DNA of 64,000 nt from Chlorobiaceae bacterium (lineage in GTDB: Bacteria; Bacteroidota; Chlorobiia; Chlorobiales; Chlorobiaceae), in the NCBI GenBank assembly GCA_013335115.1, contig JAAXWQ010000003.1:124001-188000 (forward strand). The letters are read 5' to 3'. The first letter of the stretch is position 1, and the number at the start of each line of letters is the position of its first letter. The position numbers were made by a program, and so were the translations under genes. Of the stretch, positions 1 to 64,000 are shown one piece after another. Under the pieces are notes generated by a model. The model was not told where the DNA came from. It was given only the letters and a program-made list of their open reading frames with translations, and searched no databases.

Positions 1-1
1 G

Positions 2-511
2 GTTCCGCTGGTCAGCACCGTCAAGGAGCTCGAAATCACCAGCGAAATCATCCACAAGACCGCACGTAGCGTCATCGCAGAACAAGGCGTCGGCGTCAAG
101 TACCTGGTCGGCACCATGATTGAAGTGCCTCGCGCCGCACTGACCTCCGACCAGATCGCCAAGGCAGCGGACTTCTTCAGCTACGGCACCAACGACCTGA
201 CCCAGATGGCCCTCGGCATGAGCCGCGACGACTCCGGCCAGTTCCTGCCCATCTACCAGCAGCAGGAGATCTTCGACCGCGACCCGTTCGAAAGCATCGA
301 CAAGGACGGCGTCGGCCGCCTGCTCAGCATGTCGGCTAAGGAAGGCCGCTCGGTCAAGCCGGACCTCAAGCTCGGCATCTGCGGCGAGCACGGCGGCGAC
401 CCTGCCACCGTGGAGTTCTGTCACAAGACGGGGCTGAACTACGTCTCCTGCAGCCCGTTCCGCGTACCGATCGCCCGCCTCTCCGCAGCCCGCGCTGCAC
501 TGCTCGACTGA
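2..511 (+). CDS. ppdK: Pyruvate phosphate dikinase, C-terminal part (5' end outside window)
   Basis: The first 169 codons visible belong to the PEP/pyruvate-binding TIM-barrel domain of pyruvate phosphate dikinase, which interconverts pyruvate, ATP and phosphate with PEP, AMP and pyrophosphate. The frame is open from base 2, so the gene starts upstream of the window. Visible hallmarks are [15 protein letters not shown], the GTNDLTQ loop, [10 protein letters not shown] and [14 protein letters not shown], which carries the catalytic cysteine of the family. In green sulfur bacteria this enzyme feeds PEP from pyruvate made by the reductive TCA cycle; that role is established knowledge, not seen here. 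A strong hairpin follows 24 bases after the stop. Only the missing N-terminal swivelling and ATP-grasp domains prevent a complete assignment. Confidence 0.95.
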
Positions 512-534
512 TCCGCAAGGAAAGGGCAAAAACT

Positions 535-568
535 AAAAAAGGCTGTCTCGAAAGAGGCAGCCTTTTTT
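535..568. terminator. Bidirectional intrinsic terminator
   Basis: A 9-bp stem (GGCTGTCTC / GAGGCAGCC, one G-T pair) closes on a GAAA tetraloop and is flanked by six A on the left and six T on the right. It therefore works as a terminator read from either side. It lies between the convergent ppdK and exonuclease genes. Confidence 0.9.
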
Positions 569-574
569 GTTGGG

Positions 575-592
575 AAAAAGGACGATAAGGAC
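575..592. repeat. Two copies of a 9-nt GGAC repeat
   Basis: AAAAAGGAC and GATAAGGAC stand head to tail just before the 3' end of the exonuclease gene. The same 9-nt spacing of a GGAC core recurs near 30.4 kb and 57.5 kb. Confidence 0.5.
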
Positions 593-595
593 CAA

Positions 596-1231
596 TCAAC
601 CGGCGAGGGATGAGAGGTAGCGGTGGGTGTAGAGGCGGTCGATTTTCGACAGCTCGATGAGCTGGCCGAAGGTTACCGTCCGCAGGCCGTACTGCCTTTC
701 GATCCGCGCGAGCATGTCCTGCCAGAGCGAAGCGGTCATCTCGGCGTCAGCCAGGGCTCGGTGAAAACTGCCCGCAGGCTTGATGCCGACATGGGAGACG
801 AGGGTCTGGAGCCTGTAGTTCGGGGCATCGAGGTAGATGCGCCTCGAGAGCAGGAGCGAGCAGCAGCAGCCGCCGTCGAAGGATTTCCCTGCTTTTTTCA
901 GCTCCGCATCGAGGAACCTCCGGTCGAACGATGCGTTGTGCGCCACGATGTTGCGGCCGGCGATGAACCGGGCGAATTCAGCCATCACCTCTTCGCACCC
1001 CGGCTGTCCTTTCAGCATCTCGTTGGTAATGCCGGTATACCGCTCGATAAAGGGGCTGATACGGAATCCGGGATTCATGAGCTTCTGGAATCGGTCGACA
1101 ACCGAACCATCCTCGACGAACACCGCCCCGATCTCGATGGCCCGGTCGCCATACTGCGGAGAGAGCCCGGTGGTCTCGAAATCCAGGACGACCACCGTAC
1201 CGGACGGCATCCTTTTCAGCGCCTCAACCAT
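596..1231 (-). CDS. DEDDh 3'-5' exonuclease (DnaQ / Pol III epsilon-like)
   Basis: A 211-residue protein that is one DnaQ-type exonuclease domain. Exo I is [10 protein letters not shown] near residue 17 (Asp and Glu metal ligands), Exo II is [14 protein letters not shown] near residue 97, and Exo III is [10 protein letters not shown] near residue 158, which gives the His-Asp pair of the DEDDh subclass. Such proteins trim 3' ends of DNA or RNA using two divalent metal ions; the stand-alone size fits a Pol III epsilon-like or RNase T-like enzyme without a polymerase-binding tail. The ATG at 1231 precedes the domain by a short leader only. It is convergent with ppdK. Its precise substrate cannot be told from sequence. 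Confidence 0.88.
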
Positions 1232-1267
1232 GCGATAGCGTACAACTTCCGTGCTGCTGAAAAACGG

Positions 1268-1456
1268 TCATTCACCATATTTGTCAGTCGAAATACCAAG
1301 GATCGTGTACAGCGGACAGTAAGCGAAAGCTGCCGTTACCAGCGGGATCAGGCCGACAAGCCCGACAAAATTCTGGAAAACCAGACCATACACGATCATG
1401 ACCGCACCGATCAAGGCACGAACGATCTGATCCGTCCGACCCATGTTTTTTTTCAT
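1268..1456 (-). CDS. DUF2892 (YgaP-type) small inner-membrane protein
   Basis: A 62-residue protein beginning MKKNMGRTDQIVRALIGAV, with two hydrophobic segments separated by a short turn and the CPLYTILGIS motif near the end. This layout is typical of the DUF2892/YgaP transmembrane domain, found alone or fused to rhodanese domains. A longer in-frame start exists 18 codons upstream, but the ATG at 1456 has GGAG five bases before it and matches the family start, so it was chosen. Function is unknown. It lies 36 bases downstream of the exonuclease start on the same strand. Confidence 0.8.
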   Translation of the reverse strand: MKKNMGRTDQIVRALIGAVMIVYGLVFQNFVGLVGLIPLVTAAFAYCPLYTILGISTDKYGE

Positions 1457-1572
1457 TGCTGCTCCGAAAAGGTTGTTGATCCGTTTTGTGCGTACTACAG
1501 GGAACTGCAAAAGGAAAGCGCTCGAAAAATATACAAAAAGATCGCCGTGAACCAGCTTGACCCCGGAAACGG

Positions 1573-1761
1573 TTATCCTTCACTCCGGTTCGGGGTCAAC
1601 ACGACGGCAATCAGGCCGAACACGCTGAAGATCAGGCCGGCGGCCAACCACCCGAGGATCCGGCTCCCCCGATACCCTTTGCCGCGGGCGATGATCATGC
1701 AGGCTATGCCGCATCCGGCGCTCATCACAAGGATGAACATCCAGCTGGAGAGATCCATCAT
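1573..1761 (-). CDS. Small two-helix membrane protein, unknown
   Basis: A 62-residue open frame starting MMDLSSWMFILVMSAGCG. It contains two hydrophobic stretches (about residues 6-24 and 36-56) separated by a basic loop GKGYRGSRI, which suggests an inner-membrane hairpin with the loop in the cytoplasm. The GC-rich codon use resembles its neighbours. No family is recognised and no strong ribosome-binding site is seen, so it is only a probable gene. It is on the same strand as the DUF2892 gene and 116 bases upstream of it. Confidence 0.5.
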   Translation of the reverse strand: MMDLSSWMFILVMSAGCGIACMIIARGKGYRGSRILGWLAAGLIFSVFGLIAVVLTPNRSEG

Positions 1762-1894
1762 ATCGTACAGGCTTGAAGGTTTTCAGGGAACATGCGGCGC
1801 GCATGGCTGGAATATACACACAAAGAACGCACAAAACCCATCGCCACGCCACCGGGCGTCAGACAAGCCGTCGTAAAATGATTATCGATTGTCT

Positions 1895-1924
1895 TTGTCA
1901 CAATCCATGTTATTTTGATATATT
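1895..1924 (+). promoter_or_regulatory. Candidate sigma-70 promoter for the PAS kinase
   Basis: TTGTCA at 1895-1900 and TATATT at 1919-1924 are separated by 18 bases in an AT-rich stretch 65 bases upstream of the kinase start. Motif match only. Confidence 0.45.
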
Positions 1925-1989
1925 CGAGTATCCCCTCTTGTATACTTCCCCCCTTGCAGCAACCGTCTGTTTGATACGGATAGCCACCT

Positions 1990-4713
1990 ATGTCTACTGA
2001 AAACCCTGATTTCGGGTTGTTCAAGGATTTTCCCGAGGCGGTATTTGTCATGGAGCCCACCGGGACGATTCTCGACGCAAACAAAGCATTCACCAGCCGA
2101 TTCATCGGCAAAACCCAGGAGTTCCGAGGCCTGGACATCCATGAACTGCCGACATCGGTCCATCAGCGACCCGGACTGGCGGCAAACTGGCGAAAACAGG
2201 CCGGCGAGGTACTCGGGACCGGCATGCCCCAGGACTTCGACGAGGATATGTGCGGGAGCTACTGGCGCAACTCCGTCTATCCGGTGCGCTCGGAAGATGG
2301 TGAAATCTCCCGCCTGCTCTTCATCATCCGGGAGATGACCGGGAAAAATCTCGAAGAGTTCCGGATCCGCAAGGAGAACACGGTCTTCAGGGAGCTTCTC
2401 GACGCCATCCCCGGAGCGGTCTTTATCCTGGACGAGCAAGGGCTGCTGGTCGGATGCAACGACTTCGCATTCGAGCTGTTCGGTGACCGCAACCGCGAGA
2501 TACTGGACAACGACCTGATCAGCCTTTTCCATCCTGACGACCGGGACCGTGTCACTGCAGGGCTCCTCGACGCCCTTGAGTCAGGCAAGGCCGGCGCCGG
2601 CGAAGCGAGGATGTACATCCACGGCAACCGGGAACAGGTAAGGTGGTTCGTGTTGCAATCCGGGAGAGCCATGATCTCCGGGCAAGCATACCTCGTGGTG
2701 GCCGGCATCGACATCGACGAAAGGAAAGCGGCCAAGGAGCATGGACTCAGGTACAACAGGTGGCTGGACACGGCTATGGCGGCGTCCGATTCGGGAGTCT
2801 GGGACTGGAACGTCAAAACCGGTGAACTCCTCTGGTCGGACCAGATCTGGTCGCTGTACGGCCTGGGGAAAGCCGAACAAAGCCCATCGTTCAAGCTCTG
2901 GGCCGGCTCACTTCACCCGGACGACCGCGATATGACCATCACCGCCGTCAAGAGCGCGGCCCGGCAACAGGCCGCACTGAATATCGAGCACCGCGTGTAC
3001 CACCCGGACGGCTCGATACACTGGATCATGGCAAGCGGGAAACCCATCTTCGACAAACAAGGGGAGGTGATCCGTTACTGTGGCACCTCCATCGACATCT
3101 CCGAGCAGAAGCAGATAGATACTGAGCTCCAGCGGAGCCGGGCGCACCTTGACTTTGCACTCGAAAAAGGCCACATCGGATGGTGGGAAATGAACCTCGA
3201 AGACGATACGGTACTCAGGACGATGGAACATGCCCGTATTTTCGGTTACGACTCGCTGCTTGCGTACTGGTCGTTCGAGCAATTCGTCGAGCATATCGTT
3301 CCTGAAGACCGCTCAAGGATCAACTCAATCATCCTCGACTCGATCGAGAACAAACGGGACTACGCGTTCGAGTGCCGAATCTCCACCGCCACCGGGGAGG
3401 TTCGCTGGATCTGGAGTTCCGGCACGCTCCGCTTCGACCGTCACGGCACGGCCACCCATATCCTCGGCATCGTCCAGGACATCACCGAACGAAAGCAGGA
3501 GGAGGCCGAATACGAGAAACTGCAGGAGCTGTTCCTGCAATCACAGAAAATGGAGCTGGTCGGGCAGCTTGCCGGAGGCATCGCCCACGACTTCAACAAC
3601 GCCCTAACGGCTATTTTGGGCAATATCGAACTGCTGTTCGACAAGGTCGACCGCTCTTCACCGCTGGCCGAACATATCACCGACATCGAAAAATCGGCCG
3701 AGCGGTCGGCCAACCTGACCCGGCAGCTCCTCGCATTCGCACGAAAGGAAGCCGCAAGGCCGAAAGTCCTCAGGGTAAACAACGAGATCGAAAAACTGCT
3801 CCCGATGCTCAGGGGACTCATCGGCAACCACATCCAGGTCGTCTGGACGCCGAATGCAAATGGGCACGGCATCCATATCGACCCGTCCCAGCTCGACCAG
3901 ATCATCGTCAACCTCTGCATCAATTCGAGGGACGCCATCGGCGACCGGGGTGTCATCTCGATCGAAACGGGCTCCGAACAGGTCCACCCCGCCGACTGCG
4001 CCATGGGACACCCCTGCCAGATTGCCGGCGACTATGTCAAGATACTGGTCTCCGATACGGGAAGCGGCATCGGCCCGAAAACGCTTCCGCACATTTTCGA
4101 GCCATTCTTCACCACCAAAGAGATCGGAAAAGGCACGGGGCTGGGACTCTCAACCGTCTACGGAGTGCTCAAACAGAACCACGGGTTCATCGATTGCCTT
4201 ACGGAGCAAGGCCAGGGGACGACATTCATCGTCTACCTGCCCAAGCATGCAGCGACTTCCGGAGGAAACGAGGCAGAACGGCACGAAAACCATTTCAGCC
4301 ATACCGGCGGCACCATCCTCCTTGTCGAAGACGAATCAAGCATCCTCACAATGCTTACAGGACTCCTGAATGAGAGCGGCTTCACGACACTGGCCGCGCA
4401 GGATGCGCAGACAGCCGTAAACATGGCGGAGCCGTACCCTGAGAATATCGACCTGCTGATCACCGATATCGTCCTGCCCGACATGAACGGAGTCTGGCTG
4501 AGCAACCGCTTGCAGGAACGGCGGCCCGGCCTCAAGACGCTTTTCATGTCGGGATATGCCCAGGAGTTGATCGTGCACTACGACAAGCTTGCCGAAGGGA
4601 TCAATTTCCTTCAGAAACCGTTCTCCATCAATGCATTCATGAACATGGTTTCCCAGATGCTGCAAAGCGATCCCGATATCGAACCGCGCCACTGCAGGGC
4701 AAGGCACGCGTGA
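1990..4713 (+). CDS. Multi-PAS hybrid sensor histidine kinase with C-terminal receiver
   Basis: A 907-residue soluble sensor with no membrane segment seen. Four PAS/PAC units occupy roughly residues 5-115, 125-245, 255-375 and 380-505; the PAC ends read DIDERKAAKE, DISEQKQI and DITERKQE. A HisKA dimerisation helix follows, with phospho-acceptor His533 in GGIAHDFNN. The HATPase domain has IVNLCINSRDAI (N box), DTGSGIGP (G1), FEPFFTTKEIGKGTGLGLS (F and G2). A receiver domain begins near residue 780 with LLVEDE, has acceptor Asp826 in LITDIVLPDMNG and the lysine in LQKPFS. The fused receiver makes it a hybrid kinase, so a separate phosphotransfer protein or response regulator is expected elsewhere. 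The signal is unknown. No output regulator lies next to it. Confidence 0.93.
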   Translation: MSTENPDFGLFKDFPEAVFVMEPTGTILDANKAFTSRFIGKTQEFRGLDIHELPTSVHQRPGLAANWRKQAGEVLGTGMPQDFDEDMCGSYWRNSVYPVRSEDGEISRLLFIIREMTGKNLEEFRIRKENTVFRELLDAIPGAVFILDEQGLLVGCNDFAFELFGDRNREILDNDLISLFHPDDRDRVTAGLLDALESGKAGAGEARMYIHGNREQVRWFVLQSGRAMISGQAYLVVAGIDIDERKAAKEHGLRYNRWLDTAMAASDSGVWDWNVKTGELLWSDQIWSLYGLGKAEQSPSFKLWAGSLHPDDRDMTITAVKSAARQQAALNIEHRVYHPDGSIHWIMASGKPIFDKQGEVIRYCGTSIDISEQKQIDTELQRSRAHLDFALEKGHIGWWEMNLEDDTVLRTMEHARIFGYDSLLAYWSFEQFVEHIVPEDRSRINSIILDSIENKRDYAFECRISTATGEVRWIWSSGTLRFDRHGTATHILGIVQDITERKQEEAEYEKLQELFLQSQKMELVGQLAGGIAHDFNNALTAILGNIELLFDKVDRSSPLAEHITDIEKSAERSANLTRQLLAFARKEAARPKVLRVNNEIEKLLPMLRGLIGNHIQVVWTPNANGHGIHIDPSQLDQIIVNLCINSRDAIGDRGVISIETGSEQVHPADCAMGHPCQIAGDYVKILVSDTGSGIGPKTLPHIFEPFFTTKEIGKGTGLGLSTVYGVLKQNHGFIDCLTEQGQGTTFIVYLPKHAATSGGNEAERHENHFSHTGGTILLVEDESSILTMLTGLLNESGFTTLAAQDAQTAVNMAEPYPENIDLLITDIVLPDMNGVWLSNRLQERRPGLKTLFMSGYAQELIVHYDKLAEGINFLQKPFSINAFMNMVSQMLQSDPDIEPRHCRARHA

Positions 4714-4750
4714 GCCCGGCTACGCCGAAGACCCCCATCACGTCATGACG

Positions 4751-4803
4751 ACGGAAGGCTTCCGGGACCACGCCGACATGGCGCTCTCCCGGAAGCCTTC
4801 CGT
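4751..4803. terminator. 17-bp perfect inverted repeat between convergent genes
   Basis: The arms 4751-4767 and 4787-4803 (core GGAAGGCTTCCGGGA / TCCCGGAAGCCTTCC) pair perfectly across a 19-base loop. There is no T tract, so it is a terminator-like hairpin rather than a textbook intrinsic terminator. It lies between the kinase and the small cysteine protein, which converge. Confidence 0.6.
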
Positions 4804-4830
4804 AACGACAGCCGCCTGGCGACACCTGCC

Positions 4831-4998
4831 TTATTTCTGCTCTGACTCCTTCTTCTTGAAGAACGTGCAGCCGCCCTCGGCGATAACATCCTTGCCGAAG
4901 CAGGTGCCTGCCGCCGGATTGGAGGGGTTGATGGTGAAGCTCTGGCACTCCTGGCACTGCTTGCCGGGTTCAGCCTTCGGATTGTACATGGGTTCCAT
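4831..4998 (-). CDS. Small four-cysteine protein, unknown
   Basis: A 55-residue open frame MEPMYNPKAEPGKQCQECQS... ending FFKKKESEQK. It has four cysteines at about positions 15, 18, 32 and 43: a CQEC pair, then CFGKD and GGCTFF. The spacing would suit a zinc knuckle or a small Fe-S or redox protein, but the family is not recognised by me. A second in-frame Met lies at residue 4, and no clear ribosome-binding site decides between them. The acidic/basic composition and lack of signal peptide suggest a cytoplasmic protein. It is a stand-alone gene convergent with the PAS kinase. Confidence 0.65.
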   Translation of the reverse strand: MEPMYNPKAEPGKQCQECQSFTINPSNPAAGTCFGKDVIAEGGCTFFKKKESEQK

Positions 4999-5092
4999 GA
5001 CGTTCGATCGGTTTATCGGTTAAGATGCATGAATGCGTCCTTGTTTCCGGACTGCTGGAATATACGCCGCCGCCCCGATTTTCAAATGATTT

Positions 5093-5132
5093 TTCAACGG
5101 GGTGAAACCTAATACGGACGATCCCCGTTGAA
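5093..5132. other. 10-bp inverted repeat upstream of uvrA
   Basis: TTCAACGGGG (5093-5102) and CCCCGTTGAA (5123-5132) are perfect arms around a 20-base loop, 83 bases before the uvrA start. It could be an operator dyad or the terminator-like end of an unseen transcript. Confidence 0.5.
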
Positions 5133-5152
5133 CCCGTTACCGTAAACAGGCG

Positions 5153-5180
5153 TTGCCTATTGGCGGAACATTCCTACATT
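5153..5180 (+). promoter_or_regulatory. Possible uvrA promoter
   Basis: TTGCCT (5153-5158) and TACATT (5175-5180) with a 16-base spacer lie 35 bases before the uvrA ATG. Weak motif match. Confidence 0.3.
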
Positions 5181-5214
5181 AGTGGACAGTCTTATTTGCA
5201 GTCTCACCACATTC

Positions 5215-8061
<2,847 letters not shown>

Positions 8062-8064
8062 GTC

Positions 8065-8100
8065 GTAGAGGTCGAATGGGTGCTATGGGACGTATGGGTC
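8065..8100. repeat. Four copies of a 9-nt TATGGGWC-type repeat
   Basis: GTAGAGGTC, GAATGGGTG, CTATGGGAC and GTATGGGTC follow head to tail directly after the uvrA stop. A similar 9-nt ladder (TATGAGTCC, TCTGGGTCC) lies at 45912-45957. Confidence 0.6.
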
Positions 8101-8125
8101 TCAGGTGAGCAGATCTCCCTGCCCA

Positions 8126-8141
8126 TCGAAATCGGTATCGA
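8126..8141. repeat. 16-nt element shared with 57468-57483
   Basis: TCGAAATCGGTATCGA occurs here and, as part of a longer perfect dyad, upstream of arsC. At both places a 9-nt GGAC/GGGWC ladder lies within 70 bases. Confidence 0.5.
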
Positions 8142-8306
8142 AACCGTCATAGAGACAGCAGTCCCAAGCAGGATTGCCGACAGTGATTCGCCATCGAGTT
8201 TTTTTGCTTACCGTACAACGTGCCCTCATCCCGGTGATGCGAACGGTAGCGAAGTCCACAAAGTGGCGTAGTATGTATTAAAAGAATAAATCCAAAGAGA
8301 ACGATT

Positions 8307-8501
8307 ATGTCAGAAGAGGCCAATGAGCTGAAAAAAGAGCTTGCCAAGCGTAAACGCACGGCAATTGAGATTGCATCACGGATCCATGATATCGTCGAAG
8401 ATTCGCTCTGGGTAGACTACGATAAGATGCCTGAGCTTTCCGAAAAGCTTGTGGCCGCCGTACAGGAGGCCAACCAGTTCAAGGCAGCACACGGTCTCTG
8501 A
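8307..8501 (+). CDS. Rop-like / CCE_0567-type small protein
   Basis: A 64-residue, largely helical protein: ELKKELAKRKRTAIEIAS, then RIHDIVEDSLWVDYDKMPELSEKL and a final helix. The helix-turn-helix hairpin, the basic first helix and the HD(I/L)xED segment followed by a W and a P(E)L(S/A) turn resemble the Rop-like family found in nitrogen-fixation gene clusters (CCE_0567 type). Members are small four-helix dimers proposed to bind metal; their exact role in nif function is not settled. No nif genes lie in this window, so if the assignment holds it is an orphan copy. The flanks hold repeats on the left and a convergent methyltransferase on the right. Confidence 0.65.
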   Translation: MSEEANELKKELAKRKRTAIEIASRIHDIVEDSLWVDYDKMPELSEKLVAAVQEANQFKAAHGL

Positions 8502-8671
8502 GGATTCAGGGACGCCCTTTACTTCTTGCACTTCCCAGACTCATGAACGGCTCATAACCGCAGAAGCTTCCGGCATCGATATACCAGGCAGTCGAACCGG
8601 CAGCCTCTTGGCATACAAGGTTGGCAGTTGAGGACTGAAGTCACCGGCACCGCCATCCCTTGCGTTCGCCT

Positions 8672-9595
8672 TCACCCTTTTGCTTGTGCATGAAGCACCT
8701 GGCCGTCCTCAGACTTCCCCGGCTTTTCGGCATATGACAGAATGTAGTCCAGGCCAGCGTAGACACTCGCTGCAGAGCGGCGCAATGCTGATTTTGCCAT
8801 AATCATCGCCACCGGAGGCAACTTGTTGACAAATGACTGATCTTTTGACAGATACTCGTGAAGGGGCGCATAGACATCGTCACGTATCGACGTGATGTCG
8901 ATATTGACGAATCCGGCTCCGGAAAGTTTATTGCTGTAGGACGGGATCAAATAGTAGTTTTCCGGCGGAATATTGAATTTTCCCGCCACAAGGCTCCATG
9001 AAATCCATTGCTCCAGCCGTCTGAAGGGATTGTCGGAGTTTTTTGTCGGCACGATATCAGCCGTCACCAGCCGGCCCCCGGGTCGCAACACCCGGTACGC
9101 CTCCCTGAAAAAATCTTCACGGGTTCTATAGTGGAACGCACTTTCCAGGGAAACGACCAGATCAACGGATTCATTTGCAATGGGCATCTCCGTTGCCGAA
9201 CCTTCCCGTAAATCTATCAGCCGCTCAAGCCCGGCATCGGCAACATTCTTCCGGGCCCGTTCGACCTGGGACCTTGTGATATTCAGCCCGACAATTCTTG
9301 CTAGCTTCATGCTCCCCGTCCAGAGAATGTCCTGATCCCCAAAACCATATCCGCAATCCAGGACCACATCACCCGCGCCCATGCCTCCTCTTTTCGCTAC
9401 CAGCAGGGCGAGCGCCTCGCTGGCTTCATCAATGGTTGCAACATCCCGCCAATAGCCAAGATTCAGATACAGCCGATGCTCGGTAAGCGAGGTGGTGCCG
9501 ATCAAATCATAGACTTCCGTCGTCTTCAACCCATGGAACGGATTGAGAAGCCAATTCAGATATTCAAAAAAACGACCGGCGGCATTGTCTGACAT
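8672..9595 (-). CDS. Class I SAM-dependent methyltransferase
   Basis: About 307 residues from the ATG at 9595; an in-frame GTG 48 bases upstream would add 16 residues of low-conservation sequence. The central Rossmann domain has motif I VVLDCGYGFGDQD, a motif II-like acidic strand ARIVGLNITRSQVERAR, and a motif IV/post-motif SVDLVVSLESAFHYRTREDFFREAYRVLRPGG. The pattern FHY followed by the VLRPGG turn is typical of Methyltransf_11/25 enzymes acting on small molecules, lipids or glycosides. The substrate is unknown. The N-terminal 80 residues, with FFEYLNWLLNPFHGLKT, may form a cap. It follows the PolB-like exonuclease on the same strand after 51 bases. Confidence 0.82.
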   Translation of the reverse strand: MSDNAAGRFFEYLNWLLNPFHGLKTTEVYDLIGTTSLTEHRLYLNLGYWRDVATIDEASEALALLVAKRGGMGAGDVVLDCGYGFGDQDILWTGSMKLARIVGLNITRSQVERARKNVADAGLERLIDLREGSATEMPIANESVDLVVSLESAFHYRTREDFFREAYRVLRPGGRLVTADIVPTKNSDNPFRRLEQWISWSLVAGKFNIPPENYYLIPSYSNKLSGAGFVNIDITSIRDDVYAPLHEYLSKDQSFVNKLPPVAMIMAKSALRRSAASVYAGLDYILSYAEKPGKSEDGQVLHAQAKG

Positions 9596-9646
9596 GGCAA
9601 TTATCGGTTTCCGTTGTAAGAGCAGAGGGAGATCTTGAGCCACAGT

Positions 9647-10474
9647 CTACTGACGAAACGCCTTCCACACCTCCAGAAACATGGTCAGATGTTCCGCCCC
9701 GTCCTCGATCTCCTGATGGAGCAGGCTTTCCAGCAGCTGCTCTTCGTGGACAAACGCATTTTCCGTGAGCCTTCCGGAAAAGTAGGCGCTCCTCAGCCAC
9801 ACGAGGTACGTGGAAAGCGCATCGAACTGGTTGTACTCGACGATTTTCCGAATGTCGCCGGAGCGCCATAAATTGATCACGTCGGCGCCATCGGTTCCCA
9901 GTTTGCCCGGTATTCCCAGTGACGAGGCCAATTCATTGAGCGATGGGGCCGCTTTCCCGAAGCCTCCAAGCTCATTCTTCAAATCGATGTTGAAATCGCT
10001 GTAGCGGGCAAAGTAATCGGCTCCCTCCCAGGGCTTGTCCGGACGATGGCAGAAGGTCGGCGCCGTCACCCTGCAGGCCAGTGCCCGCTGGAACAGGATC
10101 GGCAGGTCGGCATTCGACGAGTTGAACCCCACAAGCTGCGCCCCCAGATTCCCGACGGCTTCCAGGAACCGCCGGATGATCTCCCCTTCCTGCTGCACGC
10201 CGTCATGCAAGCCGGGGAGAGACACGAGCTCAAGCCTCACGTCACTTCGCACCTTTTTACGAACCACGGCCGCAATGGAAACGATCCTGCACATCGCCGT
10301 TTTCAGGTACGGGCGGGGATCTTCCGGCGTAGCACCACCCTCCCGCCACATGACCTCAAGGACTTCATCATCAGAGGCCGTATCCGGCAACCGGTAGATA
10401 CGCCTGCCCGACGCCGGGTCCGGGACCCACTCGATATCGAAGACAACGACGTTGTCGGCAATGAACTTGTACAT
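9647..10474 (-). CDS. PolB-like 3'-5' exonuclease (DEDDy)
   Basis: A 275-residue protein of the stand-alone exonuclease group related to the proofreading domain of family B DNA polymerases. Exo I is VVVFDIEW near residue 9, Exo II is LVGFNSSNADLPIL near residue 115 and Exo III is IVEYNQFDALSTYLVW near residue 212, where Tyr and Asp are spaced as in the DEDDy subclass. No polymerase domain follows. Such proteins are widespread in bacteria and are thought to act in DNA repair, though few have been studied. A run of 305 non-coding bases lies upstream, so it probably has its own promoter. Confidence 0.85.
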   Translation of the reverse strand: MYKFIADNVVVFDIEWVPDPASGRRIYRLPDTASDDEVLEVMWREGGATPEDPRPYLKTAMCRIVSIAAVVRKKVRSDVRLELVSLPGLHDGVQQEGEIIRRFLEAVGNLGAQLVGFNSSNADLPILFQRALACRVTAPTFCHRPDKPWEGADYFARYSDFNIDLKNELGGFGKAAPSLNELASSLGIPGKLGTDGADVINLWRSGDIRKIVEYNQFDALSTYLVWLRSAYFSGRLTENAFVHEEQLLESLLHQEIEDGAEHLTMFLEVWKAFRQ

Positions 10475-10779
10475 TATGACTCCTCAGCTCATAAAATTGT
10501 GCGGCAGAAAATCAGGAAACGTTGTCTGGCAAGCGCAAAAATGAAAAAGCAGCGCATGTCGCTATCGGTCGCCGGGTATAGGGCCTTTCTGCGCTGTGCG
10601 GCTCCGAAAGCGACCTATGGATGGACAACTTCCCTAATGAGTTATAGGTACTCTTTTTTCCGGGCATATTACAACACCTTACAACACCAGCCACGGTGAA
10701 GGCCGCGGGAAGTGTCGATTATCGTGCGAAAGGGGGAGCGTAGACCGGGGGAATTTCCCCCCCAGTCCCTGGCCTGGCC
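10475..10779. other. Non-coding stretch upstream of the exonuclease gene
   Basis: No convincing gene is seen. It contains a tandem 10-nt repeat at 10669-10688 and a short palindrome GGGGAATTTCCCC near 10747. It must hold the exonuclease promoter and the end of the MFS gene transcript, but no clear promoter or terminator could be picked. Confidence 0.5.
10669..10688. repeat. Perfect tandem repeat of TTACAACACC
   Basis: Two exact 10-nt copies abut, one helical turn apart, about 195 bases upstream of the PolB-like exonuclease start. This spacing would allow a regulator to bind the same DNA face twice. Confidence 0.5.
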
Positions 10780-12021
10780 TTACAGGAACTCCTCGAAGTA
10801 GTCCAAATCCTTGTGGAAGGTCTCTTCGAGTGAGAAGAGCGCGACAAGGGCCAGCACCATGCAGATACCGCCGACGATGAGTGCTCCGGTCTCGAGCCCG
10901 AAGCGGCCGCGGGTGAACTGGAACAGCATGGTGATGGGGACGACCATGCCCCTGACCAGGTTCGGCACGGTCGTGGCGACCGTGGCCCTGAGGTTGGTAC
11001 CGAACTGTTCGGCGGCCACGGTGACGAAGATCGCCCAGTAGCCACCCGAGAATCCGAGCGCGGCGCAGACGGCGTAGAAATAGCCCGGGGTGGCCCCCTC
11101 CTGGGTGAAATAGAGCGCCACGGAGGCGATCGTCAGGAGCATGAACAGCAGGACCGCCCTCTTGCGGCTCTTGAACAGCTGGCTCAACAGGCCGCTCGAC
11201 AGGTCGCCGAACACGAGGCCGAGGTAGCAGTACATCACCGCATTGCCGGCCGATACCTCTCCCGAGATATGGAACGATGAGGCGAATTCGGGCGAGAAGG
11301 TGATCAACACGCCCACCACGAACCAGATCGGGACGCCGATCAGGATCGAGTTCAGGTACTTCAGGAAGCGCTCCCTGCCGGTGAAGAGGGCGAGCAGGTT
11401 GCCCCTGCTGACCGAAGCGCTCCCCTCCATCGCCTGGAACATGCCCGATTCGGAGACCTTGATCCTGGCCAGCAGCAGCAAGAGGCCCAGGCCGCCACCG
11501 ATGAAGAAGGCGTTGCGCCACTCGAACCCGGTCGCGACGAAGTTGGCCAGAATCGCACCGGAGACGCCGATGGAGGCTACGAGCATGGTGCCGTAACCTC
11601 GGATCCTGGTATGCAGCACCTCGGAGACCAGCGTGATGCCTGCGCCGAGCTCACCGGCGAGGCCGACTCCGGCGATGAAGCGGAGCACGGCATAGGCGGG
11701 CAGCGTGGTCACCAGGCCATTGGCAATGTTGGCCACAGAGTACATCAGGATCGACCCGAACATGATCTTCAGGCGCCCCTTCTTGTCGCCGAGCCATCCC
11801 CAGAGGATGCCACCGAAGAGCATGCCGACCATCTGCATGTTCAGGAGGTAGACGCCGTAGTCGATCAGCCCCTTCCCCTCCAGGCCGAACGACTTCAGGC
11901 TCGGCACGCGCACGATGCTGAAGAGGACGAGGTCGTAGATATCGACGAAATAGCCGAGGGCGGCCACGATGACCGGCAGGCTGAAAATGGCGCGGATGCT
12001 TGCCTGGGGTTGTTCCTGCAT
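10780..12021 (-). CDS. Major facilitator superfamily transporter
   Basis: About 413 residues with roughly twelve hydrophobic segments and a central hydrophilic loop. The signature between helices 2 and 3 reads GWLGDKKGRLKIM, and RFIAGVGLAGELGAGITLVSE fits helices 4 and 5 of the sugar/metabolite-proton symporter group. It probably carries a small polar or organic anion substrate across the inner membrane, but the substrate cannot be deduced. The ATG at 12021 was chosen; a TTG eight codons upstream is the alternative and neither has a strong ribosome-binding site. It is last in a leftward run with GtrA, a GT2 glycosyltransferase and a GT39-like protein. Confidence 0.85.
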   Translation of the reverse strand: MQEQPQASIRAIFSLPVIVAALGYFVDIYDLVLFSIVRVPSLKSFGLEGKGLIDYGVYLLNMQMVGMLFGGILWGWLGDKKGRLKIMFGSILMYSVANIANGLVTTLPAYAVLRFIAGVGLAGELGAGITLVSEVLHTRIRGYGTMLVASIGVSGAILANFVATGFEWRNAFFIGGGLGLLLLLARIKVSESGMFQAMEGSASVSRGNLLALFTGRERFLKYLNSILIGVPIWFVVGVLITFSPEFASSFHISGEVSAGNAVMYCYLGLVFGDLSSGLLSQLFKSRKRAVLLFMLLTIASVALYFTQEGATPGYFYAVCAALGFSGGYWAIFVTVAAEQFGTNLRATVATTVPNLVRGMVVPITMLFQFTRGRFGLETGALIVGGICMVLALVALFSLEETFHKDLDYFEEFL

Positions 12022-12101
12022 GGAGCTGCTTGATTGGGGTTGCAATGAGTGTTATCCGAGTATAAAACAATTCGATGGAGCTGGCAACAGGTGCCGGCGG
12101 A

Positions 12102-12518
12102 TCACTCGTGGCGGAACCGGAAAAGCAGGAAGCGCGAAGTGAGGAGGTTGACACCCATGCCCGCGATGCTGCCTGCCGCGACTCCGAGCTCCGGATGCCG
12201 GGCGGCCAGCAGAACCTTCGAAACGAGCAGGGCGAAGACCCCGTAGTTGACCGATCCGCCGACCGCCATCAGTGCGAGGTAGATCCCGAGCTCCTTCGCC
12301 GCGGAGTGGCCCGAACGGCGGCTGCGGAAGGTGACGGCGCGGTTGAACAGCCAGGTGGAGAACGCCGCACACAGGAAGGAGGCGACACGGGCGCCGTAGA
12401 CCCCCAGGGAACCCTTGAGGAGGTAGAGGACGCCCACATCGACCAGGAAGCCGATGAAGCCTGCAATGGCGAACCAGAAGAGGCCGGCGGCCGCTTCACC
12501 CAACTGATCCCTTCGCAT
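12102..12518 (-). CDS. GtrA-family membrane protein (putative lipid-linked sugar flippase)
   Basis: A 138-residue protein with four hydrophobic segments. The core FAIAGFIGFLVDVGVLYLL, then ARVASFLCAAFSTWLFNRAVTFR and a C-terminal LLTSRFLLFRF are hallmarks of the GtrA family. In O-antigen glucosylation GtrA is thought to flip undecaprenyl-phosphate-sugar across the inner membrane. It starts three bases after the stop of the upstream GtrB-like glycosyltransferase, so the two are probably translationally coupled and work together, as in known gtrAB pairs. Confidence 0.88.
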   Translation of the reverse strand: MRRDQLGEAAAGLFWFAIAGFIGFLVDVGVLYLLKGSLGVYGARVASFLCAAFSTWLFNRAVTFRSRRSGHSAAKELGIYLALMAVGGSVNYGVFALLVSKVLLAARHPELGVAAGSIAGMGVNLLTSRFLLFRFRHE

Positions 12519-12521
12519 CGT

Positions 12522-13463
12522 TCAGGGGAGCCGGAAGGGAATGGTGAGGTAGGCAAGCCGTTTGGTTTCGTGCCTGCCTGTCGTGACGTTGTCCAGTATC
12601 AGGCCGCAGGTGAAGGAGAGCATGGAGCAGACCATCAGGGCGGACGACAGGATGAGCGTGGGGAAACGCGGGACAAGCCCGGTCCTGAAGTAATCGGCAA
12701 GCACCGGGACGAAAGCCAGGATCGCCACGGCCGCCATGAGCGAGCCCCAGATACCGTAGAAGGAGAACGGGCGTTCGGTCATGTAGAGGCGCAGGATGGT
12801 CTTGAGGATGCGGAATCCGTCCCGGTAGGTAGAGAGCTTGCTCGTCGAACCTTCCGGCCGGGCATAGTACGGGGTCATGACCTCCCCGTAGGGCATGCGC
12901 AGTTCAAGGGCATGGACGGTCAGTTCGGTCTCGATCTCGAAACCGTGCGAGAGTGCCGGAAAAGATTTGACGTACCGTTTCGAAAAGACCCTGTACCCGG
13001 AGAGCATGTCCGTGAATCCACCGCCGAATATGTTCACCGTGCTCTGTGTCAGCATCCGGTTGCCCCACTGGTGACCGGAGCGGTAGGCCGCGCTGGCGAC
13101 CTCTTCGGACGCCTTCCGGCAGCCGACGACCATGTCCAGGTGCTCGTCGATGAGCTTATCGAGCATCCTGGTGAGCGACGGAGCATCGTAGGTCGCATCC
13201 CCGTCCACCATGACGTAGATGTCGCTTTCGACGTCGGCGAACATACGGCGCACCACATTGCCCTTGCCTTTCAGCGGGACGTTGATCACCGGCACCTGTT
13301 CGGCTCGGGCCACGGCTGCAGTGTTGTCGGTCGAATGGTTGTCGAAGACGTAGATCGCCATCCCGGGAATCGCCTGCCTGAAGTCCCGGATCACTTTGGC
13401 GATCGCAGCCTCCTCGTTGAAGCAGGGTATGGTCAGGGCAACGCTCAATCCTCTATACGACAT
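12522..13463 (-). CDS. GtrB-like GT2 glycosyltransferase (polyprenyl-phosphate sugar synthase)
   Basis: A 313-residue protein with an N-terminal GT-A fold: SVALTIPCFNEEAAI at the start, VFDNHSTDNT, and the metal-binding MVDGDATYD near residue 90. Two hydrophobic segments near the C-terminus (IWGSLMAAVAILAFVPV and a second ending CGLILDNV) anchor it to the membrane. This architecture matches dolichol/undecaprenyl-phosphate sugar synthases such as GtrB, which load a sugar onto the lipid carrier at the cytoplasmic face. A longer frame exists, but the ATG at 13463 has a perfect AAAGGAGG seven bases before it. GtrA follows directly and a GT39-like enzyme precedes it. Confidence 0.88.
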   Translation of the reverse strand: MSYRGLSVALTIPCFNEEAAIAKVIRDFRQAIPGMAIYVFDNHSTDNTAAVARAEQVPVINVPLKGKGNVVRRMFADVESDIYVMVDGDATYDAPSLTRMLDKLIDEHLDMVVGCRKASEEVASAAYRSGHQWGNRMLTQSTVNIFGGGFTDMLSGYRVFSKRYVKSFPALSHGFEIETELTVHALELRMPYGEVMTPYYARPEGSTSKLSTYRDGFRILKTILRLYMTERPFSFYGIWGSLMAAVAILAFVPVLADYFRTGLVPRFPTLILSSALMVCSMLSFTCGLILDNVTTGRHETKRLAYLTIPFRLP

Positions 13464-13470
13464 GCAGGTT

Positions 13471-13478
13471 CCTCCTTT
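13471..13478 (-). promoter_or_regulatory. Strong ribosome-binding site deciding the GT2 start
   Basis: On the minus strand AAAGGAGG lies seven bases before the ATG at 13463. It is unusually good for this genome, where most starts lack a clear site, and it rules out the 55-codon upstream extension. Confidence 0.75.
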
Positions 13479-13494
13479 GAAACTTCTGTGAAGG

Positions 13495-15045
13495 TCACGG
13501 AACAATCCCGTCCGTGATGGTTTTTCCGCCATGCCCGCCTGCGGGTTTGTCCCGAACGCAAAGAATCGTGCCGCTTTCGGCGTGCCGGTACAGGGGGCGG
13601 GCGCCCTGCGCAGCCATCTTCGCTTCATCCCGGATGAACCCGTAATAGAAATCCGCCGGACCGTCCAGGCCGTCCAGCTCGACCGGTAGCAGCAGCCGCT
13701 CCATGCCGTACATGCTCCGGTAGAAGTTCATGGTGTCGAAATAGGGCTCGTCGACCCGCATCTTGCAGGGCCGGCCAGGCGCGTTGCGCCCGATTTCCTC
13801 CCTGACGGCAAGCATCGCCGGTCTGGTGCCCCCGTACTCGGGCCAATCGTAGAGGCTTTTCAGGTTTGCGGAGTAGATGTTTTGCACCACCAGCAGCATC
13901 GGAGCGACGAAGCCGAGCAGCACCGCCGGCACCGAATACCAGCGGGACGACGTGCGGGGAGGGTCGCCAAGGGCGATGGCCGTGAGCAGGAAGAGCGGGG
14001 TAAAGAAAATGCCACGTCGTCCCTGCAGGTACGCGACGTGCATCAGGTGGTGCTGCAGGATGCTCGCCAGGGCGACGGTGAAGGTCATGCCGGCAAGCAC
14101 GGCAAGCACCGCGAAACGCCTCCGGTCCTTGCGCCACAGCAGCAAGAGCGCAACGGGCACGAAGAGCGAGACCACGACGACCCAATCGGTCATCACCTGG
14201 ATGTAGCTCCAGAACCAGTTATTGTCGTAGGCCGTGCCGTTGACCAGTCCGCCCACGGTGTCGTTCCAGAAGCCGGCCTGGCCGCCCTCGCCGAACAGCT
14301 TCCACTGCCGGATGATGTAGAGCGGCAGCGCCAGGTAGGCGATGAACGGGATCCCCGGCAGGAGCAGCCTCGCAAGAACGAGCGGCCACGGGGAGGATGC
14401 TGATTCGGAAACGCCGGCACCGGCAAGGCCCCTGACGAGCACGAACCCTCCGACCAGGAGCATGGCGCCCCCAAGGACAAGCAGGAAAGAGAGGTTCGAA
14501 AGTGCGGCCAACCCGAACAGCATGATGCCGATGCGGGCGTGCCCCTCCCTGATCCTTCCCGGCGTTTCGCCGAAGGCCCGGAGCAGGGCTGCAAGCCCGA
14601 GCATGGTGAAGCCGAGGCCGAGCCCGTAACCGCGGGCGACGCCGAGGAAGTCGACCACGTAGGGGTTCATCGCGACGGCAAGGAGCCCGGGTACGGCCTT
14701 CCAGCCGGAAACGACCCGGGGGAGGCACAGGTTGAGCCCCAGCAGGTAGAGGATGGTCCCGAAGAGCGTGGGAAGCCTCAGGGTCAGTTCCGAAACGCCG
14801 AAGATGCCCACCGATAACTTCGCAAGCAACGTATGCAGGAGGTGGTTGTTGTCCGGCAGGCCGTCCGTCCGGAACAGGAGGATGTCAAGCCACCCGTTCG
14901 TGACGTGGCCATTGTAGGTAGCCGCTTCGTCGAGCGTGATGCACATCGTCGCCGCCCTCGCCGCGACATAGGCGAACACGATGAACGATAGCCCTGCAGA
15001 GGCGGTCGTCGGCCCGTCGATGCGGCGATGCTGAGCGTGATACAT
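13495..15045 (-). CDS. GT39/ArnT-like membrane glycosyltransferase
   Basis: A 516-residue multi-spanning protein. After the first transmembrane segment the periplasmic loop holds ITLDEAATYNGHVTNGW, with the DE pair typical of GT-C enzymes that use a polyprenyl-phosphate sugar donor, and PDNNHLLHTLLAKL resembles the second conserved loop. About ten further hydrophobic segments follow, then a soluble C-terminal domain (from about residue 410) with MRVDEPYFDTMNFYRSMYG. By context it would transfer the sugar loaded by the GtrB-like protein and flipped by GtrA onto a cell-surface acceptor, the GtrC role. Its own acceptor is not deducible. It starts the leftward cluster. Confidence 0.78.
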   Translation of the reverse strand: MYHAQHRRIDGPTTASAGLSFIVFAYVAARAATMCITLDEAATYNGHVTNGWLDILLFRTDGLPDNNHLLHTLLAKLSVGIFGVSELTLRLPTLFGTILYLLGLNLCLPRVVSGWKAVPGLLAVAMNPYVVDFLGVARGYGLGLGFTMLGLAALLRAFGETPGRIREGHARIGIMLFGLAALSNLSFLLVLGGAMLLVGGFVLVRGLAGAGVSESASSPWPLVLARLLLPGIPFIAYLALPLYIIRQWKLFGEGGQAGFWNDTVGGLVNGTAYDNNWFWSYIQVMTDWVVVVSLFVPVALLLLWRKDRRRFAVLAVLAGMTFTVALASILQHHLMHVAYLQGRRGIFFTPLFLLTAIALGDPPRTSSRWYSVPAVLLGFVAPMLLVVQNIYSANLKSLYDWPEYGGTRPAMLAVREEIGRNAPGRPCKMRVDEPYFDTMNFYRSMYGMERLLLPVELDGLDGPADFYYGFIRDEAKMAAQGARPLYRHAESGTILCVRDKPAGGHGGKTITDGIVP

Positions 15046-15123
15046 AGTCGGTCGAAGCGATGATTTGCCCTTGTGATGGGCGGATGACGCGTTGTAAATC
15101 CCGGATTGCCGGAATTTACACTT

Positions 15124-15780
15124 TTATCGGGAAAGCCCGTTCCTGGCATGCAGGTGCCTGATAACGCCCGAGACGTCAGCCTCCACCGCATAGGCATGTT
15201 CGAAGCGCTGCACCCTGGTCAGGGCGTTCGGCACGACGATGCAGTCGATCCCGGCGGCGTGGGCGGAGGCGAGCCCACGGCGGGAATCCTCCACCGCGAG
15301 GCACTCTTCCGGGGCCAGACCCAGGCGTTCGAGCGCCTTGAGGTAGGGTTCCGGATGGGGTTTTGGGTTGGCGACATCGTCGTCCGTGACGATCACCTCG
15401 AAATGGTGGAGCAGCCCGTCCGGACCGTGCATCAGCTCCACCTTGTCACGCGGGCTCCCGGTTACGAGCCCCATGCGGACTTTTCCCGCAAGCGACCCGA
15501 TGGTTTCACGAACCATCGGCATGAGCGGCACGGAGTGCCTGATCCGTTCGACGAAGGCCTCGTTCCGGCGTTCGAGCAACGGGCCGGCGACCTCCGCAGG
15601 CATGCCCAGCTCACGGGCGATCTGTGCGCTGTGCTTGGCGTTGCCGAGGTACTCGATGCCCCAGTAGGTTTCGTCGATCCTGAGGCCGGCTTCGGCGAAA
15701 AAGAAGCTGGTCAGGTCGAAAAACAGGGCCTCGCTGTCGAGCAGCAGGCCATCGTTGTCCCAGAGGACGGCATGGATCAT
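15124..15780 (-). CDS. HAD-superfamily phosphatase (beta-phosphoglucomutase-like)
   Basis: A 218-residue HAD hydrolase with a helical cap. Motif I is LWDNDGLLLDSE, where the two Asp four positions before and at the start of the DG turn are the nucleophile and acid/base; motif II is LVTGSP with the Thr; motif III is the Lys in DVANPKPHPEPY; motif IV is AVEDSRRGL. These match the phosphoglucomutase/phosphoglycolate phosphatase-type subgroup that acts on small phosphorylated metabolites. The second residue of motif I is Asn rather than the common Phe/Met, which may affect substrate choice. The substrate is unknown. It lies alone between the glycosyltransferase cluster and the radical SAM gene. 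Confidence 0.85.
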   Translation of the reverse strand: MIHAVLWDNDGLLLDSEALFFDLTSFFFAEAGLRIDETYWGIEYLGNAKHSAQIARELGMPAEVAGPLLERRNEAFVERIRHSVPLMPMVRETIGSLAGKVRMGLVTGSPRDKVELMHGPDGLLHHFEVIVTDDDVANPKPHPEPYLKALERLGLAPEECLAVEDSRRGLASAHAAGIDCIVVPNALTRVQRFEHAYAVEADVSGVIRHLHARNGLSR

Positions 15781-15834
15781 CGGGCGCGAAAAGAGGTGGT
15801 TGCAACGGCTATCGAACGAGGTAAATATACGAAT

Positions 15835-17658
15835 TCAGCGCCCTTGCCGTTGCATGAAACAGCCCCGGTAGAGCCTGATCGCCCGCACGACGGCACGACG
15901 GACGTCGCGGTCTGCCATGAGCGCGAACACCTGGCGTCGGCTCAGCCGGCCCGGGTTGTTGCGCATCAGTTCGTTCCGGTAGAGTATGCGCATGAGGACG
16001 TCCATCGAAATCGACCATGCCGCGTCGACCACCTCGGCAAGCCGGATGACGGGACCAGGGGCAGGCTCCCCTGATGCTGCAAGGTTCATGTCCATCACCC
16101 TCAGGTCGCCCTCCTGGCGGATCGTGAAATCGACGCGCCGTCCGGAAGGGTGCTCGAGGCTGAACCTCATCGGCCGCGAGAGGGGCGGCGACGAAAATTC
16201 CTGTTCGTACACGATGCGGGGGTTGGTGGCCAGGTAGCGCTCGAAAGCCTCGAAGACGATCGTGGCGACCAACGGGCCGTCAAGGGTCTTGTTGACCTTG
16301 AAGAGGAACACGAGCTGGAACAGGTCCTGCAGGAACACGAGGAGCGCTGCCCCCACACGCTGCCTCTTGAGCACGGAACGGTAGTTGCAGAAGGCCACGT
16401 TGCAGTAGGCCATCATCCGCACCAGGTCCATGGTCTCCATGGAGGAGGTCCTGACAACCGGGGAGAAGTTGTTGTACAGGTCCCAGTCCGTCGAGGTGAT
16501 GTTCCCCTCGCTCCGATACTCCTCGAATATCTTCGTGCCGGGATAGGGGGTCATGGACATGAACAGCGCCTGTTTCAATCCAAGCGATCGGGCGAACTCG
16601 GGATAGGCCATCGTGTCGGCCTCGCTCTCCGAATGGTGGCCGATGATGAAATAGCCCTCGGCCCCGATGTGGTGACGTTCGAGGAGGCCGATGGCCTTGG
16701 AGACATCATCGAGGGAGTTCTTCTTGTTCATGAGCTCGAGGGTCTGCGGGTTCGGGCTTTCGATACCGAGACCCACCTTGTTCAGCCCAACGGCCCGGAG
16801 TTTGTCAAGGATCCGCTCGGCCCGGACGATATCCTTCGCCCTCGTTTCGGTCATGATCCTGAAATTGGTCAGGCCGCGCTCGATCATGAGGTCGCAGATC
16901 GCCTCGGCACGTTTGATGTTGGTCAGGAAGTTGGCATCCCAGATCTTGAGCAGCTTCTTCCTGTCCGGGTCGTGCAGCGCCGCGACCTCCTCCACGACGT
17001 TCCCCGGACTCCTGCCGCGCCAGCCCTTGTGCATCTTGTCATTGGCGCAGAATGAGCACGACCAGGGGCAGCCCCTCGACGTATAGATGGTGTCGATGGT
17101 GTACGCATCCCCTCGCTCGCCGAACCGCTCAGGCCGGAGGCCACGCTTGGGAAAGCGGATGGAATCGACCTCGGAGATCAGCTCCCGCTCGCCGGTGTGG
17201 ACGATGCCGCCGCCTTCGCGCCAGGCTAACCCCTTCACCTCGCGCGACGGGCCATGGAGGACCAGCTCCCTGAAGGTCGCCTCCCCTTCGCCGATGGCCA
17301 CAAGGTCGACGCAGTCGAGCCCGAGCACCTCTTCGGGCAGGGCCGTCGGATGGAATCCGCCCATGACGACGAACACTCCGTGCCGTTTCGCTATTCCGGC
17401 GAGGCGGACCGCGCTGTTGAAACCGCCGGTCATCGACGAAATGGCCACCAGGTCGATCTTGCGGCGTTGCAAGAGGCGATCGAAACTTTCCGCCAGCCGG
17501 TCGTTGTAGTAGTTGTCCGGAATGACCAGGCTTTCGGCGATATCCTCGACCGCCGCGGCCAGGTAGCAGACGCCGATGCAGTCGGTGATGAACCTGGGAA
17601 ACGGCGTGACGAACGCCTGTGGAGCCTCGATGAGGCAGATGCTCCTGAAATAAGCCAT
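15835..17658 (-). CDS. B12-binding radical SAM protein
   Basis: A 607-residue protein from the ATG at 17658, which has GGAGG nine bases upstream; a longer open frame of 74 codons looks non-coding. The N-terminal 130 residues form a Rossmann-like cobalamin-binding domain ([37 protein letters not shown]). The radical SAM core begins [15 protein letters not shown] with cluster ligands Cys197, Cys201 and Cys204, and continues with [11 protein letters not shown] and [11 protein letters not shown]. The last 200 residues are family-specific. In green sulfur bacteria this architecture is used by BchE and by the BchQ/BchR bacteriochlorophyll C-8 and C-12 methyltransferases, and also by lipid methylases, so a pigment role is possible but not shown. 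No pigment genes adjoin it. Confidence 0.85.
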
Positions 17659-17963
17659 GTAGGCTGGCCTCCGGCCAGTGGATTGGGATGTACTGGAAAC
17701 GCACCGGCAACGGCCTGAACGGTCGCGCAGCCGCAATGGCGCACGAATGCTTTTCAGGACAGATAAACAATAAAAGGGGCACTGCCGATCGACCGGATCG
17801 CGACAGGCTGGGGGGAGTCGCGAACGAATAACACTCAAAGTATACAATAAAACGCATATATCCACACAACGCATACACAAAGAGCCGTAACCGTCGGTGC
17901 ATCGTACAACAGAAAAAGCGGGCCGGAGCCCGCTTTTTCCTGTTGCTTCGCGTCACGCGCCGG
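17659..17963. other. Intergenic stretch between the radical SAM gene and hcp
   Basis: About 305 bases. The right end carries the hcp terminator (17913-17938). The rest, moderately AT-rich near 17830-17880, must hold the promoter of the radical SAM gene; no clear -35/-10 pair or B12 riboswitch fold was recognised. Confidence 0.5.
17913..17938. terminator. Intrinsic terminator after hcp
   Basis: AAAAAGCGGGC and GCCCGCTTTTT pair perfectly (11 bp) around the loop CGGA. It ends the hcp operon, which is read leftward, and is symmetric enough to work in both directions. Confidence 0.92.
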
Positions 17964-19592
17964 TCACGCGCCGGCCATCATGGCCTCGATGTCTGCCTCG
18001 ACCGTGCCGATCGGCTTGAGGCCGAACTTTTCGACGATGGCCGCGGCGACGTTCGGGGTGAGGAACTCGGGGAGCGTCGGCCCGAGGCGGATGCCCTTGA
18101 CGCCAAGGAAGAGCAGGGCGAGCAGGACGGTAACCGCCTTCTGCTCATACCAGGCGATATCGAAGGAGATGGGCAGGTCGTTGATGTCCTCCAGCCCGAA
18201 CACCTCCTTGAGCTTCAACGCGATCACGGCGAGCGAGTAGGAATCGTTGCACTGGCCGGCGTCGAGCACCCTCGGGATGCCGCCGATGTCACCCAGGGGT
18301 AGCTTGTTGTAGCGGTACTTCGCGCAGCCGGCGGTCAGGATGACCGTGTCTTTCGGCAGCGCCTGCGCCACGTCGGTGTAGTACTGCCTCGAGGAGTGGC
18401 GGCCGTCGCAGCCAGCCATGACCACGAAGCGGCTGATCGCGCCGGACTTCACGGCCTCGACCACCTTGTCGGCCAGCGCCAGCACCTGGGTATGGGCGAA
18501 GCCGCCGACAATCTCGCCGTTCTCAAGCTCGACCGGGGGTTTGCAGGTTTTCGCCAGTTCGATCAGCGCCGCGAAATCCTTCGACTTGCCCTCTTCACGC
18601 GCCGGGATGTGCTTCAGGCCAGGGTAGGCGGCCATGCCGGTGGTGAACATGCGGTGGCGGTAGGACTCCCTGACCGGCACGATGCAGTTGGTGGTCATGA
18701 GAATCGGACCGTTGAAGGTGTCGAACTCGCGGTCCTGCGCCCACCAGGCGCTGCCGTAGTTGCCCACGAAGTGGCTGTACTTCTTGAAGGCCGGGTAGTA
18801 GTGGGCCGGCAGCATCTCGCAGTGGGTGTAGACGTCGACGCCGGTGCCCTCGGTCTGCTTGAGCAGCTCCTCCATGTCGCGCAGGTCGTGGCCCGAGATG
18901 AGGATGCCCGGGCGCGTGCCGACGCCAGTCTTCACCGTGGTGATCTCCGGGTTGCCGTAGGTGGTGGTGTTGGCCTTGTCGAGCAGGGCCATCGCCGTGA
19001 CCGCCGTGGCGCCGGTCTCCATCACCAGGGCGAGCAGCTCGTCGGCCGTCTGCTCCTGCAGCAGGGCGGAGAGGCTCTTGACATAGAACGCGTAGATGCT
19101 GTCGTCGTGGTAGCCGAGCACCGCCGCGTGGTCGGTGTAGGCGGCGAGTCCCTTGAGTCCGTAGAGCACGAGGCTCTTGAGGGAGCGCAGGTCAGCGTCC
19201 TCGCTGAGGCTGTCGATGCCGCAGGCCAGCGCCTTGGCGATAAATTCATCTCGGCTGGAACCGTTCCAGGTCGCCGCGTCGTGCGCCGGGGTCCTGCCGG
19301 TAACCCCCTTGACCTCATCGCGGACAGCGAGGGTCCGGCGGATGCGGTCGACGATGACGTCGTCGTCGAAGTTGGTGTTGGTCACGGTCACGAACAGCGA
19401 CTCGCTGATGAACCGGCCGTATTTCCGGTCGAGCGTCCCCGGCAGTTCCGCCGCGCAAAGGGCGAGCCCCTCGACGACGTAGATGAGGGTGTCCTGGAGT
19501 TTGGCGGTCATTTCGTCCTTGCCGCACACGCCGCGGACGTTGCACCCGGTTCCTTTGATGCTCTCCTGGCACTGGTCACAATGCATGCTCAT
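17964..19592 (-). CDS. hcp: Hybrid cluster protein (class I), hydroxylamine/NO reductase
   Basis: A 542-residue hybrid cluster protein. The N-terminal cluster motif is C5-X2-C8-X8-C17-X5-C23 ([19 protein letters not shown]), the class I spacing of strict anaerobes, which binds a [4Fe-4S] cluster. Hybrid-cluster ligands lie in [47 protein letters not shown] and [10 protein letters not shown]. These proteins reduce NO to N2O in nitrosative stress and can reduce hydroxylamine in vitro. The ATG at 19592 has AGGGAG nine bases before it. A ferredoxin-domain protein and an Rrf2 regulator lie upstream in the same operon. An in-frame ATG at 19760 could add 56 residues (see findings). Confidence 0.95.
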
Positions 19593-19753
19593 ACTATCGT
19601 ACTCCCTGTGGTTGGTTGGTGTTGGTTGTTCTTGGTCGTGATCCGGAGACGGAAGCGATGCCCGGCTGTAGTATGCTTCGGCGTTCCCGGGATCGTTTTC
19701 GATGAGCCTCGTGATCTCGCGTGCCGATCCGCGCCAGGCGCCAAGCGCATCCT

Positions 19754-20629
19754 TCAGCATGAGGCCCACTCCTCCGAAAGGACCTGTCCTCCGATGCCGA
19801 TGACGACCTGCCTGACCGGCACCTTTCGGTGTGCGCGTTCGAGCGCCCTGGAAACGAGCCCCATCAGGCCGCCGCAGCAGGGAACCTCCATGATCGCCAC
19901 GGTGATGGTGTCGACCTTCGCCTCGTCGATCATCACGATGAGCTTTTCGACATAGCGCTCCATCTCGACGTCGAGCTTCGGGCAGGCGATCGCCAGGCTC
20001 CGGCCCCGGAGGAGTCGGGAATGGAAATCGCCCATGGCGAAGGGGACGCAGTCGGCGGCGAGCAGGAGGTCCGATCCCTGGTAGCAGGATGCGACGGGGG
20101 TGACAAGATGCAGTTGGATAGGCCACTGCCGAAGCTCTCCGGGGGAGGTTGGCGTGGTTGCCGCCGTAACCGCCGGGGCCTCGTTTCCGGTCCCCCTGAG
20201 GTCCATCATCCTGCTGCCGGGGCACCCTCCGCCATGATGCCCGTGAGCTGCCGGCTTACCGGACGCCTCGGCCTCGAGCGGGTTGGGGATCCCCTGCTCC
20301 TGCAGGTAGTCGAGCGCGGTCTGCAGGTAGCCGGCCTCGCCATGCTCCATGAGGTGCCTGAGGTGCGCCGCAATCACGTTCGGCCCTGCCTTGGAAATGC
20401 TCTCGTGCATGACCCTTCGCTCGTCGTAGGGTTCGGCTTCACGCTCCTCGACCCGCATGGCTCCGGTAGGGCACTTGCCGACGCAGGCGCCGAGGCCGTC
20501 GCAGAACAGGTCGCTGATGAGCCTGGCCTTGCCGTCAATGACCTGCAACGCCCCCTCGGGACACGCCGGGATGCACTGGCAGCAACCCGTACAGAGCCGT
20601 TCTTCTATGGTGATGATCTGTCGTTTCAT
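19754..20629 (-). CDS. Ferredoxin-domain protein, probable Hcp electron-transfer partner
   Basis: A 291-residue protein. Residues 8-62 hold two [4Fe-4S] motifs, [14 protein letters not shown] and [14 protein letters not shown]. The middle has a His/Gly-rich linker [14 protein letters not shown]. The C-terminal half (from about residue 165) carries [25 protein letters not shown] and [12 protein letters not shown], several cysteines that may bind another cluster. Proteins of this layout commonly sit next to hcp in anaerobes and are thought to deliver electrons to it. It lies between the Rrf2 regulator (12 bases upstream) and hcp. Its stop overlaps an ATG in frame with hcp (ATGCTGA). Confidence 0.85.
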
Positions 20630-20641
20630 GATTGGGTACCC

Positions 20642-21103
20642 TTAGTTTGTTTCATGGACATGCCGGCTTTTCCCCGCCTCCCCGACCCTCTTGAGGTCGG
20701 TGATCAGCTTGCCGACGGAGACCCTGGAAAACTCGTCGTCCACCAGCTGCTCGATCCGCATGATCTCGTGGCGAAGCACGCAGTTGGCCCTGTTCGAGCA
20801 GAGCTGCTTGCGGAACATGCACTCGGAGACCTGCACCGGCCCCTGGAAAATCTCGATCACGTCCCGCACGTTGATCCTTTCCGGATCGACCGCAAGCGCG
20901 ACGCCACCGCCAACCCCCTGCTTCGAGTTTACCAGTCCCGACCTGATGAGCTCCTGGAGGATGCGCCTGAGGAACTGGTAGGGAATCACCTGCCCTTCGG
21001 AGAGCGCCTTGGCCGACATGCGGCTGCCGGGGTTCATGCCGAGGGCGATCAGTGCACGCAAGGCGTAATCGGTATGCTTGTTCAGTATTTTCATGGCTGT
21101 CAT
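20642..21103 (-). CDS. Rrf2-family transcriptional regulator of the hcp operon
   Basis: A 153-residue Rrf2 protein. The winged helix covers LNKHTDYALRALIALG through QFLRRILQELIRSGLVNSKQGVGGGVALA, and the sensor cysteines are C95, C102 and C108 in CMFRKQLCSNRANC, which suits a [2Fe-2S] or [4Fe-4S] cluster as in NsrR and IscR. Such regulators respond to NO or redox stress by loss or change of the cluster. It is first in the operon with the ferredoxin-domain gene and hcp, and a perfect palindrome lies four bases before its start, so autoregulation and control of hcp are likely by inference. A second ATG three codons in is an alternative start. Confidence 0.9.
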   Translation of the reverse strand: MTAMKILNKHTDYALRALIALGMNPGSRMSAKALSEGQVIPYQFLRRILQELIRSGLVNSKQGVGGGVALAVDPERINVRDVIEIFQGPVQVSECMFRKQLCSNRANCVLRHEIMRIEQLVDDEFSRVSVGKLITDLKRVGEAGKSRHVHETN

Positions 21104-21107
21104 TATT

Positions 21108-21126
21108 TGATACTAAATTAGTATCA
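21108..21126. promoter_or_regulatory. Palindromic operator of the Rrf2-hcp operon
   Basis: TGATACTAA and TTAGTATCA are perfect 9-bp arms around one central base. The dyad ends four bases from the Rrf2 start codon. On the minus strand TTGTGA and TAGTAT would give a promoter with a 16-base spacer whose -10 lies inside the dyad, so a bound regulator would block it. This promoter reading is inference. Confidence 0.75.
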
Positions 21127-21282
21127 GTTTATCACAATCAAAAACATTTCGAGAAAATTCCCGGGTTTTTCGATTCGTCGATTTTTTTCCGATCGAACTC
21201 GACGGGGTAGCCGGGTTTTCTTGTACGTTCCGGATCATGTATATTGCAACTCCCCCCGCCCCATGACCAAACAATACAGCCC

Positions 21283-22188
21283 ATGCTGCAGCTCAGGACT
21301 ACCGGCTACCGTGCGCTCGACCGGCTTCGCGCGCGAGGCGAATTCCCTCCGGAATGGAACGGCCCGCAAGAGCTGGAAACCGCTACGGACCGATTCATGC
21401 AACGCTTCATGGAGGAGCGCCTCGAAGCGTCCGGGGAACTCGGCCCGGGATTCCATCTGTTCGAACTTCTCGACCGGGCGGTAAGGTGCCCTGATACGGA
21501 AAACATGGATTCGGACTCGATGACGGGAGACGGGAAAGCCGCCATGGTCGAAGCGCTCGACCGTATGAACGGATTGACGATGGCCTACCGCCACCAGATC
21601 GGCCTGCTTGAACCGCTGCTCCATGAGCTGTCGCAAGAGCGCGTTGGCCCCGTCAGGGTGCTCGAACTGGCTGCCGGTTCTGGAGGGCTCGCCTTTGCCC
21701 TGGCGGAATATGCACGAAAAAAGGGACTACGGCTCCAGGTCACCGCTTCGGACATCGTACCTGAACTGGTCGAAGCCGGCAGGGCCGCAGCCGCCGAACG
21801 CGGCCTGGAGGTAGCGTTCCGGGTCGTCAACGCCTTCGACCTGGCGGGAATCGGCCGGAGCGCCTTCGACCTGGTGGTCGTTTCGCAGAGCCTGCACCAC
21901 TTCTCGCCGGGCAAGCTCGCCCTGATGATCGCCGGCGCAGGGGATCTCGGCGCATCGGCGTTCGTCGGGATCGATGGCCACCGGAGCCTGCTCCTGCTGG
22001 CCGGTGTGCCGATCGTGGCGAGCCTGCAGGGAATGGCAGAATTCACGGCAGACGCCTTCACTTCGTCGAGGAAATTCTACAGCGACCTCGAACTCGACAT
22101 CATCGCCGAGATCGCCACCGGAAGGCGGTCGCACCAGGTCGAATGCTCGTGGCCGATGAGCATGCTGACCGTCCGGACGGCCCCCTGA
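21283..22188 (+). CDS. Class I SAM-dependent methyltransferase
   Basis: A 301-residue protein from the ATG at 21283. The N-terminal 125 residues are helical and charged (ALDRLRARGEFPPEWNGPQ, DRMNGLTMAYRHQIGLLEPLL). The Rossmann domain follows with motif I VLELAAGSGGLAFALAEYA, motif II VTASDIVPELVEAGRAAA, and motif IV FDLVVVSQSLHHFSPGKLALMI; the LHHF stretch is common in Methyltransf_25-type enzymes. The substrate is unknown. It is divergent from the hcp operon, sharing a 155-base region with the palindromic operator at its far end, and is followed by a haem-protein gene with its own likely promoter. Confidence 0.82.
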   Translation: MLQLRTTGYRALDRLRARGEFPPEWNGPQELETATDRFMQRFMEERLEASGELGPGFHLFELLDRAVRCPDTENMDSDSMTGDGKAAMVEALDRMNGLTMAYRHQIGLLEPLLHELSQERVGPVRVLELAAGSGGLAFALAEYARKKGLRLQVTASDIVPELVEAGRAAAAERGLEVAFRVVNAFDLAGIGRSAFDLVVVSQSLHHFSPGKLALMIAGAGDLGASAFVGIDGHRSLLLLAGVPIVASLQGMAEFTADAFTSSRKFYSDLELDIIAEIATGRRSHQVECSWPMSMLTVRTAP

Positions 22189-22207
22189 AGCCGACCCCGC
22201 GCGGCTC

Positions 22208-22236
22208 TTGGATAAAAGGGCGAATGCTTATATTTT
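22208..22236 (+). promoter_or_regulatory. Candidate promoter for the haem-binding protein
   Basis: TTGGAT (22208-22213) and TATTTT (22231-22236) with a 17-base spacer lie 58 bases before the start. Motif match only. Confidence 0.45.
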
Positions 22237-22293
22237 ACTGTCTACTGCATGGGATTTCACATCCACTCAGCCAACAAAACGGAACATAAGATC

Positions 22294-22749
22294 ATGAACA
22301 TAGGCAAGGTACTCGCAGGGACGGCCGCCGTCCTCGTTCTCATCCAGCTTGTCCCTTTCGGGAAAGACCACCAGAACCCTCCGGTAACCGGCACGCCTCA
22401 ATGGGACAGCCCGCGAACCGTGGAGCTTTTCGACCGTGCCTGCAAGGACTGTCATTCCAACGAGACGGTCTGGCCCTGGTACAGCAACGTCGCGCCGGTC
22501 TCCTGGCTGACCGCCCTGGACGTAAAGATCGGCCGGAAAAAGTTCAACGTCTCCGAATGGGGCCGTGCAGGCAAGAACGAAGGCCAAGAAGCGGCTGAAG
22601 AGACCAGGAAAGGCAAGATGCCGCCATGGTTCTACCTGCCGGCACACCCCGAGGCCAGGCTGACTCCGTCCGAAAAGGATGAACTGGCCAAAGGCCTGGC
22701 AGCGACCTTCGGCGAAGAGAAGAAAGAGGCCGGCAAAGAGGCCCGTTGA
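22294..22749 (+). CDS. Haem-binding (c-type, single CXXCH) exported protein
   Basis: A 151-residue protein with an N-terminal hydrophobic segment ([20 protein letters not shown]) that acts as a signal anchor. The only haem motif is CKDCH near residue 50, followed by [17 protein letters not shown] and then [24 protein letters not shown]. This arrangement matches the haem-binding domain family (PF14376 type) of membrane-anchored periplasmic mono-haem proteins, whose redox partner is usually unknown; the conserved Met of KMPPWFY may be the distal ligand. The ATG at 22294 was chosen because the upstream 15 codons precede the signal segment. It is followed by a site-2 protease gene on the same strand. 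Confidence 0.85.
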
Positions 22750-22873
22750 ACCCCGCCCCCCCCATCGATGCCGGCTGGATTCCCGAAATCCGGCCGGCCA
22801 ACCTGAAAGCACTCCCCCGTTACCGGCCACCGGCCATGCCCCCGGGCCAACAACCTTCGTCCTGACCCAGACC

Positions 22874-23908
22874 ATGCGATCCAACCATCCATCCGGTAAC
22901 ATCCGGACGCCCGGCAGCAGGCAGCACTATCCACTACATGCGCTCCTGTTCCTGGCGACGCTTTTCTGCACCACCTGGGCAGGGACCTTCTGGATCGGCA
23001 GGCCAGCCGGAACAGGAGGAGGAATAGCGGCATTTTTCCGTGAACTCCGGGAGGGGCTCCCCTTTTCGCTGTCGCTGCTCGCATTCCTGAGCGTGCATGA
23101 GTTCGGCCACTATTTCGCGACCCTCGCACACGGGATCAGGGCGACCCTTCCCTACTACATCCCGCTGCCGCCGCTGCCGTTCATGCTGAACATCGGCACC
23201 ATGGGCGCCGTCATCAAGGTCAGGGAACCCTTTCCGGATGCCGAATCGCTGCTCGATACCGGCGCGTCCGGCCCGATCGCCGGATTTACCGTAGCCCTGG
23301 GCCTGCTGATCTACGGGTTCCTGCACCTCCCTCCCGAAGGCTACATCCTCTCCATACATCCCGGGTACCTCTCGACCGGAGGCATCCCGGCCCCGGAACC
23401 GGGGACCCTCTTCCTCGGCAGGAACCTGCTGTACCTGCTGCTCGAAACCCTCATCGCCCCGAAAGCCCTGCCTCCGATGACCGAGATGTACCACTACCCC
23501 TACCTCTTCGCCGGGTGGCTCGGGTGCCTGGTAACCTCGCTGAACCTGCTGCCGGTCGGACAGCTCGACGGCGGGCACGTCGTCTATGCCCTGTTCGGCC
23601 GGAGAGGGCACGAACGGACGGCTCGCGTCTTCCTGGCCTTCATTACGGCACTGGGCCTGCCTGGCTTCTCGGCAGGCATTGCCGCCCTGATCGACCCTGA
23701 GGTTGCGGCGTCGATTCCGACGCAACTGCTGCAGTGGTCATGGCCTGGCTGGATGCTCTGGGCGTTCATCATTGCCCGGCTGCTCGGAACGAAGCACCCG
23801 TCGATCATGCACCCGCTGAAGCTCTCCAAACCACGGCGTATTGCCGGCTGGCTCTGTATCGCTATTTTCGTGCTTACCTTTACCCCTGTACCTTTTGGAA
23901 TCATCTGA
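22874..23908 (+). CDS. M50-family (site-2 protease type) membrane metalloprotease
   Basis: A 344-residue polytopic membrane protein. The first catalytic motif is HEFGHYFATLAHGI near residue 75 and the third zinc ligand is in GQLDGGHVVYALFG near residue 232. Six or more hydrophobic segments surround them. This is the FtsH-independent type of intramembrane zinc protease that includes plant EGY proteins; it cleaves membrane-embedded substrates, for example anti-sigma factors. A longer open frame would add 65 Arg/Pro-rich residues that look non-coding, so the ATG at 22874 was taken. folP starts 13 bases after its stop. Confidence 0.88.
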   Translation: MRSNHPSGNIRTPGSRQHYPLHALLFLATLFCTTWAGTFWIGRPAGTGGGIAAFFRELREGLPFSLSLLAFLSVHEFGHYFATLAHGIRATLPYYIPLPPLPFMLNIGTMGAVIKVREPFPDAESLLDTGASGPIAGFTVALGLLIYGFLHLPPEGYILSIHPGYLSTGGIPAPEPGTLFLGRNLLYLLLETLIAPKALPPMTEMYHYPYLFAGWLGCLVTSLNLLPVGQLDGGHVVYALFGRRGHERTARVFLAFITALGLPGFSAGIAALIDPEVAASIPTQLLQWSWPGWMLWAFIIARLLGTKHPSIMHPLKLSKPRRIAGWLCIAIFVLTFTPVPFGII

Positions 23909-23921
23909 CCATGGCGACCTG

Positions 23922-24842
23922 ATGAGCCCTACTGAAAGAACCCCGGCCGGATTCCGGCTCGACTGCGCAGGCAGGATCCTCGACCTCAGTGGCCAGCCGG
24001 CCGTCATGGGCGTCGTGAACCTGACCCCGGACTCCTTTTTCGACGGCGGCCGCTTCATCGGCACGGCCCCATCCCCCGACCTCGGCAAGGCCCTCGAAAG
24101 CGCCCTCGACATGGTTTCGGCAGGGGCGGACATCATCGACGTCGGGGGCGAATCCACGAGGCCCGGCGCCGTGGCGGTGAGCGCCGAAGAGGAGATCGAA
24201 CGGACTGCCCGGTTCATCGCCCTGCTTCGCAGCCGCTCCGATGTGTTCGTCTCGATCGACACCTGGAAGGCAGCGGTCGCCGGGGAGGCCCTCCGTGCCG
24301 GTGCGGATATCGTGAACGACATCTCCGGATTCACCTTCGACCCAGGCATGGCTGCACTCTGCGGTCGCCACCGGTGCGGGGTGGTGCTGATGCACACCCC
24401 GGTCAGGCCGGGTGAAATGCAGTGGAGCCACGACACCGGAACCGCCGGTCACGACATCGTTGCGACGGTGCTCGAAGCCCTCGCCCGCTCCATCGGCATC
24501 GCCCGGAGCCACGGCGTGGAATCGATCGTCACGGACCCCGGCATCGGGTTTGGCAAGAGCGTCGAAGAGAACTTCCGGCTGCTCGCCCGCCTGGACGAAC
24601 TGCACGCACTCGGATTGCCGATCCTGGCCGGCGTGTCGAGGAAATCATTCCTCGGCCAGGCGATCCGCAGGGATGGCGAAGGAATCCCTCCCCCCCCGGA
24701 GCGGCTCGACGCGACCACCAGCGCGAACACCATCGCACTCCTGAACGGGGCCGACATCCTGAGGGTGCACGACGTCGGGGCAGCGATCCAGGCACGCGCC
24801 GTCGTCGAAGCGCTCCGCCGGTCGTGCGGTGGAACGGAGTGA
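23922..24842 (+). CDS. folP: Dihydropteroate synthase
   Basis: A 306-residue TIM-barrel enzyme that joins p-aminobenzoate to hydroxymethyl-dihydropterin pyrophosphate in folate synthesis. Signature regions are AVMGVVNLTPDSFFDGGRF (pterin/pyrophosphate loop), GADIIDVGGESTRPGA, FVSIDTWKAAVA, IVNDISGF, IVTDPGIGFGKSVEENF and LAGVSRKSFLGQ. Length is normal. The start at 23922 avoids overlap with the upstream protease gene by 13 bases and is followed closely by the first barrel strand. The preceding metalloprotease gene is probably cotranscribed but functionally unrelated. Confidence 0.96.
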   Translation: MSPTERTPAGFRLDCAGRILDLSGQPAVMGVVNLTPDSFFDGGRFIGTAPSPDLGKALESALDMVSAGADIIDVGGESTRPGAVAVSAEEEIERTARFIALLRSRSDVFVSIDTWKAAVAGEALRAGADIVNDISGFTFDPGMAALCGRHRCGVVLMHTPVRPGEMQWSHDTGTAGHDIVATVLEALARSIGIARSHGVESIVTDPGIGFGKSVEENFRLLARLDELHALGLPILAGVSRKSFLGQAIRRDGEGIPPPPERLDATTSANTIALLNGADILRVHDVGAAIQARAVVEALRRSCGGTE

Positions 24843-24879
24843 CACGAATCCCTTTTCCCGTATGCCTCTTTTTTTGTTA

Positions 24880-24929
24880 ACTTGAAAGCTCTGTCAGCTT
24901 GCCCCTGACAGGTTGCCGGCGGTTCAAGT
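24880..24929. other. Nested inverted repeats in the smc leader
   Basis: An inner dyad CTGTCAG / CTGACAG (24891-24897 and 24905-24911) lies inside an outer dyad ACTTGAA / TTCAAGT (24880-24886 and 24923-24929). It could fold as an interrupted hairpin in the RNA upstream of smc, or be operator sites. Confidence 0.4.
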
Positions 24930-24971
24930 GCGGCCTGAAACAGACCGATAACTCCCTGTTCTCCTGTTCTC

Positions 24972-27900
24972 ATGTATCTGTCGAAAATCGAGCTCTTTGG
25001 CTTCAAAAGCTTCGCCCATCGGGTCAGGATCTCCTTCGACAAGGGGCTGACCGCCATCGTGGGCCCGAACGGCTGCGGCAAGACCAACGTCGTCGACGCC
25101 ATCCGCTGGGTGCTCGGCGAACAGAAATCCCAGCTCCTGCGCTCGCCGAAGATGGAGAACATCATCTTCAACGGCACGAGGAACATGAAGCCCCTCAGCT
25201 TCACCGAAGTCTCCATCACCATCCAAAACACGCGCAACGTCCTGCCGACCGAGTACACCGAAGTCACGGTCACGCGCCGGCTCTACCGGAGCGGCGACAG
25301 CGACTACCTGCTCAACCAGGTTCCCTGCCGCCTCAAGGACATCCTCGACCTGTTCGCCGACACCGGCATGGGTAGCGACGCCTATTCGGTCATCGAACTG
25401 AAGATGATCGAGGAGATCATCAGCAACAAGAGCGAGGAGCGCATGAAGCTCTTCGAAGAGGCCGCCGGCATCACCCGCTACAAGCAGCGCCGCAAGCAGA
25501 CCTTCCGCCAGCTCGAAAGCGCGGGCCGCGACCTGTCGAGGGTTGACGACGTGCTGGCCGAGGTCGAAAAGAAGGTCCGCTCGCTCAAGCAGCAGGTCAA
25601 GAAGGCGGAACGGCTGAAAGAGATACGAGACGAGCTCCGGTCGCTCGACCTCACCCTCTCCAGCATCGCCATGGGCGAACTGCACGACCGGTTGCGGCCA
25701 CTGCTCGACTCCAGCGCCGCTGAAGAGCGCCAGAACCACGAACTCTCCGCGAAGATCGCCACCCTCGACAGCTCACATCAGGATGCCGAACTGAAGCAGC
25801 TCGACCTCGAAGGCCACCTCGCCGGGTCCCAGAAGGAGCTGAACGCTGCGAACGCCGCTGTCCACGACCAGGAGAAGCTACTCCTCCAGCTTCGGGAAAA
25901 GCAGAAGAACCTGCTGATCTCCATCGAGAGGATCGGCTTTTCGGTTGATGAAAAACAACGCAAGCTCGTCGAACAGCAGGCCCTTTCCAAAGAACTCGCC
26001 GCGAGCCAGGCCCCGCTGGACAGGAACTGTGCCGAACGCCTCGAAGCCTTCGATACGCTCAAAGGGCAGCAAGAGGGGCTCAACGCCGGACTCGACCTGA
26101 GGCGCCGGGAACTGCAACAGGTCCGCCAGAGGGCGGCCGAGCTGCAGCGGTCGGCCAACGCCCTCAACCTTTCTCGGCAATCGCTGCACAGCAAGAGGGA
26201 GCACCTCGCAGGATCGGTGGCAAGGCTCGAACAGCGAAAACGGGAACTCGAGGAGCTGGCTGAACGCGCAGATCCCGAAGGCGCTGAGGCCGATGCACAG
26301 CTCGAGGCAAAACGGACGCAGCTCGACGCCATCAAAGCCGACGACAAGCAACTTACGGAAAGGAAGACATCGCTCGCCGGAAAGATGGAGGGGCTCAAGG
26401 AGCAGCTGCTCTCGTTGCGTGGCCGGCACGACCGGCTGAACAACCAGGTCATCCTGTGCAATTCGATCCTCGAAAAATTCGAAGGGCTCCCGGAAGGGGT
26501 GGCTTACCTCGAAAAACACCGCGACGGGAAACCCGGCCTCGGCTGCCTGTCCGACCTGCTGTCGCTCGATGCCGCCCACAAGAAGGCGGTCAACGCCGCC
26601 CTCGGCGAAAGCCTCGGCTACTACCTCTGCAGAAGCCTTGACGAAGCGAAGGGCGCCGTATCCAACCTGGTCAAAGGGGACAAGGGGAAGGTCCATTTCA
26701 TCGTCCTCGACCTGGTCAATGGCAGCCCGGTGGCGGACTACCCGCAGATCGAGGGCGCGGTGAGGATGGTCGACGTGACCGGATGCCCGGAAGAGGCCTC
26801 CAGGGCGCTCCTGCTGATGCTGCAGCACAGCTATCTGGTACCCGACCTCGACACGGCCGAAAAGCTTGCCGCAAGGCATCCGGAAGCGCGATTCATCACC
26901 GCCGACGGGGAGAAGTTCAGCGCGAAGGGGCTACTGTTCGGGGGAAGCGCAAAGGGAAGCGAGAGCCTGAGGCTCGGCAGGAAAGCCGAACGCGACCAGC
27001 TCCAGAAGGAGTTGCAAGGGGTAGCCGCATCGATCGCCGGAACCGAAACGGAGCTGGCAGGACTGCGCAGGGAGTTCGAGGCTATCAGGACCGACGACAC
27101 CAGGCGTGCCGCAGCCATGGTTGAACAGGAGATCGGCGCCCTGGAAAAAAAGCTGGCCCGGCTCGAAGCCGAAAAGCACTCCAGGAGCGACCAGGCCAGG
27201 CGTACGTCGGACGAGGCCGCCGCACTCTCGGCTTCGGTGCGGGAGGTAGAGGCCGAACTGGAGCGTATCAGCCCCGAATGCACCCGGTTGCAGGAGGCGG
27301 AGGCAGGCATCCAGCAGGAGCTCGTCGCCATGCAGGAAGCGCTTTCGACCGAAGAGTCCCGAGGACGCACCCTGAACACCGAGGTGCAGGCGCAGCAAGG
27401 CCGGTACCGCGACGCCCTGCTCGAAAAGGAGCGGCTCGGATTCAGGATCGACGCCTGCCGCCAGGCCATCCAAACGCTCGGCGACGAGTCGGCTTCGCTG
27501 CAACGGGAGCGCACCTCCGCCGAAAAGGAGGTGGCCACGCTCGGCATCGCCATCACCGAAGCCGGCGAAGCGCACGAACAGGCGATGGTCGTTTCCGGGC
27601 GCCTGCAGCAGTCGCTCAATGAGCTTGAGTCCTCTTATCGCGACCTTCAGGCCCGGAACCACGAAGCGCTCTCGACACTGCGTGACATGCGCCGAAAGCA
27701 TGAAGTCTCCATGCAGCTGATGCTCGAGTTCGGCGGGCAGCGGACCCGTATCGAACAGGAGATCGACCACCTTCGGACCACGGTCCTGGAGCGCTACGGC
27801 GCCGAACTCGAACCCATGCCGGCACTCATGCCCTTCGGGTTCGACCTTGCGGAGTCGAAGGAGCGGCTCGCCTACCTGCAGAAGCAGCGCGAGCTGTTCG

Positions 27901-28523
27901 GGGCGGTCAACGAACTGGCGATGGAGGAGTACGAAATGGAGCAGGAGCGGTTCGACTTCCTCACCTCGCAGAAAGCCGACCTGGTCAACGCCGAACGGCA
28001 GCTTCGGGAGACGATCGAGGAGATCAACCGGACGGCCCTCGAGAAGTTCAGGGAGACCTTCACCGAAGTCAGGAGGAATTTCATCAGGATATTCCACGAC
28101 CTGTTCGACCCTGAGGACGAGGTCGACCTCCTCATCCACAGCGATGAAGACCCGCTTGAAGCGCACATCGAGATCGTCGCGAAGCCGAGGGGCAAGAAGC
28201 CACTGGCCATCGAGCAGCTCAGCGGCGGCGAGAAGGCACTGACGGCGCTCTCGCTCCTCTTCGCCATCTACCTGGTCAAACCGAGCCCGTTCTGCATCCT
28301 CGACGAGGTCGACGCGCCGCTCGACGACGCCAACGTCGGAAGGTTCGTCAAGCTCCTGAAAAAATTTGAGAATAACACCCAATTTATTATCGTTACGCAC
28401 AACAAAAAGAGCATGGCCTCGTGCCAGGCGCTCTACGGCGTCACGATGGAAGAGGAAGGGGTTTCGAAGCTCATTCCCGTGAAGATAGAAAAAGCACGTT
28501 CCGAAGAAGGGGTATCAGCCTGA
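24972..28523 (+). CDS. smc: Chromosome segregation protein SMC
   Basis: A 1183-residue SMC ATPase. Walker A GPNGCGKTNVVDAIRWVLGEQ lies at residues 32-52, the Q-loop region and MENIIFNGTRNMKPL follow, then a coiled coil of about 350 residues. The hinge is at about 490-650 (LPEGVAYLEKHRDGKPGLG to FITADGEKFSAKGLLFGG), followed by the returning coil and the C-terminal head with LSGGEKALTALSLLFA and Walker B FCILDEVDAPLDDANV. It forms the condensin-like loop-extruding complex with ScpA and ScpB; scpB is 9 kb away in this window and scpA is not seen. A HAD gene starts two bases after its stop. Confidence 0.97.
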   Translation: MYLSKIELFGFKSFAHRVRISFDKGLTAIVGPNGCGKTNVVDAIRWVLGEQKSQLLRSPKMENIIFNGTRNMKPLSFTEVSITIQNTRNVLPTEYTEVTVTRRLYRSGDSDYLLNQVPCRLKDILDLFADTGMGSDAYSVIELKMIEEIISNKSEERMKLFEEAAGITRYKQRRKQTFRQLESAGRDLSRVDDVLAEVEKKVRSLKQQVKKAERLKEIRDELRSLDLTLSSIAMGELHDRLRPLLDSSAAEERQNHELSAKIATLDSSHQDAELKQLDLEGHLAGSQKELNAANAAVHDQEKLLLQLREKQKNLLISIERIGFSVDEKQRKLVEQQALSKELAASQAPLDRNCAERLEAFDTLKGQQEGLNAGLDLRRRELQQVRQRAAELQRSANALNLSRQSLHSKREHLAGSVARLEQRKRELEELAERADPEGAEADAQLEAKRTQLDAIKADDKQLTERKTSLAGKMEGLKEQLLSLRGRHDRLNNQVILCNSILEKFEGLPEGVAYLEKHRDGKPGLGCLSDLLSLDAAHKKAVNAALGESLGYYLCRSLDEAKGAVSNLVKGDKGKVHFIVLDLVNGSPVADYPQIEGAVRMVDVTGCPEEASRALLLMLQHSYLVPDLDTAEKLAARHPEARFITADGEKFSAKGLLFGGSAKGSESLRLGRKAERDQLQKELQGVAASIAGTETELAGLRREFEAIRTDDTRRAAAMVEQEIGALEKKLARLEAEKHSRSDQARRTSDEAAALSASVREVEAELERISPECTRLQEAEAGIQQELVAMQEALSTEESRGRTLNTEVQAQQGRYRDALLEKERLGFRIDACRQAIQTLGDESASLQRERTSAEKEVATLGIAITEAGEAHEQAMVVSGRLQQSLNELESSYRDLQARNHEALSTLRDMRRKHEVSMQLMLEFGGQRTRIEQEIDHLRTTVLERYGAELEPMPALMPFGFDLAESKERLAYLQKQRELFGAVNELAMEEYEMEQERFDFLTSQKADLVNAERQLRETIEEINRTALEKFRETFTEVRRNFIRIFHDLFDPEDEVDLLIHSDEDPLEAHIEIVAKPRGKKPLAIEQLSGGEKALTALSLLFAIYLVKPSPFCILDEVDAPLDDANVGRFVKLLKKFENNTQFIIVTHNKKSMASCQALYGVTMEEEGVSKLIPVKIEKARSEEGVSA

Positions 28524-28525
28524 TA

Positions 28526-29236
28526 ATGCACCGTAAACTCGTGTTGTTTGACATCGACGGAACCCTGCTCAAGGTCGGGAGCATCAACCGGCGCGTCCTC
28601 GGCGACGCACTCCTCGAGGTCTACGGAACCGAAGGCAGCACGGGCCAGCACGACTTCTCGGGAAAAATGGACGGCGCCATCATCTACGAGGTGCTGGAAA
28701 ACGCCGGCCTCGACCGCCGGGAGATCACCGAACGCTTCGAGCGGGCCAGGGAGACCTATATCACCCTTTTCAGGGAGCGGACGAAGCCTTCGGACATCAC
28801 CCTGCTCGAGGGGGTGCGCGAACTGCTCGACGAGCTGTCGACACTACCGGAGATCCAGCTCGGCCTCCTGACCGGCAACTTCGAACAATCCGGCCGCCAC
28901 AAGCTGCGACTTCCCGGAATTGACCACTACTTCCCTTTCGGCGCATTCGCCGAAGATGCCCTCCTGCGAACCGAACTACCGCCCATAGCCGTCGATCGTG
29001 CCGCCAGGCATACCGGCACCAGATTTTCCGCAGCGGAAACCGTCATCATCGGCGACACGGCGCACGACATCGGCTGCGCCCGCGTCCTTGACGCCCGCTC
29101 GATCGCCGTCGCCACGGGAAACTTCTCCATGCAGGAACTCGCCGCCCACAACCCGGGCGCGCTCTTCGAAAATTTTGCTGCGACCGGTGAGGTCATCACC
29201 GAGATCCTGAACACCCAATCATCATTGCCATCATGA
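28526..29236 (+). CDS. HAD-superfamily hydrolase
   Basis: A 236-residue HAD phosphatase. Motif I is [14 protein letters not shown] near residue 5, motif II is LGLLTGN near residue 112, the Lys of motif III lies in RHKLRLPGI and motif IV is [14 protein letters not shown] near residue 172. A helical cap sits between motifs I and II. It belongs to the phosphoglycolate phosphatase-like group acting on small phosphate esters, but the substrate is not known. The ATG at 28526 is two bases after the smc stop, and its last codons overlap the nusB start by ATGA, so smc - HAD - nusB are translationally linked. Confidence 0.9.
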
Positions 29237-29727
29237 AAACCTACAGACGACAGATCAGGGAAAAAATACTCCAGGCGCTCTACACGCTGGAAATCCGCGA
29301 TGTCGATGTCGAATCCGCCACCAACTGGCTCCTGACCCAGGAGATCATGGACGACCCGAACGCCATGAAGTTCTTCAACCACCTCGTTTCGAGCATCATC
29401 AAGCACCGCGAAGAGATCGACGGCTACATCGCCAAGCACACCTTCAACTGGGACATGAGCCGCATCGCCATCATCGACAAGAACATCCTGCGCATGGCGC
29501 TTGCCGAGATCCTCTACTGTGAGGACATCCCGCCGAAGGTCTCGATCAACGAGGCCATCGAGATCGCCAAGAAGTTCACCAGCACCGAGAAGAGCAGCAA
29601 ATTCGTCAATGGCATCCTCGACGCCATCTTCAACGACCTTAAGGCCGAAGGCAGGATCCAGAAGTGCGGTCGGGGGCTGATTGAGCATTCGGAGGCGAAG
29701 GCGCAGAAAACGGAGGCAGGGAAATAG
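29233..29727 (+). CDS. nusB: Transcription antitermination factor NusB
   Basis: A 164-residue NusB, an all-helical RNA-binding factor that acts with NusE (S10) on boxA of rRNA transcripts. Typical segments are [17 protein letters not shown] at the N-terminus, the central [21 protein letters not shown], and [30 protein letters not shown] near residue 125. A charged tail [14 protein letters not shown] extends beyond the usual end. Its ATG overlaps the stop of the HAD gene. nth follows after 31 bases. Confidence 0.96.
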
Positions 29728-29758
29728 GATCGGCACCGTCAAACATCCCCTTCAGCAG

Positions 29759-30409
29759 ATGAAAAAGATGTCCGTCCCGAAGAAAGTCGCCTTTATCGAA
29801 AAGGCACTTTCAGCCGTCTGGCCGAACCCCCGGAGCGAGCTCGATTACCAGACCCCGTTCCAGCTGCTCGTGGCCACCATCATGGCCGCCCAGGCTACGG
29901 ACAGGAAGGTCAACCAGCTCACGCCGGAGCTCTTCAGGGCCGCCCCGGACGCGGAAAGCATGAGCCGCATGGAGCTCGACGACATCCGGGCCGCCATCCG
30001 ATCCATCAATTACTACAACAACAAGGCGAAAAACATCCTTGCCGTCAGCAGGATCCTCGTCGACGAATACCGGGGGGAAGTCCCCTCGACCAGGGAAGGG
30101 CTGGAGCGCCTGCCGGGAGTGGGGAGGAAGACGGCCAACGTCGTGCTGGGCAACGCCTTCGGCATCCCGTCGATGCCGGTCGACACCCATGTCCATCGCG
30201 TATCGAACCGCATCGGCCTGTGCAGGAGCTCGAAACCGGAGGAGACCGAAGCGGCCCTGCTGAAAATCATCCCCGAATCAAAGCTGATCGACTTCCACCA
30301 CTACCTCCTCCTCCACGGACGCTACACCTGCAAAGCCAGGAAGCCGGAGTGCGCCACCTGCCCGATAAGGGAAGCCTGCGACCGGGAGGGAACAGCTGAA
30401 AAGGACTAA
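29759..30409 (+). CDS. nth: Endonuclease III
   Basis: A 216-residue base-excision repair glycosylase/AP lyase for oxidised pyrimidines. The helix-hairpin-helix is LERLPGVGRKTANVVLGNAFG with the catalytic Lys, and the catalytic Asp lies in PVDTHVHRVSNR. The C-terminal [4Fe-4S] site is C-X6-C-X2-C-X5-C in CKARKPECATCPIREAC. The ATG at 29759 is followed by another three codons later (29768); neither has a clear ribosome-binding site. The final codons, Lys-Asp-stop, are part of a 9-nt repeat ladder that leads into a large terminator hairpin. Confidence 0.96.
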   Translation: MKKMSVPKKVAFIEKALSAVWPNPRSELDYQTPFQLLVATIMAAQATDRKVNQLTPELFRAAPDAESMSRMELDDIRAAIRSINYYNNKAKNILAVSRILVDEYRGEVPSTREGLERLPGVGRKTANVVLGNAFGIPSMPVDTHVHRVSNRIGLCRSSKPEETEAALLKIIPESKLIDFHHYLLLHGRYTCKARKPECATCPIREACDREGTAEKD

Positions 30410-30498
30410 AAGGACATAAAGGACAACAAAGAAGATCATGCTGAGAGGCATGCTCTTCTTTGTTGTCCCTGTAGTCCCTGCTGTCCCTGAAGTCCTTT
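30400..30498. terminator. Long hairpin flanked by 9-nt GGAC repeats
   Basis: Two 21-base arms (30421-30441 and 30448-30468) pair with one mismatch around the loop TGAGAG. On the left AAAGGACTA, AAAGGACAT and AAAGGACAA run head to tail; on the right TTGTCCCTG, TAGTCCCTG, CTGTCCCTG and AAGTCCTTT do the same on the other strand and extend the stem imperfectly to a T run. It separates the convergent nth and the 159-residue unknown gene. Confidence 0.8.
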
Positions 30499-30510
30499 TA
30501 CCTCTCTTCC

Positions 30511-30990
30511 TTACGGCAATTCTATCTTCCTGTCCACCGCATACAGCCATTCGCACTCCGGGCGGCCGCGGGTGCCTGCCCACAGCTCCACCGTCACCCC
30601 GTTGTTCCGGCTGGCCTGCGAGGTGAAGATCTCGATCTGGTAGGAAAGTTCGTCGAGGAAGTCCTCCCATGCCTCATCGAGGGGACTGGCATGCGTGGTG
30701 TAATGCTCCGACGCCTGAAGCGGGTGGTTCCCGGCCCTGAACCAGTCGGTGAGGCAGAGGTAGCTGTCGGGCATGAGGCAGCCGCCCCTGAAGGTCCCCC
30801 GGGGATGCTTCACCCCCGGGATCTCCACCCAGAATTCGAGACGGGCCTCCGGGGTGAGCTGGCCGTCGCCGGCAAGTTTTTCGAGCAACTGCACGACCGT
30901 ATCCCTGACAAGCTGCCTGCCCTCCCGGGATAGCTCGAGCATTTTGAAGTTCGGCGTGTGGTCTCTCATGGTCGGAGCAGTTGGTTGCAT
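30511..30990 (-). CDS. Conserved-looking protein of unknown function
   Basis: A 159-residue soluble protein with no signal peptide or membrane segment. It is rich in Trp and acidic residues, with stretches LELSREGRQLVRDTVVQLLEKL, RLEFWVEIPGVKHPRGTFRGG, HASPLDEAWEDFLDELSYQIEIF and GVTVELWAGTRGRPECEWLYAVDR. I do not recognise the family. Good coding bias and length argue that it is real. Two in-frame Met codons (30990 and 30969) compete as the start, without a clear ribosome-binding site for either. It lies between the nth terminator and the Ppx/GppA gene, with the same strand as the latter. Confidence 0.7.
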   Translation of the reverse strand: MQPTAPTMRDHTPNFKMLELSREGRQLVRDTVVQLLEKLAGDGQLTPEARLEFWVEIPGVKHPRGTFRGGCLMPDSYLCLTDWFRAGNHPLQASEHYTTHASPLDEAWEDFLDELSYQIEIFTSQASRNNGVTVELWAGTRGRPECEWLYAVDRKIELP

Positions 30991-31082
30991 TGGTTACGAG
31001 GTGGGACTCCTCCAATATACGGAGCCTCCCCTTCCCCATCAACCTTGTCGGCCTGGCTGGTCCGGGCGATCGTGCAGGAGGG

Positions 31083-32639
31083 TCATCGCACGCGGGCCTC
31101 GATCAGGATGGGGCGGCCAAGCACCTCCTCAAGCCACGCCTTCAGGGATTCGGCCGCCCAGAGTTCGATGTCGGACTCGACCCTTGTGACTGCTTCGAGC
31201 ACAATCTGCCGCTCGCCGATGACGGCCGAGATGGACCGCACGTTCTCCCGGTGGCCCCGTTCGAGGCCGTTGGCGATGCGAAGGATGCCTGAAAGCACAT
31301 CGACCGCGCGCCGGTGTGCCGGTTCGAGCTGGGCGTAGAGGGGATGCTTCGGTGAAGGCGGGTTCTTGCGGTGGTAGCGGGCAACGTTGCCGATGATGTC
31401 GACCTCGGCGGGTGCAAACCCGCGCAGGTCGGCATTCATGATGATATACTGGCTGTGCTTGTGGTGGGCAGCTATCGAGATGAACTCGCCGATGTTGTGC
31501 AGGAGTGCTGCGTACTCGAGCAGCTCGCGGTAGTGAGGCTTGAGGCCGTGCAGGGGAAGGAGCTGGTCGAACAGCATCACCGAAAGCCTTGCCACCTGGA
31601 GCGAATGGGGCTCATGCCAGTTGCAGCGGAACCCGAGTTCCACCACGCTCTGCCGGCGGATGTCGAGCTGGCCGTTGCCTTCGACCCTGCCACGCAGCCC
31701 CGAGATGTAGTGCACCACCATGCCCTCGCGCAGCGCAGATTCCGAAACCACCACCTCCTTCAGCCCGAATACCCGGAAGATGGTATCGATCAGTACGATG
31801 CCCGGAACGATCAGGTCGACCCTTTTCTCATCGAGTCCGCTCAGTTTCCGCCTTGCCGTCGAATCGAGCTGAATCACCGACTGGTAGAACTTTTCGAACT
31901 CCTCCCGGGTGAACCCGCTCTGGTTCAGCCCCTCGACCGAATCGGATTCCCGGTCGGAGCGGATCATGCGGGCAATGTTCAGCGCCGTACCCGACGAGGC
32001 GATGCCTCGGGTCACGCCCAACTGCCTGGACTTTTCTGCCGACGTGTAGAGCTCCGCCGCGCAGAACTGCCCGAGCAGCTTCAGCTCGTTGGGTGAAACC
32101 GGATCCGTGGTGATGAAGCGCTCCAGCATCCTGGCGACGCCGATCTTGCGGCTCTCGAGCAGATGGACTTCGTCGCATCCGGCGATGATGAATTCGACCG
32201 AGCCTCCGCCGATATCGAACAGCAGGTCGGGAGTCTCGCCCAAACGGACGGCGTTGCGTACCCCGTAGTAGATGAACTGGGCCTCCTCCTTGCCGGAGAT
32301 GACCTTCACCTCCAGGCCGGTTTGCTGCCTGACCATCCCGATGAACTCGTCGCGGTTCGACGCTTCGCGGATGGCGCTGGTCGCGAAGGCGATGATGTTG
32401 CGGGGCTCAACTCCACGCTGGGTTGCCAGCACGAGGAACTTCTTCAGCGTGGCGACACCCTGCTGCATGGCCCGCTCGTCGAGCATCTTCGTCGAGATGC
32501 TTCCCCGCCCGATGCAGATCATATCCTTGACGCGATCGATCTCGACGATGCCCTTGCCCGGGCTCTCCTCGACAACGACCATGTGGAACGAGTTGGTGCC
32601 GAGGTCGATGGCGGCTACCCTGATATTGTCTGCTGGCAT
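31083..32639 (-). CDS. ppx: Exopolyphosphatase / pppGpp phosphohydrolase family protein
   Basis: A 518-residue Ppx/GppA protein with an actin-like ASKHA fold: VAAIDLGTNSFHMVVVEE at the start, FATSAIREASNRDEF near residue 105 and LLFDIGGGSVEFI near residue 140. The C-terminal third, from about residue 330, is an HD-type helical domain with HEPHSLQVARLSVMLFDQL and YAALLHNIGEFIS. It hydrolyses terminal phosphates of polyphosphate or pppGpp; the two activities cannot be told apart from sequence. It is divergent from the phytol-kinase-like gene. Confidence 0.9.
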   Translation of the reverse strand: MPADNIRVAAIDLGTNSFHMVVVEESPGKGIVEIDRVKDMICIGRGSISTKMLDERAMQQGVATLKKFLVLATQRGVEPRNIIAFATSAIREASNRDEFIGMVRQQTGLEVKVISGKEEAQFIYYGVRNAVRLGETPDLLFDIGGGSVEFIIAGCDEVHLLESRKIGVARMLERFITTDPVSPNELKLLGQFCAAELYTSAEKSRQLGVTRGIASSGTALNIARMIRSDRESDSVEGLNQSGFTREEFEKFYQSVIQLDSTARRKLSGLDEKRVDLIVPGIVLIDTIFRVFGLKEVVVSESALREGMVVHYISGLRGRVEGNGQLDIRRQSVVELGFRCNWHEPHSLQVARLSVMLFDQLLPLHGLKPHYRELLEYAALLHNIGEFISIAAHHKHSQYIIMNADLRGFAPAEVDIIGNVARYHRKNPPSPKHPLYAQLEPAHRRAVDVLSGILRIANGLERGHRENVRSISAVIGERQIVLEAVTRVESDIELWAAESLKAWLEEVLGRPILIEARVR

Positions 32640-32801
32640 ACTGAAAAAGGCTGACTGGTTGAACTCGGGTAAAAATACGGGATTTCCCTGAAAAACGTAC
32701 GGCCTTGAAACTTTCCGCGATCCTCTTTTTCAGCGTATATTCCGCAAGGAATTCCATCCACACTATCCTGATGGACAACGATTCAGAACCAGCCCAGCGC
32801 G

Positions 32802-33488
32802 ATGAGCAACTGCTTGAAAACCGGCAAGGTCGAGCATAATCAGGACCGCCTGGACTTCAGGTACGAGTTCGCACGCAAGGCGATCCACCTGTCGTCACTG
32901 CTGATTCCGCTCATCTACTGCCGCATCAGCCGCGAGCTCGCGCTCACGATCCTCATCCCGATGACGGCGGGCTTCCTGTCCGTGGACATCCTGAAGAATT
33001 TCGTGCCGGCCGTCTCCGTGTGGTACCACGGCACCTTCGCCCCCATGCTCAGGCAACACGAACTGCAGAAGGACCGCATCCACCTGAACGGTGCGACCTG
33101 GATCACCCTTTCCGCCTTCATCCTCATCGCCCTCTTCCCGAAGATGATCGCCGTGACCGCATTCGCCATGGTCTCGATCTCCGACACGATGGCGGCGCTG
33201 GTCGGCAAACGCTTCGGGCGCCACCGTTTCGGCGAAAAGAGCTATGAGGGCAGCCTAGCATTCTTTGCCTCGGCCGTAGCCATTGCAGCAGCCGTGCCGC
33301 ATGTGCTGCTTCCGGCAGGACTCGCCATGGCGGCGGCCGGCACGATTGCCGAAGCCGTGGTCATCCGCATTGGCGGATTCAAGATCGACGACAACATCTC
33401 CGTCCCCCTTGCCGCTGCCGTAGCCGGCCTCTGCTGCTACCTGTGGTTCTTCCCGTCGTCGATGTCCGACCTGGCAACCTGTTTCTGA
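32802..33488 (+). CDS. Phytol/dolichol kinase-like CTP-dependent membrane protein
   Basis: A 228-residue protein with about six hydrophobic segments. EFARKAIHLSSLLIPLIY near the start and AMVSISDTMAALVGKRFGRHRFGEKSYEGSLAF near residue 125 are the conserved regions of the phytol kinase / dolichol kinase / CDP-diglyceride synthase-related family, where the SD(T)xAAxxG(K/R) motif is at the catalytic centre. Plant and cyanobacterial relatives phosphorylate phytol for recycling into tocopherols or chlorophyll; in a green sulfur bacterium a prenol such as phytol or farnesol would be a fitting substrate, by inference. A 22-codon open frame (32771-32839) overlaps its start. Sua5 follows seven bases later. 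Confidence 0.78.
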   Translation: MSNCLKTGKVEHNQDRLDFRYEFARKAIHLSSLLIPLIYCRISRELALTILIPMTAGFLSVDILKNFVPAVSVWYHGTFAPMLRQHELQKDRIHLNGATWITLSAFILIALFPKMIAVTAFAMVSISDTMAALVGKRFGRHRFGEKSYEGSLAFFASAVAIAAAVPHVLLPAGLAMAAAGTIAEAVVIRIGGFKIDDNISVPLAAAVAGLCCYLWFFPSSMSDLATCF

Positions 33489-33495
33489 ACCTGCC

Positions 33496-34449
33496 ATGAG
33501 CATGCAGACCGTCGTCACCGACTCCCCCCTCGAAGCTACGGGATTTCTCAACCGCGGAGGCCTTGTCGCCTTTCCGACGGAGACCGTCTACGGACTGGGG
33601 GCGGACGTGTTCAATCCGGGCGCGGTCGCCGGCATCTTCACGGCAAAAGGCCGGCCGTCGGACAACCCGCTGATCGTCCACCTGCAGGACCCGGATCGTA
33701 TTGGCGAGGTGGCCAGCGAAATCAACACACCTGCACGAGCCCTTATTGCCCGATTCTTTCCCGGCCCGCTGACCGTGGTGCTCAGGAAAAACCACTCGGT
33801 TCCGGACATCGTGTCGGCCGGCTTGCCGACCGTCGGGGTCCGCTGCCCGTCGCATCCGGTGGCCGCGGAGTTCCTGAGGCATTGTCGGCATCCGGTGGCC
33901 GCACCGTCGGCAAACCTCTCGGGCCGCCCGAGCCCGACCGACTGGAAGGCGGTGTTCCATGATCTCGGGGGAAGGATCGACTGCCTCCTGAGGGGGGAGC
34001 CAAGCACGATCGGGCTTGAATCGACCATCGTCGACTGCACGGCCGATCCGCCGCTGCTGCTGAGAAGCGGGGCAATCGGCCTTGAATCGCTCATGGAGGT
34101 GGTGCCGGATCTGGAACTCGCCACTTCATGCACGCCAGGCGATGCGCCGAAAAGCCCGGGCATGAAATACCGGCACTACTCGCCTGAAGCCTCGATCGTG
34201 CTGGTCGAAGCTCCCCCGCATGACCTCCTGCAGCTCCCGCAGGCAGCATGGATCGGCCTCTCGCCCCCGCCAGAAGGCGCCATCCTGGGCATGGCCTGCC
34301 GCTCCCCCGAGGAGTACGCCCGCGTGCTGTTCGGCTTCTTCCGAACCTGCGACGCCGCCGGCATCAGCACCATCTGGTGCGAGCTGCCGCCGGAAGAAGG
34401 GATCGGCAGGGCCATCAGGGACCGGCTGTTCAAAGCTGCGGGGAATTAA
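33496..34449 (+). CDS. sua5: L-threonylcarbamoyladenylate synthase (Sua5 type)
   Basis: A 317-residue Sua5 that makes threonylcarbamoyl-AMP from Thr, bicarbonate and ATP for the t6A37 modification of ANN-reading tRNAs. The YrdC domain has GGLVAFPTETVYGLGADVF, KGRPSDNPLIVHL and VGVRCPSHPVAAEFL. After the linker SPGMKYRHYSPEA comes a C-terminal Sua5 domain (about residues 230-315), so this is the long Sua5 form rather than the short TsaC form. It starts seven bases after the phytol-kinase-like gene and is convergent with the barrel gene. Confidence 0.93.
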   Translation: MSMQTVVTDSPLEATGFLNRGGLVAFPTETVYGLGADVFNPGAVAGIFTAKGRPSDNPLIVHLQDPDRIGEVASEINTPARALIARFFPGPLTVVLRKNHSVPDIVSAGLPTVGVRCPSHPVAAEFLRHCRHPVAAPSANLSGRPSPTDWKAVFHDLGGRIDCLLRGEPSTIGLESTIVDCTADPPLLLRSGAIGLESLMEVVPDLELATSCTPGDAPKSPGMKYRHYSPEASIVLVEAPPHDLLQLPQAAWIGLSPPPEGAILGMACRSPEEYARVLFGFFRTCDAAGISTIWCELPPEEGIGRAIRDRLFKAAGN

Positions 34450-34486
34450 AGAAAAGGACTGACCTTGATCTCCCTTTCCCCCCTCT

Positions 34487-36487
34487 TCAGAACTTCAGCA
34501 TCGCGCCCAGGTTGAACGCTCCCGGCGAGGAGGTCGCCCGCAGGTCGTTTCCGCTTCCGTAGCTGCTCCGGTCCGCATACCAGCTCGTTTCGTACTTTGC
34601 AGCCAGCCTGAAGTTGCCAAAGGGCTCGTAGTTCAGGAGAATGAACATCGCCTGGCCCCTTCCATAAAACGTACCGAGCGAATAGACCAGCGGCAGGTCG
34701 TCTTCATAGGCGTAGATCGCCGCGTCATAGCTGTCGGTGTCGAAACGGGTATAGCGCGTGGACACCGACAGCTTACCGAACGTCGATTTCAGCTGACCGT
34801 ACACCAGCCAGCCGCGATCAGTCTCTTTGCCTGACGAGAAACGGCTCTCGACGCTCTTGTACTCCCCCCTCGTCCTGAAGGTGAACATGGTCGAGGCTTT
34901 CGTTTCAAGGTTCAGCTGGATGCGGTTCGTGGTTTTCGGCACCGGCATGACGTACTGCAGCCATCCTCCATCCGCCGTCTGTGTCAGCGTCTCTTCCTTC
35001 TGCTTGTGCTGGTACAATCCACTCCAGGTCGTCGCCGTGCTTTGCTTCCAGGTGATGTAGAGCCGAGCGTCATGACCTGAGGATGGAAGTGCATAGGTGT
35101 CGGAAAGTTCAGGAAACCTGAAGATGTCGTATGATGCCCCGACGTCGAGGTGGCCGGACACCCTGGCCTTGAGGCCGAGGTAGAAGCCCTCTTCGTTCGA
35201 GCCTCCATCGCCCCGCTCGGCGAAGGCTGAGGCAAAGGGGGAAAAGTATCCCACGGCATATCGGCGGACGGAAGCAACCCCGGTCACTCCGGGGCCAACC
35301 GGCGCCTGGAGACCGAAAATCCACGACGCCTCATCCGGCTCCTGCGAAAACGCCGCCTCGCCGAACGCCTGCACATCACGGTAGACGAGGTTCGCCTCGA
35401 CCGAACCCGCACGTCGCTCCTGCCCGTTGTCGCGCAGCCAGTCGACTGGAATACCGTAACGATAGTCCGCGAGCGTCCCGCCAATGCCGGCGTTCAGCTT
35501 GCCGGAGCGGTAACGGTAACGGAGATTCACCCCTTTTGCTCCGAGCGTGAAGTTGTCCTTTTTGGCCTGTTCGGAAACCGTACGGTGGTAGCCCGAGGCC
35601 GATACGCTCGTAGCGACACCGTCGGTGATGGAGGCATCGAGCTTCGCGTGCGACGTGAAGGCCGTCACCTCGAACGCCCCGGGACTCAGGGTCACGGCAC
35701 CACCCTGCATGAAATTCTCTTCAGACGCGGAGGTATAGGGTCGCACGGAGGGCGAAAAGAGCAGCACGCCGTCGACAGCGTCGGTGCCCTTCGAAAAGTA
35801 GCGCCCCTGGCCGAACAGCAGGCCCTGCCCGAAACTGAGCCGGTAGTTTCCCGCCACGACCTGGCTGACGATGCCGATACGTTCGGCAGAAAGGCTGTAC
35901 GATTGAAAATCCCCGGCATCCGGCTCGCCGATGTCGCTCTCCTGCACGAAACTGGCGCCATAATTCGGGCCGGAAGCCTGGATACGACCGTACAACCGCC
36001 GGTTTTCCCCTTCGTACTTGCCGGTTTCGATGCCCTTCCTCGGAGGTGTTTCCCAATAGAGCCGGCTGTACGCATTGCCCTGGAATCCCTTGCTTCCCGC
36101 CGGTCGCCTCACCGCTTTCGGCAGTTCGAACAAAAGGAACGGGGCAACCCGGCGGGCCTGGTCGACTCCGATGACCTTTTCGAGGTCGATAGCGGAACCG
36201 ATCGCGCCGTTCGTGCTCCGCCAATCGACAATCCGTGACGCATCATCCGCGGAAAGCAAGGGTATGCGGAGCAGTTCCTGCCAGGTCGCCGAATTGAGCG
36301 GCAACGGCCTGCTTCGGAGCTCATGCAGGATTTCAACGAGATTTTCGCCGTTTCCCTCCTGCTCGCTGCGATCGAGCAGCTCTTCTGCCGTTTCGAGCCC
36401 GAAGGCAATAGCCGGTGATGCCATGACGGCGTAAAGCGCGGCGACCGAAACAAGTCGCCGGCAACGATATGATGTTGTTGAACTCAT
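34487..36487 (-). CDS. Helix-hairpin-helix plus outer-membrane beta-barrel protein
   Basis: A 666-residue exported protein. A signal peptide (VSVAALYAVMASPAIAFG) ends near residue 30. Residues 60-120 hold two helix-hairpin-helix-like units (PLNSATWQELLRIPLLSADDASRIVDWR, SAIDLEKVIGVDQARRVAPFL) like those of ComEA. The rest, about residues 130-666, alternates aromatic and glycine-rich beta strands (YSLSAERIGIVSQVVAGNYRL, GEYKSVESRF) and ends in LGAMLKF, the terminal Phe of outer-membrane barrels. This combination is seen in Bacteroidota/Chlorobiota proteins of unknown function. It could move or bind DNA at the outer membrane, which is speculation. It stands alone. Confidence 0.75.
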   Translation of the reverse strand: MSSTTSYRCRRLVSVAALYAVMASPAIAFGLETAEELLDRSEQEGNGENLVEILHELRSRPLPLNSATWQELLRIPLLSADDASRIVDWRSTNGAIGSAIDLEKVIGVDQARRVAPFLLFELPKAVRRPAGSKGFQGNAYSRLYWETPPRKGIETGKYEGENRRLYGRIQASGPNYGASFVQESDIGEPDAGDFQSYSLSAERIGIVSQVVAGNYRLSFGQGLLFGQGRYFSKGTDAVDGVLLFSPSVRPYTSASEENFMQGGAVTLSPGAFEVTAFTSHAKLDASITDGVATSVSASGYHRTVSEQAKKDNFTLGAKGVNLRYRYRSGKLNAGIGGTLADYRYGIPVDWLRDNGQERRAGSVEANLVYRDVQAFGEAAFSQEPDEASWIFGLQAPVGPGVTGVASVRRYAVGYFSPFASAFAERGDGGSNEEGFYLGLKARVSGHLDVGASYDIFRFPELSDTYALPSSGHDARLYITWKQSTATTWSGLYQHKQKEETLTQTADGGWLQYVMPVPKTTNRIQLNLETKASTMFTFRTRGEYKSVESRFSSGKETDRGWLVYGQLKSTFGKLSVSTRYTRFDTDSYDAAIYAYEDDLPLVYSLGTFYGRGQAMFILLNYEPFGNFRLAAKYETSWYADRSSYGSGNDLRATSSPGAFNLGAMLKF

Positions 36488-36531
36488 CGTGTGGGGGTCG
36501 ATGAATTGTGGGCATATCCGTCAGGTTGTTA

Positions 36532-36576
36532 CGCTGACCCTTCGCCGGACATGCCGTTATGGGCGAGGGGTCAGCG
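36532..36576 (-). terminator. Terminator-like hairpin after rluB
   Basis: Arms 36532-36546 and 36562-36576 (CGCTGACCCTTCGCC against GGCGAGGGGTCAGCG) pair over 15 bp with one mismatch across a 15-base loop. It lies just past the stop of rluB, the last gene of hisH - hisA - scpB - rluB. No T tract follows. Confidence 0.6.
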
Positions 36577-36582
36577 AGCCAC

Positions 36583-37335
36583 TCAGGCTTTATCCGCCTC
36601 CGGGCACAAACGATACAACTCGTCCACCTCCCTGCGGCTGAGGAAGCGCCACTCGCCGCGCCTCAGGTCGCCCGGGGTCAGCCCGGCATAGGCGACACGG
36701 TCGAGCCGCTTGACTTCGAAGCCGAGCGTGCTGAACATGCGCCGCACCTGGTGGTTCTTGCCCTCATGGATACTGACCAGGACGGTCATCCCCTCGTCGA
36801 GGATCTTGGCCCGGCAGGGGCTGACCTTCTCGCCGGTATCCTTCAGGCGCATCCCGCCGGTGAGCTTCTGCAGCATGGCCGGCGGAAACTTCTGGTCGAG
36901 CGCGGCCAGGTACTCCTTCCGGACCTGCGAAGAAGGATGCATCAACCGGTGGGCGAGCGTGCCGTCGTTGGTGAGTATCAGGAGCCCGGTGCTCTTCCTG
37001 TCGAGTCGCCCGACCGGGAAGACCCGCTCCTTCACGTTCACAAAATCGAAAACCTGCTGGCGATCCCGCTCATCGTGGCTGGTGGTGATGACATTCCTCG
37101 GCTTATTGAAGAGGATGTACACCATCTTCTCTTCCGGTTTGGCCATAAACCGGCCATCGACGATCACCTCGTCGTTCCGGGGATCGACCTTCATGCCGGG
37201 CTCGTCGGCGACGCGGCCGTTCACGACCACCTTGCCCTCGATGACCATCTGGTCCGCAGCCCGCCGTGAGGCGACGCCGCACATGGCCAGGTATTTGTTG
37301 ATCCTTACCTTCTCTTCCAGAACCTGCTTTTTCAT
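36583..37335 (-). CDS. rluB: RsuA/RluB-family 23S/16S rRNA pseudouridine synthase
   Basis: A 250-residue pseudouridine synthase. An S4 RNA-binding domain (VRINKYLAMCGVASRRAADQM, VVVNGRV) is followed by the catalytic domain with the nucleophilic Asp in FPVGRLDRKSTGLLILTNDG. Further family blocks are KEYLAALDQKF and GKNHQVRRMFSTLGFEVKRLDRVAYAGL. The size and the VRRM block fit RluB, which modifies U2605 of 23S rRNA, though RsuA or RluE/F cannot be excluded. Its ATG overlaps the scpB stop (ATGA). scpB-rluB adjacency is common in bacteria. Confidence 0.88.
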   Translation of the reverse strand: MKKQVLEEKVRINKYLAMCGVASRRAADQMVIEGKVVVNGRVADEPGMKVDPRNDEVIVDGRFMAKPEEKMVYILFNKPRNVITTSHDERDRQQVFDFVNVKERVFPVGRLDRKSTGLLILTNDGTLAHRLMHPSSQVRKEYLAALDQKFPPAMLQKLTGGMRLKDTGEKVSPCRAKILDEGMTVLVSIHEGKNHQVRRMFSTLGFEVKRLDRVAYAGLTPGDLRRGEWRFLSRREVDELYRLCPEADKA

Positions 37336-37958
37336 TCCTTTTCCTGTAATTCACCGGTTTGGCCGCTTTCAGGCGGTTCGTCACCGCCGGCGGCCGAAAG
37401 GTACTGCTGCTCCTCGTGTTCCTGGAGGATCTCCCGGATCTCGCGAAGCTTCGGGAGGTCCTTCAGCGACGGAAGATGGAACAGGTCGAGGAACTCCCTG
37501 GTCGTCCCGTACTGCAGCGGCCTGCCCGGGGAATCCGCCCTGCCGCGCACGTCGATCAGGCTCCGTTCGAGCAGCCTGTCGATCGCATAGTCCGGACTGA
37601 CCCCCCTGATCTGCTGGATCTCCCCCCTCGTCACCGGCTGGTGCCACGCCACGACCGAAAGCACTTCGATCATCGAACGGGAAAGGCGCCGCTGGATGAC
37701 CGGGGCCAGCAACTTGCGGATAAGGTCGCCGTGCTCCGGTTCGCTCAGGAAGCGGAACCCTCCGGCGAGGGCGTGGATCCTGAAGGTGCGCCCGGTAGCC
37801 TCGTATTCACGGTTGAGGTCGGCGACGATCTCCTCAAGGTCCCGGTACTTCAGCTCGAAACCGGTAACCTGGCAGATGGTCTGGAAGGTAATGGCCTCTT
37901 CGGAAGCGAAGACCAGGGCTTCGATGGACTGGAGGATGTGTCGGTCCCGATCCTGCAC
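37332..37958 (-). CDS. scpB: Segregation and condensation protein B
   Basis: A 208-residue winged-helix protein that pairs with ScpA on SMC. Typical regions are ILQSIEALVFASEEAITFQTI at the N-terminus, GGFRFLSEPEHGDLIRKLL, SRSMIEVLSVVAWHQPVTRGEIQQIRGVSPDYAI and GRPLQYGTTREFLDLFHL. No ATG fits: the frame continues back into hisA, so I chose the GTG at 37958 (VQDRDRH), which places the start at the normal family N-terminus. A glutamate- and glycine-rich tail ends QEKE. It lies 55 bases after hisA and overlaps rluB by four bases. Confidence 0.87.
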   Translation of the reverse strand: MQDRDRHILQSIEALVFASEEAITFQTICQVTGFELKYRDLEEIVADLNREYEATGRTFRIHALAGGFRFLSEPEHGDLIRKLLAPVIQRRLSRSMIEVLSVVAWHQPVTRGEIQQIRGVSPDYAIDRLLERSLIDVRGRADSPGRPLQYGTTREFLDLFHLPSLKDLPKLREIREILQEHEEQQYLSAAGGDEPPESGQTGELQEKE

Positions 37959-38013
37959 GATGAGGGAGGTCTTGTTGTCGTTGAAGAGATCCGGGAAAGG
38001 CCGGTGCCGGTGT

Positions 38014-38796
38014 TCAGGGGAAACACGGCTTCTTGCGCGCCGTGGAAAATTCCCCGTCGATACCCAGCCCCTGTTCATAAGCGTACCACAGCTCCTGGCA
38101 GGGGAAGTTGCATTCATAGAACGCCTTGCCGATGATGACCGAATCGACCCCGAACCTTTCGAGCGACCTGAGTTGGTGGAGGTCTTCGGAACTTGCGACG
38201 CCACCCGAAGCAGTCACCTTCATGCCGGCCTTTTCAGCGAAGGTCCTGGTCGTTTCGTAGCCGATGCCCTGCAGCATGCCGTCGCGGGTAATGTCGGTGT
38301 AGATGACCCGCTCGACGCCCAGCTTCTTCATCTCAAGGGCGAGTTCATAGTCCTTCATGCCGCTGCTCTCGGTCCATCCCTTGATCTTGGGCACGCCGTG
38401 CTCGGCATCGATGCCGACAACGATCTGGGAAGGGCGGTACTTCTTCAGCAGCTCGGCGATAAGCCCCGGGTTGGTGACGGCCGCGGATCCGATGACCACC
38501 CGGCCGACGCCGATCTCAAGGTACTTCTCGACGGCATCGACTGAGCGTATGCCGCCACCGACCTGGATCGGGATGTCGAGCATGCCGACGATCTCGCGGA
38601 TCTTGTCGAAGTTCACCAACTCCCCCGTCAGGGCTGCGTCGAGGTCGACGACATGGAGCATCTTGGCATTCTGCTTGCGCCAGATCACGGCCATGTCGCA
38701 AGGATTGTCGAGGTAAATCTTCTTTTGTGCGAAATCACCCCTGGTGAGCCTGACGCACTTGCCGTCCTTGATATCTATAGCCGGTATAATCAACAT
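38014..38796 (-). CDS. hisA: ProFAR isomerase (histidine biosynthesis)
   Basis: A 260-residue TIM barrel that isomerises ProFAR to PRFAR. The catalytic Asp pair is in PAIDIKDGKCVRL near residue 7 and YTDITRDGML near residue 133. Phosphate-binding segments IQVGGGIRSVDAVEKYL and TASGGVASSEDL are present. It follows hisH after 21 bases, so the two share a transcript. hisI is found at 50.3 kb and hisF is not seen, so the histidine genes are scattered. Confidence 0.96.
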   Translation of the reverse strand: MLIIPAIDIKDGKCVRLTRGDFAQKKIYLDNPCDMAVIWRKQNAKMLHVVDLDAALTGELVNFDKIREIVGMLDIPIQVGGGIRSVDAVEKYLEIGVGRVVIGSAAVTNPGLIAELLKKYRPSQIVVGIDAEHGVPKIKGWTESSGMKDYELALEMKKLGVERVIYTDITRDGMLQGIGYETTRTFAEKAGMKVTASGGVASSEDLHQLRSLERFGVDSVIIGKAFYECNFPCQELWYAYEQGLGIDGEFSTARKKPCFP

Positions 38797-38817
38797 GTCC
38801 GTAAACCTGGATACTGC

Positions 38818-39426
38818 TTAATACTCTGCAAAATTCCTGAGGACCCGCAAGCCCGATTCGGAGCTCTTTTCAGGGTGGAACTGTACAGCGAAAATACCAT
38901 TTTTTTCGATGGCCGAACAAAAATTATTTCCGGCGAAAAAGGTTGTCGCAGCAACGCTCCCGGGCTCTTCAGGGCTACAGTAGTAGGAGTGGACGAAGTA
39001 GAACCATGAGTGGTCGTCGAGACCCCTGAACAGGACCGAGTCCGGCTTGCAGAGGTCGGCGGAGTTCCAGCCGATCTGAGGGATCTTGTCGGTCTCGCTG
39101 GAAAAGTGGAGTACCTTTCCCTGGATAAGGCCGAGGCCGGAATGGGATCCCATCTCCTCGCTGCCGTTCAGGAGCAGTTGCATGCCGAGGCAGATGCCGA
39201 GTACCTGCCTGCCCTTGTCGATATGTTCCATGATCGCTTCGGTGAAGCCGAGCCTTCCGAACGCTTCCATCGCGGGACCGAACGCCCCTACGCCGGGAAT
39301 GAGCACCTTGTCGTATCCGGACATTGCGGAGGCCCTGTCACTGACGACCGACTTGATGCCGAGATAATCGAAAGCCTTGTGGACCGATCGAAGGTTGCCT
39401 GCCCCGTAGTCAGCGATGAATACCAT
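38818..39426 (-). CDS. hisH: Imidazole glycerol phosphate synthase, glutaminase subunit
   Basis: A 202-residue class I glutamine amidotransferase that supplies ammonia to HisF. The nucleophile Cys79 lies in LGICLGMQLLL, the oxyanion-strand is VLIPGVGAFGPAM, and the His-Glu pair is in FAVQFHPEKSSESG near residue 184. Length is normal. It starts the leftward run hisH - hisA - scpB - rluB and is divergent from nfnA across a 192-base AT-rich region. Confidence 0.96.
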   Translation of the reverse strand: MVFIADYGAGNLRSVHKAFDYLGIKSVVSDRASAMSGYDKVLIPGVGAFGPAMEAFGRLGFTEAIMEHIDKGRQVLGICLGMQLLLNGSEEMGSHSGLGLIQGKVLHFSSETDKIPQIGWNSADLCKPDSVLFRGLDDHSWFYFVHSYYCSPEEPGSVAATTFFAGNNFCSAIEKNGIFAVQFHPEKSSESGLRVLRNFAEY

Positions 39427-39491
39427 GGAAAACTGATTATATCATTCATTGAAAGGCACTGAAAAGCGAAAATATATCCATCCGGGTCCTT

Positions 39492-39509
39492 AAAAAGCGT
39501 CAAGCCGGC
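39492..39509. repeat. 18-nt repeat, intergenic copy
   Basis: AAAAAGCGTCAAGCCGGC occurs here between hisH and nfnA, and again at 39694-39711 inside nfnA, in the same orientation and 202 bases apart. Confidence 0.7.
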
Positions 39510-39618
39510 TTTCAATTACGAAGCGCAAAGCTTATTTTTACAAATTACGGCTTTCGCTTCTACCTTGCTCCCTGAAAGTCATCCCAATCGCACATACCAC
39601 GAGAAATCGCAGAAAACA

Positions 39619-40464
39619 ATGTACAGGATTGTGTCCGCTATTTTTTTAGCTGAAAATATCAAAAAATTCGAAATAGAGGCCCCGGGGATCGCAAAAAAGC
39701 GTCAAGCCGGCCAGTTCCTCATGTTGCGGCTGACGGAAAACGGCGAGCGCTTTCCCCTGACGATCGCCGACTCCGATCCCGTGAGGGGAACGGTCACGGT
39801 CATCGCCCAGGGAGCCGGCAAGTCGACCAGGGCGCTGAACCGGCTTGAGGCCGGGGATACGATCACCGACGTGGTCGGGCCGCTCGGAACCCCTTCGCAC
39901 ATCGAAAACTTCGGCACCGCAGTCAGCATCGGCGGGGGCGTCGGCACGGCCATAGCCTATCCGACGGCTGCGGCGCTCAAGGCTGCAGGCAATTACGTCA
40001 TCACGATCAACGGTGCCCGCTCGAGGGACCTGGTCATCCTCGAGGATGAGATGAAGGCGGTCAGCGACGAGGCGTACATCACGACGGACGACGGCTCGTA
40101 CGGATTCAACGGCTTCGTGACGCAGAAGCTGCAGGAGCTCATCGACTCGGGAAGGAAGATCGATTTCGTGCTGGCCATCGGGCCGATCCCGATGATGAAG
40201 GCGGTCGCCGAGGTGACCCGCCCGTATGGAATCAGGACGGTCGTCAGCCTTAACCCGATCATGATCGACGGTACAGGCATGTGCGGCGGCTGCCGGGTAA
40301 CGGTCGGTAACGAGATCAGGTTCGCCTGCGTCGACGGCCCTGAATTCGACGCGCACCTGGTCGATTTCAAGAACCTCTCCGACAGGAACAGGATCTACCA
40401 GCAGGAAGAGCGTGCGTCTGACGAAGCCGAAGCCCATCGTTGCAGGCTGTCAGGCCAAAGCTGA
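39619..40464 (+). CDS. nfnA: NfnA / SudB-type ferredoxin-NADP reductase subunit
   Basis: A 281-residue FAD and NAD(P)-binding subunit. The FAD part has GQFLMLRLTENGERFPLTIAD and the NAD(P) part SIGGGVGTAIAYPTAAALK. The C-terminal [2Fe-2S] motif is CGGCRVTVGNEIRFACVDG with a following PEFDAHLVDF. With the next gene it matches the electron-bifurcating NADH-dependent ferredoxin:NADP oxidoreductase (NfnAB) and the related sulfide dehydrogenase (SudBA). In a green sulfur bacterium it could balance ferredoxin and NADPH pools. The ATG at 39619 was chosen over a Leu/Met start 18 codons upstream. nfnB follows after 118 bases. Confidence 0.88.
   Translation: MYRIVSAIFLAENIKKFEIEAPGIAKKRQAGQFLMLRLTENGERFPLTIADSDPVRGTVTVIAQGAGKSTRALNRLEAGDTITDVVGPLGTPSHIENFGTAVSIGGGVGTAIAYPTAAALKAAGNYVITINGARSRDLVILEDEMKAVSDEAYITTDDGSYGFNGFVTQKLQELIDSGRKIDFVLAIGPIPMMKAVAEVTRPYGIRTVVSLNPIMIDGTGMCGGCRVTVGNEIRFACVDGPEFDAHLVDFKNLSDRNRIYQQEERASDEAEAHRCRLSGQS
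39694..39711. repeat. 18-nt repeat, copy inside nfnA
   Basis: Second copy of the element at 39492-39509. Here it encodes part of AKKRQAGQ in the FAD-binding domain of NfnA. Confidence 0.7.
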
Positions 40465-40582
40465 TTAAGCGGCCAACGCGGATTCCACCAGCACCTTTTA
40501 CCGCCGGCACCCGCAGGACCGAGGCGGTACCCGGTTTTTCATCGAAACAGTTTCACAGACGGTAAGTACAATCGCAAGTATC

Positions 40583-42031
40583 ATGGATCCAAAACAGATC
40601 ACGACCAAGGAACGCCTTGCCATTCCCCGCCAGGTGATGCCGGCACAGGACCCCGTGCTCCGCGCAGGCAACTTCAGGGAGGTGCATCTCGGCCTGACCC
40701 CGGAACTGGCACAGATGGAAGCGCTACGCTGCATCCAGTGCAAGGATCCGGTGTGCGTGAAGGGCTGCCCGGTGAACATCAAGATCGACCAGTTCATCAG
40801 GCTGATCGCCGAAGGGGACTTCCTCGGCGCGGCAAGGAAGGTCAAGGAGGACAACGTGCTCCCGGCCATCTGCGGCAGGGTCTGCCCGCAGGAGGACCAG
40901 TGCGAGCAGGTGTGCGTCATCGGCAAGAAGCGCGAACCGGTGGCCATCGGCAACCTGGAGCGGTTCGTGGGCGATTACGAACGCCTTACCGGCCAGCGGA
41001 TCACCCCTGAAATGGCTCCCCCGAGCGGCAGGAGGGTGGCGGTCATCGGTAGCGGCCCGGCCGGCCTGTCCTGCGCCAACGACCTCGCACGGTTCGGCCA
41101 CGAAGTGGTGGTGTTCGAGGCGCTGCACGAGCTCGGCGGCGTGCTGATGTACGGCATCCCGGAGTTCCGCCTGCCGAAGGAGATCGTCAGGGACGAGCTC
41201 GACGGCCTTCGGAAAATGGGCATCGAGTTCAGGACCGACGTGGTGGTCGGCAGGACGATCACGGTCGAAGAGCTGCTCGGGGAGGAGGAGTTCGACGCCG
41301 TCTTTATCGGCGTCGGCGCCGGCCTGCCCTGGTTCATGGGCATTCCCGGCGAGAACCTTGTCGGCGTGCTCGCGGCCAATGAGTTCCTCACCAGGGTCAA
41401 CCTGATGAAGGCTTACGACTTCCCGAAAAGCGACACCCCCGTGTTCGACTGCAAGGGCAAAAGCGTCGCCGTCTTCGGCGGTGGCAACACGGCCATGGAT
41501 GCCGTCCGTACCGCCAAGCGCCTCGGCGCAGGGCACGCGTACATCGTCTACCGCCGTTCGGAGGCGGAGATGCCGGCCCGCGAGGAGGAGATCCACCACG
41601 CGCAGAAGGAGGGCATCGAGTTCATGCTCCTGACCATACCCCTCGAGTTCATCGGGGACGACAAGGCGCTCCTCACGGGCGTCAGGTGCCAGAAGATGGA
41701 GCTCGGCGAACCCGACGAGTCCGGCCGCCGCAAGCCGGTTCCCGTGGAGGGGTCGGAGTTCGTGCTCCCGATCGACATGGCGGTCATCTCGATCGGCAAC
41801 GGATCCAATCCCCTGATCAAGCAGACCACCCCGGACATCGAGGTCAGCAGGAAGGATACGATCGTCGTGGACGTCAACACCATGCAGACATCAAAAGAAA
41901 ACGTCTATGCCGGCGGCGACATCGTCACGGGTGGTGCCACGGTCATCCTCGCCATGGGGGCTGGACGCAAGGCGGCCCTGGCCATCCACGAAAAGCTCAG
42001 CGTAACCGCGCCAGGCTCCAGGGAGTCGTAA
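40583..42031 (+). CDS. nfnB: NfnB / SudA-type (glutamate synthase small subunit-like) flavoprotein
   Basis: A 482-residue protein with two N-terminal [4Fe-4S] sites: CIQCKDPVCVKGCPVNIKIDQF near residue 51 and ICGRVCPQEDQCEQVCVIG near residue 95. The FAD-binding Rossmann motif is VAVIGSGPAGLSCANDLARFGHEV and the NADP motif VAVFGGGNTAMDAVRTAKRLG. The last part VYAGGDIVTGGATVILAMGAGRKAA closes FAD binding. The same fold serves as glutamate synthase small subunit, but the pairing with nfnA and no large GltB subunit points to Nfn/Sud. nikR starts four bases after its stop. Confidence 0.9.
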   Translation: MDPKQITTKERLAIPRQVMPAQDPVLRAGNFREVHLGLTPELAQMEALRCIQCKDPVCVKGCPVNIKIDQFIRLIAEGDFLGAARKVKEDNVLPAICGRVCPQEDQCEQVCVIGKKREPVAIGNLERFVGDYERLTGQRITPEMAPPSGRRVAVIGSGPAGLSCANDLARFGHEVVVFEALHELGGVLMYGIPEFRLPKEIVRDELDGLRKMGIEFRTDVVVGRTITVEELLGEEEFDAVFIGVGAGLPWFMGIPGENLVGVLAANEFLTRVNLMKAYDFPKSDTPVFDCKGKSVAVFGGGNTAMDAVRTAKRLGAGHAYIVYRRSEAEMPAREEEIHHAQKEGIEFMLLTIPLEFIGDDKALLTGVRCQKMELGEPDESGRRKPVPVEGSEFVLPIDMAVISIGNGSNPLIKQTTPDIEVSRKDTIVVDVNTMQTSKENVYAGGDIVTGGATVILAMGAGRKAALAIHEKLSVTAPGSRES

Positions 42032-42035
42032 AGCC

Positions 42036-42440
42036 ATGGCAGATATCTACCGTTTCGGCATCTCCCTCGACAGGGAACTGATCGAGGCCTTCGACCGGCA
42101 CGTCGCCGCACAGCGATACCAGAGCCGGTCGGAGGCGATCCGCGACCTCATCCGCGAAGAGCTGGTCCGAAAGAAGTGGGCGGAAGGCGGCACGGTGGCG
42201 GGAGCCATCGTGATGACCTACGACCACCACAAGCGCGAGCTGGTCAACCGCCTGCTCGACATCCAGCACGATTTCCACGACATCATCATCTCCACCCAGC
42301 ACGTGCACCTCGACCACGGCAACTGCCTCGAAGTGATCGCCGTCAAGGGCCAGGCTCCCCAGGTGGACCAGCTCTCCACCGCCCTCAAGGTGCTCGTCGG
42401 TGTCAAGCACCTCAACCTCAGCGTATCGGCGACCGACTGA
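42036..42440 (+). CDS. nikR: Nickel-responsive regulator NikR
   Basis: A 134-residue ribbon-helix-helix repressor with an ACT-type nickel domain. The RHH part is YRFGISLDRELIEAFDRHVAAQ with SRSEAIRDLIREEL. The high-affinity nickel ligands (His, His, His, Cys in the E. coli protein) are visible in QHDFHDIIISTQHVHLDHGNCLEVIAVKG. It binds a dyad upstream of nickel-uptake genes when nickel is plentiful. Here GGAG lies about 12 bases before the ATG, and it is four bases behind nfnB, so it is likely expressed from the nfn promoter. The outer-membrane barrel and Ni/Co transporter genes follow after a candidate operator. Confidence 0.94.
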   Translation: MADIYRFGISLDRELIEAFDRHVAAQRYQSRSEAIRDLIREELVRKKWAEGGTVAGAIVMTYDHHKRELVNRLLDIQHDFHDIIISTQHVHLDHGNCLEVIAVKGQAPQVDQLSTALKVLVGVKHLNLSVSATD

Positions 42441-42468
42441 ACAGCCTGCCTCGTATTATTTTGATTGC

Positions 42469-42507
42469 ATGCCGATAGCACGATTATTATTTTCATGCTA
42501 TCGGCAT
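42469..42507. promoter_or_regulatory. Candidate NikR operator dyad
   Basis: ATGCCGATAGCA (42469-42480) and TGCTATCGGCAT (42496-42507) are perfect 12-bp arms with a 15-base AT-rich spacer. Split half-sites about two helical turns apart are what the NikR tetramer needs, and the dyad lies between nikR and the Ni-transport genes, 27 bases before the barrel start. Confidence 0.75.
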
Positions 42508-42533
42508 TGACCATTGTAAACCACCGACCGACC

Positions 42534-43325
42534 ATGCATAAGAAAGCATACCCGCTTGCGCTTGCCGCAACGCTTTTTTCAGCAACCTCTTTTGCGGCCA
42601 TGCCCCTGGTTACCGATGATACCGGGACCCAGGGCAAAGGAGGCCTGCAGGTCGAACTTGGCATGGAAAGGCAACGGGCAAATGCAGATGCCGAGGGAGT
42701 GGCGACAAAAACAACTGCATGGGCCCCTGCCACAACGCTCACCTACGGACTTGCGGACAAGATCGACCTGGTTGCCGGCATGCCGTACACCTGGCGAAAG
42801 GTCGAGGCGGGAGGAACATCGACCACCGGCGACGGAATCGGCGACCTGTCGCTCCAGCTCAAGTGGCGCTTCCTGGAACTCCAGGAGGGCAAGCTGAATC
42901 TGGCCCTCAAGCCCGGCATCACCCTGCCGACCGGCAAAGATGGCAACGGATTCGGCACCGGAAGGAGGAGCGGGGGCATGCTGCTGGCGGCGACACACAA
43001 AGGCGCACTCGGGGCCGTCCACGTCAACCTCGGCTACACCCGCAACGAATACCGCCTGGAAGCGGACAGGATCGCGTCGAAAAACGACATCTGGCATGCA
43101 TCGATTGCGGGGGAACTCAATATGGCGACGGAACTGAGGGCCGTAGCGGATATCGGCGTGGACACGAACAAAGACAAGGACAACGATATAAATCCGGCCT
43201 ACCTGCTCGGAGGCATCATCTACAGCCCTTCCGGCTGTATCGATCTCGATTTTGGCGTCAAGGGCGGCTTGAATGCTGCGCAACCGGCCACCTCCCTGCT
43301 GGCAGGCGTGACGATGCATTTTTGA
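42534..43325 (+). CDS. Outer-membrane beta-barrel protein, putative Ni/Co channel
   Basis: A 263-residue exported protein. The signal peptide MHKKAYPLALAATLFSATSFA ends before AMPLVTDDTGTQGKGG. The mature part has alternating beta strands (LQVELGMERQRAN, TTLTYGLADKIDLVAGMPYTW, DLSLQLKWRFLE, NLALKPGITLPTGKDGNG, VHVNLGYTRNEYRL) and ends in SLLAGVTMHF, with the terminal Phe of outer-membrane barrels. It resembles the transporter-type MetA_deg porins. It is the first gene after the NikR-like dyad and is followed 23 bases later by the inner-membrane nickel/cobalt transporter, so a channel for metal entry is a reasonable inference. No TonB box is seen. Confidence 0.75.
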   Translation: MHKKAYPLALAATLFSATSFAAMPLVTDDTGTQGKGGLQVELGMERQRANADAEGVATKTTAWAPATTLTYGLADKIDLVAGMPYTWRKVEAGGTSTTGDGIGDLSLQLKWRFLELQEGKLNLALKPGITLPTGKDGNGFGTGRRSGGMLLAATHKGALGAVHVNLGYTRNEYRLEADRIASKNDIWHASIAGELNMATELRAVADIGVDTNKDKDNDINPAYLLGGIIYSPSGCIDLDFGVKGGLNAAQPATSLLAGVTMHF

Positions 43326-43348
43326 ACGAAACGACAGGGGACTGAACC

Positions 43349-44374
43349 ATGCATATGTCTGATGCCTTGCTCTCCCCGGTCGTCGGCGGCGCACTCTGGG
43401 CTGCCAGTGCCGGCATGATCGGCCGGTCGTCGCGAAAAATCTCCAGCGAATCCGACGGCTCGAAAACGGTACTCATGGGGGTTTTGGGAGCGTTCGTCTT
43501 CGCCGCACAGATGATCAATTTCACGATTCCCGGCACCGGTTCCAGCGGCCACATCGGAGGCGGCCTGCTCCTGGCCGTGCTGCTCGGGCCCTGGAGGGCA
43601 TTCATCACCATCTCGTCCGTGCTGGTGGTCCAGGCCCTCTTCTTCGCGGACGGAGGGCTGGTCGCCCTTGGTTGCAACATCTTCAACATGGGCTTCTTCC
43701 CGGCATTCGTCGCTTTCCCGTTCATCTACGAACCGATTGCCGGATCCACGGGCTCCCGGGGCAGGCTTGCCGCCGCCAGCATCGTCTCGGCCACGGCAGG
43801 AATTCTCATGGGAGCATGCGCCGTGGTCGTCGAAACCACGGCATCCGGCATCTCCGACCTCCCCTTCGGCACGTTCATCCTCTTCATGCTCGCGATCCAC
43901 CTGGCGATCGGCATCATCGAGGGGCTCGTGACCTGGGGCGTCCTTTCGTTCGTCATGAAAACCGACCCAGTTCTTCTCCTGGCAGGCCGGTCCGGCGCGA
44001 GGGCAAACCGCCGCTTCGTCGCCGGAGCATTCCTCTTGGCAGCCATGGCAACCGGAGGCTCGCTCTCATGGTTCGCCTCGTCGAATCCGGACGGCCTGGA
44101 ATGGTCGATTTCGAACGTGACCGGCAAGGAGGAACTCCATTCCCCTGCTGAAACCGCCCACGCACTCCTCGCCGGAGTGCAGCAACGGCTCGCCTTCATG
44201 CCCGATTACGGCTTCAGGCGCAGCGAAGGCCCCAACTCATCCGGAACAGCCCCGGCTTCGGCCGTGAGAACCGGTACGTCGATATCCGGAATGCTTGGCA
44301 GCATCATGGTGTTCCTCATCGCCGGGGCGACCGGCCTCATATTACGGCAACGCAGGGGAGCTGCGGCCTCATGA
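43349..44374 (+). CDS. nikMN: ECF-type nickel/cobalt transporter substrate-binding subunit (NikM/CbiM with PDGLE/NikN part)
   Basis: A 341-residue membrane protein. The N-terminus MHMSDALLSPVVGGALWA supplies the His2 metal ligand of CbiM/NikM. Six or more hydrophobic segments follow with GSSGHIGGGLLLAVLLGPWRA, which includes the second conserved His, and GCNIFNMGFFPAFVAFP. The C-terminal third carries WFASSNPDGLEWSISNVTG, the PDGLE module that replaces a separate CbiN/NikN, then a final transmembrane helix. This layout favours NikMN. AGGGG lies nine bases before the ATG. The NikQ gene overlaps its end by four bases. NikR next door argues for nickel rather than cobalt. Confidence 0.9.
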   Translation: MHMSDALLSPVVGGALWAASAGMIGRSSRKISSESDGSKTVLMGVLGAFVFAAQMINFTIPGTGSSGHIGGGLLLAVLLGPWRAFITISSVLVVQALFFADGGLVALGCNIFNMGFFPAFVAFPFIYEPIAGSTGSRGRLAAASIVSATAGILMGACAVVVETTASGISDLPFGTFILFMLAIHLAIGIIEGLVTWGVLSFVMKTDPVLLLAGRSGARANRRFVAGAFLLAAMATGGSLSWFASSNPDGLEWSISNVTGKEELHSPAETAHALLAGVQQRLAFMPDYGFRRSEGPNSSGTAPASAVRTGTSISGMLGSIMVFLIAGATGLILRQRRGAAAS

Positions 44375-45123
44375 AGCTTCATGAGGGCCGGGGGGCCATG
44401 GAGCAGGCGGCACGGCCGTGCGCACTGCCGGTCGGCGACCGCACGTCGATCATGTTGCTCGCCCTGTTCGTCATATTCGTCGTCTCGATCCCGAAATACG
44501 ACCTTCCCGGGGTGATCGCATTCGCATCGATTCCCCTGCTGCTCCTCACCACGGCCGGGATGCCCCTTTCGCCGTTGTCCAGGCGCCTGATGGCGGCATC
44601 GCCCTTCATCCTGTCCATGGCCGCAGGCAACATCATCCTCGACCGCTCCCCTGCCGGCAACCTCGGCGGGGTAGCCCTGACCGGGGGCATGGTGTCGGCG
44701 GCAGTGATCACCCTGAAAGCCATGGTCACCCTGACCGCCCTGCTTTCGCTCATGGCCTTCATGCCGTTCCACCGTTTCGGGACAGCACTCCGCAGTCTCG
44801 GCGTACCCGCAGTGTTCGTCACGCAACTCCTCCTCGTCTACCGCTACGCTTCCCTACTGTCAGAGGAGGCCGGCATGATGCAGAAAGCCCGCAACCTGAG
44901 GTCGTTCAACGGCAAGGGAAAGGGGCCGATCGTGACGGCTCGCCTGATCGGTGCGCTGCTCATCAGGACGACAGTTCGGGCCGGGCGGATCTACCAGGCC
45001 ATGGAATCGAGGGGATTCGGAACGGCGCCGGCGTCGAGCCGGCCGGTGCGGATGCCTGCGGTGGACGCGCTCACGCTCGTCTTCGCCACCCTGCTGTTCC
45101 TGGTCATCCGCATCATCTTCTGA
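44371..45123 (+). CDS. nikQ: ECF transporter transmembrane subunit
   Basis: A 250-residue CbiQ/NikQ-type T component that couples the ATPase to NikMN. It has about five or six hydrophobic segments (SIMLLALFVIFVVSI, GVIAFASIPLLLLTTAGMPL). The coupling helices are visible as MMQKARNLRSFNG near residue 168 and RIYQAMESRGFGTAP near residue 207, each with the A-R-(N/G) type motif of T components. Its ATG overlaps the NikMN stop, and NikO follows after 15 bases, so the three form one unit. Confidence 0.9.
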   Translation: MKLHEGRGAMEQAARPCALPVGDRTSIMLLALFVIFVVSIPKYDLPGVIAFASIPLLLLTTAGMPLSPLSRRLMAASPFILSMAAGNIILDRSPAGNLGGVALTGGMVSAAVITLKAMVTLTALLSLMAFMPFHRFGTALRSLGVPAVFVTQLLLVYRYASLLSEEAGMMQKARNLRSFNGKGKGPIVTARLIGALLIRTTVRAGRIYQAMESRGFGTAPASSRPVRMPAVDALTLVFATLLFLVIRIIF

Positions 45124-45138
45124 ACACCGGAGCAGCCA

Positions 45139-45861
45139 TTGATTACCGTAACAGGTCTCGCATTCACCTACCCGGACGGCACCAGGGCGCTCGACGGTAT
45201 CGGATTCCACATCATGGAGGGAGGGTCGGTCGGCATCGTCGGGTCGAACGGTGCCGGCAAATCGACGCTCGTCAACCATCTGAACGGCTGGTTCAAGCCA
45301 CAGGAAGGGAGCGTCGTCGTCAACGGCATCACGTCAGGAAGGACAAATGAGGAAAAGATCCGGAAACTGGTGGGGCTGGTGTTCCAGAACGCGGACGATC
45401 AACTCTTCACGGCCCGGGTTTGGGATGACGTGATGTTCGGGCCTCGGAACCTCGGCATGGACGAGCAAGAGTCCTGCGAGGAAGCCGGGCGCCTCCTCAG
45501 GGATTTCGGCCTCTGGGAACTGCGGGACAAGCCCCCGGCACATCTTTCACAAGGACAGAAACATTTTGCGGCGCTGGCGGCAGTGCTCATCATGAAACCG
45601 TCGGTCCTCGTCATGGACGAACCGACCGCGGACCTCGACCCTCGCAACCGGCGGAAACTCATCGGCCTGGTCAACCGGTTGCCGGTCACCAGGGTCACGG
45701 TTTCCCACGACCTCGACTTCATCTGGGAAACCTGCACGACCGTCGTTGTCATGAACGCCGGACGGGCGGTTGCCTCGGGCCCCGCCCACGAACTCCTCTC
45801 CGACCGGGAACTGCTGGAACGGAACGGCCTTGAGCTACCCCTGAGATTGCAGGGAGCGTGA
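45139..45861 (+). CDS. nikO: ECF transporter ATPase subunit
   Basis: A 240-residue ABC ATPase of the CbiO/NikO type. Walker A GSNGAGKSTLVNHL near residue 36, Q-loop GLVFQNADDQLFTARVWDDV (the typical ECF sequence), signature LSQGQKHFAALAAVLIM and Walker B VLVMDEPTADLDP are all present. It starts at TTG (45139) with GGAG six bases before it; no ATG would keep the conserved first strand ITVTGLAFTYPDGT. It is the last gene of the operon and is convergent with the DUF1499 gene. Confidence 0.9.
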   Translation: MITVTGLAFTYPDGTRALDGIGFHIMEGGSVGIVGSNGAGKSTLVNHLNGWFKPQEGSVVVNGITSGRTNEEKIRKLVGLVFQNADDQLFTARVWDDVMFGPRNLGMDEQESCEEAGRLLRDFGLWELRDKPPAHLSQGQKHFAALAAVLIMKPSVLVMDEPTADLDPRNRRKLIGLVNRLPVTRVTVSHDLDFIWETCTTVVVMNAGRAVASGPAHELLSDRELLERNGLELPLRLQGA

Positions 45862-45911
45862 CGGGAAACGTCGTGACCAGAGAAGGTAAACTGACGGAGC
45901 CGTCTTCATCC

Positions 45912-45957
45912 CATAAGACCTATGAGTCCTCTGGGTCCCATGAAACCCAACAAGACC
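45912..45957. repeat. 9-nt TATGGGWCC-type repeat ladder
   Basis: CATAAGACC, TATGAGTCC, TCTGGGTCC and CATGAAACC follow head to tail with a fifth diverged unit. The sequence matches the ladder after uvrA. It sits between the convergent nikO and DUF1499 genes. Confidence 0.6.
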
Positions 45958-45984
45958 TCCGCCTGGCTACGTCACCTTCACTCC

Positions 45985-46422
45985 TCACTCGCGAAAAGCG
46001 TCTCTGATCTGCTCAACCCTCGACCGGTTGACGCCGAGGTCCGAATAGCCCATCCTGGAGGCTGATCGGACATGAATGAGTTTCGCGGAAGCATCGAGCC
46101 GGAATTCCACGTCGTCGGTGAACCCGAAAACGGGTACAAGGAAGGTCGACCATAGATAGCCGCCCGACTCTTCGCGCACGGTGCCGCCGAGTTTCACGAC
46201 GACCTCCTTCAGCCCTTTCCATGCATCATCCGGCGTACCGCTGAACACGATTGGGGAAACAACTGCAGGAGTGGGGGTACCGCTTTCGCTGCTGACACAG
46301 TTCGGCGTGCCGGGACAGGGCCGCAGCTTCCCGTCGGACATGCCGGGTTTTTCGGAGGGTTGCGGCCAGAGGTTCGAGGCGATGCCAGTCACCCCTGCGA
46401 GTAGGTCGTCGAAAATGTTCAT
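45985..46422 (-). CDS. DUF1499-family protein
   Basis: A 145-residue soluble protein of the DUF1499 family. The family motifs are PCPGTPNCVSSES near residue 35, the central AWKGLKEVVVKLGGTVREESGGYLW, then DDVEFRLDASAKLIHVRSASRMGYSDLGVNRSRVEQIRDAF at the end. No function is established for the family; it is widespread in photosynthetic organisms and proteobacteria. There is no signal peptide. It lies downstream of the NYN gene on the same strand, separated by a hairpin. Confidence 0.85.
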   Translation of the reverse strand: MNIFDDLLAGVTGIASNLWPQPSEKPGMSDGKLRPCPGTPNCVSSESGTPTPAVVSPIVFSGTPDDAWKGLKEVVVKLGGTVREESGGYLWSTFLVPVFGFTDDVEFRLDASAKLIHVRSASRMGYSDLGVNRSRVEQIRDAFRE

Positions 46423-46445
46423 GAGACAGGCTCCTGTCGTTTGGG

Positions 46446-46496
46446 CGTTGCAGGGGAAGCGGTCGACGTAAGTTCAACGCCGCTCACCCTGCAACG
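46446..46496. other. 10-bp hairpin between the NYN and DUF1499 genes
   Basis: CGTTGCAGGG (46446-46455) pairs perfectly with CCCTGCAACG (46487-46496). An inner AGCGG / CCGCT pair supports a longer fold. It may end the NYN transcript or fold the leader of the DUF1499 gene. Confidence 0.45.
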
Positions 46497-46531
46497 GTTC
46501 CTTGCACGACCGGACGCCCGGCGCGGGAAAT

Positions 46532-47755
46532 TTACCCGGCGGATTCGGGAGATGGTTCGGAAGAGTCCGGCTTCGTTTCGGGCTTGGCCTTCTTGGGCGT
46601 AGCCCGGCGGGGCTTGCGCTTGGGCCGATCCTGCACCTCAGGGGCCGGCACGGGCTCGGGTTCTGGCGAAGGGGCCGCGTCGGCTACCGTCGGCTCCGAT
46701 GGGGCGGGTTCCGGACGGGCAGACTTCGAGCGTGCCGGACGGCGTCGCGACCGTTCAGGGCGAACCTCAGGTACCGGCTCGGAAAGTACCAGCTCGGCAG
46801 GTGCAGACTCGAGGGTCACCGGTTCCGCAGCCGCAGGCTTGGTCCGTTCGGGGCGAACCCAAACAGGCTCGGGGCGGGCAGGTTCGGATTGCTCCTGCAT
46901 ATGATGCAAAGATCCTTGTTGTGCGGATTCGGAACGTGCCCGCACGGAACGGGCAGGATCGGGACGCATCGCCTCGGCGAAGGTCAACTGCGTTTCGGGC
47001 TCGCCCTGCCCCTGCTCCGGCCTCCGTGCCTTGCGCTTGTCCCTGATGTAGAGCTCGGAGTTATTGTTGCGGAACTCGATCTCGAACAGGTCGATCGAGC
47101 GGACCATGTCCGAAAGGCGTTTGAACCCGTAGTTCCTCGGGTCGAAGGATGCCTGGTTGGCGATGTTCTTGCCGATCTTGGCCAGGTTCGACCAGCCGTC
47201 CTCCTCCTGGGCGCTGTCGACAGCGTTCCTGATCAGGGTCAGCAGCTTGCTGTCGCCCTTCAGCTCATGCGGGGACCTCCTGCCGCGCCCGCTGTCCCCG
47301 CTCTTTGTTTTCTCCGAGGCTCCGACCGACTCGAGGTAGAGGAAGGTCGAGCAGGCGTTCACGAACGGTGAAGGCGTCGACTTCTGCCCGAACCCGTAAA
47401 CCTGAAGGCCTTCGGCGAGGATGCGCATGACCAGCGGGGTGAAATCGCTGTCGCTCGAAACGATGCAGAAGGCATCAAGCTTGCTGCCGTAAAGCAGGTC
47501 CATGCCATCGATCGTCATGGCCATGTCGGTGGCGTTCTTGCCCTTGGTGTAGTCGAACTGCTGGATCGGGCGGATCGCGTAGTCGTGAAGCTTGTCCTCC
47601 CACCCTGCGAGCGAACGACTCTTCCAGTTGCCATATGCCCGGCGAATGTTCACCACGCCGTATTTGGCCAGCTCCGTCAGGACGAAATCGATCTTGTCGC
47701 TGGGGGAGTTGTCAGCGTCGATGAGCATGGCGATGGTATCCTTGCTGTGCTCCAT
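46532..47755 (-). CDS. NYN-domain (LabA/MARF1-like) RNase with LOTUS/OST-HTH domain
   Basis: A 407-residue protein from the ATG at 47755, with AAGGA about ten bases before it. Residues 5-140 form a NYN nuclease domain: AMLIDADNSPSDKIDFVL, GKNATDMAMTIDGMDLLYG and CIVSSDSDFTPLVMRILAEG, where the Asp residues bind metal. Residues 165-245 form an OST-HTH/LOTUS domain (SKLLTLIRNAVDSAQEEDGW, GFKRLSDMVRSIDLFEI), thought to bind RNA. The remaining 160 residues are a Pro/Glu/Arg/Ala low-complexity tail that gets more basic at the end (KRKPRRATPKKAKPE). NYN-LOTUS proteins are predicted RNases; the bacterial role is unknown. Confidence 0.88.
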   Translation of the reverse strand: MEHSKDTIAMLIDADNSPSDKIDFVLTELAKYGVVNIRRAYGNWKSRSLAGWEDKLHDYAIRPIQQFDYTKGKNATDMAMTIDGMDLLYGSKLDAFCIVSSDSDFTPLVMRILAEGLQVYGFGQKSTPSPFVNACSTFLYLESVGASEKTKSGDSGRGRRSPHELKGDSKLLTLIRNAVDSAQEEDGWSNLAKIGKNIANQASFDPRNYGFKRLSDMVRSIDLFEIEFRNNNSELYIRDKRKARRPEQGQGEPETQLTFAEAMRPDPARSVRARSESAQQGSLHHMQEQSEPARPEPVWVRPERTKPAAAEPVTLESAPAELVLSEPVPEVRPERSRRRPARSKSARPEPAPSEPTVADAAPSPEPEPVPAPEVQDRPKRKPRRATPKKAKPETKPDSSEPSPESAG

Positions 47756-47884
47756 AATGATGTTTTCCTTGTCAGGTTTGTCCCTGCACGTCGAAGCATG
47801 TGCACGCGGACGGTATTCGTAAATGTCTTGCCGGGTCCGGGAGTTCCCCGGCAAACCGTAGCGTAAAAATCCAATATAGCCTCT

Positions 47885-48922
47885 TCAGGTAAATCTCGCG
47901 GCATCGGGGATCGCTTCTCCCGAAAATCGGAGGATCTGCCCGGCCGCCCCGACGACCTTTCCCGCGAGGTACTCCGCGAAGGCAAGCGAATCGTTCAGGC
48001 AGGGTATCGCTTCGACCCGGAGCCCCTGCCCGGTGCCGGAAAGCTCCGAGGCTCGCCGGATCGTTTCGTTGCCGTCCGAGAAATAGCCGGCGGCGAAGAG
48101 CCACACGCCATCATACCCGCCTGCCGTTATGGCCTGGCAGGACTCTTCGAACGCCGGCCGGGTCCACTCCCCTCCGACGTCGTGGTTCAGGTAGGTGGTC
48201 ATGACCGTCCCCCAGGGGTTCCGGGGATCGGCCTCGAGTGCAGCAGTGAGCCGCCGGGCGAAGGCGGCCGTCTCGTCACGGCCGGTGCGGAAACCGGGCT
48301 CCCGGCCCTCGCTGTCCCTGACCAGGGTCCCGTGGAAGGTGAGCAAGAGGAGGTTGTGGCGGCCCGCTCTTTCCGGAAGCCTCCCGGCATCGCCGAGAAG
48401 ATGGCTGAGGTACGCCCGGACGAGCTCGTCGTCGCTCCAGAGCCGACCGACGACCTTGACCCGATGGAGTGCATCGACAGGCAGTGAAGCTGCGAGATGG
48501 GCGCAGATAAGGCCACAGCTCAGGGCATGGTCGACGGGGGCCATGGGAATGACGACCTGGCCGTCATGGCCCGAGGTATCCGTGAGCACCTGCTCGATAT
48601 AAGGCATGGATGCGGAGTGGGCCGCCCTGACATCAAACTCTATGCATGAAGAGGCCGGATGAAGGTCGAGGCACCGCTGCAAGAGGGATGCCTGGCTTCT
48701 GGTGAGGCCGTTCTGCGGCGAACCGCCGGAGCCCCGGGCAGCGAGGCGCTTCTTCACCGAAGAGCTGAGGGAGATGAGGTGCTGCAGGGGAACCGGGATG
48801 CGCATCACCTGCGACGCACGCGAAAGCGTATGAAGGCTGACCCGGTAGTTTTCGATGAGGCCCGGGGTTTCGGCCTCTCCATGGGACGCCAGGATAACGG
48901 CGACCTTCCTGCGGGCCGTCAT
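47885..48922 (-). CDS. Divergent ferrochelatase-like protein
   Basis: A 345-residue protein with the pattern of ferrochelatase: VAVILASHGEAETPG at the N-terminus, LLLLTFHGTLV near residue 190 in place of the usual SxHGLP block, and DGVWLFAAGYFSDGNETIRRA near residue 280 in place of the FxSDHxETL block. Ferrochelatase inserts iron into protoporphyrin IX. The first active-site His is kept in FHG and the Glu is kept in NET, but the second His that normally precedes it is Gly here. It may be a paralogue with another chelation role or an inactive homologue. It starts six bases after the adaptor gene and probably shares its transcript. Confidence 0.6.
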   Translation of the reverse strand: MTARRKVAVILASHGEAETPGLIENYRVSLHTLSRASQVMRIPVPLQHLISLSSSVKKRLAARGSGGSPQNGLTRSQASLLQRCLDLHPASSCIEFDVRAAHSASMPYIEQVLTDTSGHDGQVVIPMAPVDHALSCGLICAHLAASLPVDALHRVKVVGRLWSDDELVRAYLSHLLGDAGRLPERAGRHNLLLLTFHGTLVRDSEGREPGFRTGRDETAAFARRLTAALEADPRNPWGTVMTTYLNHDVGGEWTRPAFEESCQAITAGGYDGVWLFAAGYFSDGNETIRRASELSGTGQGLRVEAIPCLNDSLAFAEYLAGKVVGAAGQILRFSGEAIPDAARFT

Positions 48923-48928
48923 GCCCGG

Positions 48929-50017
48929 TCAGGATTTGGCTTTCTTTCCATTCGACAGCTTCGCCTCCATGCCTTCACGGAACTTCTCCCCGGGAGAGCT
49001 GACCACCATGTCGCCGGGTTTCAGGCCGCTGACCACCTCGACGAAGGTCAGGTCGCTGTCGCCGGTCCTGACCGCCTGCTTCTTCAGCCGACCGCCTTCG
49101 ACCTTCCAGACATAGTCTTTGCGCTCATCCTGGAAAATCGAGCTCTTGCGAACCAGGAGGGCCCCTTTCCGGATACTGTAGACGATGTTGGCCGTCGCCG
49201 TCATACCCGCCTGCGCCGCAACCACCGGCTGGTCGAAGCGGAGGTAGACCCGCGAAGTCTTGGTGACCCGGTCTGTCTGGGGCACGATACGGCTGACCGT
49301 TGCATTGAACCGTTTGTCTGGCATGGAGTCCAGCGCGATGACCGCGGGCATCCCGACCCTGAGCCTCGGCACGTCGAGCTCGTCGACCTCCACGGTCACC
49401 AGGTACCCGCTCCTGTCGGTAACCGATGCAACCTGGGTGTTGGCATTGACATAATCCCCGGCCTTCACGTTCTGGAGGGTCAGGATACCGTCGAACGGCG
49501 CCGTGACGACCAGCTTCTTCAGGTCGTCCTCACGGCTTTTGAGCTGGAGCTCCCTCTGGCTCAGCATTTCGGCAGCCTGGATACTGTTCCGCTCGGCTTC
49601 GTCGAGCTGCTGGCGTGCAACGGCGCCCTCACCGAAAAGCCGGCGGTTACGCTCGAGCCTGAGGCGGCTCTCGCGGGCCACCGCCTGTTGCCCGGAAACC
49701 GCCGCACGGGCCTCCCGGACCGCAAGCCCCGGTTGCTGGCTGTCGAACCCGATGATGACCTGCCCTTTGCTGACCAACTGCCCTTCGAGGGCCCCGACCA
49801 CCCTGACCTTGCCGGAGATCTCGGCACTCAGGCTCGCCACCCGCTCGGCCTCGACGTACCCGGTGGCATAGACCGCCTGGACCAGCTCGGCCCTGGCCAC
49901 CCTGCCGGCCTCGACATTCACGGTATTGCCCCGGGTCAGCAGGTAACCGACCGTGGCGATGAACACTACGGCAAGCGCAAGCGAGTACCTGGGAAGCATT
50001 TTCTGCAGGTTCTGCAT
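48929..50017 (-). CDS. Periplasmic adaptor subunit (HlyD/MacA-type membrane fusion protein)
   Basis: A 362-residue membrane-fusion protein. An N-terminal transmembrane anchor (YSLALAVVFIATVGYLLT) is followed by the barrel-sandwich hybrid half-motif YVEAERVASLSAEISGKVRVVGALEGQLVSKGQVI, a helical hairpin of about 90 residues (LLRLERNRRLFGEGAVARQQLDEAERN), the second half-motif VVTAPFDGILTLQNVKAGDYV and a beta-barrel. It would link an inner-membrane pump to an outer-membrane channel, yet no permease or ATPase follows; the next gene is the ferrochelatase-like one. A LolD-like ATPase lies 6 kb upstream but in another transcript. Confidence 0.85.
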   Translation of the reverse strand: MQNLQKMLPRYSLALAVVFIATVGYLLTRGNTVNVEAGRVARAELVQAVYATGYVEAERVASLSAEISGKVRVVGALEGQLVSKGQVIIGFDSQQPGLAVREARAAVSGQQAVARESRLRLERNRRLFGEGAVARQQLDEAERNSIQAAEMLSQRELQLKSREDDLKKLVVTAPFDGILTLQNVKAGDYVNANTQVASVTDRSGYLVTVEVDELDVPRLRVGMPAVIALDSMPDKRFNATVSRIVPQTDRVTKTSRVYLRFDQPVVAAQAGMTATANIVYSIRKGALLVRKSSIFQDERKDYVWKVEGGRLKKQAVRTGDSDLTFVEVVSGLKPGDMVVSSPGEKFREGMEAKLSNGKKAKS

Positions 50018-50251
50018 GGGGTCAGATGGTTATGGTTGATGGCCTGGCCGACAGGAATGCCCCGTATGGAACAGGAGGAAACGGTCGGAAACCGCTTCCC
50101 CGGAAAGGTTCGGGGGCAGGATAGGGGCGGTTGGCACTTTTTATGGGCTGCAACCTTGATTTTTCCATATATTTGGCCAATCTTAAAAATCTTTTCGCCG
50201 TATGACCCCGGGTCCGGAACGCTACGGCAAGAACACTAATCTACATCTTCA

Positions 50252-50665
50252 ATGAGCGAGAATCAAGATTTGCAGAAGAGCTTTCTTGAAACGGTGAAGT
50301 TCGACGAGAAGGGGCTGGTCCCCGCCATCGTGCAGGACCACGAAACCGGCAAGGTGCTGATGATGGCCTGGATGAACCGCGAGAGCCTCGAAATGACCCT
50401 CGAAAGGAAAAAAGCCTGCTACTGGAGCCGCAGCCGCAAGCAGCTCTGGCTGAAGGGCGAGTCCTCCGGCAACATGCAGGAGGTCCACGACATCCTCATC
50501 GACTGCGACGGCGACACCCTCCTGCTCAAGGTTTCACAGAAAGGCGGAGCCTGCCATGTCGGCTACCACTCCTGCTTCTACCGCAGGACCCCCGACGGCA
50601 AGTCCATGGAGATCTGCGACACCCTGATGTTCAACCCGGAAGATGTCTACGGGAAAAAAAGCTGA
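50252..50665 (+). CDS. hisI: Phosphoribosyl-AMP cyclohydrolase
   Basis: A 137-residue HisI that opens the adenine ring of PR-AMP in histidine synthesis. The zinc and magnesium-binding parts are visible: [54 protein letters not shown] and [14 protein letters not shown], which contains the Cys ligands. No HisE domain is fused, so PR-ATP pyrophosphohydrolase must be separate. menG follows after five bases. Confidence 0.95.
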
Positions 50666-50670
50666 CCCCG

Positions 50671-51396
50671 ATGCGTAGTTCAAGAGAAACCACGAAGTCC
50701 CTGCTCCAGACCAAGTCGCGCTCATCGATCAGGAGCATGTTCGACGAGGTCGCGCCGACCTATGACTTCCTGAACCACCTGCTGAGCCTCGGCATCGACA
50801 ATTACTGGCGGGCAGCAGCCTCGGCGAGGGCCAGGAAGCTCCTGGCGAGGGTGCGTGAACCGAAGATCCTCGACGTCGCCACCGGCACGGGCGACCTGGC
50901 GGCAGCAATGGCAAAGATCCCGGGGGCAAAAGTCACCGGGTTCGACCTTTCTCCGGAGATGCTCGCCATCGCCAGGAAAAAGTACCCGGCCATCACCTTC
51001 CTTGAAGGCTGCGCCGAGAAACTCCCCTTCGAGGCAGCGAGCTTCAATGCGGTCAGCGCCGGGTTCGGCGTCAGGAACTTCGAGAACCTTGAGCAGGGGA
51101 TGCGTGAGTTCGTCCGCGTACTCAAGACCGGCGGCTGCGCCCTGATCATCGAACCGATGATCCCGCGCAACCATCTCATGAAAAGCCTGTACCTCGTCTA
51201 TTTCAAGAAGGTGCTGCCGAAGGTCGCCGCAATGTTCAGCAAATCCTCGTTCGCCTACGATTACCTGCCGAACTCGGTAGAACAGTTCCCGCAGGCCGAA
51301 GCTTTCACTTCGATCCTGAAAAAATCGGGTTTCAGCAAGGCCGACTACTACCCCATGACCTTCGAGACATCGATCCTCTACGTCGCCGTGAAGTAG
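50671..51396 (+). CDS. menG: Menaquinone C-methyltransferase
   Basis: A 241-residue UbiE/MenG methyltransferase for the last step of menaquinone synthesis. The N-terminus [28 protein letters not shown] and the SAM motifs [34 protein letters not shown] and the family block [31 protein letters not shown] are clear. The C-terminus [19 protein letters not shown] and [11 protein letters not shown]-like end fit the family. Menaquinone-7 and chlorobiumquinone are the quinones of green sulfur bacteria. It follows hisI directly and is convergent with the thioesterase gene, leaving only seven bases. Confidence 0.94.
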
Positions 51397-51403
51397 ACCT
51401 TTC

Positions 51404-51841
51404 TCATTTCACCAACGCGAAGTTGCCTTCGAACTTCACGGCCGGGCCATCCTCACCCTTGACCACCGCATGAATGACCATTTTCGCCTTGCCGGTGCGG
51501 GCGTAGGTGTCGAGGAACTCATGGAACTCATCGTCGGGCGGCATGGTGCCGGTGGCGATGATGTCGCCGGTGACCGGCCTGAGGTACTCGACGCCCCCCT
51601 TGCGGATCACGATGCTCCCCTTCACGCCGGCTTCCCGGAGACGCAGGTAGAGCAGGCCCCAGGAGGAGAGCACCGCCGCGATGTAGAGGCTGCCGCCAAA
51701 GGCCGTGCCGAGGTGGTTGAAGTTGTTGGCGAGCGGAGCCCGGATCGTGAGCTCCCTGCCGCTGTAGCGTTCGACCGTGATACCCATGGCCTGCGTGAGG
51801 GGGATGGCCTGGTCGAGAATGGACTGCAATGTCTGTTCCAT
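51404..51841 (-). CDS. YiiD-type hotdog thioesterase
   Basis: A 145-residue protein with a single hotdog domain: YSGRELTIRAPLANNFNHLGTAFGGSLYIAAVLSSWGLLYLRL in the first half, with the Gly-rich turn typical of YiiD C-terminal/PaaI-like thioesterases, and SIVIRKGGVEYLRPVTGDIIATG in the second. It should hydrolyse an acyl-CoA or acyl-ACP thioester, but the substrate is unknown. It is last in the leftward run lolD - cruA - ligA - LOG - thioesterase and its 3' end faces menG across seven bases with no terminator visible. Confidence 0.85.
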   Translation of the reverse strand: MEQTLQSILDQAIPLTQAMGITVERYSGRELTIRAPLANNFNHLGTAFGGSLYIAAVLSSWGLLYLRLREAGVKGSIVIRKGGVEYLRPVTGDIIATGTMPPDDEFHEFLDTYARTGKAKMVIHAVVKGEDGPAVKFEGNFALVK

Positions 51842-51871
51842 CGATTGGATGTCGGGGATTGGGTTGAAGGT

Positions 51872-52501
51872 TCAGGTCGGGGAGAGGCCGGGCAGGTCGC
51901 CGCGGTACCGGGAGTAGTTGGTGCAGACGTGTTCCGATTGCGGCCGGTCTCCATGGATCCGCACCACCAGGTCGACTACCTGGGAGGGTTCGATGACATG
52001 GAAGATCATGTGCATGTCCTGCCGGTCGAAAAGCTTCTTCTGCATCACCTCGGCTTTGAGCCACTGCAGCAGGCCCGACCAGATTTCGCCATAGAGGATG
52101 ATCGGCGTTTCGCAGATCTGCTGCACCTGGACAAGCTGCCAGGTGTAGAAAAGCTCGAGGAGCGTCCCTACACCGCCCGGAGCCACGACCACCGCGTCCG
52201 AAAGGGCCATAAAGGTATCGAGGCGGCTGCTGAAGCGGTCGAATTCCGTCTTGATGTCGAGGTACGGGTTGGGATGCTGTTCGCGCGGGAGCCTGATGTT
52301 GAGGCCGATCGACTGCCCTCCGTTGGTGACGCTCTTGGAGCCGGCGTTGGCCGCCTGCATGAGGCCCGGGCCGCCACCGGTAACGATGTCGAACCCGGCT
52401 GCGGCAAGCCCTTTCGCGATCGCATAGACGTCACGGTACTGCTCGTCCCCTTCACTGATCCTGGCAGATCCGAAGATCGCCACCCGGTATTTCGGTTCCA
52501 T
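51872..52501 (-). CDS. LOG-family (TIGR00730-type) nucleotide-binding protein
   Basis: A 209-residue Rossmann-fold protein. The family signatures are [48 protein letters not shown], the catalytic-loop [15 protein letters not shown] with the PGGxGTxxE motif near residue 110, and a helical C-terminus. Relatives include LONELY GUY cytokinin-riboside phosphoribohydrolases and bacterial 5'-nucleosidases; older annotations as lysine decarboxylase are not supported. It probably cleaves a nucleoside 5'-monophosphate. It sits 18 bases downstream of ligA. Confidence 0.88.
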
Positions 52502-52519
52502 GGCAGAAAGTTAATGGGG

Positions 52520-54544
<2,025 letters not shown>

Positions 54545-56098
54545 TCAGTGCCTCCCGGTAGACGATGCCATGACCCAGCCCGCAAGGTTCTTCATGAACC
54601 CGGCCGACCCCTGAAGGCCGAGCTTCACCCAGGTTGCGCCGAGGATCTTCGGGTAGCGCAAGGCGACCTTGAGCATCACGGTCGCCAGCTCCTCGATCTT
54701 CATCTCGTCGCGGAACATCGCCTGGCGGTAATGCATCGGCAATCCATCGAGCGCTATCATCACCTCGTTCATGAGCTCGTTGACGAAATCCGGGGCGTCC
54801 GTCCTTGCATCGAAGCACATGTACTTCATCAGGTTCGCCATGACGGCCACGTTGGGTTCGAAGGCGCTGATACCGGCCAGCGGCTCCCTGCCGAGGGTGT
54901 CGGCTCGCAGCGCGCGGTCGAGCCCCGCGGTGAGCCGCCCGAGGTTGCGCACCATCGAACCGAAGCCACAGAAGGTGAGGGGAGAACCGAGCGAAGCCGC
55001 GTCGCCAAGCAGGAGAATGCGCTCATCGGACACCGCCCTGGTGCAACCGGCACCGTCGTGGAACCAGGCAGGGATGATGCCGTAGACCGGCCGATGGACC
55101 CTGAAGCCCGCGCCCGGCCGCTTGTAGTCGGGTAGCTTCCGGAAATAGGTCTCAAACAGGTTGAGCAGCGACTTGTCGTTCGGCGAATCGACGCGGTCGT
55201 AGAAGAACAGGTAGGTGATGTACTCCTCGCCTTTGGCCGGAAACCCCTCCCAGATCAGCTGCCGCCCCCCGCAGCCGGAAAGCTCCGCAGGTTCGGTGCT
55301 GGCGAGGATCTCCCCCACATCGTAATCGGCATCCTCGAACCCGCTCGCGATGGTGCCGACCGTCGGGCAGACGTGGGTCTGCGGCCTGCCGCCGTTAAGT
55401 TGCATGGCCACCGGGGAGACGATGCCCATCGCATCGCAGAGCATCCTCGCCCTGAACATGGACAGACCGCCGTCCTGCCCTTCGGCCGCGACGAGGACGT
55501 GGTCGTCGAAACGGTAGCAGGCCCTGAACGACGTTCGACCCATCACCCTGGAGCCGGGCGATGCGACGAGTTTCGCCATGGCCAGACCGAGCAGCCTATC
55601 GGCATCGACCGCGCAGTCGAGCACCTCATCGATGTACAAGCGCTTCCTGCGCTCTTCAGGGACGTGGAACTCGACCCATCCGGTCCGGTACCTCCTCACG
55701 ATAAGGGAATCGAGTTCGGCTTCGGTGAACACGCCGGTCTCGGCAAGACGGAGAAGCTCGCCCCTCGAGATATTCCAGTCGCGGGTCGAGCGGGCAGGTT
55801 CGTTGCGGTCGATCACCAGCACCCGCCAACCGTAACGCACGGCCATGACGACAGCGTGCAGCAGCCCGAGCGTTCCGCCGGCATAGACGATGTCGAAGTC
55901 ACCGGACACCGCGGCGCCGGCAGGCATCTTCCCGCCGTCGTATACCACCTCTGGTACCGGCAGCGACAACTGCTCCCAGTAACGGTCGATCGCCAGGATC
56001 GAACGGAGCTGCTCCCCGCCGTTTTCAAGGGTGCTGAAATTCCGGTAGACGAGGGGGTGCGTGGTCCTGATACTTTCGGGCATGGATGTCTTGGACAT
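54545..56098 (-). CDS. cruA: CruA/CruP-type lycopene cyclase
   Basis: A 517-residue FAD-dependent protein. The dinucleotide motif is DIVYAGGTLGLLHAVVMA near residue 72, followed by the family-specific STRDWNISRGELLRLAETGVFTEAELDSL. The C-terminal half has RILLLGDAASLGSPLTFCGFGSMVRNLGRLTAGLD, the GDA plus SPLTFxGFG block of the CruA/CruP family. In green sulfur bacteria CruA cyclises lycopene to gamma-carotene on the route to chlorobactene; the CruP paralogues of cyanobacteria have weak or no cyclase activity, so the precise subtype is not certain. It lies between lolD and ligA with gaps of five and three bases. Confidence 0.8.
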   Translation of the reverse strand: MSKTSMPESIRTTHPLVYRNFSTLENGGEQLRSILAIDRYWEQLSLPVPEVVYDGGKMPAGAAVSGDFDIVYAGGTLGLLHAVVMAVRYGWRVLVIDRNEPARSTRDWNISRGELLRLAETGVFTEAELDSLIVRRYRTGWVEFHVPEERRKRLYIDEVLDCAVDADRLLGLAMAKLVASPGSRVMGRTSFRACYRFDDHVLVAAEGQDGGLSMFRARMLCDAMGIVSPVAMQLNGGRPQTHVCPTVGTIASGFEDADYDVGEILASTEPAELSGCGGRQLIWEGFPAKGEEYITYLFFYDRVDSPNDKSLLNLFETYFRKLPDYKRPGAGFRVHRPVYGIIPAWFHDGAGCTRAVSDERILLLGDAASLGSPLTFCGFGSMVRNLGRLTAGLDRALRADTLGREPLAGISAFEPNVAVMANLMKYMCFDARTDAPDFVNELMNEVMIALDGLPMHYRQAMFRDEMKIEELATVMLKVALRYPKILGATWVKLGLQGSAGFMKNLAGWVMASSTGRH

Positions 56099-56103
56099 AG
56101 GGT

Positions 56104-56817
56104 TCAGGCCGGCACCGAACGGCTCATGCGGGAGTCGCTCTCGATCTTGCCGTCCACAAGGTGGATGCGCCGGCCCGCCCGGTTGGCGAACTCCTCGTCG
56201 TGCGTGACGACGACCACCGTCTGCCCGAGTTCCCGGTTGAGCCGGTCGAACAGGTGGTAGACGTTGTCGGCCGACCTGGTATCGAGGTTCCCTGTCGGCT
56301 CATCGCCGAGCAGGACCTTCGGGTCGTTGGCCAGGGCCCTGGCGATGGCGACGCGCTGCTGCTGGCCGCCGGAGAGCTGGTTCGGCTTGTTGGCGTACTT
56401 GTCCCCGAGGTCAACCATGTCAAGCAGCTTCATGGCCCGGTCGCGAATCTCCTTGCGCCCGAACTTCCGCCGGATCAGCATCGGCAGGCAGACGTTGTCA
56501 AGCGCGCTGAACTCGGGCAGGAGAAAGTGGAACTGATAGATGAAACCGATCTTCTCGTTCCTGATGACACTCATCTCCGACTCGTCGGTTTCGGTGATGT
56601 CCTGGCCGTCCAGCCAGACCTTTCCGAAGGTCGGCTTGTCGAGGCCTCCCATCATGTAGAGCAGGGTCGACTTGCCGGAGCCCGACGGACCGGTAATGGC
56701 CACGAACTCGCCCTTGAAGATGTCGAGCGACAGGTTGGGAATGATGGTCTGCCGGACATCGCGCGAAAGTTCGAGCTCCCTGCGGACGCCTTCCAGACGG
56801 AGGATCGATTCAGCCAT
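56104..56817 (-). CDS. lolD: LolD/MacB-type ABC transporter ATPase
   Basis: A 237-residue ABC ATPase of the lipoprotein/macrolide exporter group. Walker A is [22 protein letters not shown] near residue 42, the Q-loop [20 protein letters not shown] is typical of LolD, the signature is [16 protein letters not shown] and Walker B is [12 protein letters not shown]. LolD powers release of lipoproteins from the inner membrane with LolC/E, whose genes are not beside it. It begins the operon that continues with cruA. The upstream 193 bases are non-coding and contain the start of the transcript. Confidence 0.85.
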
Positions 56818-57010
56818 CGGCTAGCGGTTTGTTGATGCTGCTGGGATTCACCTGAAGAACAGGGCCCGCTGTCGGCTCCAGCCGGAGCGCGCCTTAACAA
56901 GTATAACAAAAAAGCGACAGATACGTCATCGTCGCCACGACGATGGGCTACCCATCCGCCATGGCGCAAGAATTTCACTTCCCGCACCACAACGAAACAT
57001 CAGGCAGGCG

Positions 57011-57439
57011 TTACGCTTTCCTGCCGATATCGTCTGCAAACACCCTGAACCGTGCGGCGATTTCGTCGCGTACCCGCCGGAACACGGCCAACTGCTCCTC
57101 GTCACTGCCGATCACCATAGCCGGGTCGTCGAAACTGAAGTGCAGCCGATGCCTTACCTCACCGGTAAAAATCGGGCAGTCCTCCCTGGCCGCGTCACAA
57201 ACGGTCACCACATAGTCGAACGCCTGATCGAGGAATTGGTTGATGCTTTTCGGATGCAGGCCACTGATGTCGATGCCCGACTCACGCATGACCCGGACGG
57301 CCATCGGGTGGACCTCGAAGGCCGGACGGGTACCGGCGGACCAGACCTTGAGTGCCGGGGCGAATGATTTCAGGAACCCTTCAGCCATCTGGCTCCGGCA
57401 GGTATTTCCGGTACACACGATGAGAACCGAGATGCCCAT
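57011..57439 (-). CDS. arsC: Arsenate reductase, thioredoxin-coupled type
   Basis: A 142-residue low-molecular-weight phosphatase-fold ArsC. The P-loop is C9-X5-R15 in VCTGNTCRSQMAEG, and the redox pair is the C-X6-C of VTVCDAAREDCPIF near residues 80-90, which marks the thioredoxin-coupled (Staphylococcus pI258) group. SFDDPA follows as the conserved Asp loop. It reduces arsenate to arsenite for export. It lies downstream of the permease gene on the same strand, with a 109-base gap that carries two repeat elements. Confidence 0.92.
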   Translation of the reverse strand: MGISVLIVCTGNTCRSQMAEGFLKSFAPALKVWSAGTRPAFEVHPMAVRVMRESGIDISGLHPKSINQFLDQAFDYVVTVCDAAREDCPIFTGEVRHRLHFSFDDPAMVIGSDEEQLAVFRRVRDEIAARFRVFADDIGRKA

Positions 57440-57467
57440 GGTCGTCTAGTAATGATTTGATGCAAAG

Positions 57468-57489
57468 TCGAAATCGGTATCGATTTCGA
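57468..57489. repeat. Perfect dyad containing the 16-nt element of 8126-8141
   Basis: TCGAAATCG (57468-57476) and CGATTTCGA (57481-57489) pair around GTAT, 29 bases upstream of arsC. Its left 16 nt are identical to the element after uvrA. Confidence 0.65.
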
Positions 57490-57520
57490 TCCGGAGCTTC
57501 CAGGAATACGATTTACGTTA

Positions 57521-57547
57521 GTCCTTGCCGTCCCTAACGTCCTTTTC
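57521..57547. repeat. Three 9-nt GTCC repeats
   Basis: GTCCTTGCC, GTCCCTAAC and GTCCTTTTC stand head to tail at the end of the permease gene. Read on the other strand they give GGAC cores as near 575 and 30.4 kb. Confidence 0.6.
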
Positions 57548-57548
57548 T

Positions 57549-58604
57549 TCAGATAATCATATTGAACACATAGCCGACCAGCATGATTCCCGTGGCCACC
57601 ACAGCGGCAAAGACCGCAATCAGCCGGGGCTTGAGCACCTTGCGCAGGATGATCATCTCGGGAGCCGAAAGTGCAATCACGCTCATCATGAACGCCATCG
57701 CCGTACCGAGCGCGGCCCCCTTGCCGAGCAGGGCCTCGATCACCGGCAGGATTCCCGCGGCATTCGAATACATGGGCACGCCGAGCAGCACGGCGACCGG
57801 CACGGACCACCACTCACCCCGCCCCATGAGGGAAGCCATGAAATTTTCAGGCACATAGCCGTGGATGGCCGCCCCGGCACCGACGCCGAGCACGATGTAG
57901 AGCCATACCCGTCCGACGATCTCGCGCACATGCCTGATCCCCTCGCCGAAACGTAGCGGCCAGCTCAGGACTTCAGCCTCGAAATCGCCTCCGACGGCTC
58001 CCTCCTGCAGTTTCTGCACCCACTCTTCAAGATATCCCTCCATCCGGAGTCGACCGATCACCATGCCCGAAACGATCGCTACCAGGAGCCCCATCGCCAG
58101 GTACAGGAGGGCCACCTTCCAGCCGAACATGCCGAAGAGCAGGGCAAGCGCGACCTCGTTGACCATGGGTGCCGAAACGAGGAACGAGAAGGTAACCCCG
58201 AGCGGCACGCCGGCCTGCAGGAAACCGATGAAGAGCGGCACAGCCGAGCAGGAGCAGAACGGCGTAACGATACCGAGCGACGCGGCCATCACGTTGCCGA
58301 CGCCGGTCCGACGTCCCGAAAGCATCGAGCGGGTGCGTTCCGGGGAGACGAAGGTATGGACCACCCCCATCGCGAACACCACGGCAAGCAAAAGCATCAG
58401 CACCTTGGGCACCTCGAAAAGCATGAACCTGAGTGCCTCGCCGATCGGCGTGGCACGGCTCATCCCGATGAGGGTGACGAGAAAGTCCGCACCTTCCCCG
58501 AGATTGGAATAGGCAAAGAGCCATAATCCCGACGCAACGGTGAGCCCCGCCACCCATGCACCGGTCGAATCCTTCAGATTCCCCGCATTGCGCATATCCG
58601 CCAT
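57549..58604 (-). CDS. arsP: ArsP/DUF318-type permease
   Basis: A 351-residue membrane protein with eight or more hydrophobic segments. The conserved block is IVTPFCSCSAVPLFIGFLQAGVPLGVTFSFLVSAPMVNEVAL near residue 140, whose Cys-Ser-Cys-Ser stretch is the hallmark of the DUF318/ArsP permeases; a second copy-like block GMPMYSNAAGILPVIEALL follows near residue 265. ArsP exports trivalent organoarsenicals, and other DUF318 proteins are of unknown substrate. The start at 58604 was chosen because it clears the stop of the thioredoxin-like gene by four bases. The cluster with ArsR and ArsC supports an arsenic role. Confidence 0.8.
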   Translation of the reverse strand: MADMRNAGNLKDSTGAWVAGLTVASGLWLFAYSNLGEGADFLVTLIGMSRATPIGEALRFMLFEVPKVLMLLLAVVFAMGVVHTFVSPERTRSMLSGRRTGVGNVMAASLGIVTPFCSCSAVPLFIGFLQAGVPLGVTFSFLVSAPMVNEVALALLFGMFGWKVALLYLAMGLLVAIVSGMVIGRLRMEGYLEEWVQKLQEGAVGGDFEAEVLSWPLRFGEGIRHVREIVGRVWLYIVLGVGAGAAIHGYVPENFMASLMGRGEWWSVPVAVLLGVPMYSNAAGILPVIEALLGKGAALGTAMAFMMSVIALSAPEMIILRKVLKPRLIAVFAAVVATGIMLVGYVFNMII

Positions 58605-58608
58605 CGCC

Positions 58609-58911
58609 TCAACAGCAGGTGCCGTTTTGACGGCCGGTACCCTTCGCATGCTCGCCGCAACTGCACTTGTGCGGCTGTGCCGTCAGCATCTCCCTGATTT
58701 CCGCCGCGGATGGCACCCTGCCGGAACAGACGACCTTGCCGTCGACGACGAGGCCCGGCGTGGCCATCACGCCATAGCCGACGATCTGCTGGATATCCTC
58801 GACCTTTTCGACCGACGCATCGATACCTTCGGCCGCGATCACTGCCTTGACCGCATCGGCCAGCTGGTTGCATTTGGCGCATCCGGCTCCAAGAATCTTC
58901 ACCTGTTTCAT
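58609..58911 (-). CDS. CXXC thioredoxin-like small redox protein
   Basis: A 100-residue protein with a glutaredoxin/thioredoxin fold: QVKILGAGCAKCNQLADAVKAVI carries the CAKC active site (residues 11 and 14), and VGYGVMATPGLVVDGKVV has the cis-proline. The C-terminal tail holds more cysteines (HKCSCGEHAKGTGRQNGTCC), which may bind metal or arsenite. Such redox-active disulfide proteins (TIGR00412-like) lie next to DUF318 permeases in many anaerobes and are thought to deliver or reduce the substrate. It lies between ArsR and the permease. Confidence 0.88.
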   Translation of the reverse strand: MKQVKILGAGCAKCNQLADAVKAVIAAEGIDASVEKVEDIQQIVGYGVMATPGLVVDGKVVCSGRVPSAAEIREMLTAQPHKCSCGEHAKGTGRQNGTCC

Positions 58912-58977
58912 TCCCTCTCCTTTTCCTGTTTATGTGGTTATCGCAAATGAACGATTGATCAGTAAGGACAAAACAAC

Positions 58978-59313
58978 TCAGTCGCCATCGCAAGCAGCTC
59001 CGGATTCCGGCCCGAAAAACCCCATGAACAGCTCCTCCGCCAGGCGCCACCGCTCACGGTCAATGCAATATTTCACCTTGGGCGGGTCGATACGACCCTG
59101 GATCAGGCCGGCATCAAGGAGTACCTTGAGGTGCTGGGAGATGGTGGACTGTGCCATGGGTATCATACCGGTCAGTTCACCGGTGAAGCAGCAGGTCTCG
59201 CCGGCAAGCAACTTCAGGATCCGTACCCTGACCGGATGGGCCAGCGCCCGCGAAATCGTCGAGATAACCTCTTCATCCACGGCGTAATCGAGGGAGCTCA
59301 ATGTTCTCTGCAT
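58978..59313 (-). CDS. arsR: ArsR-family repressor
   Basis: A 111-residue winged-helix metalloregulator from the ATG at 59313; the longer open frame upstream is unlikely. The N-terminal helix reads YAVDEEVISTISRALAHPVRVRILKLLAGE; the metal-binding cysteines are adjacent Cys41 and Cys42 in ETCCFTGELTGMIPMAQST, followed by the recognition helix TISQHLKVLLDAGLI. It should release DNA when arsenite or an organoarsenical binds. It heads the thioredoxin-like - permease - arsC cluster and a TTCATCG/CGATGAA dyad lies 16 bases upstream. Confidence 0.9.
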   Translation of the reverse strand: MQRTLSSLDYAVDEEVISTISRALAHPVRVRILKLLAGETCCFTGELTGMIPMAQSTISQHLKVLLDAGLIQGRIDPPKVKYCIDRERWRLAEELFMGFFGPESGAACDGD

Positions 59314-59328
59314 AAGCGACAGGTTTTG

Positions 59329-59350
59329 TTCATCGGCAATATACGATGAA
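59329..59350. promoter_or_regulatory. Candidate ArsR operator
   Basis: TTCATCG (59329-59335) and CGATGAA (59344-59350) form a perfect dyad with an 8-base spacer, 16 bases upstream of the arsR start. The TTCA...TGAA form with this overall length suits an ArsR/SmtB dimer. Confidence 0.6.
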
Positions 59351-59667
59351 TCAGAAAAAACACAATACAGGGCCTCTCTATTTATTGTCGATCCCGACTT
59401 GTCGGGACCAACGCCATCATCGGGTTTTGGAACAAATACCTTGAGGTGCCCTAATAAAACACTAACAATGGGACGCACAACCTGCCTGTAGATTTTTCAA
59501 TCAACCATGCGGACATGCAGCATAATTTATTAGGTTTTATCACTTATTCTCCTTACTGTTTTAGGTGAAAGTAACAACGCACCGATAACCAGGTCACAAG
59601 CAACGAAGACCACTGCATCGATACGGATGCCGGAAAAAAGCATGTTGGCGCAAAGAGTAGCGCCCGG

Positions 59668-59691
59668 CGATATAGCTCCAACTACATAACG
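59668..59691. promoter_or_regulatory. ModE-like box upstream of modD
   Basis: CGATATAGC and TACATAACG are separated by six bases, giving a 24-base site close to the ModE pattern CGnTATATA-N6-TATATAnCG. It lies 17 bases before the modD start. No modE gene is in the window. Confidence 0.55.
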
Positions 59692-59708
59692 ACCAACAAA
59701 AGACGAAG

Positions 59709-60560
59709 ATGCATTACCGGATCGGCAAGAGTGAAATAGAGCGGTTCATCGATGAGGACGTGCCTTACGGCGACCTGACGACGTCACTGCTCGACATCGG
59801 TGAAGCTCAAGGTGAAATCCTCTTCACCACCCGCGAGGACGCCATCGCCTGCTGCACCGAAGAGGCCGGTCGGGTGCTCGAAACGTGCGGGGCGACAATC
59901 ACCTTTTCGATTCCATCGGGGACGGCCGTCGAAGCGGGCACGCTCGTCCTCAAGGCCGAAGGCAGCGCCGCAACCCTGCATGAAGGGTGGAAGGTGGCCC
60001 TGAACCTGCTCGAATACGCCTCCGGGATAGCGACAAGAACCCGGACCATCGTCGAGAAGGCCCGCGCTGTCAATCCGGAGGTCGTCGTCGTGACCACACG
60101 TAAATCGTTTCCGGGCACCAGGAAGATTTCGATGAAAGCCATCTTGGCAGGGGGAGCATTCCCTCACCGGCTGGGCCTTTCCGGATCAGTCCTGGTCTTC
60201 AGGCACCACACGGCATTCCTCGGAGGCATCGAACCGTTGCTCGAAAGGCTACCCGCAATGAAAAGGAGTGCACCGGAACAAAAGATCCTCGTCGAAGCCG
60301 ATACCGCTGACGAGGCGCTCCGCATCGCCAAAGCCGGAGCGGATGTGGTACAGGTCGACAAGATGCCGGCTCAGGAACTGTCAGGCCTCATCGCCGAAAT
60401 CCGCAGGAGCTGCCCCGGCGTCACCGTCTCGGCGGCCGGCGGCATCAACGCCGGCAACGCTGCAGAGTACGCATCGACCGGCATTGACATCATCGTGGTG
60501 TCATCCCCCTATTTCGGCAAACCATCGGATATTTCCGCAGTCATCAACAAAAAACCATAA
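59709..60560 (+). CDS. modD: ModD (quinolinate phosphoribosyltransferase-like molybdenum protein)
   Basis: A 283-residue protein related to quinolinate phosphoribosyltransferase (NadC). Family blocks are FIDEDVPYGDLTT at the N-terminus, LHEGWKVALNLLEYASGIATRT near residue 95, VVVVTTRKSFPGTRK near residue 120 and EADTADEALRIAKAGADVVQVDKM near residue 195. ModD proteins lie in molybdate transport operons and are annotated molybdenum transport proteins; their actual reaction is not settled. Here it leads the operon, ten bases before modA. A NadC in NAD synthesis is the alternative, but context favours ModD. Confidence 0.88.
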   Translation: MHYRIGKSEIERFIDEDVPYGDLTTSLLDIGEAQGEILFTTREDAIACCTEEAGRVLETCGATITFSIPSGTAVEAGTLVLKAEGSAATLHEGWKVALNLLEYASGIATRTRTIVEKARAVNPEVVVVTTRKSFPGTRKISMKAILAGGAFPHRLGLSGSVLVFRHHTAFLGGIEPLLERLPAMKRSAPEQKILVEADTADEALRIAKAGADVVQVDKMPAQELSGLIAEIRRSCPGVTVSAAGGINAGNAAEYASTGIDIIVVSSPYFGKPSDISAVINKKP

Positions 60561-60570
60561 CTCCACGACC

Positions 60571-61329
60571 ATGATAACTTCCAGGCATGCCCTGCAGCGC
60601 CTCGTCGTTGCGCTCTTCGCCCTGATGATGATGGCCGCTCCCGCCATGGCCGGGCAGCTGAACATCTCGGCCGCCGCGAGCCTCAAGGAGGCCATCAACG
60701 AAATCGCCGACAAGTATGCGGCACAACACGCAGGAATCACCTTCGTCAAGAATTACGGGGCCTCGGGAGCCCTTGCCGGCCAGATCGAAAACGGCGCACC
60801 TTCCGACATCTTCATTTCCGCGAGCACCGAGTGGGTCGATTACCTGATGGACAAAAAGCTGCTCGACGCTTCCAGCCGCAAGGATTTCGCCTACAACGAG
60901 CTCGTCTTCGCCGGCTCGACGCCGAAAAAGGTCGGGGGCATGAAGGACCTGGTGAAGCTCGACAAGATCGCCATCGGCAGCCCAAAGAGCGTGCCTGCCG
61001 GCCAATACGCCACGGAGGCCATGCAGAAGTCGGGAATCGACCGGCAGCTCGCATTGAAACTGGTGATGGCCAAGGATGTCAGGGAGTGCCTGGCCTATGC
61101 CGAAATGGGTGAGGTCGACGGTGCATTCGTCTACCGCACCGATGCCCTGCAGGCCAAAAAGGCAAAAATCCTGTTCGTGGTGCCTGGAAATCTCCACGCT
61201 CGCGTGACCTACCCGATGGCCCTGACCATGAGCGGCGCCACGAATACCGATGCAAAAGCCTTCTTCGCCTGGATCCAGGGCGGTGAAGCCAAATCGGTGC
61301 TCAAGAAATACGGCTTTGTCCTGAAGTAA
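60571..61329 (+). CDS. modA: Molybdate-binding periplasmic protein
   Basis: A 252-residue solute-binding protein. The signal peptide (LVVALFALMMMAAPAMA) ends before GQLNISAAASLKEAINEIA, the conserved ModA start where Ser residues grip molybdate. GASGALAGQIENGAPSDIFISAS and the Tyr-containing GEVDGAFVYRTDAL fit the second half of the binding site. It captures molybdate or tungstate in the periplasm and hands it to ModB. The ATG at 60571 begins directly with the signal peptide. Confidence 0.95.
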   Translation: MITSRHALQRLVVALFALMMMAAPAMAGQLNISAAASLKEAINEIADKYAAQHAGITFVKNYGASGALAGQIENGAPSDIFISASTEWVDYLMDKKLLDASSRKDFAYNELVFAGSTPKKVGGMKDLVKLDKIAIGSPKSVPAGQYATEAMQKSGIDRQLALKLVMAKDVRECLAYAEMGEVDGAFVYRTDALQAKKAKILFVVPGNLHARVTYPMALTMSGATNTDAKAFFAWIQGGEAKSVLKKYGFVLK

Positions 61330-61347
61330 CCTCCGAAACACGAGACC

Positions 61348-62034
61348 ATGAGCCTCTCACACCAGGACATCGCGGCCATAGGCCTGTCGATGAAGATCGC
61401 CATCTCGGCGACCCTGCTTGCGCTACCGTTCGGGTTCGCGACGGCATGGCTCATGGTGTTCAGGAACTTCCGGGGCAAGGTGCTGCTCGAGGTGCTGGTC
61501 AACCTCCCGCTTACCCTGCCGCCGGTGGTCATCGGCTACCTCCTCCTGCTCTTCTTCGGAAGGAACGGATGGGGCGGCGCGGCACTGAAAGCCGCAGGCA
61601 TCGAGTTCATCTTCAATTGGAAAGCCGCCGTAGTGGCATCGGCGACTGTCGGATTCCCCCTGCTGGTGCGTTCAATCCGGCTCGGCATGGAGTCGATCGA
61701 CCGCCAGCTCCTGCAGGCATCACGGAGCCTCGGCGCAACCTGGCACGACGCCCTCGCCACAGTGATCCTCCCGCTCTCTTTCAGGGGCTTGGTCGCCGGA
61801 TCTTCGCTCATGTTCGCCAGGAGCCTCGGCGAGTTCGGTGCGACCATCATCGTGGCCGGCAACATCCCCGGCCTGACCCAGACCATACCGCTGGCCATCT
61901 ACGACTACGCCAGCTCGCCGGCAGGGACATCGATGGCCCTCTCGCTCTGTGCCGTATCGATCACCCTGTCGGTCGGCATCCTGCTGCTGCACGAAGTGAT
62001 CGGCAAAAAACTTGAAGACAGGGACAGCGCATGA
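61348..62034 (+). CDS. modB: Molybdate ABC transporter permease
   Basis: A 228-residue permease with about five hydrophobic segments. The ModB N-terminus has AIGLSMKIAISATLLALPFGFATAWLM, and the coupling loop is QLLQASRSLGATWHDALATVILPLSFRGLVAGSSLMFARSLGEFGATIIVAGN, which carries the EAA-type motif and the ModB-specific FARSLGEFGAT. It is 18 bases after modA and overlaps modC by four bases (ATGA). Confidence 0.96.
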   Translation: MSLSHQDIAAIGLSMKIAISATLLALPFGFATAWLMVFRNFRGKVLLEVLVNLPLTLPPVVIGYLLLLFFGRNGWGGAALKAAGIEFIFNWKAAVVASATVGFPLLVRSIRLGMESIDRQLLQASRSLGATWHDALATVILPLSFRGLVAGSSLMFARSLGEFGATIIVAGNIPGLTQTIPLAIYDYASSPAGTSMALSLCAVSITLSVGILLLHEVIGKKLEDRDSA

Positions 62035-63086
62035 GGCTCGACATCGATATCGAAAAAAGGCTCGGCAGCTTCTCCCTGAAGATGAAGGCCTCCCTATCCG
62101 GTGAGCGAATCGGCATCTTCGGTGCTTCCGGCAGCGGCAAGTCGACCCTCGTCCATATGATTGCCGGGCTTATGGACCCGGACTCGGGGGAACTCCACCT
62201 TGACGGCACCTGCCTCTTCAGCAGCAGGCGGAACATCGGCCTGGCGCCGGAAAAACGCCGTATCGCCATCGTGTTCCAGCAGGCCATGCTCTTCCCGCAC
62301 TTGGGGGTGAAGGCGAACCTGCTCTACGGCTACCGGCGTTGCCGACCCGAAAACCGCAAGATCAACCCTGAAAAGCTCATCGAGGTACTGAACCTTCAGC
62401 ACCTTCTCGACCGTGGGGTGAACAACCTCTCGGGCGGTGAAAAACAACGCGTGGCCCTGGGACGGGCCGTGCTTGCCAACCCGCGCCTGCTGGTCATGGA
62501 CGAACCCCTCTCGGCGCTCGACGACGCGTTGCGCTACCAGGTCATCCCCTACCTGAGGAGCGTCAGCGAAGAGTTCCGGATTCCGTACCTCTTCATCTCC
62601 CATTCGGTCCCCGAGATGCAGCTCATGGCCGACCAGGTGCTCGACGTGGCTAACGGCTGCATCACCGGCATCTCTACCCCGGACGACCTCGCGCGCGCCG
62701 GCATGGCCAGCAGCCCGAGGGGCTACCTGAATTTGCTGAACCTGGAGCGCGCCCACCTCCACGACCGCCTGTTCCATTATCCATGGGGTGGCGGCACCCT
62801 GATTGTTTCAGACGGTAAAACCGGAGAGGGATCGCTGTTCGAGCTCGCCTCTCGCGACATCATCCTGTTCAGGAAAAACCCCGAAGCGATCAGCGCAAGG
62901 AACATGCTCAAGTGCCGTGTCGGCGAGATGTTCGACTCCGATGGGCGGAAAGGGATCGTGCTGGAGTCGGGCGGGGAGCAACTCGTAGCGGAAATCGTCC
63001 AGTCCGCCGCCGTTGAACTCGGGATCACCCCCGGGTCGACCGTATTCGCCGCCATCAAGGCATCCGCCTTCCGCCGACTCGGCTGA
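62031..63086 (+). CDS. modC: Molybdate ABC transporter ATPase with TOBE domain
   Basis: A 351-residue ModC. Walker A is [20 protein letters not shown] near residue 30, the Q-loop VFQQAMLFPHLGVKANLLYG, signature NLSGGEKQRVALGRAVLA and Walker B LLVMDEPLSALDD follow. The C-terminal TOBE/mop domain, about residues 290-350, has MLKCRVGEMF and TVFAAIKASAF, which may bind molybdate and give trans-inhibition. Its ATG overlaps the modB stop. A double molbindin gene follows after 151 bases. Confidence 0.96.
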   Translation: MRLDIDIEKRLGSFSLKMKASLSGERIGIFGASGSGKSTLVHMIAGLMDPDSGELHLDGTCLFSSRRNIGLAPEKRRIAIVFQQAMLFPHLGVKANLLYGYRRCRPENRKINPEKLIEVLNLQHLLDRGVNNLSGGEKQRVALGRAVLANPRLLVMDEPLSALDDALRYQVIPYLRSVSEEFRIPYLFISHSVPEMQLMADQVLDVANGCITGISTPDDLARAGMASSPRGYLNLLNLERAHLHDRLFHYPWGGGTLIVSDGKTGEGSLFELASRDIILFRKNPEAISARNMLKCRVGEMFDSDGRKGIVLESGGEQLVAEIVQSAAVELGITPGSTVFAAIKASAFRRLG

Positions 63087-63237
63087 GGAAGGCACCCGAC
63101 CGCCTGAACGCCCCATAAAAAACAAAAAAACCGACGATTCAAACGTTTAGGTAGGAACGATGGAATAATAGCGTCCTTTTTCATAAAATAACCCATCATG
63201 AAGTGGCCAGAACCGCAACACTAAAAGAACCAACACC

Positions 63238-63681
63238 ATGGACATCAGTGCACGCAACATTTTCAAGGGAACCGTTTCGTCGATCATAAAAGGGGCCGTC
63301 AACGCAGAAGTAGTCATCGATCTCGGCAACGACACCGCGATCGCATCGACGCTCACCATCGGCGCCGTCGAACGGCTCGGACTGAAAGAGGGCATGGCGG
63401 CCAGCGCCATCGTCAAGGCGAGTTCGGTCATCCTTGGAACCGGTTTGCTTGAGGCGAAGCTCAGCGCCCGCAACATCCTTCCCGGCAGGATCAGCCGAGT
63501 CATCGAGGGTCCGGTCAGCACCGAGGTGGACCTTGAGATCGGCGGCGGCAACACCCTTTCGGCCGTCATCACCCACGGCAGTTCTGCCCGCATGGGACTC
63601 ACCGCCGGCAACACCGCCTGCGCCATCTTCAAAGCCTCCAGCGTCATCATCGGCGTAGGGCTACTTGGGGGACGTTCCTGA
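63238..63681 (+). CDS. mop: Molbindin with two tandem TOBE/Mop domains
   Basis: A 147-residue protein made of two tandem Mop repeats, about residues 1-70 and 73-143. Each begins with SARNIFKGTVSSIIKGAV or SARNILPGRISRVIEGPV and ends in IVKASSVILGTGLL or IFKASSVIIGVGLL, so the repeats are easy to align. Molbindins store molybdate in oligomeric cages. The ATG at 63238 has no strong ribosome-binding site. It lies after modC, probably in its own transcript, and is followed by two competing hairpins. Confidence 0.93.
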   Translation: MDISARNIFKGTVSSIIKGAVNAEVVIDLGNDTAIASTLTIGAVERLGLKEGMAASAIVKASSVILGTGLLEAKLSARNILPGRISRVIEGPVSTEVDLEIGGGNTLSAVITHGSSARMGLTAGNTACAIFKASSVIIGVGLLGGRS

Positions 63682-63697
63682 AAACATTAACTTACGT

Positions 63698-63741
63698 AAG
63701 GAAAGGCCGGCATCATGAAAACGGCCTTTCCTTGATGCCGG
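63698..63741. other. Two mutually exclusive hairpins after the molbindin gene
   Basis: Hairpin 1 pairs AAGGAAAGGCCG (63698-63709) with CGGCCTTTCCTT (63722-63733), a perfect 12-bp stem. Hairpin 2 pairs CCGGCATCA (63707-63715) with TGATGCCGG (63733-63741). They share 63707-63709 and 63733, so only one can form. The palindrome CTTACGTAAG lies just upstream (63691-63700). Hairpin 1 likely ends the molbindin transcript. Confidence 0.6.
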
Positions 63742-63823
63742 GCATTGCTTCAAAATCCACCATCAATGCCTTACCTTACCTGAGGGAACCATCCCCGTCC
63801 AATCATCACCAATTCGCGACACC

Positions 63824-64000
63824 ATGGGCGTTTCAGGCAAGAAAGTGTGTTTCATGACCGGGGCTTCGGGCAAGCTCGGCAGGGAGATCGCCCTGGCGAT
63901 CGCCGGGCAGGGTTATTCCATCTTTTTCACCTGGAACTCGTCCGAGGAACAGGCGAACGAGGCCCTCGACCAGATCCGCTGGGTCAGCCCCGAATCGCAG
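63824..64000 (+). CDS. Short-chain dehydrogenase/reductase, N-terminal part (cut by window end)
   Basis: The first 59 codons of an NAD(P)-dependent short-chain dehydrogenase. The cofactor motif TGxxGxxG is seen in CFMTGASGKLGREIALAIAGQGYSIFFTWNSSEEQANEAL, where the glycine turn and the ending of the second strand fit a classical SDR or a 3-ketoacyl-ACP reductase/FolX-type pterin reductase. The remainder, with the catalytic Ser, Tyr and Lys, lies outside the window, so the substrate cannot be proposed. The ATG at 63824 starts with a short leader before the first strand. Confidence 0.85.
   Translation, partial: MGVSGKKVCFMTGASGKLGREIALAIAGQGYSIFFTWNSSEEQANEALDQIRWVSPESQ

Follow-up and report, generated by a model that had tools for sequence, protein, structure and literature searches.

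What is an outer-membrane barrel gene doing at the head of a nickel transport operon? The entry of free divalent metals through the outer membrane is attributed for the most part to general porins or TonB receptors, and the first-pass annotation of the locus described here had proposed a short barrel protein as another way in for nickel. The locus lies in a 64,000-nucleotide stretch of a Chlorobiaceae genome (GCA_013335115.1, contig JAAXWQ010000003.1, positions 124,001 to 188,000), referred to below as the window. Its features are as follows, with positions counted from the first nucleotide of the window.

42036..42440, + strand: nikR, nickel-responsive repressor, 134 aa, RHH_1 and NikR_C domains (NikR models over their cut-offs)
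42461..42490, + strand: sigma-70-like promoter TTGATT-18-TATTAT, overlapping the operator (consensus match only)
42475..42501, + strand: NikR operator ATAGCAC-N13-ATGCTAT, inside the inverted repeat 42469-42507 and matching the reversed NikR signal
42534..43325, + strand: outer-membrane 12-stranded beta-barrel, PF13557/COG4313, 263 aa, first gene behind the operator (Pfam, AlphaFold, Foldseek)
42600..42641, + strand: conserved segment MPLVTDDTGTQGKG (consensus [H/M]PLxTDDTGTQGxG), at the mature N-terminus of the barrel, before strand 1
43349..44374, + strand: nikMN, 341 aa, substrate-binding component with CbiM and PDGLE domains fused (PF01891 and PF13190)
44371..45123, + strand: nikQ, ECF T component (CbiQ, PF02361)
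45139..45861, + strand: nikO, ECF ATPase with a TTG start (PF00005)

The barrel gene and its operator

Gene order, Sec signal, and Pfam domains agree with the initial description of a signal-peptide barrel between a putative NikR operator and an ECF nickel transporter. The NikMNQO transporter is complete, with a CbiM carrying an N-type domain, CbiQ, and an ABC ATPase encoded in one operon, and its first gene starts 23 bp behind the barrel stop codon. The mechanical barrel open reading frame reaches upstream to a TTG at position 42465, and we chose the ATG at 42534, which matches the starts of relatives; the product has a Sec signal peptide ending in ...SFAA and a mature protein of about 240 aa.

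A gap of 93 bp separates nikR from the barrel and contains an inverted repeat with 15-nt arms that are 93% complementary, for which shuffled sequences gave no match, and the operator within it resembles the NikR signal that Rodionov and co-workers describe, in reversed orientation, as GTAACAC-N13/14-GTGTTAC (PMC545781). A degenerate form of the operator has a single copy in the 2.1-Mb genome, at this site, and the reversed control has none. The core RTARCAC-N13-GTGYTAY, when up to 2 mismatches in 14 positions are allowed, recurs in 42 of 43 nikR-barrel gaps versus 0.7% of shuffled gaps, and the proposal that the barrel follows a NikR-type operator thus holds. Since the operator is ahead of the barrel and the promoter-like sequence overlaps it, nickel-bound NikR would be expected to block the barrel and the transporter together.

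The barrel is short and plugless, as first suggested. PF13557 was its sole Pfam match (E 2.9e-15, 57.4 bits against a cut-off of 22, residues 29-261), with TonB plug and TonB-receptor barrel domains absent from the same search. An AlphaFold model built with 34 relatives in the input has 12 strands (mean pLDDT, 85.8), and its best solved matches by Foldseek are FapF (E about 1e-10, TM about 0.7) and Pput2725 (4rl8; E about 1e-8, TM 0.67). Sequence searches of the PDB gave no match with the single protein or with a profile, the profile also missing Pput2725, and the kinship to 4rl8 and FapF therefore rests on Pfam and fold. An identity as FilC was rejected, the NCBIfam match being far under its cut-off.

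The best-conserved stretch of this branch of COG4313 is the N-terminal segment of about 15 residues ([H/M]PLxTDDTGTQGxG), which is probably a lumen segment by analogy with Pput2725, a 12-stranded barrel whose lumen is nearly filled by its N-terminus (PMC4493636); residues 1-22 of our model have low pLDDT. Strand residues predicted to be lumen-facing, as judged by strand alternation rather than coordinates, are net acidic, with means of 13.6 acidic versus 7.0 basic. Of 89 transition-metal barrels, 78 carry His188, a residue that no sampled distant PF13557 protein has. The lumen residue His163 is weakened as a marker of metal barrels, as many distant PF13557 proteins carry it too, and the invariant acidic residues of the branch, E41 and D104, are also largely common to those proteins. 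We note that His163, His188, and Glu194 are all absent in the five Mg-linked barrels examined, which form a single clade.

Linkage to metal importers within and beyond the Chlorobiaceae

Among 86 genomes of the host family, barrel relatives are present in 60 and CbiM in 78. All of the barrels fall in CbiM-bearing genomes (60/78), with none in the eight that lack CbiM, several of which are incomplete. The family does not reside mostly away from nickel and cobalt genes: CbiM is encoded on the same strand within 1.5 kb of 58 of the 83 barrel relatives, with about 0.1 expected. The linkage to nikMN or cbiM is thus conserved, but it is not constant; the barrel is carried by 41 of 53 NikMN-type loci and 10 of 13 Cbi-type loci, leaving 12 NikMN-type loci without one. 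The usual nickel locus has the order nikR-barrel-nikMNQO, and in four loci nikR and the barrel are followed by a different, canonical CbiM/CbiQ/CbiO set.

Nickel is not the only context. Ten barrel paralogues head cbiM operons, and each of the five scanned has a cobalamin riboswitch before the barrel; in Chlorobiaceae genomes four others head feoA-feoA-feoB (feoAAB) operons and three have an Nramp gene directly upstream. Three genomes (G052, G106, and G121) each have separate nickel, cobalt, and iron barrels.

Several further arrangements were observed. At one locus (L085:7001-8752), two barrel copies lie in tandem between nikR and nikMN, with about 40% and 51% identity to the window barrel. 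Barrel genes are broken or frameshifted in four cases (G015:C19, G172:C56, G173:C8, and G193:C98); in G015 and G172 the broken gene lies inside an otherwise intact nik operon, suggesting that barrel loss is tolerated in some strains. In five Chlorobiota loci (L055, L066, L095, L096, and L105) a CopA-type P-ATPase gene precedes the barrel in the same orientation, a poor fit to an uptake role, as CopA-type ATPases are normally exporters. The ATPase was checked with Pfam in L055, where there is also a cupredoxin-domain gene.

Scanning GTDB genomes returned 311 relatives, and we kept the 80 best. In all 34 loci from Burkholderia, Pandoraea, and Chitinasiproducens (L121-L154), mgtA, coding for a Mg2+ ATPase, is upstream of the barrel on the same strand, and in Nitrospirota, Thermodesulfobacteriota, and Myxococcota loci the barrel heads nikMNQO, cbiM, or feoAB operons. 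Other contexts in these three phyla include HupE with cbiD, FTR1, and a NikK-like DUF4198 gene with a TonB receptor. We also drew 198 genomes evenly from the Nitrospirota, the phylum of one such locus, giving 40 strong neighborhoods; CbiM/NikR, FeoAB, or Nramp genes adjoin the barrel in 34 of these, and the cobalt loci scanned have cobalamin riboswitches upstream of the barrel, as in the Chlorobiota. Some barrels of the branch have no metal-gene neighbor. Among 13 neighborhoods of distant PF13557 proteins taken as a control, none has an adjoining CbiM or NikR gene, and one has FeoB two genes away.

Other neighborhoods deserve mention in their own right. At L176:126-5702, ExbB/ExbD/TonB-like genes, a TonB-dependent receptor, a NikK-like DUF4198 gene, and the barrel are in a row, placing both kinds of outer-membrane metal entry together. 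Some Nitrospirota barrels (L180, L196, L201, L204, L206, L211, and L239, with L196 and L206 being one locus) are beside chemoreceptor (MCP) genes, Pfam-confirmed in L204 only, where a CheA-like gene is also adjacent; metal entry might be tied to taxis in these strains. L268 and L213 encode PF13557 cousins outside the branch with the motif RPFxTEDAGVAG, the former with FeoB two genes upstream and the latter with an FTR1-like match 3 kb upstream, and could represent a second iron-linked PF13557 group. Apparent FeoB genes near L260-L262 were discarded, as the matches span just the G domain of other GTPases.

A FastTree phylogeny of 121 barrels groups them by host phylum and not by metal, and its well-supported branches demand at least 10 label changes for iron and at least 6 for cobalt. 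In an IQ-TREE phylogeny of the Chlorobiota, the cobalt barrels group in a single clade (100/100) that joins a nickel barrel, and the iron barrels are interspersed among nickel barrels. Because the barrel tree tracks host phylum and needs many label changes, the metal linkage must have arisen repeatedly. Inherited synteny does not account for it, given the many metal switches that the tree needs and the presence of the same links in distant phyla.

Proposed function and alternative explanations

We consider it likely that the barrel gene codes for a TonB-independent outer-membrane channel for divalent metal ions or small hydrophilic metal complexes, serving NikMNQO under NikR control. The earlier suggestion of a nickel entry route was right in kind, but nickel alone is too narrow; a divalent-metal barrel is the better reading because close paralogues head cobalt (with riboswitch) and ferrous iron operons and follow Nramp and mgtA. 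With somewhat less assurance, we favor the view that the [H/M]PLxTDDTGTQG branch of COG4313 is a widespread family of TonB-independent divalent-cation channels (in Chlorobiota, Nitrospirota, Thermodesulfobacteriota/Myxococcota, and Burkholderiales) that has been recruited repeatedly to nickel, cobalt, iron, magnesium, and manganese import operons, with its own copy for each metal regulator. The strongest argument for a divalent metal as the substrate is the repeated pairing with unrelated inner-membrane importers that share just the kind of cargo.

Divalent metal would diffuse through the barrel into the periplasm, from which NikMNQO, co-transcribed with the barrel, would import nickel at the expense of ATP. 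Under nickel scarcity, NikR would leave the operator and the operon would be turned on, such that the outer- and inner-membrane steps rise together. Other members of the branch would act likewise with importers of Co, Fe(II), Mg, and Mn, the choice of metal being set by the regulator driving the barrel and by the importer draining the periplasm. The barrel itself is probably a passive pore that is just broadly cation-selective. We infer metal conduction, selectivity, and the lumen seat of the acidic N-terminal segment from gene order, regulatory signals, fold family, and recurring links to unrelated metal importers, which are directly observed.

The barrel could instead pass a small metal chelate or metallophore, such as a Ni-amino-acid complex, rather than the hydrated ion. 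The same operons fit such a role, and the neighbors of the L176 relative include a TonB-dependent receptor as well as a NikK-like DUF4198 gene. The solved relative Pput2725 passes ions and glycine-sized solutes in vitro, is closed below about 150 mV, and was read as a channel for hydrophobic substrates (PMC4493636). However, the neighborhoods showed no genes for making or exporting a metallophore, and the barrel is paired with FeoB, MgtA, Nramp, and CbiM. These importers are generally held to transport free divalent ions, and we regard passage of a chelate as unlikely. It is more doubtful still, indeed very improbable, that the barrel is an accessory and not a conduit, for example, a metal sensor, an envelope stabilizer, or a secretion pore like FapF. 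The secretion channel FapF (PDB 5o65/5o67/5o68) is the nearest structural match, sharing the barrel fold, and the chemoreceptor genes adjoining several Nitrospirota relatives would suit sensing; however, the window barrel lacks the long FapF-type N-terminal extension, fap genes are absent from its annotated neighbors, no recurring secreted partner gene was seen, and the partners that do recur are importers.

The least probable of these alternatives is that the barrel passes hydrophobic or amphipathic molecules, as an ordinary COG4313 channel would, and is in metal operons by happenstance. The barrel shares with Pput2725, TcpY, and SphA a PF13557 match over the cut-off, 12 strands, and a segment before strand 1, and these known members are linked to hydrophobic substrates, with TcpY and SphA tied to trichlorophenol and sphingosine, respectively (PMC4493636). 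In contrast, the branch of the window barrel is in metal-uptake operons, where no degradation genes were seen, and its N-terminal motif and His188 set it apart from distant PF13557 proteins; the linkage counts and repeated origin exclude chance placement. The divalent-metal channel is thus the reading that we retain.

Relation to known metal entry systems

Outer-membrane components are already tied to nickel uptake, namely TonB-dependent receptors such as FrpB4, FecA3, and CntO (PMC11247825), and FrpB4 and FecA3 are NikR-regulated according to the reference list of that source. The window barrel is much smaller, with 12 strands compared with the 22-strand barrel of that receptor class, and is without a plug or TonB-receptor domain. 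Functional precedents for outer-membrane metal channels are MnoP of Bradyrhizobium and FupA of Francisella, the latter a porin that mediates ferrous iron transport (PMC7432831); the likeness is one of function, and we claim no common family membership. Geobacter Fur-regulon porins (psp; OprB-type) beside or co-regulated with feoAB similarly couple ferrous iron import to a porin-like gene (PMC545781), but they belong to other families (PF07396-like and PF04966) and are linked to iron only.

The fold family of the barrel is known, and what is new is the metal function proposed for this branch, which we did not find in the non-subscription literature searched. Among the papers in that search that name COG4313 or PF13557, titles and abstracts show no apparent link to metals, and a comparative study of nickel and cobalt utilization never uses the words porin, TonB, or outer. 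The metal-uptake idea is testable in one tractable organism. If true, a dedicated passive barrel acting with FeoB, NikMNQO, CbiMNQO, MgtA, and MntH-type importers would close the outer-membrane gap in metal uptake by bacteria of sulfidic and anoxic habitats, and would assign a role to some members of a large family now labeled "phenol degradation" or "transporter."
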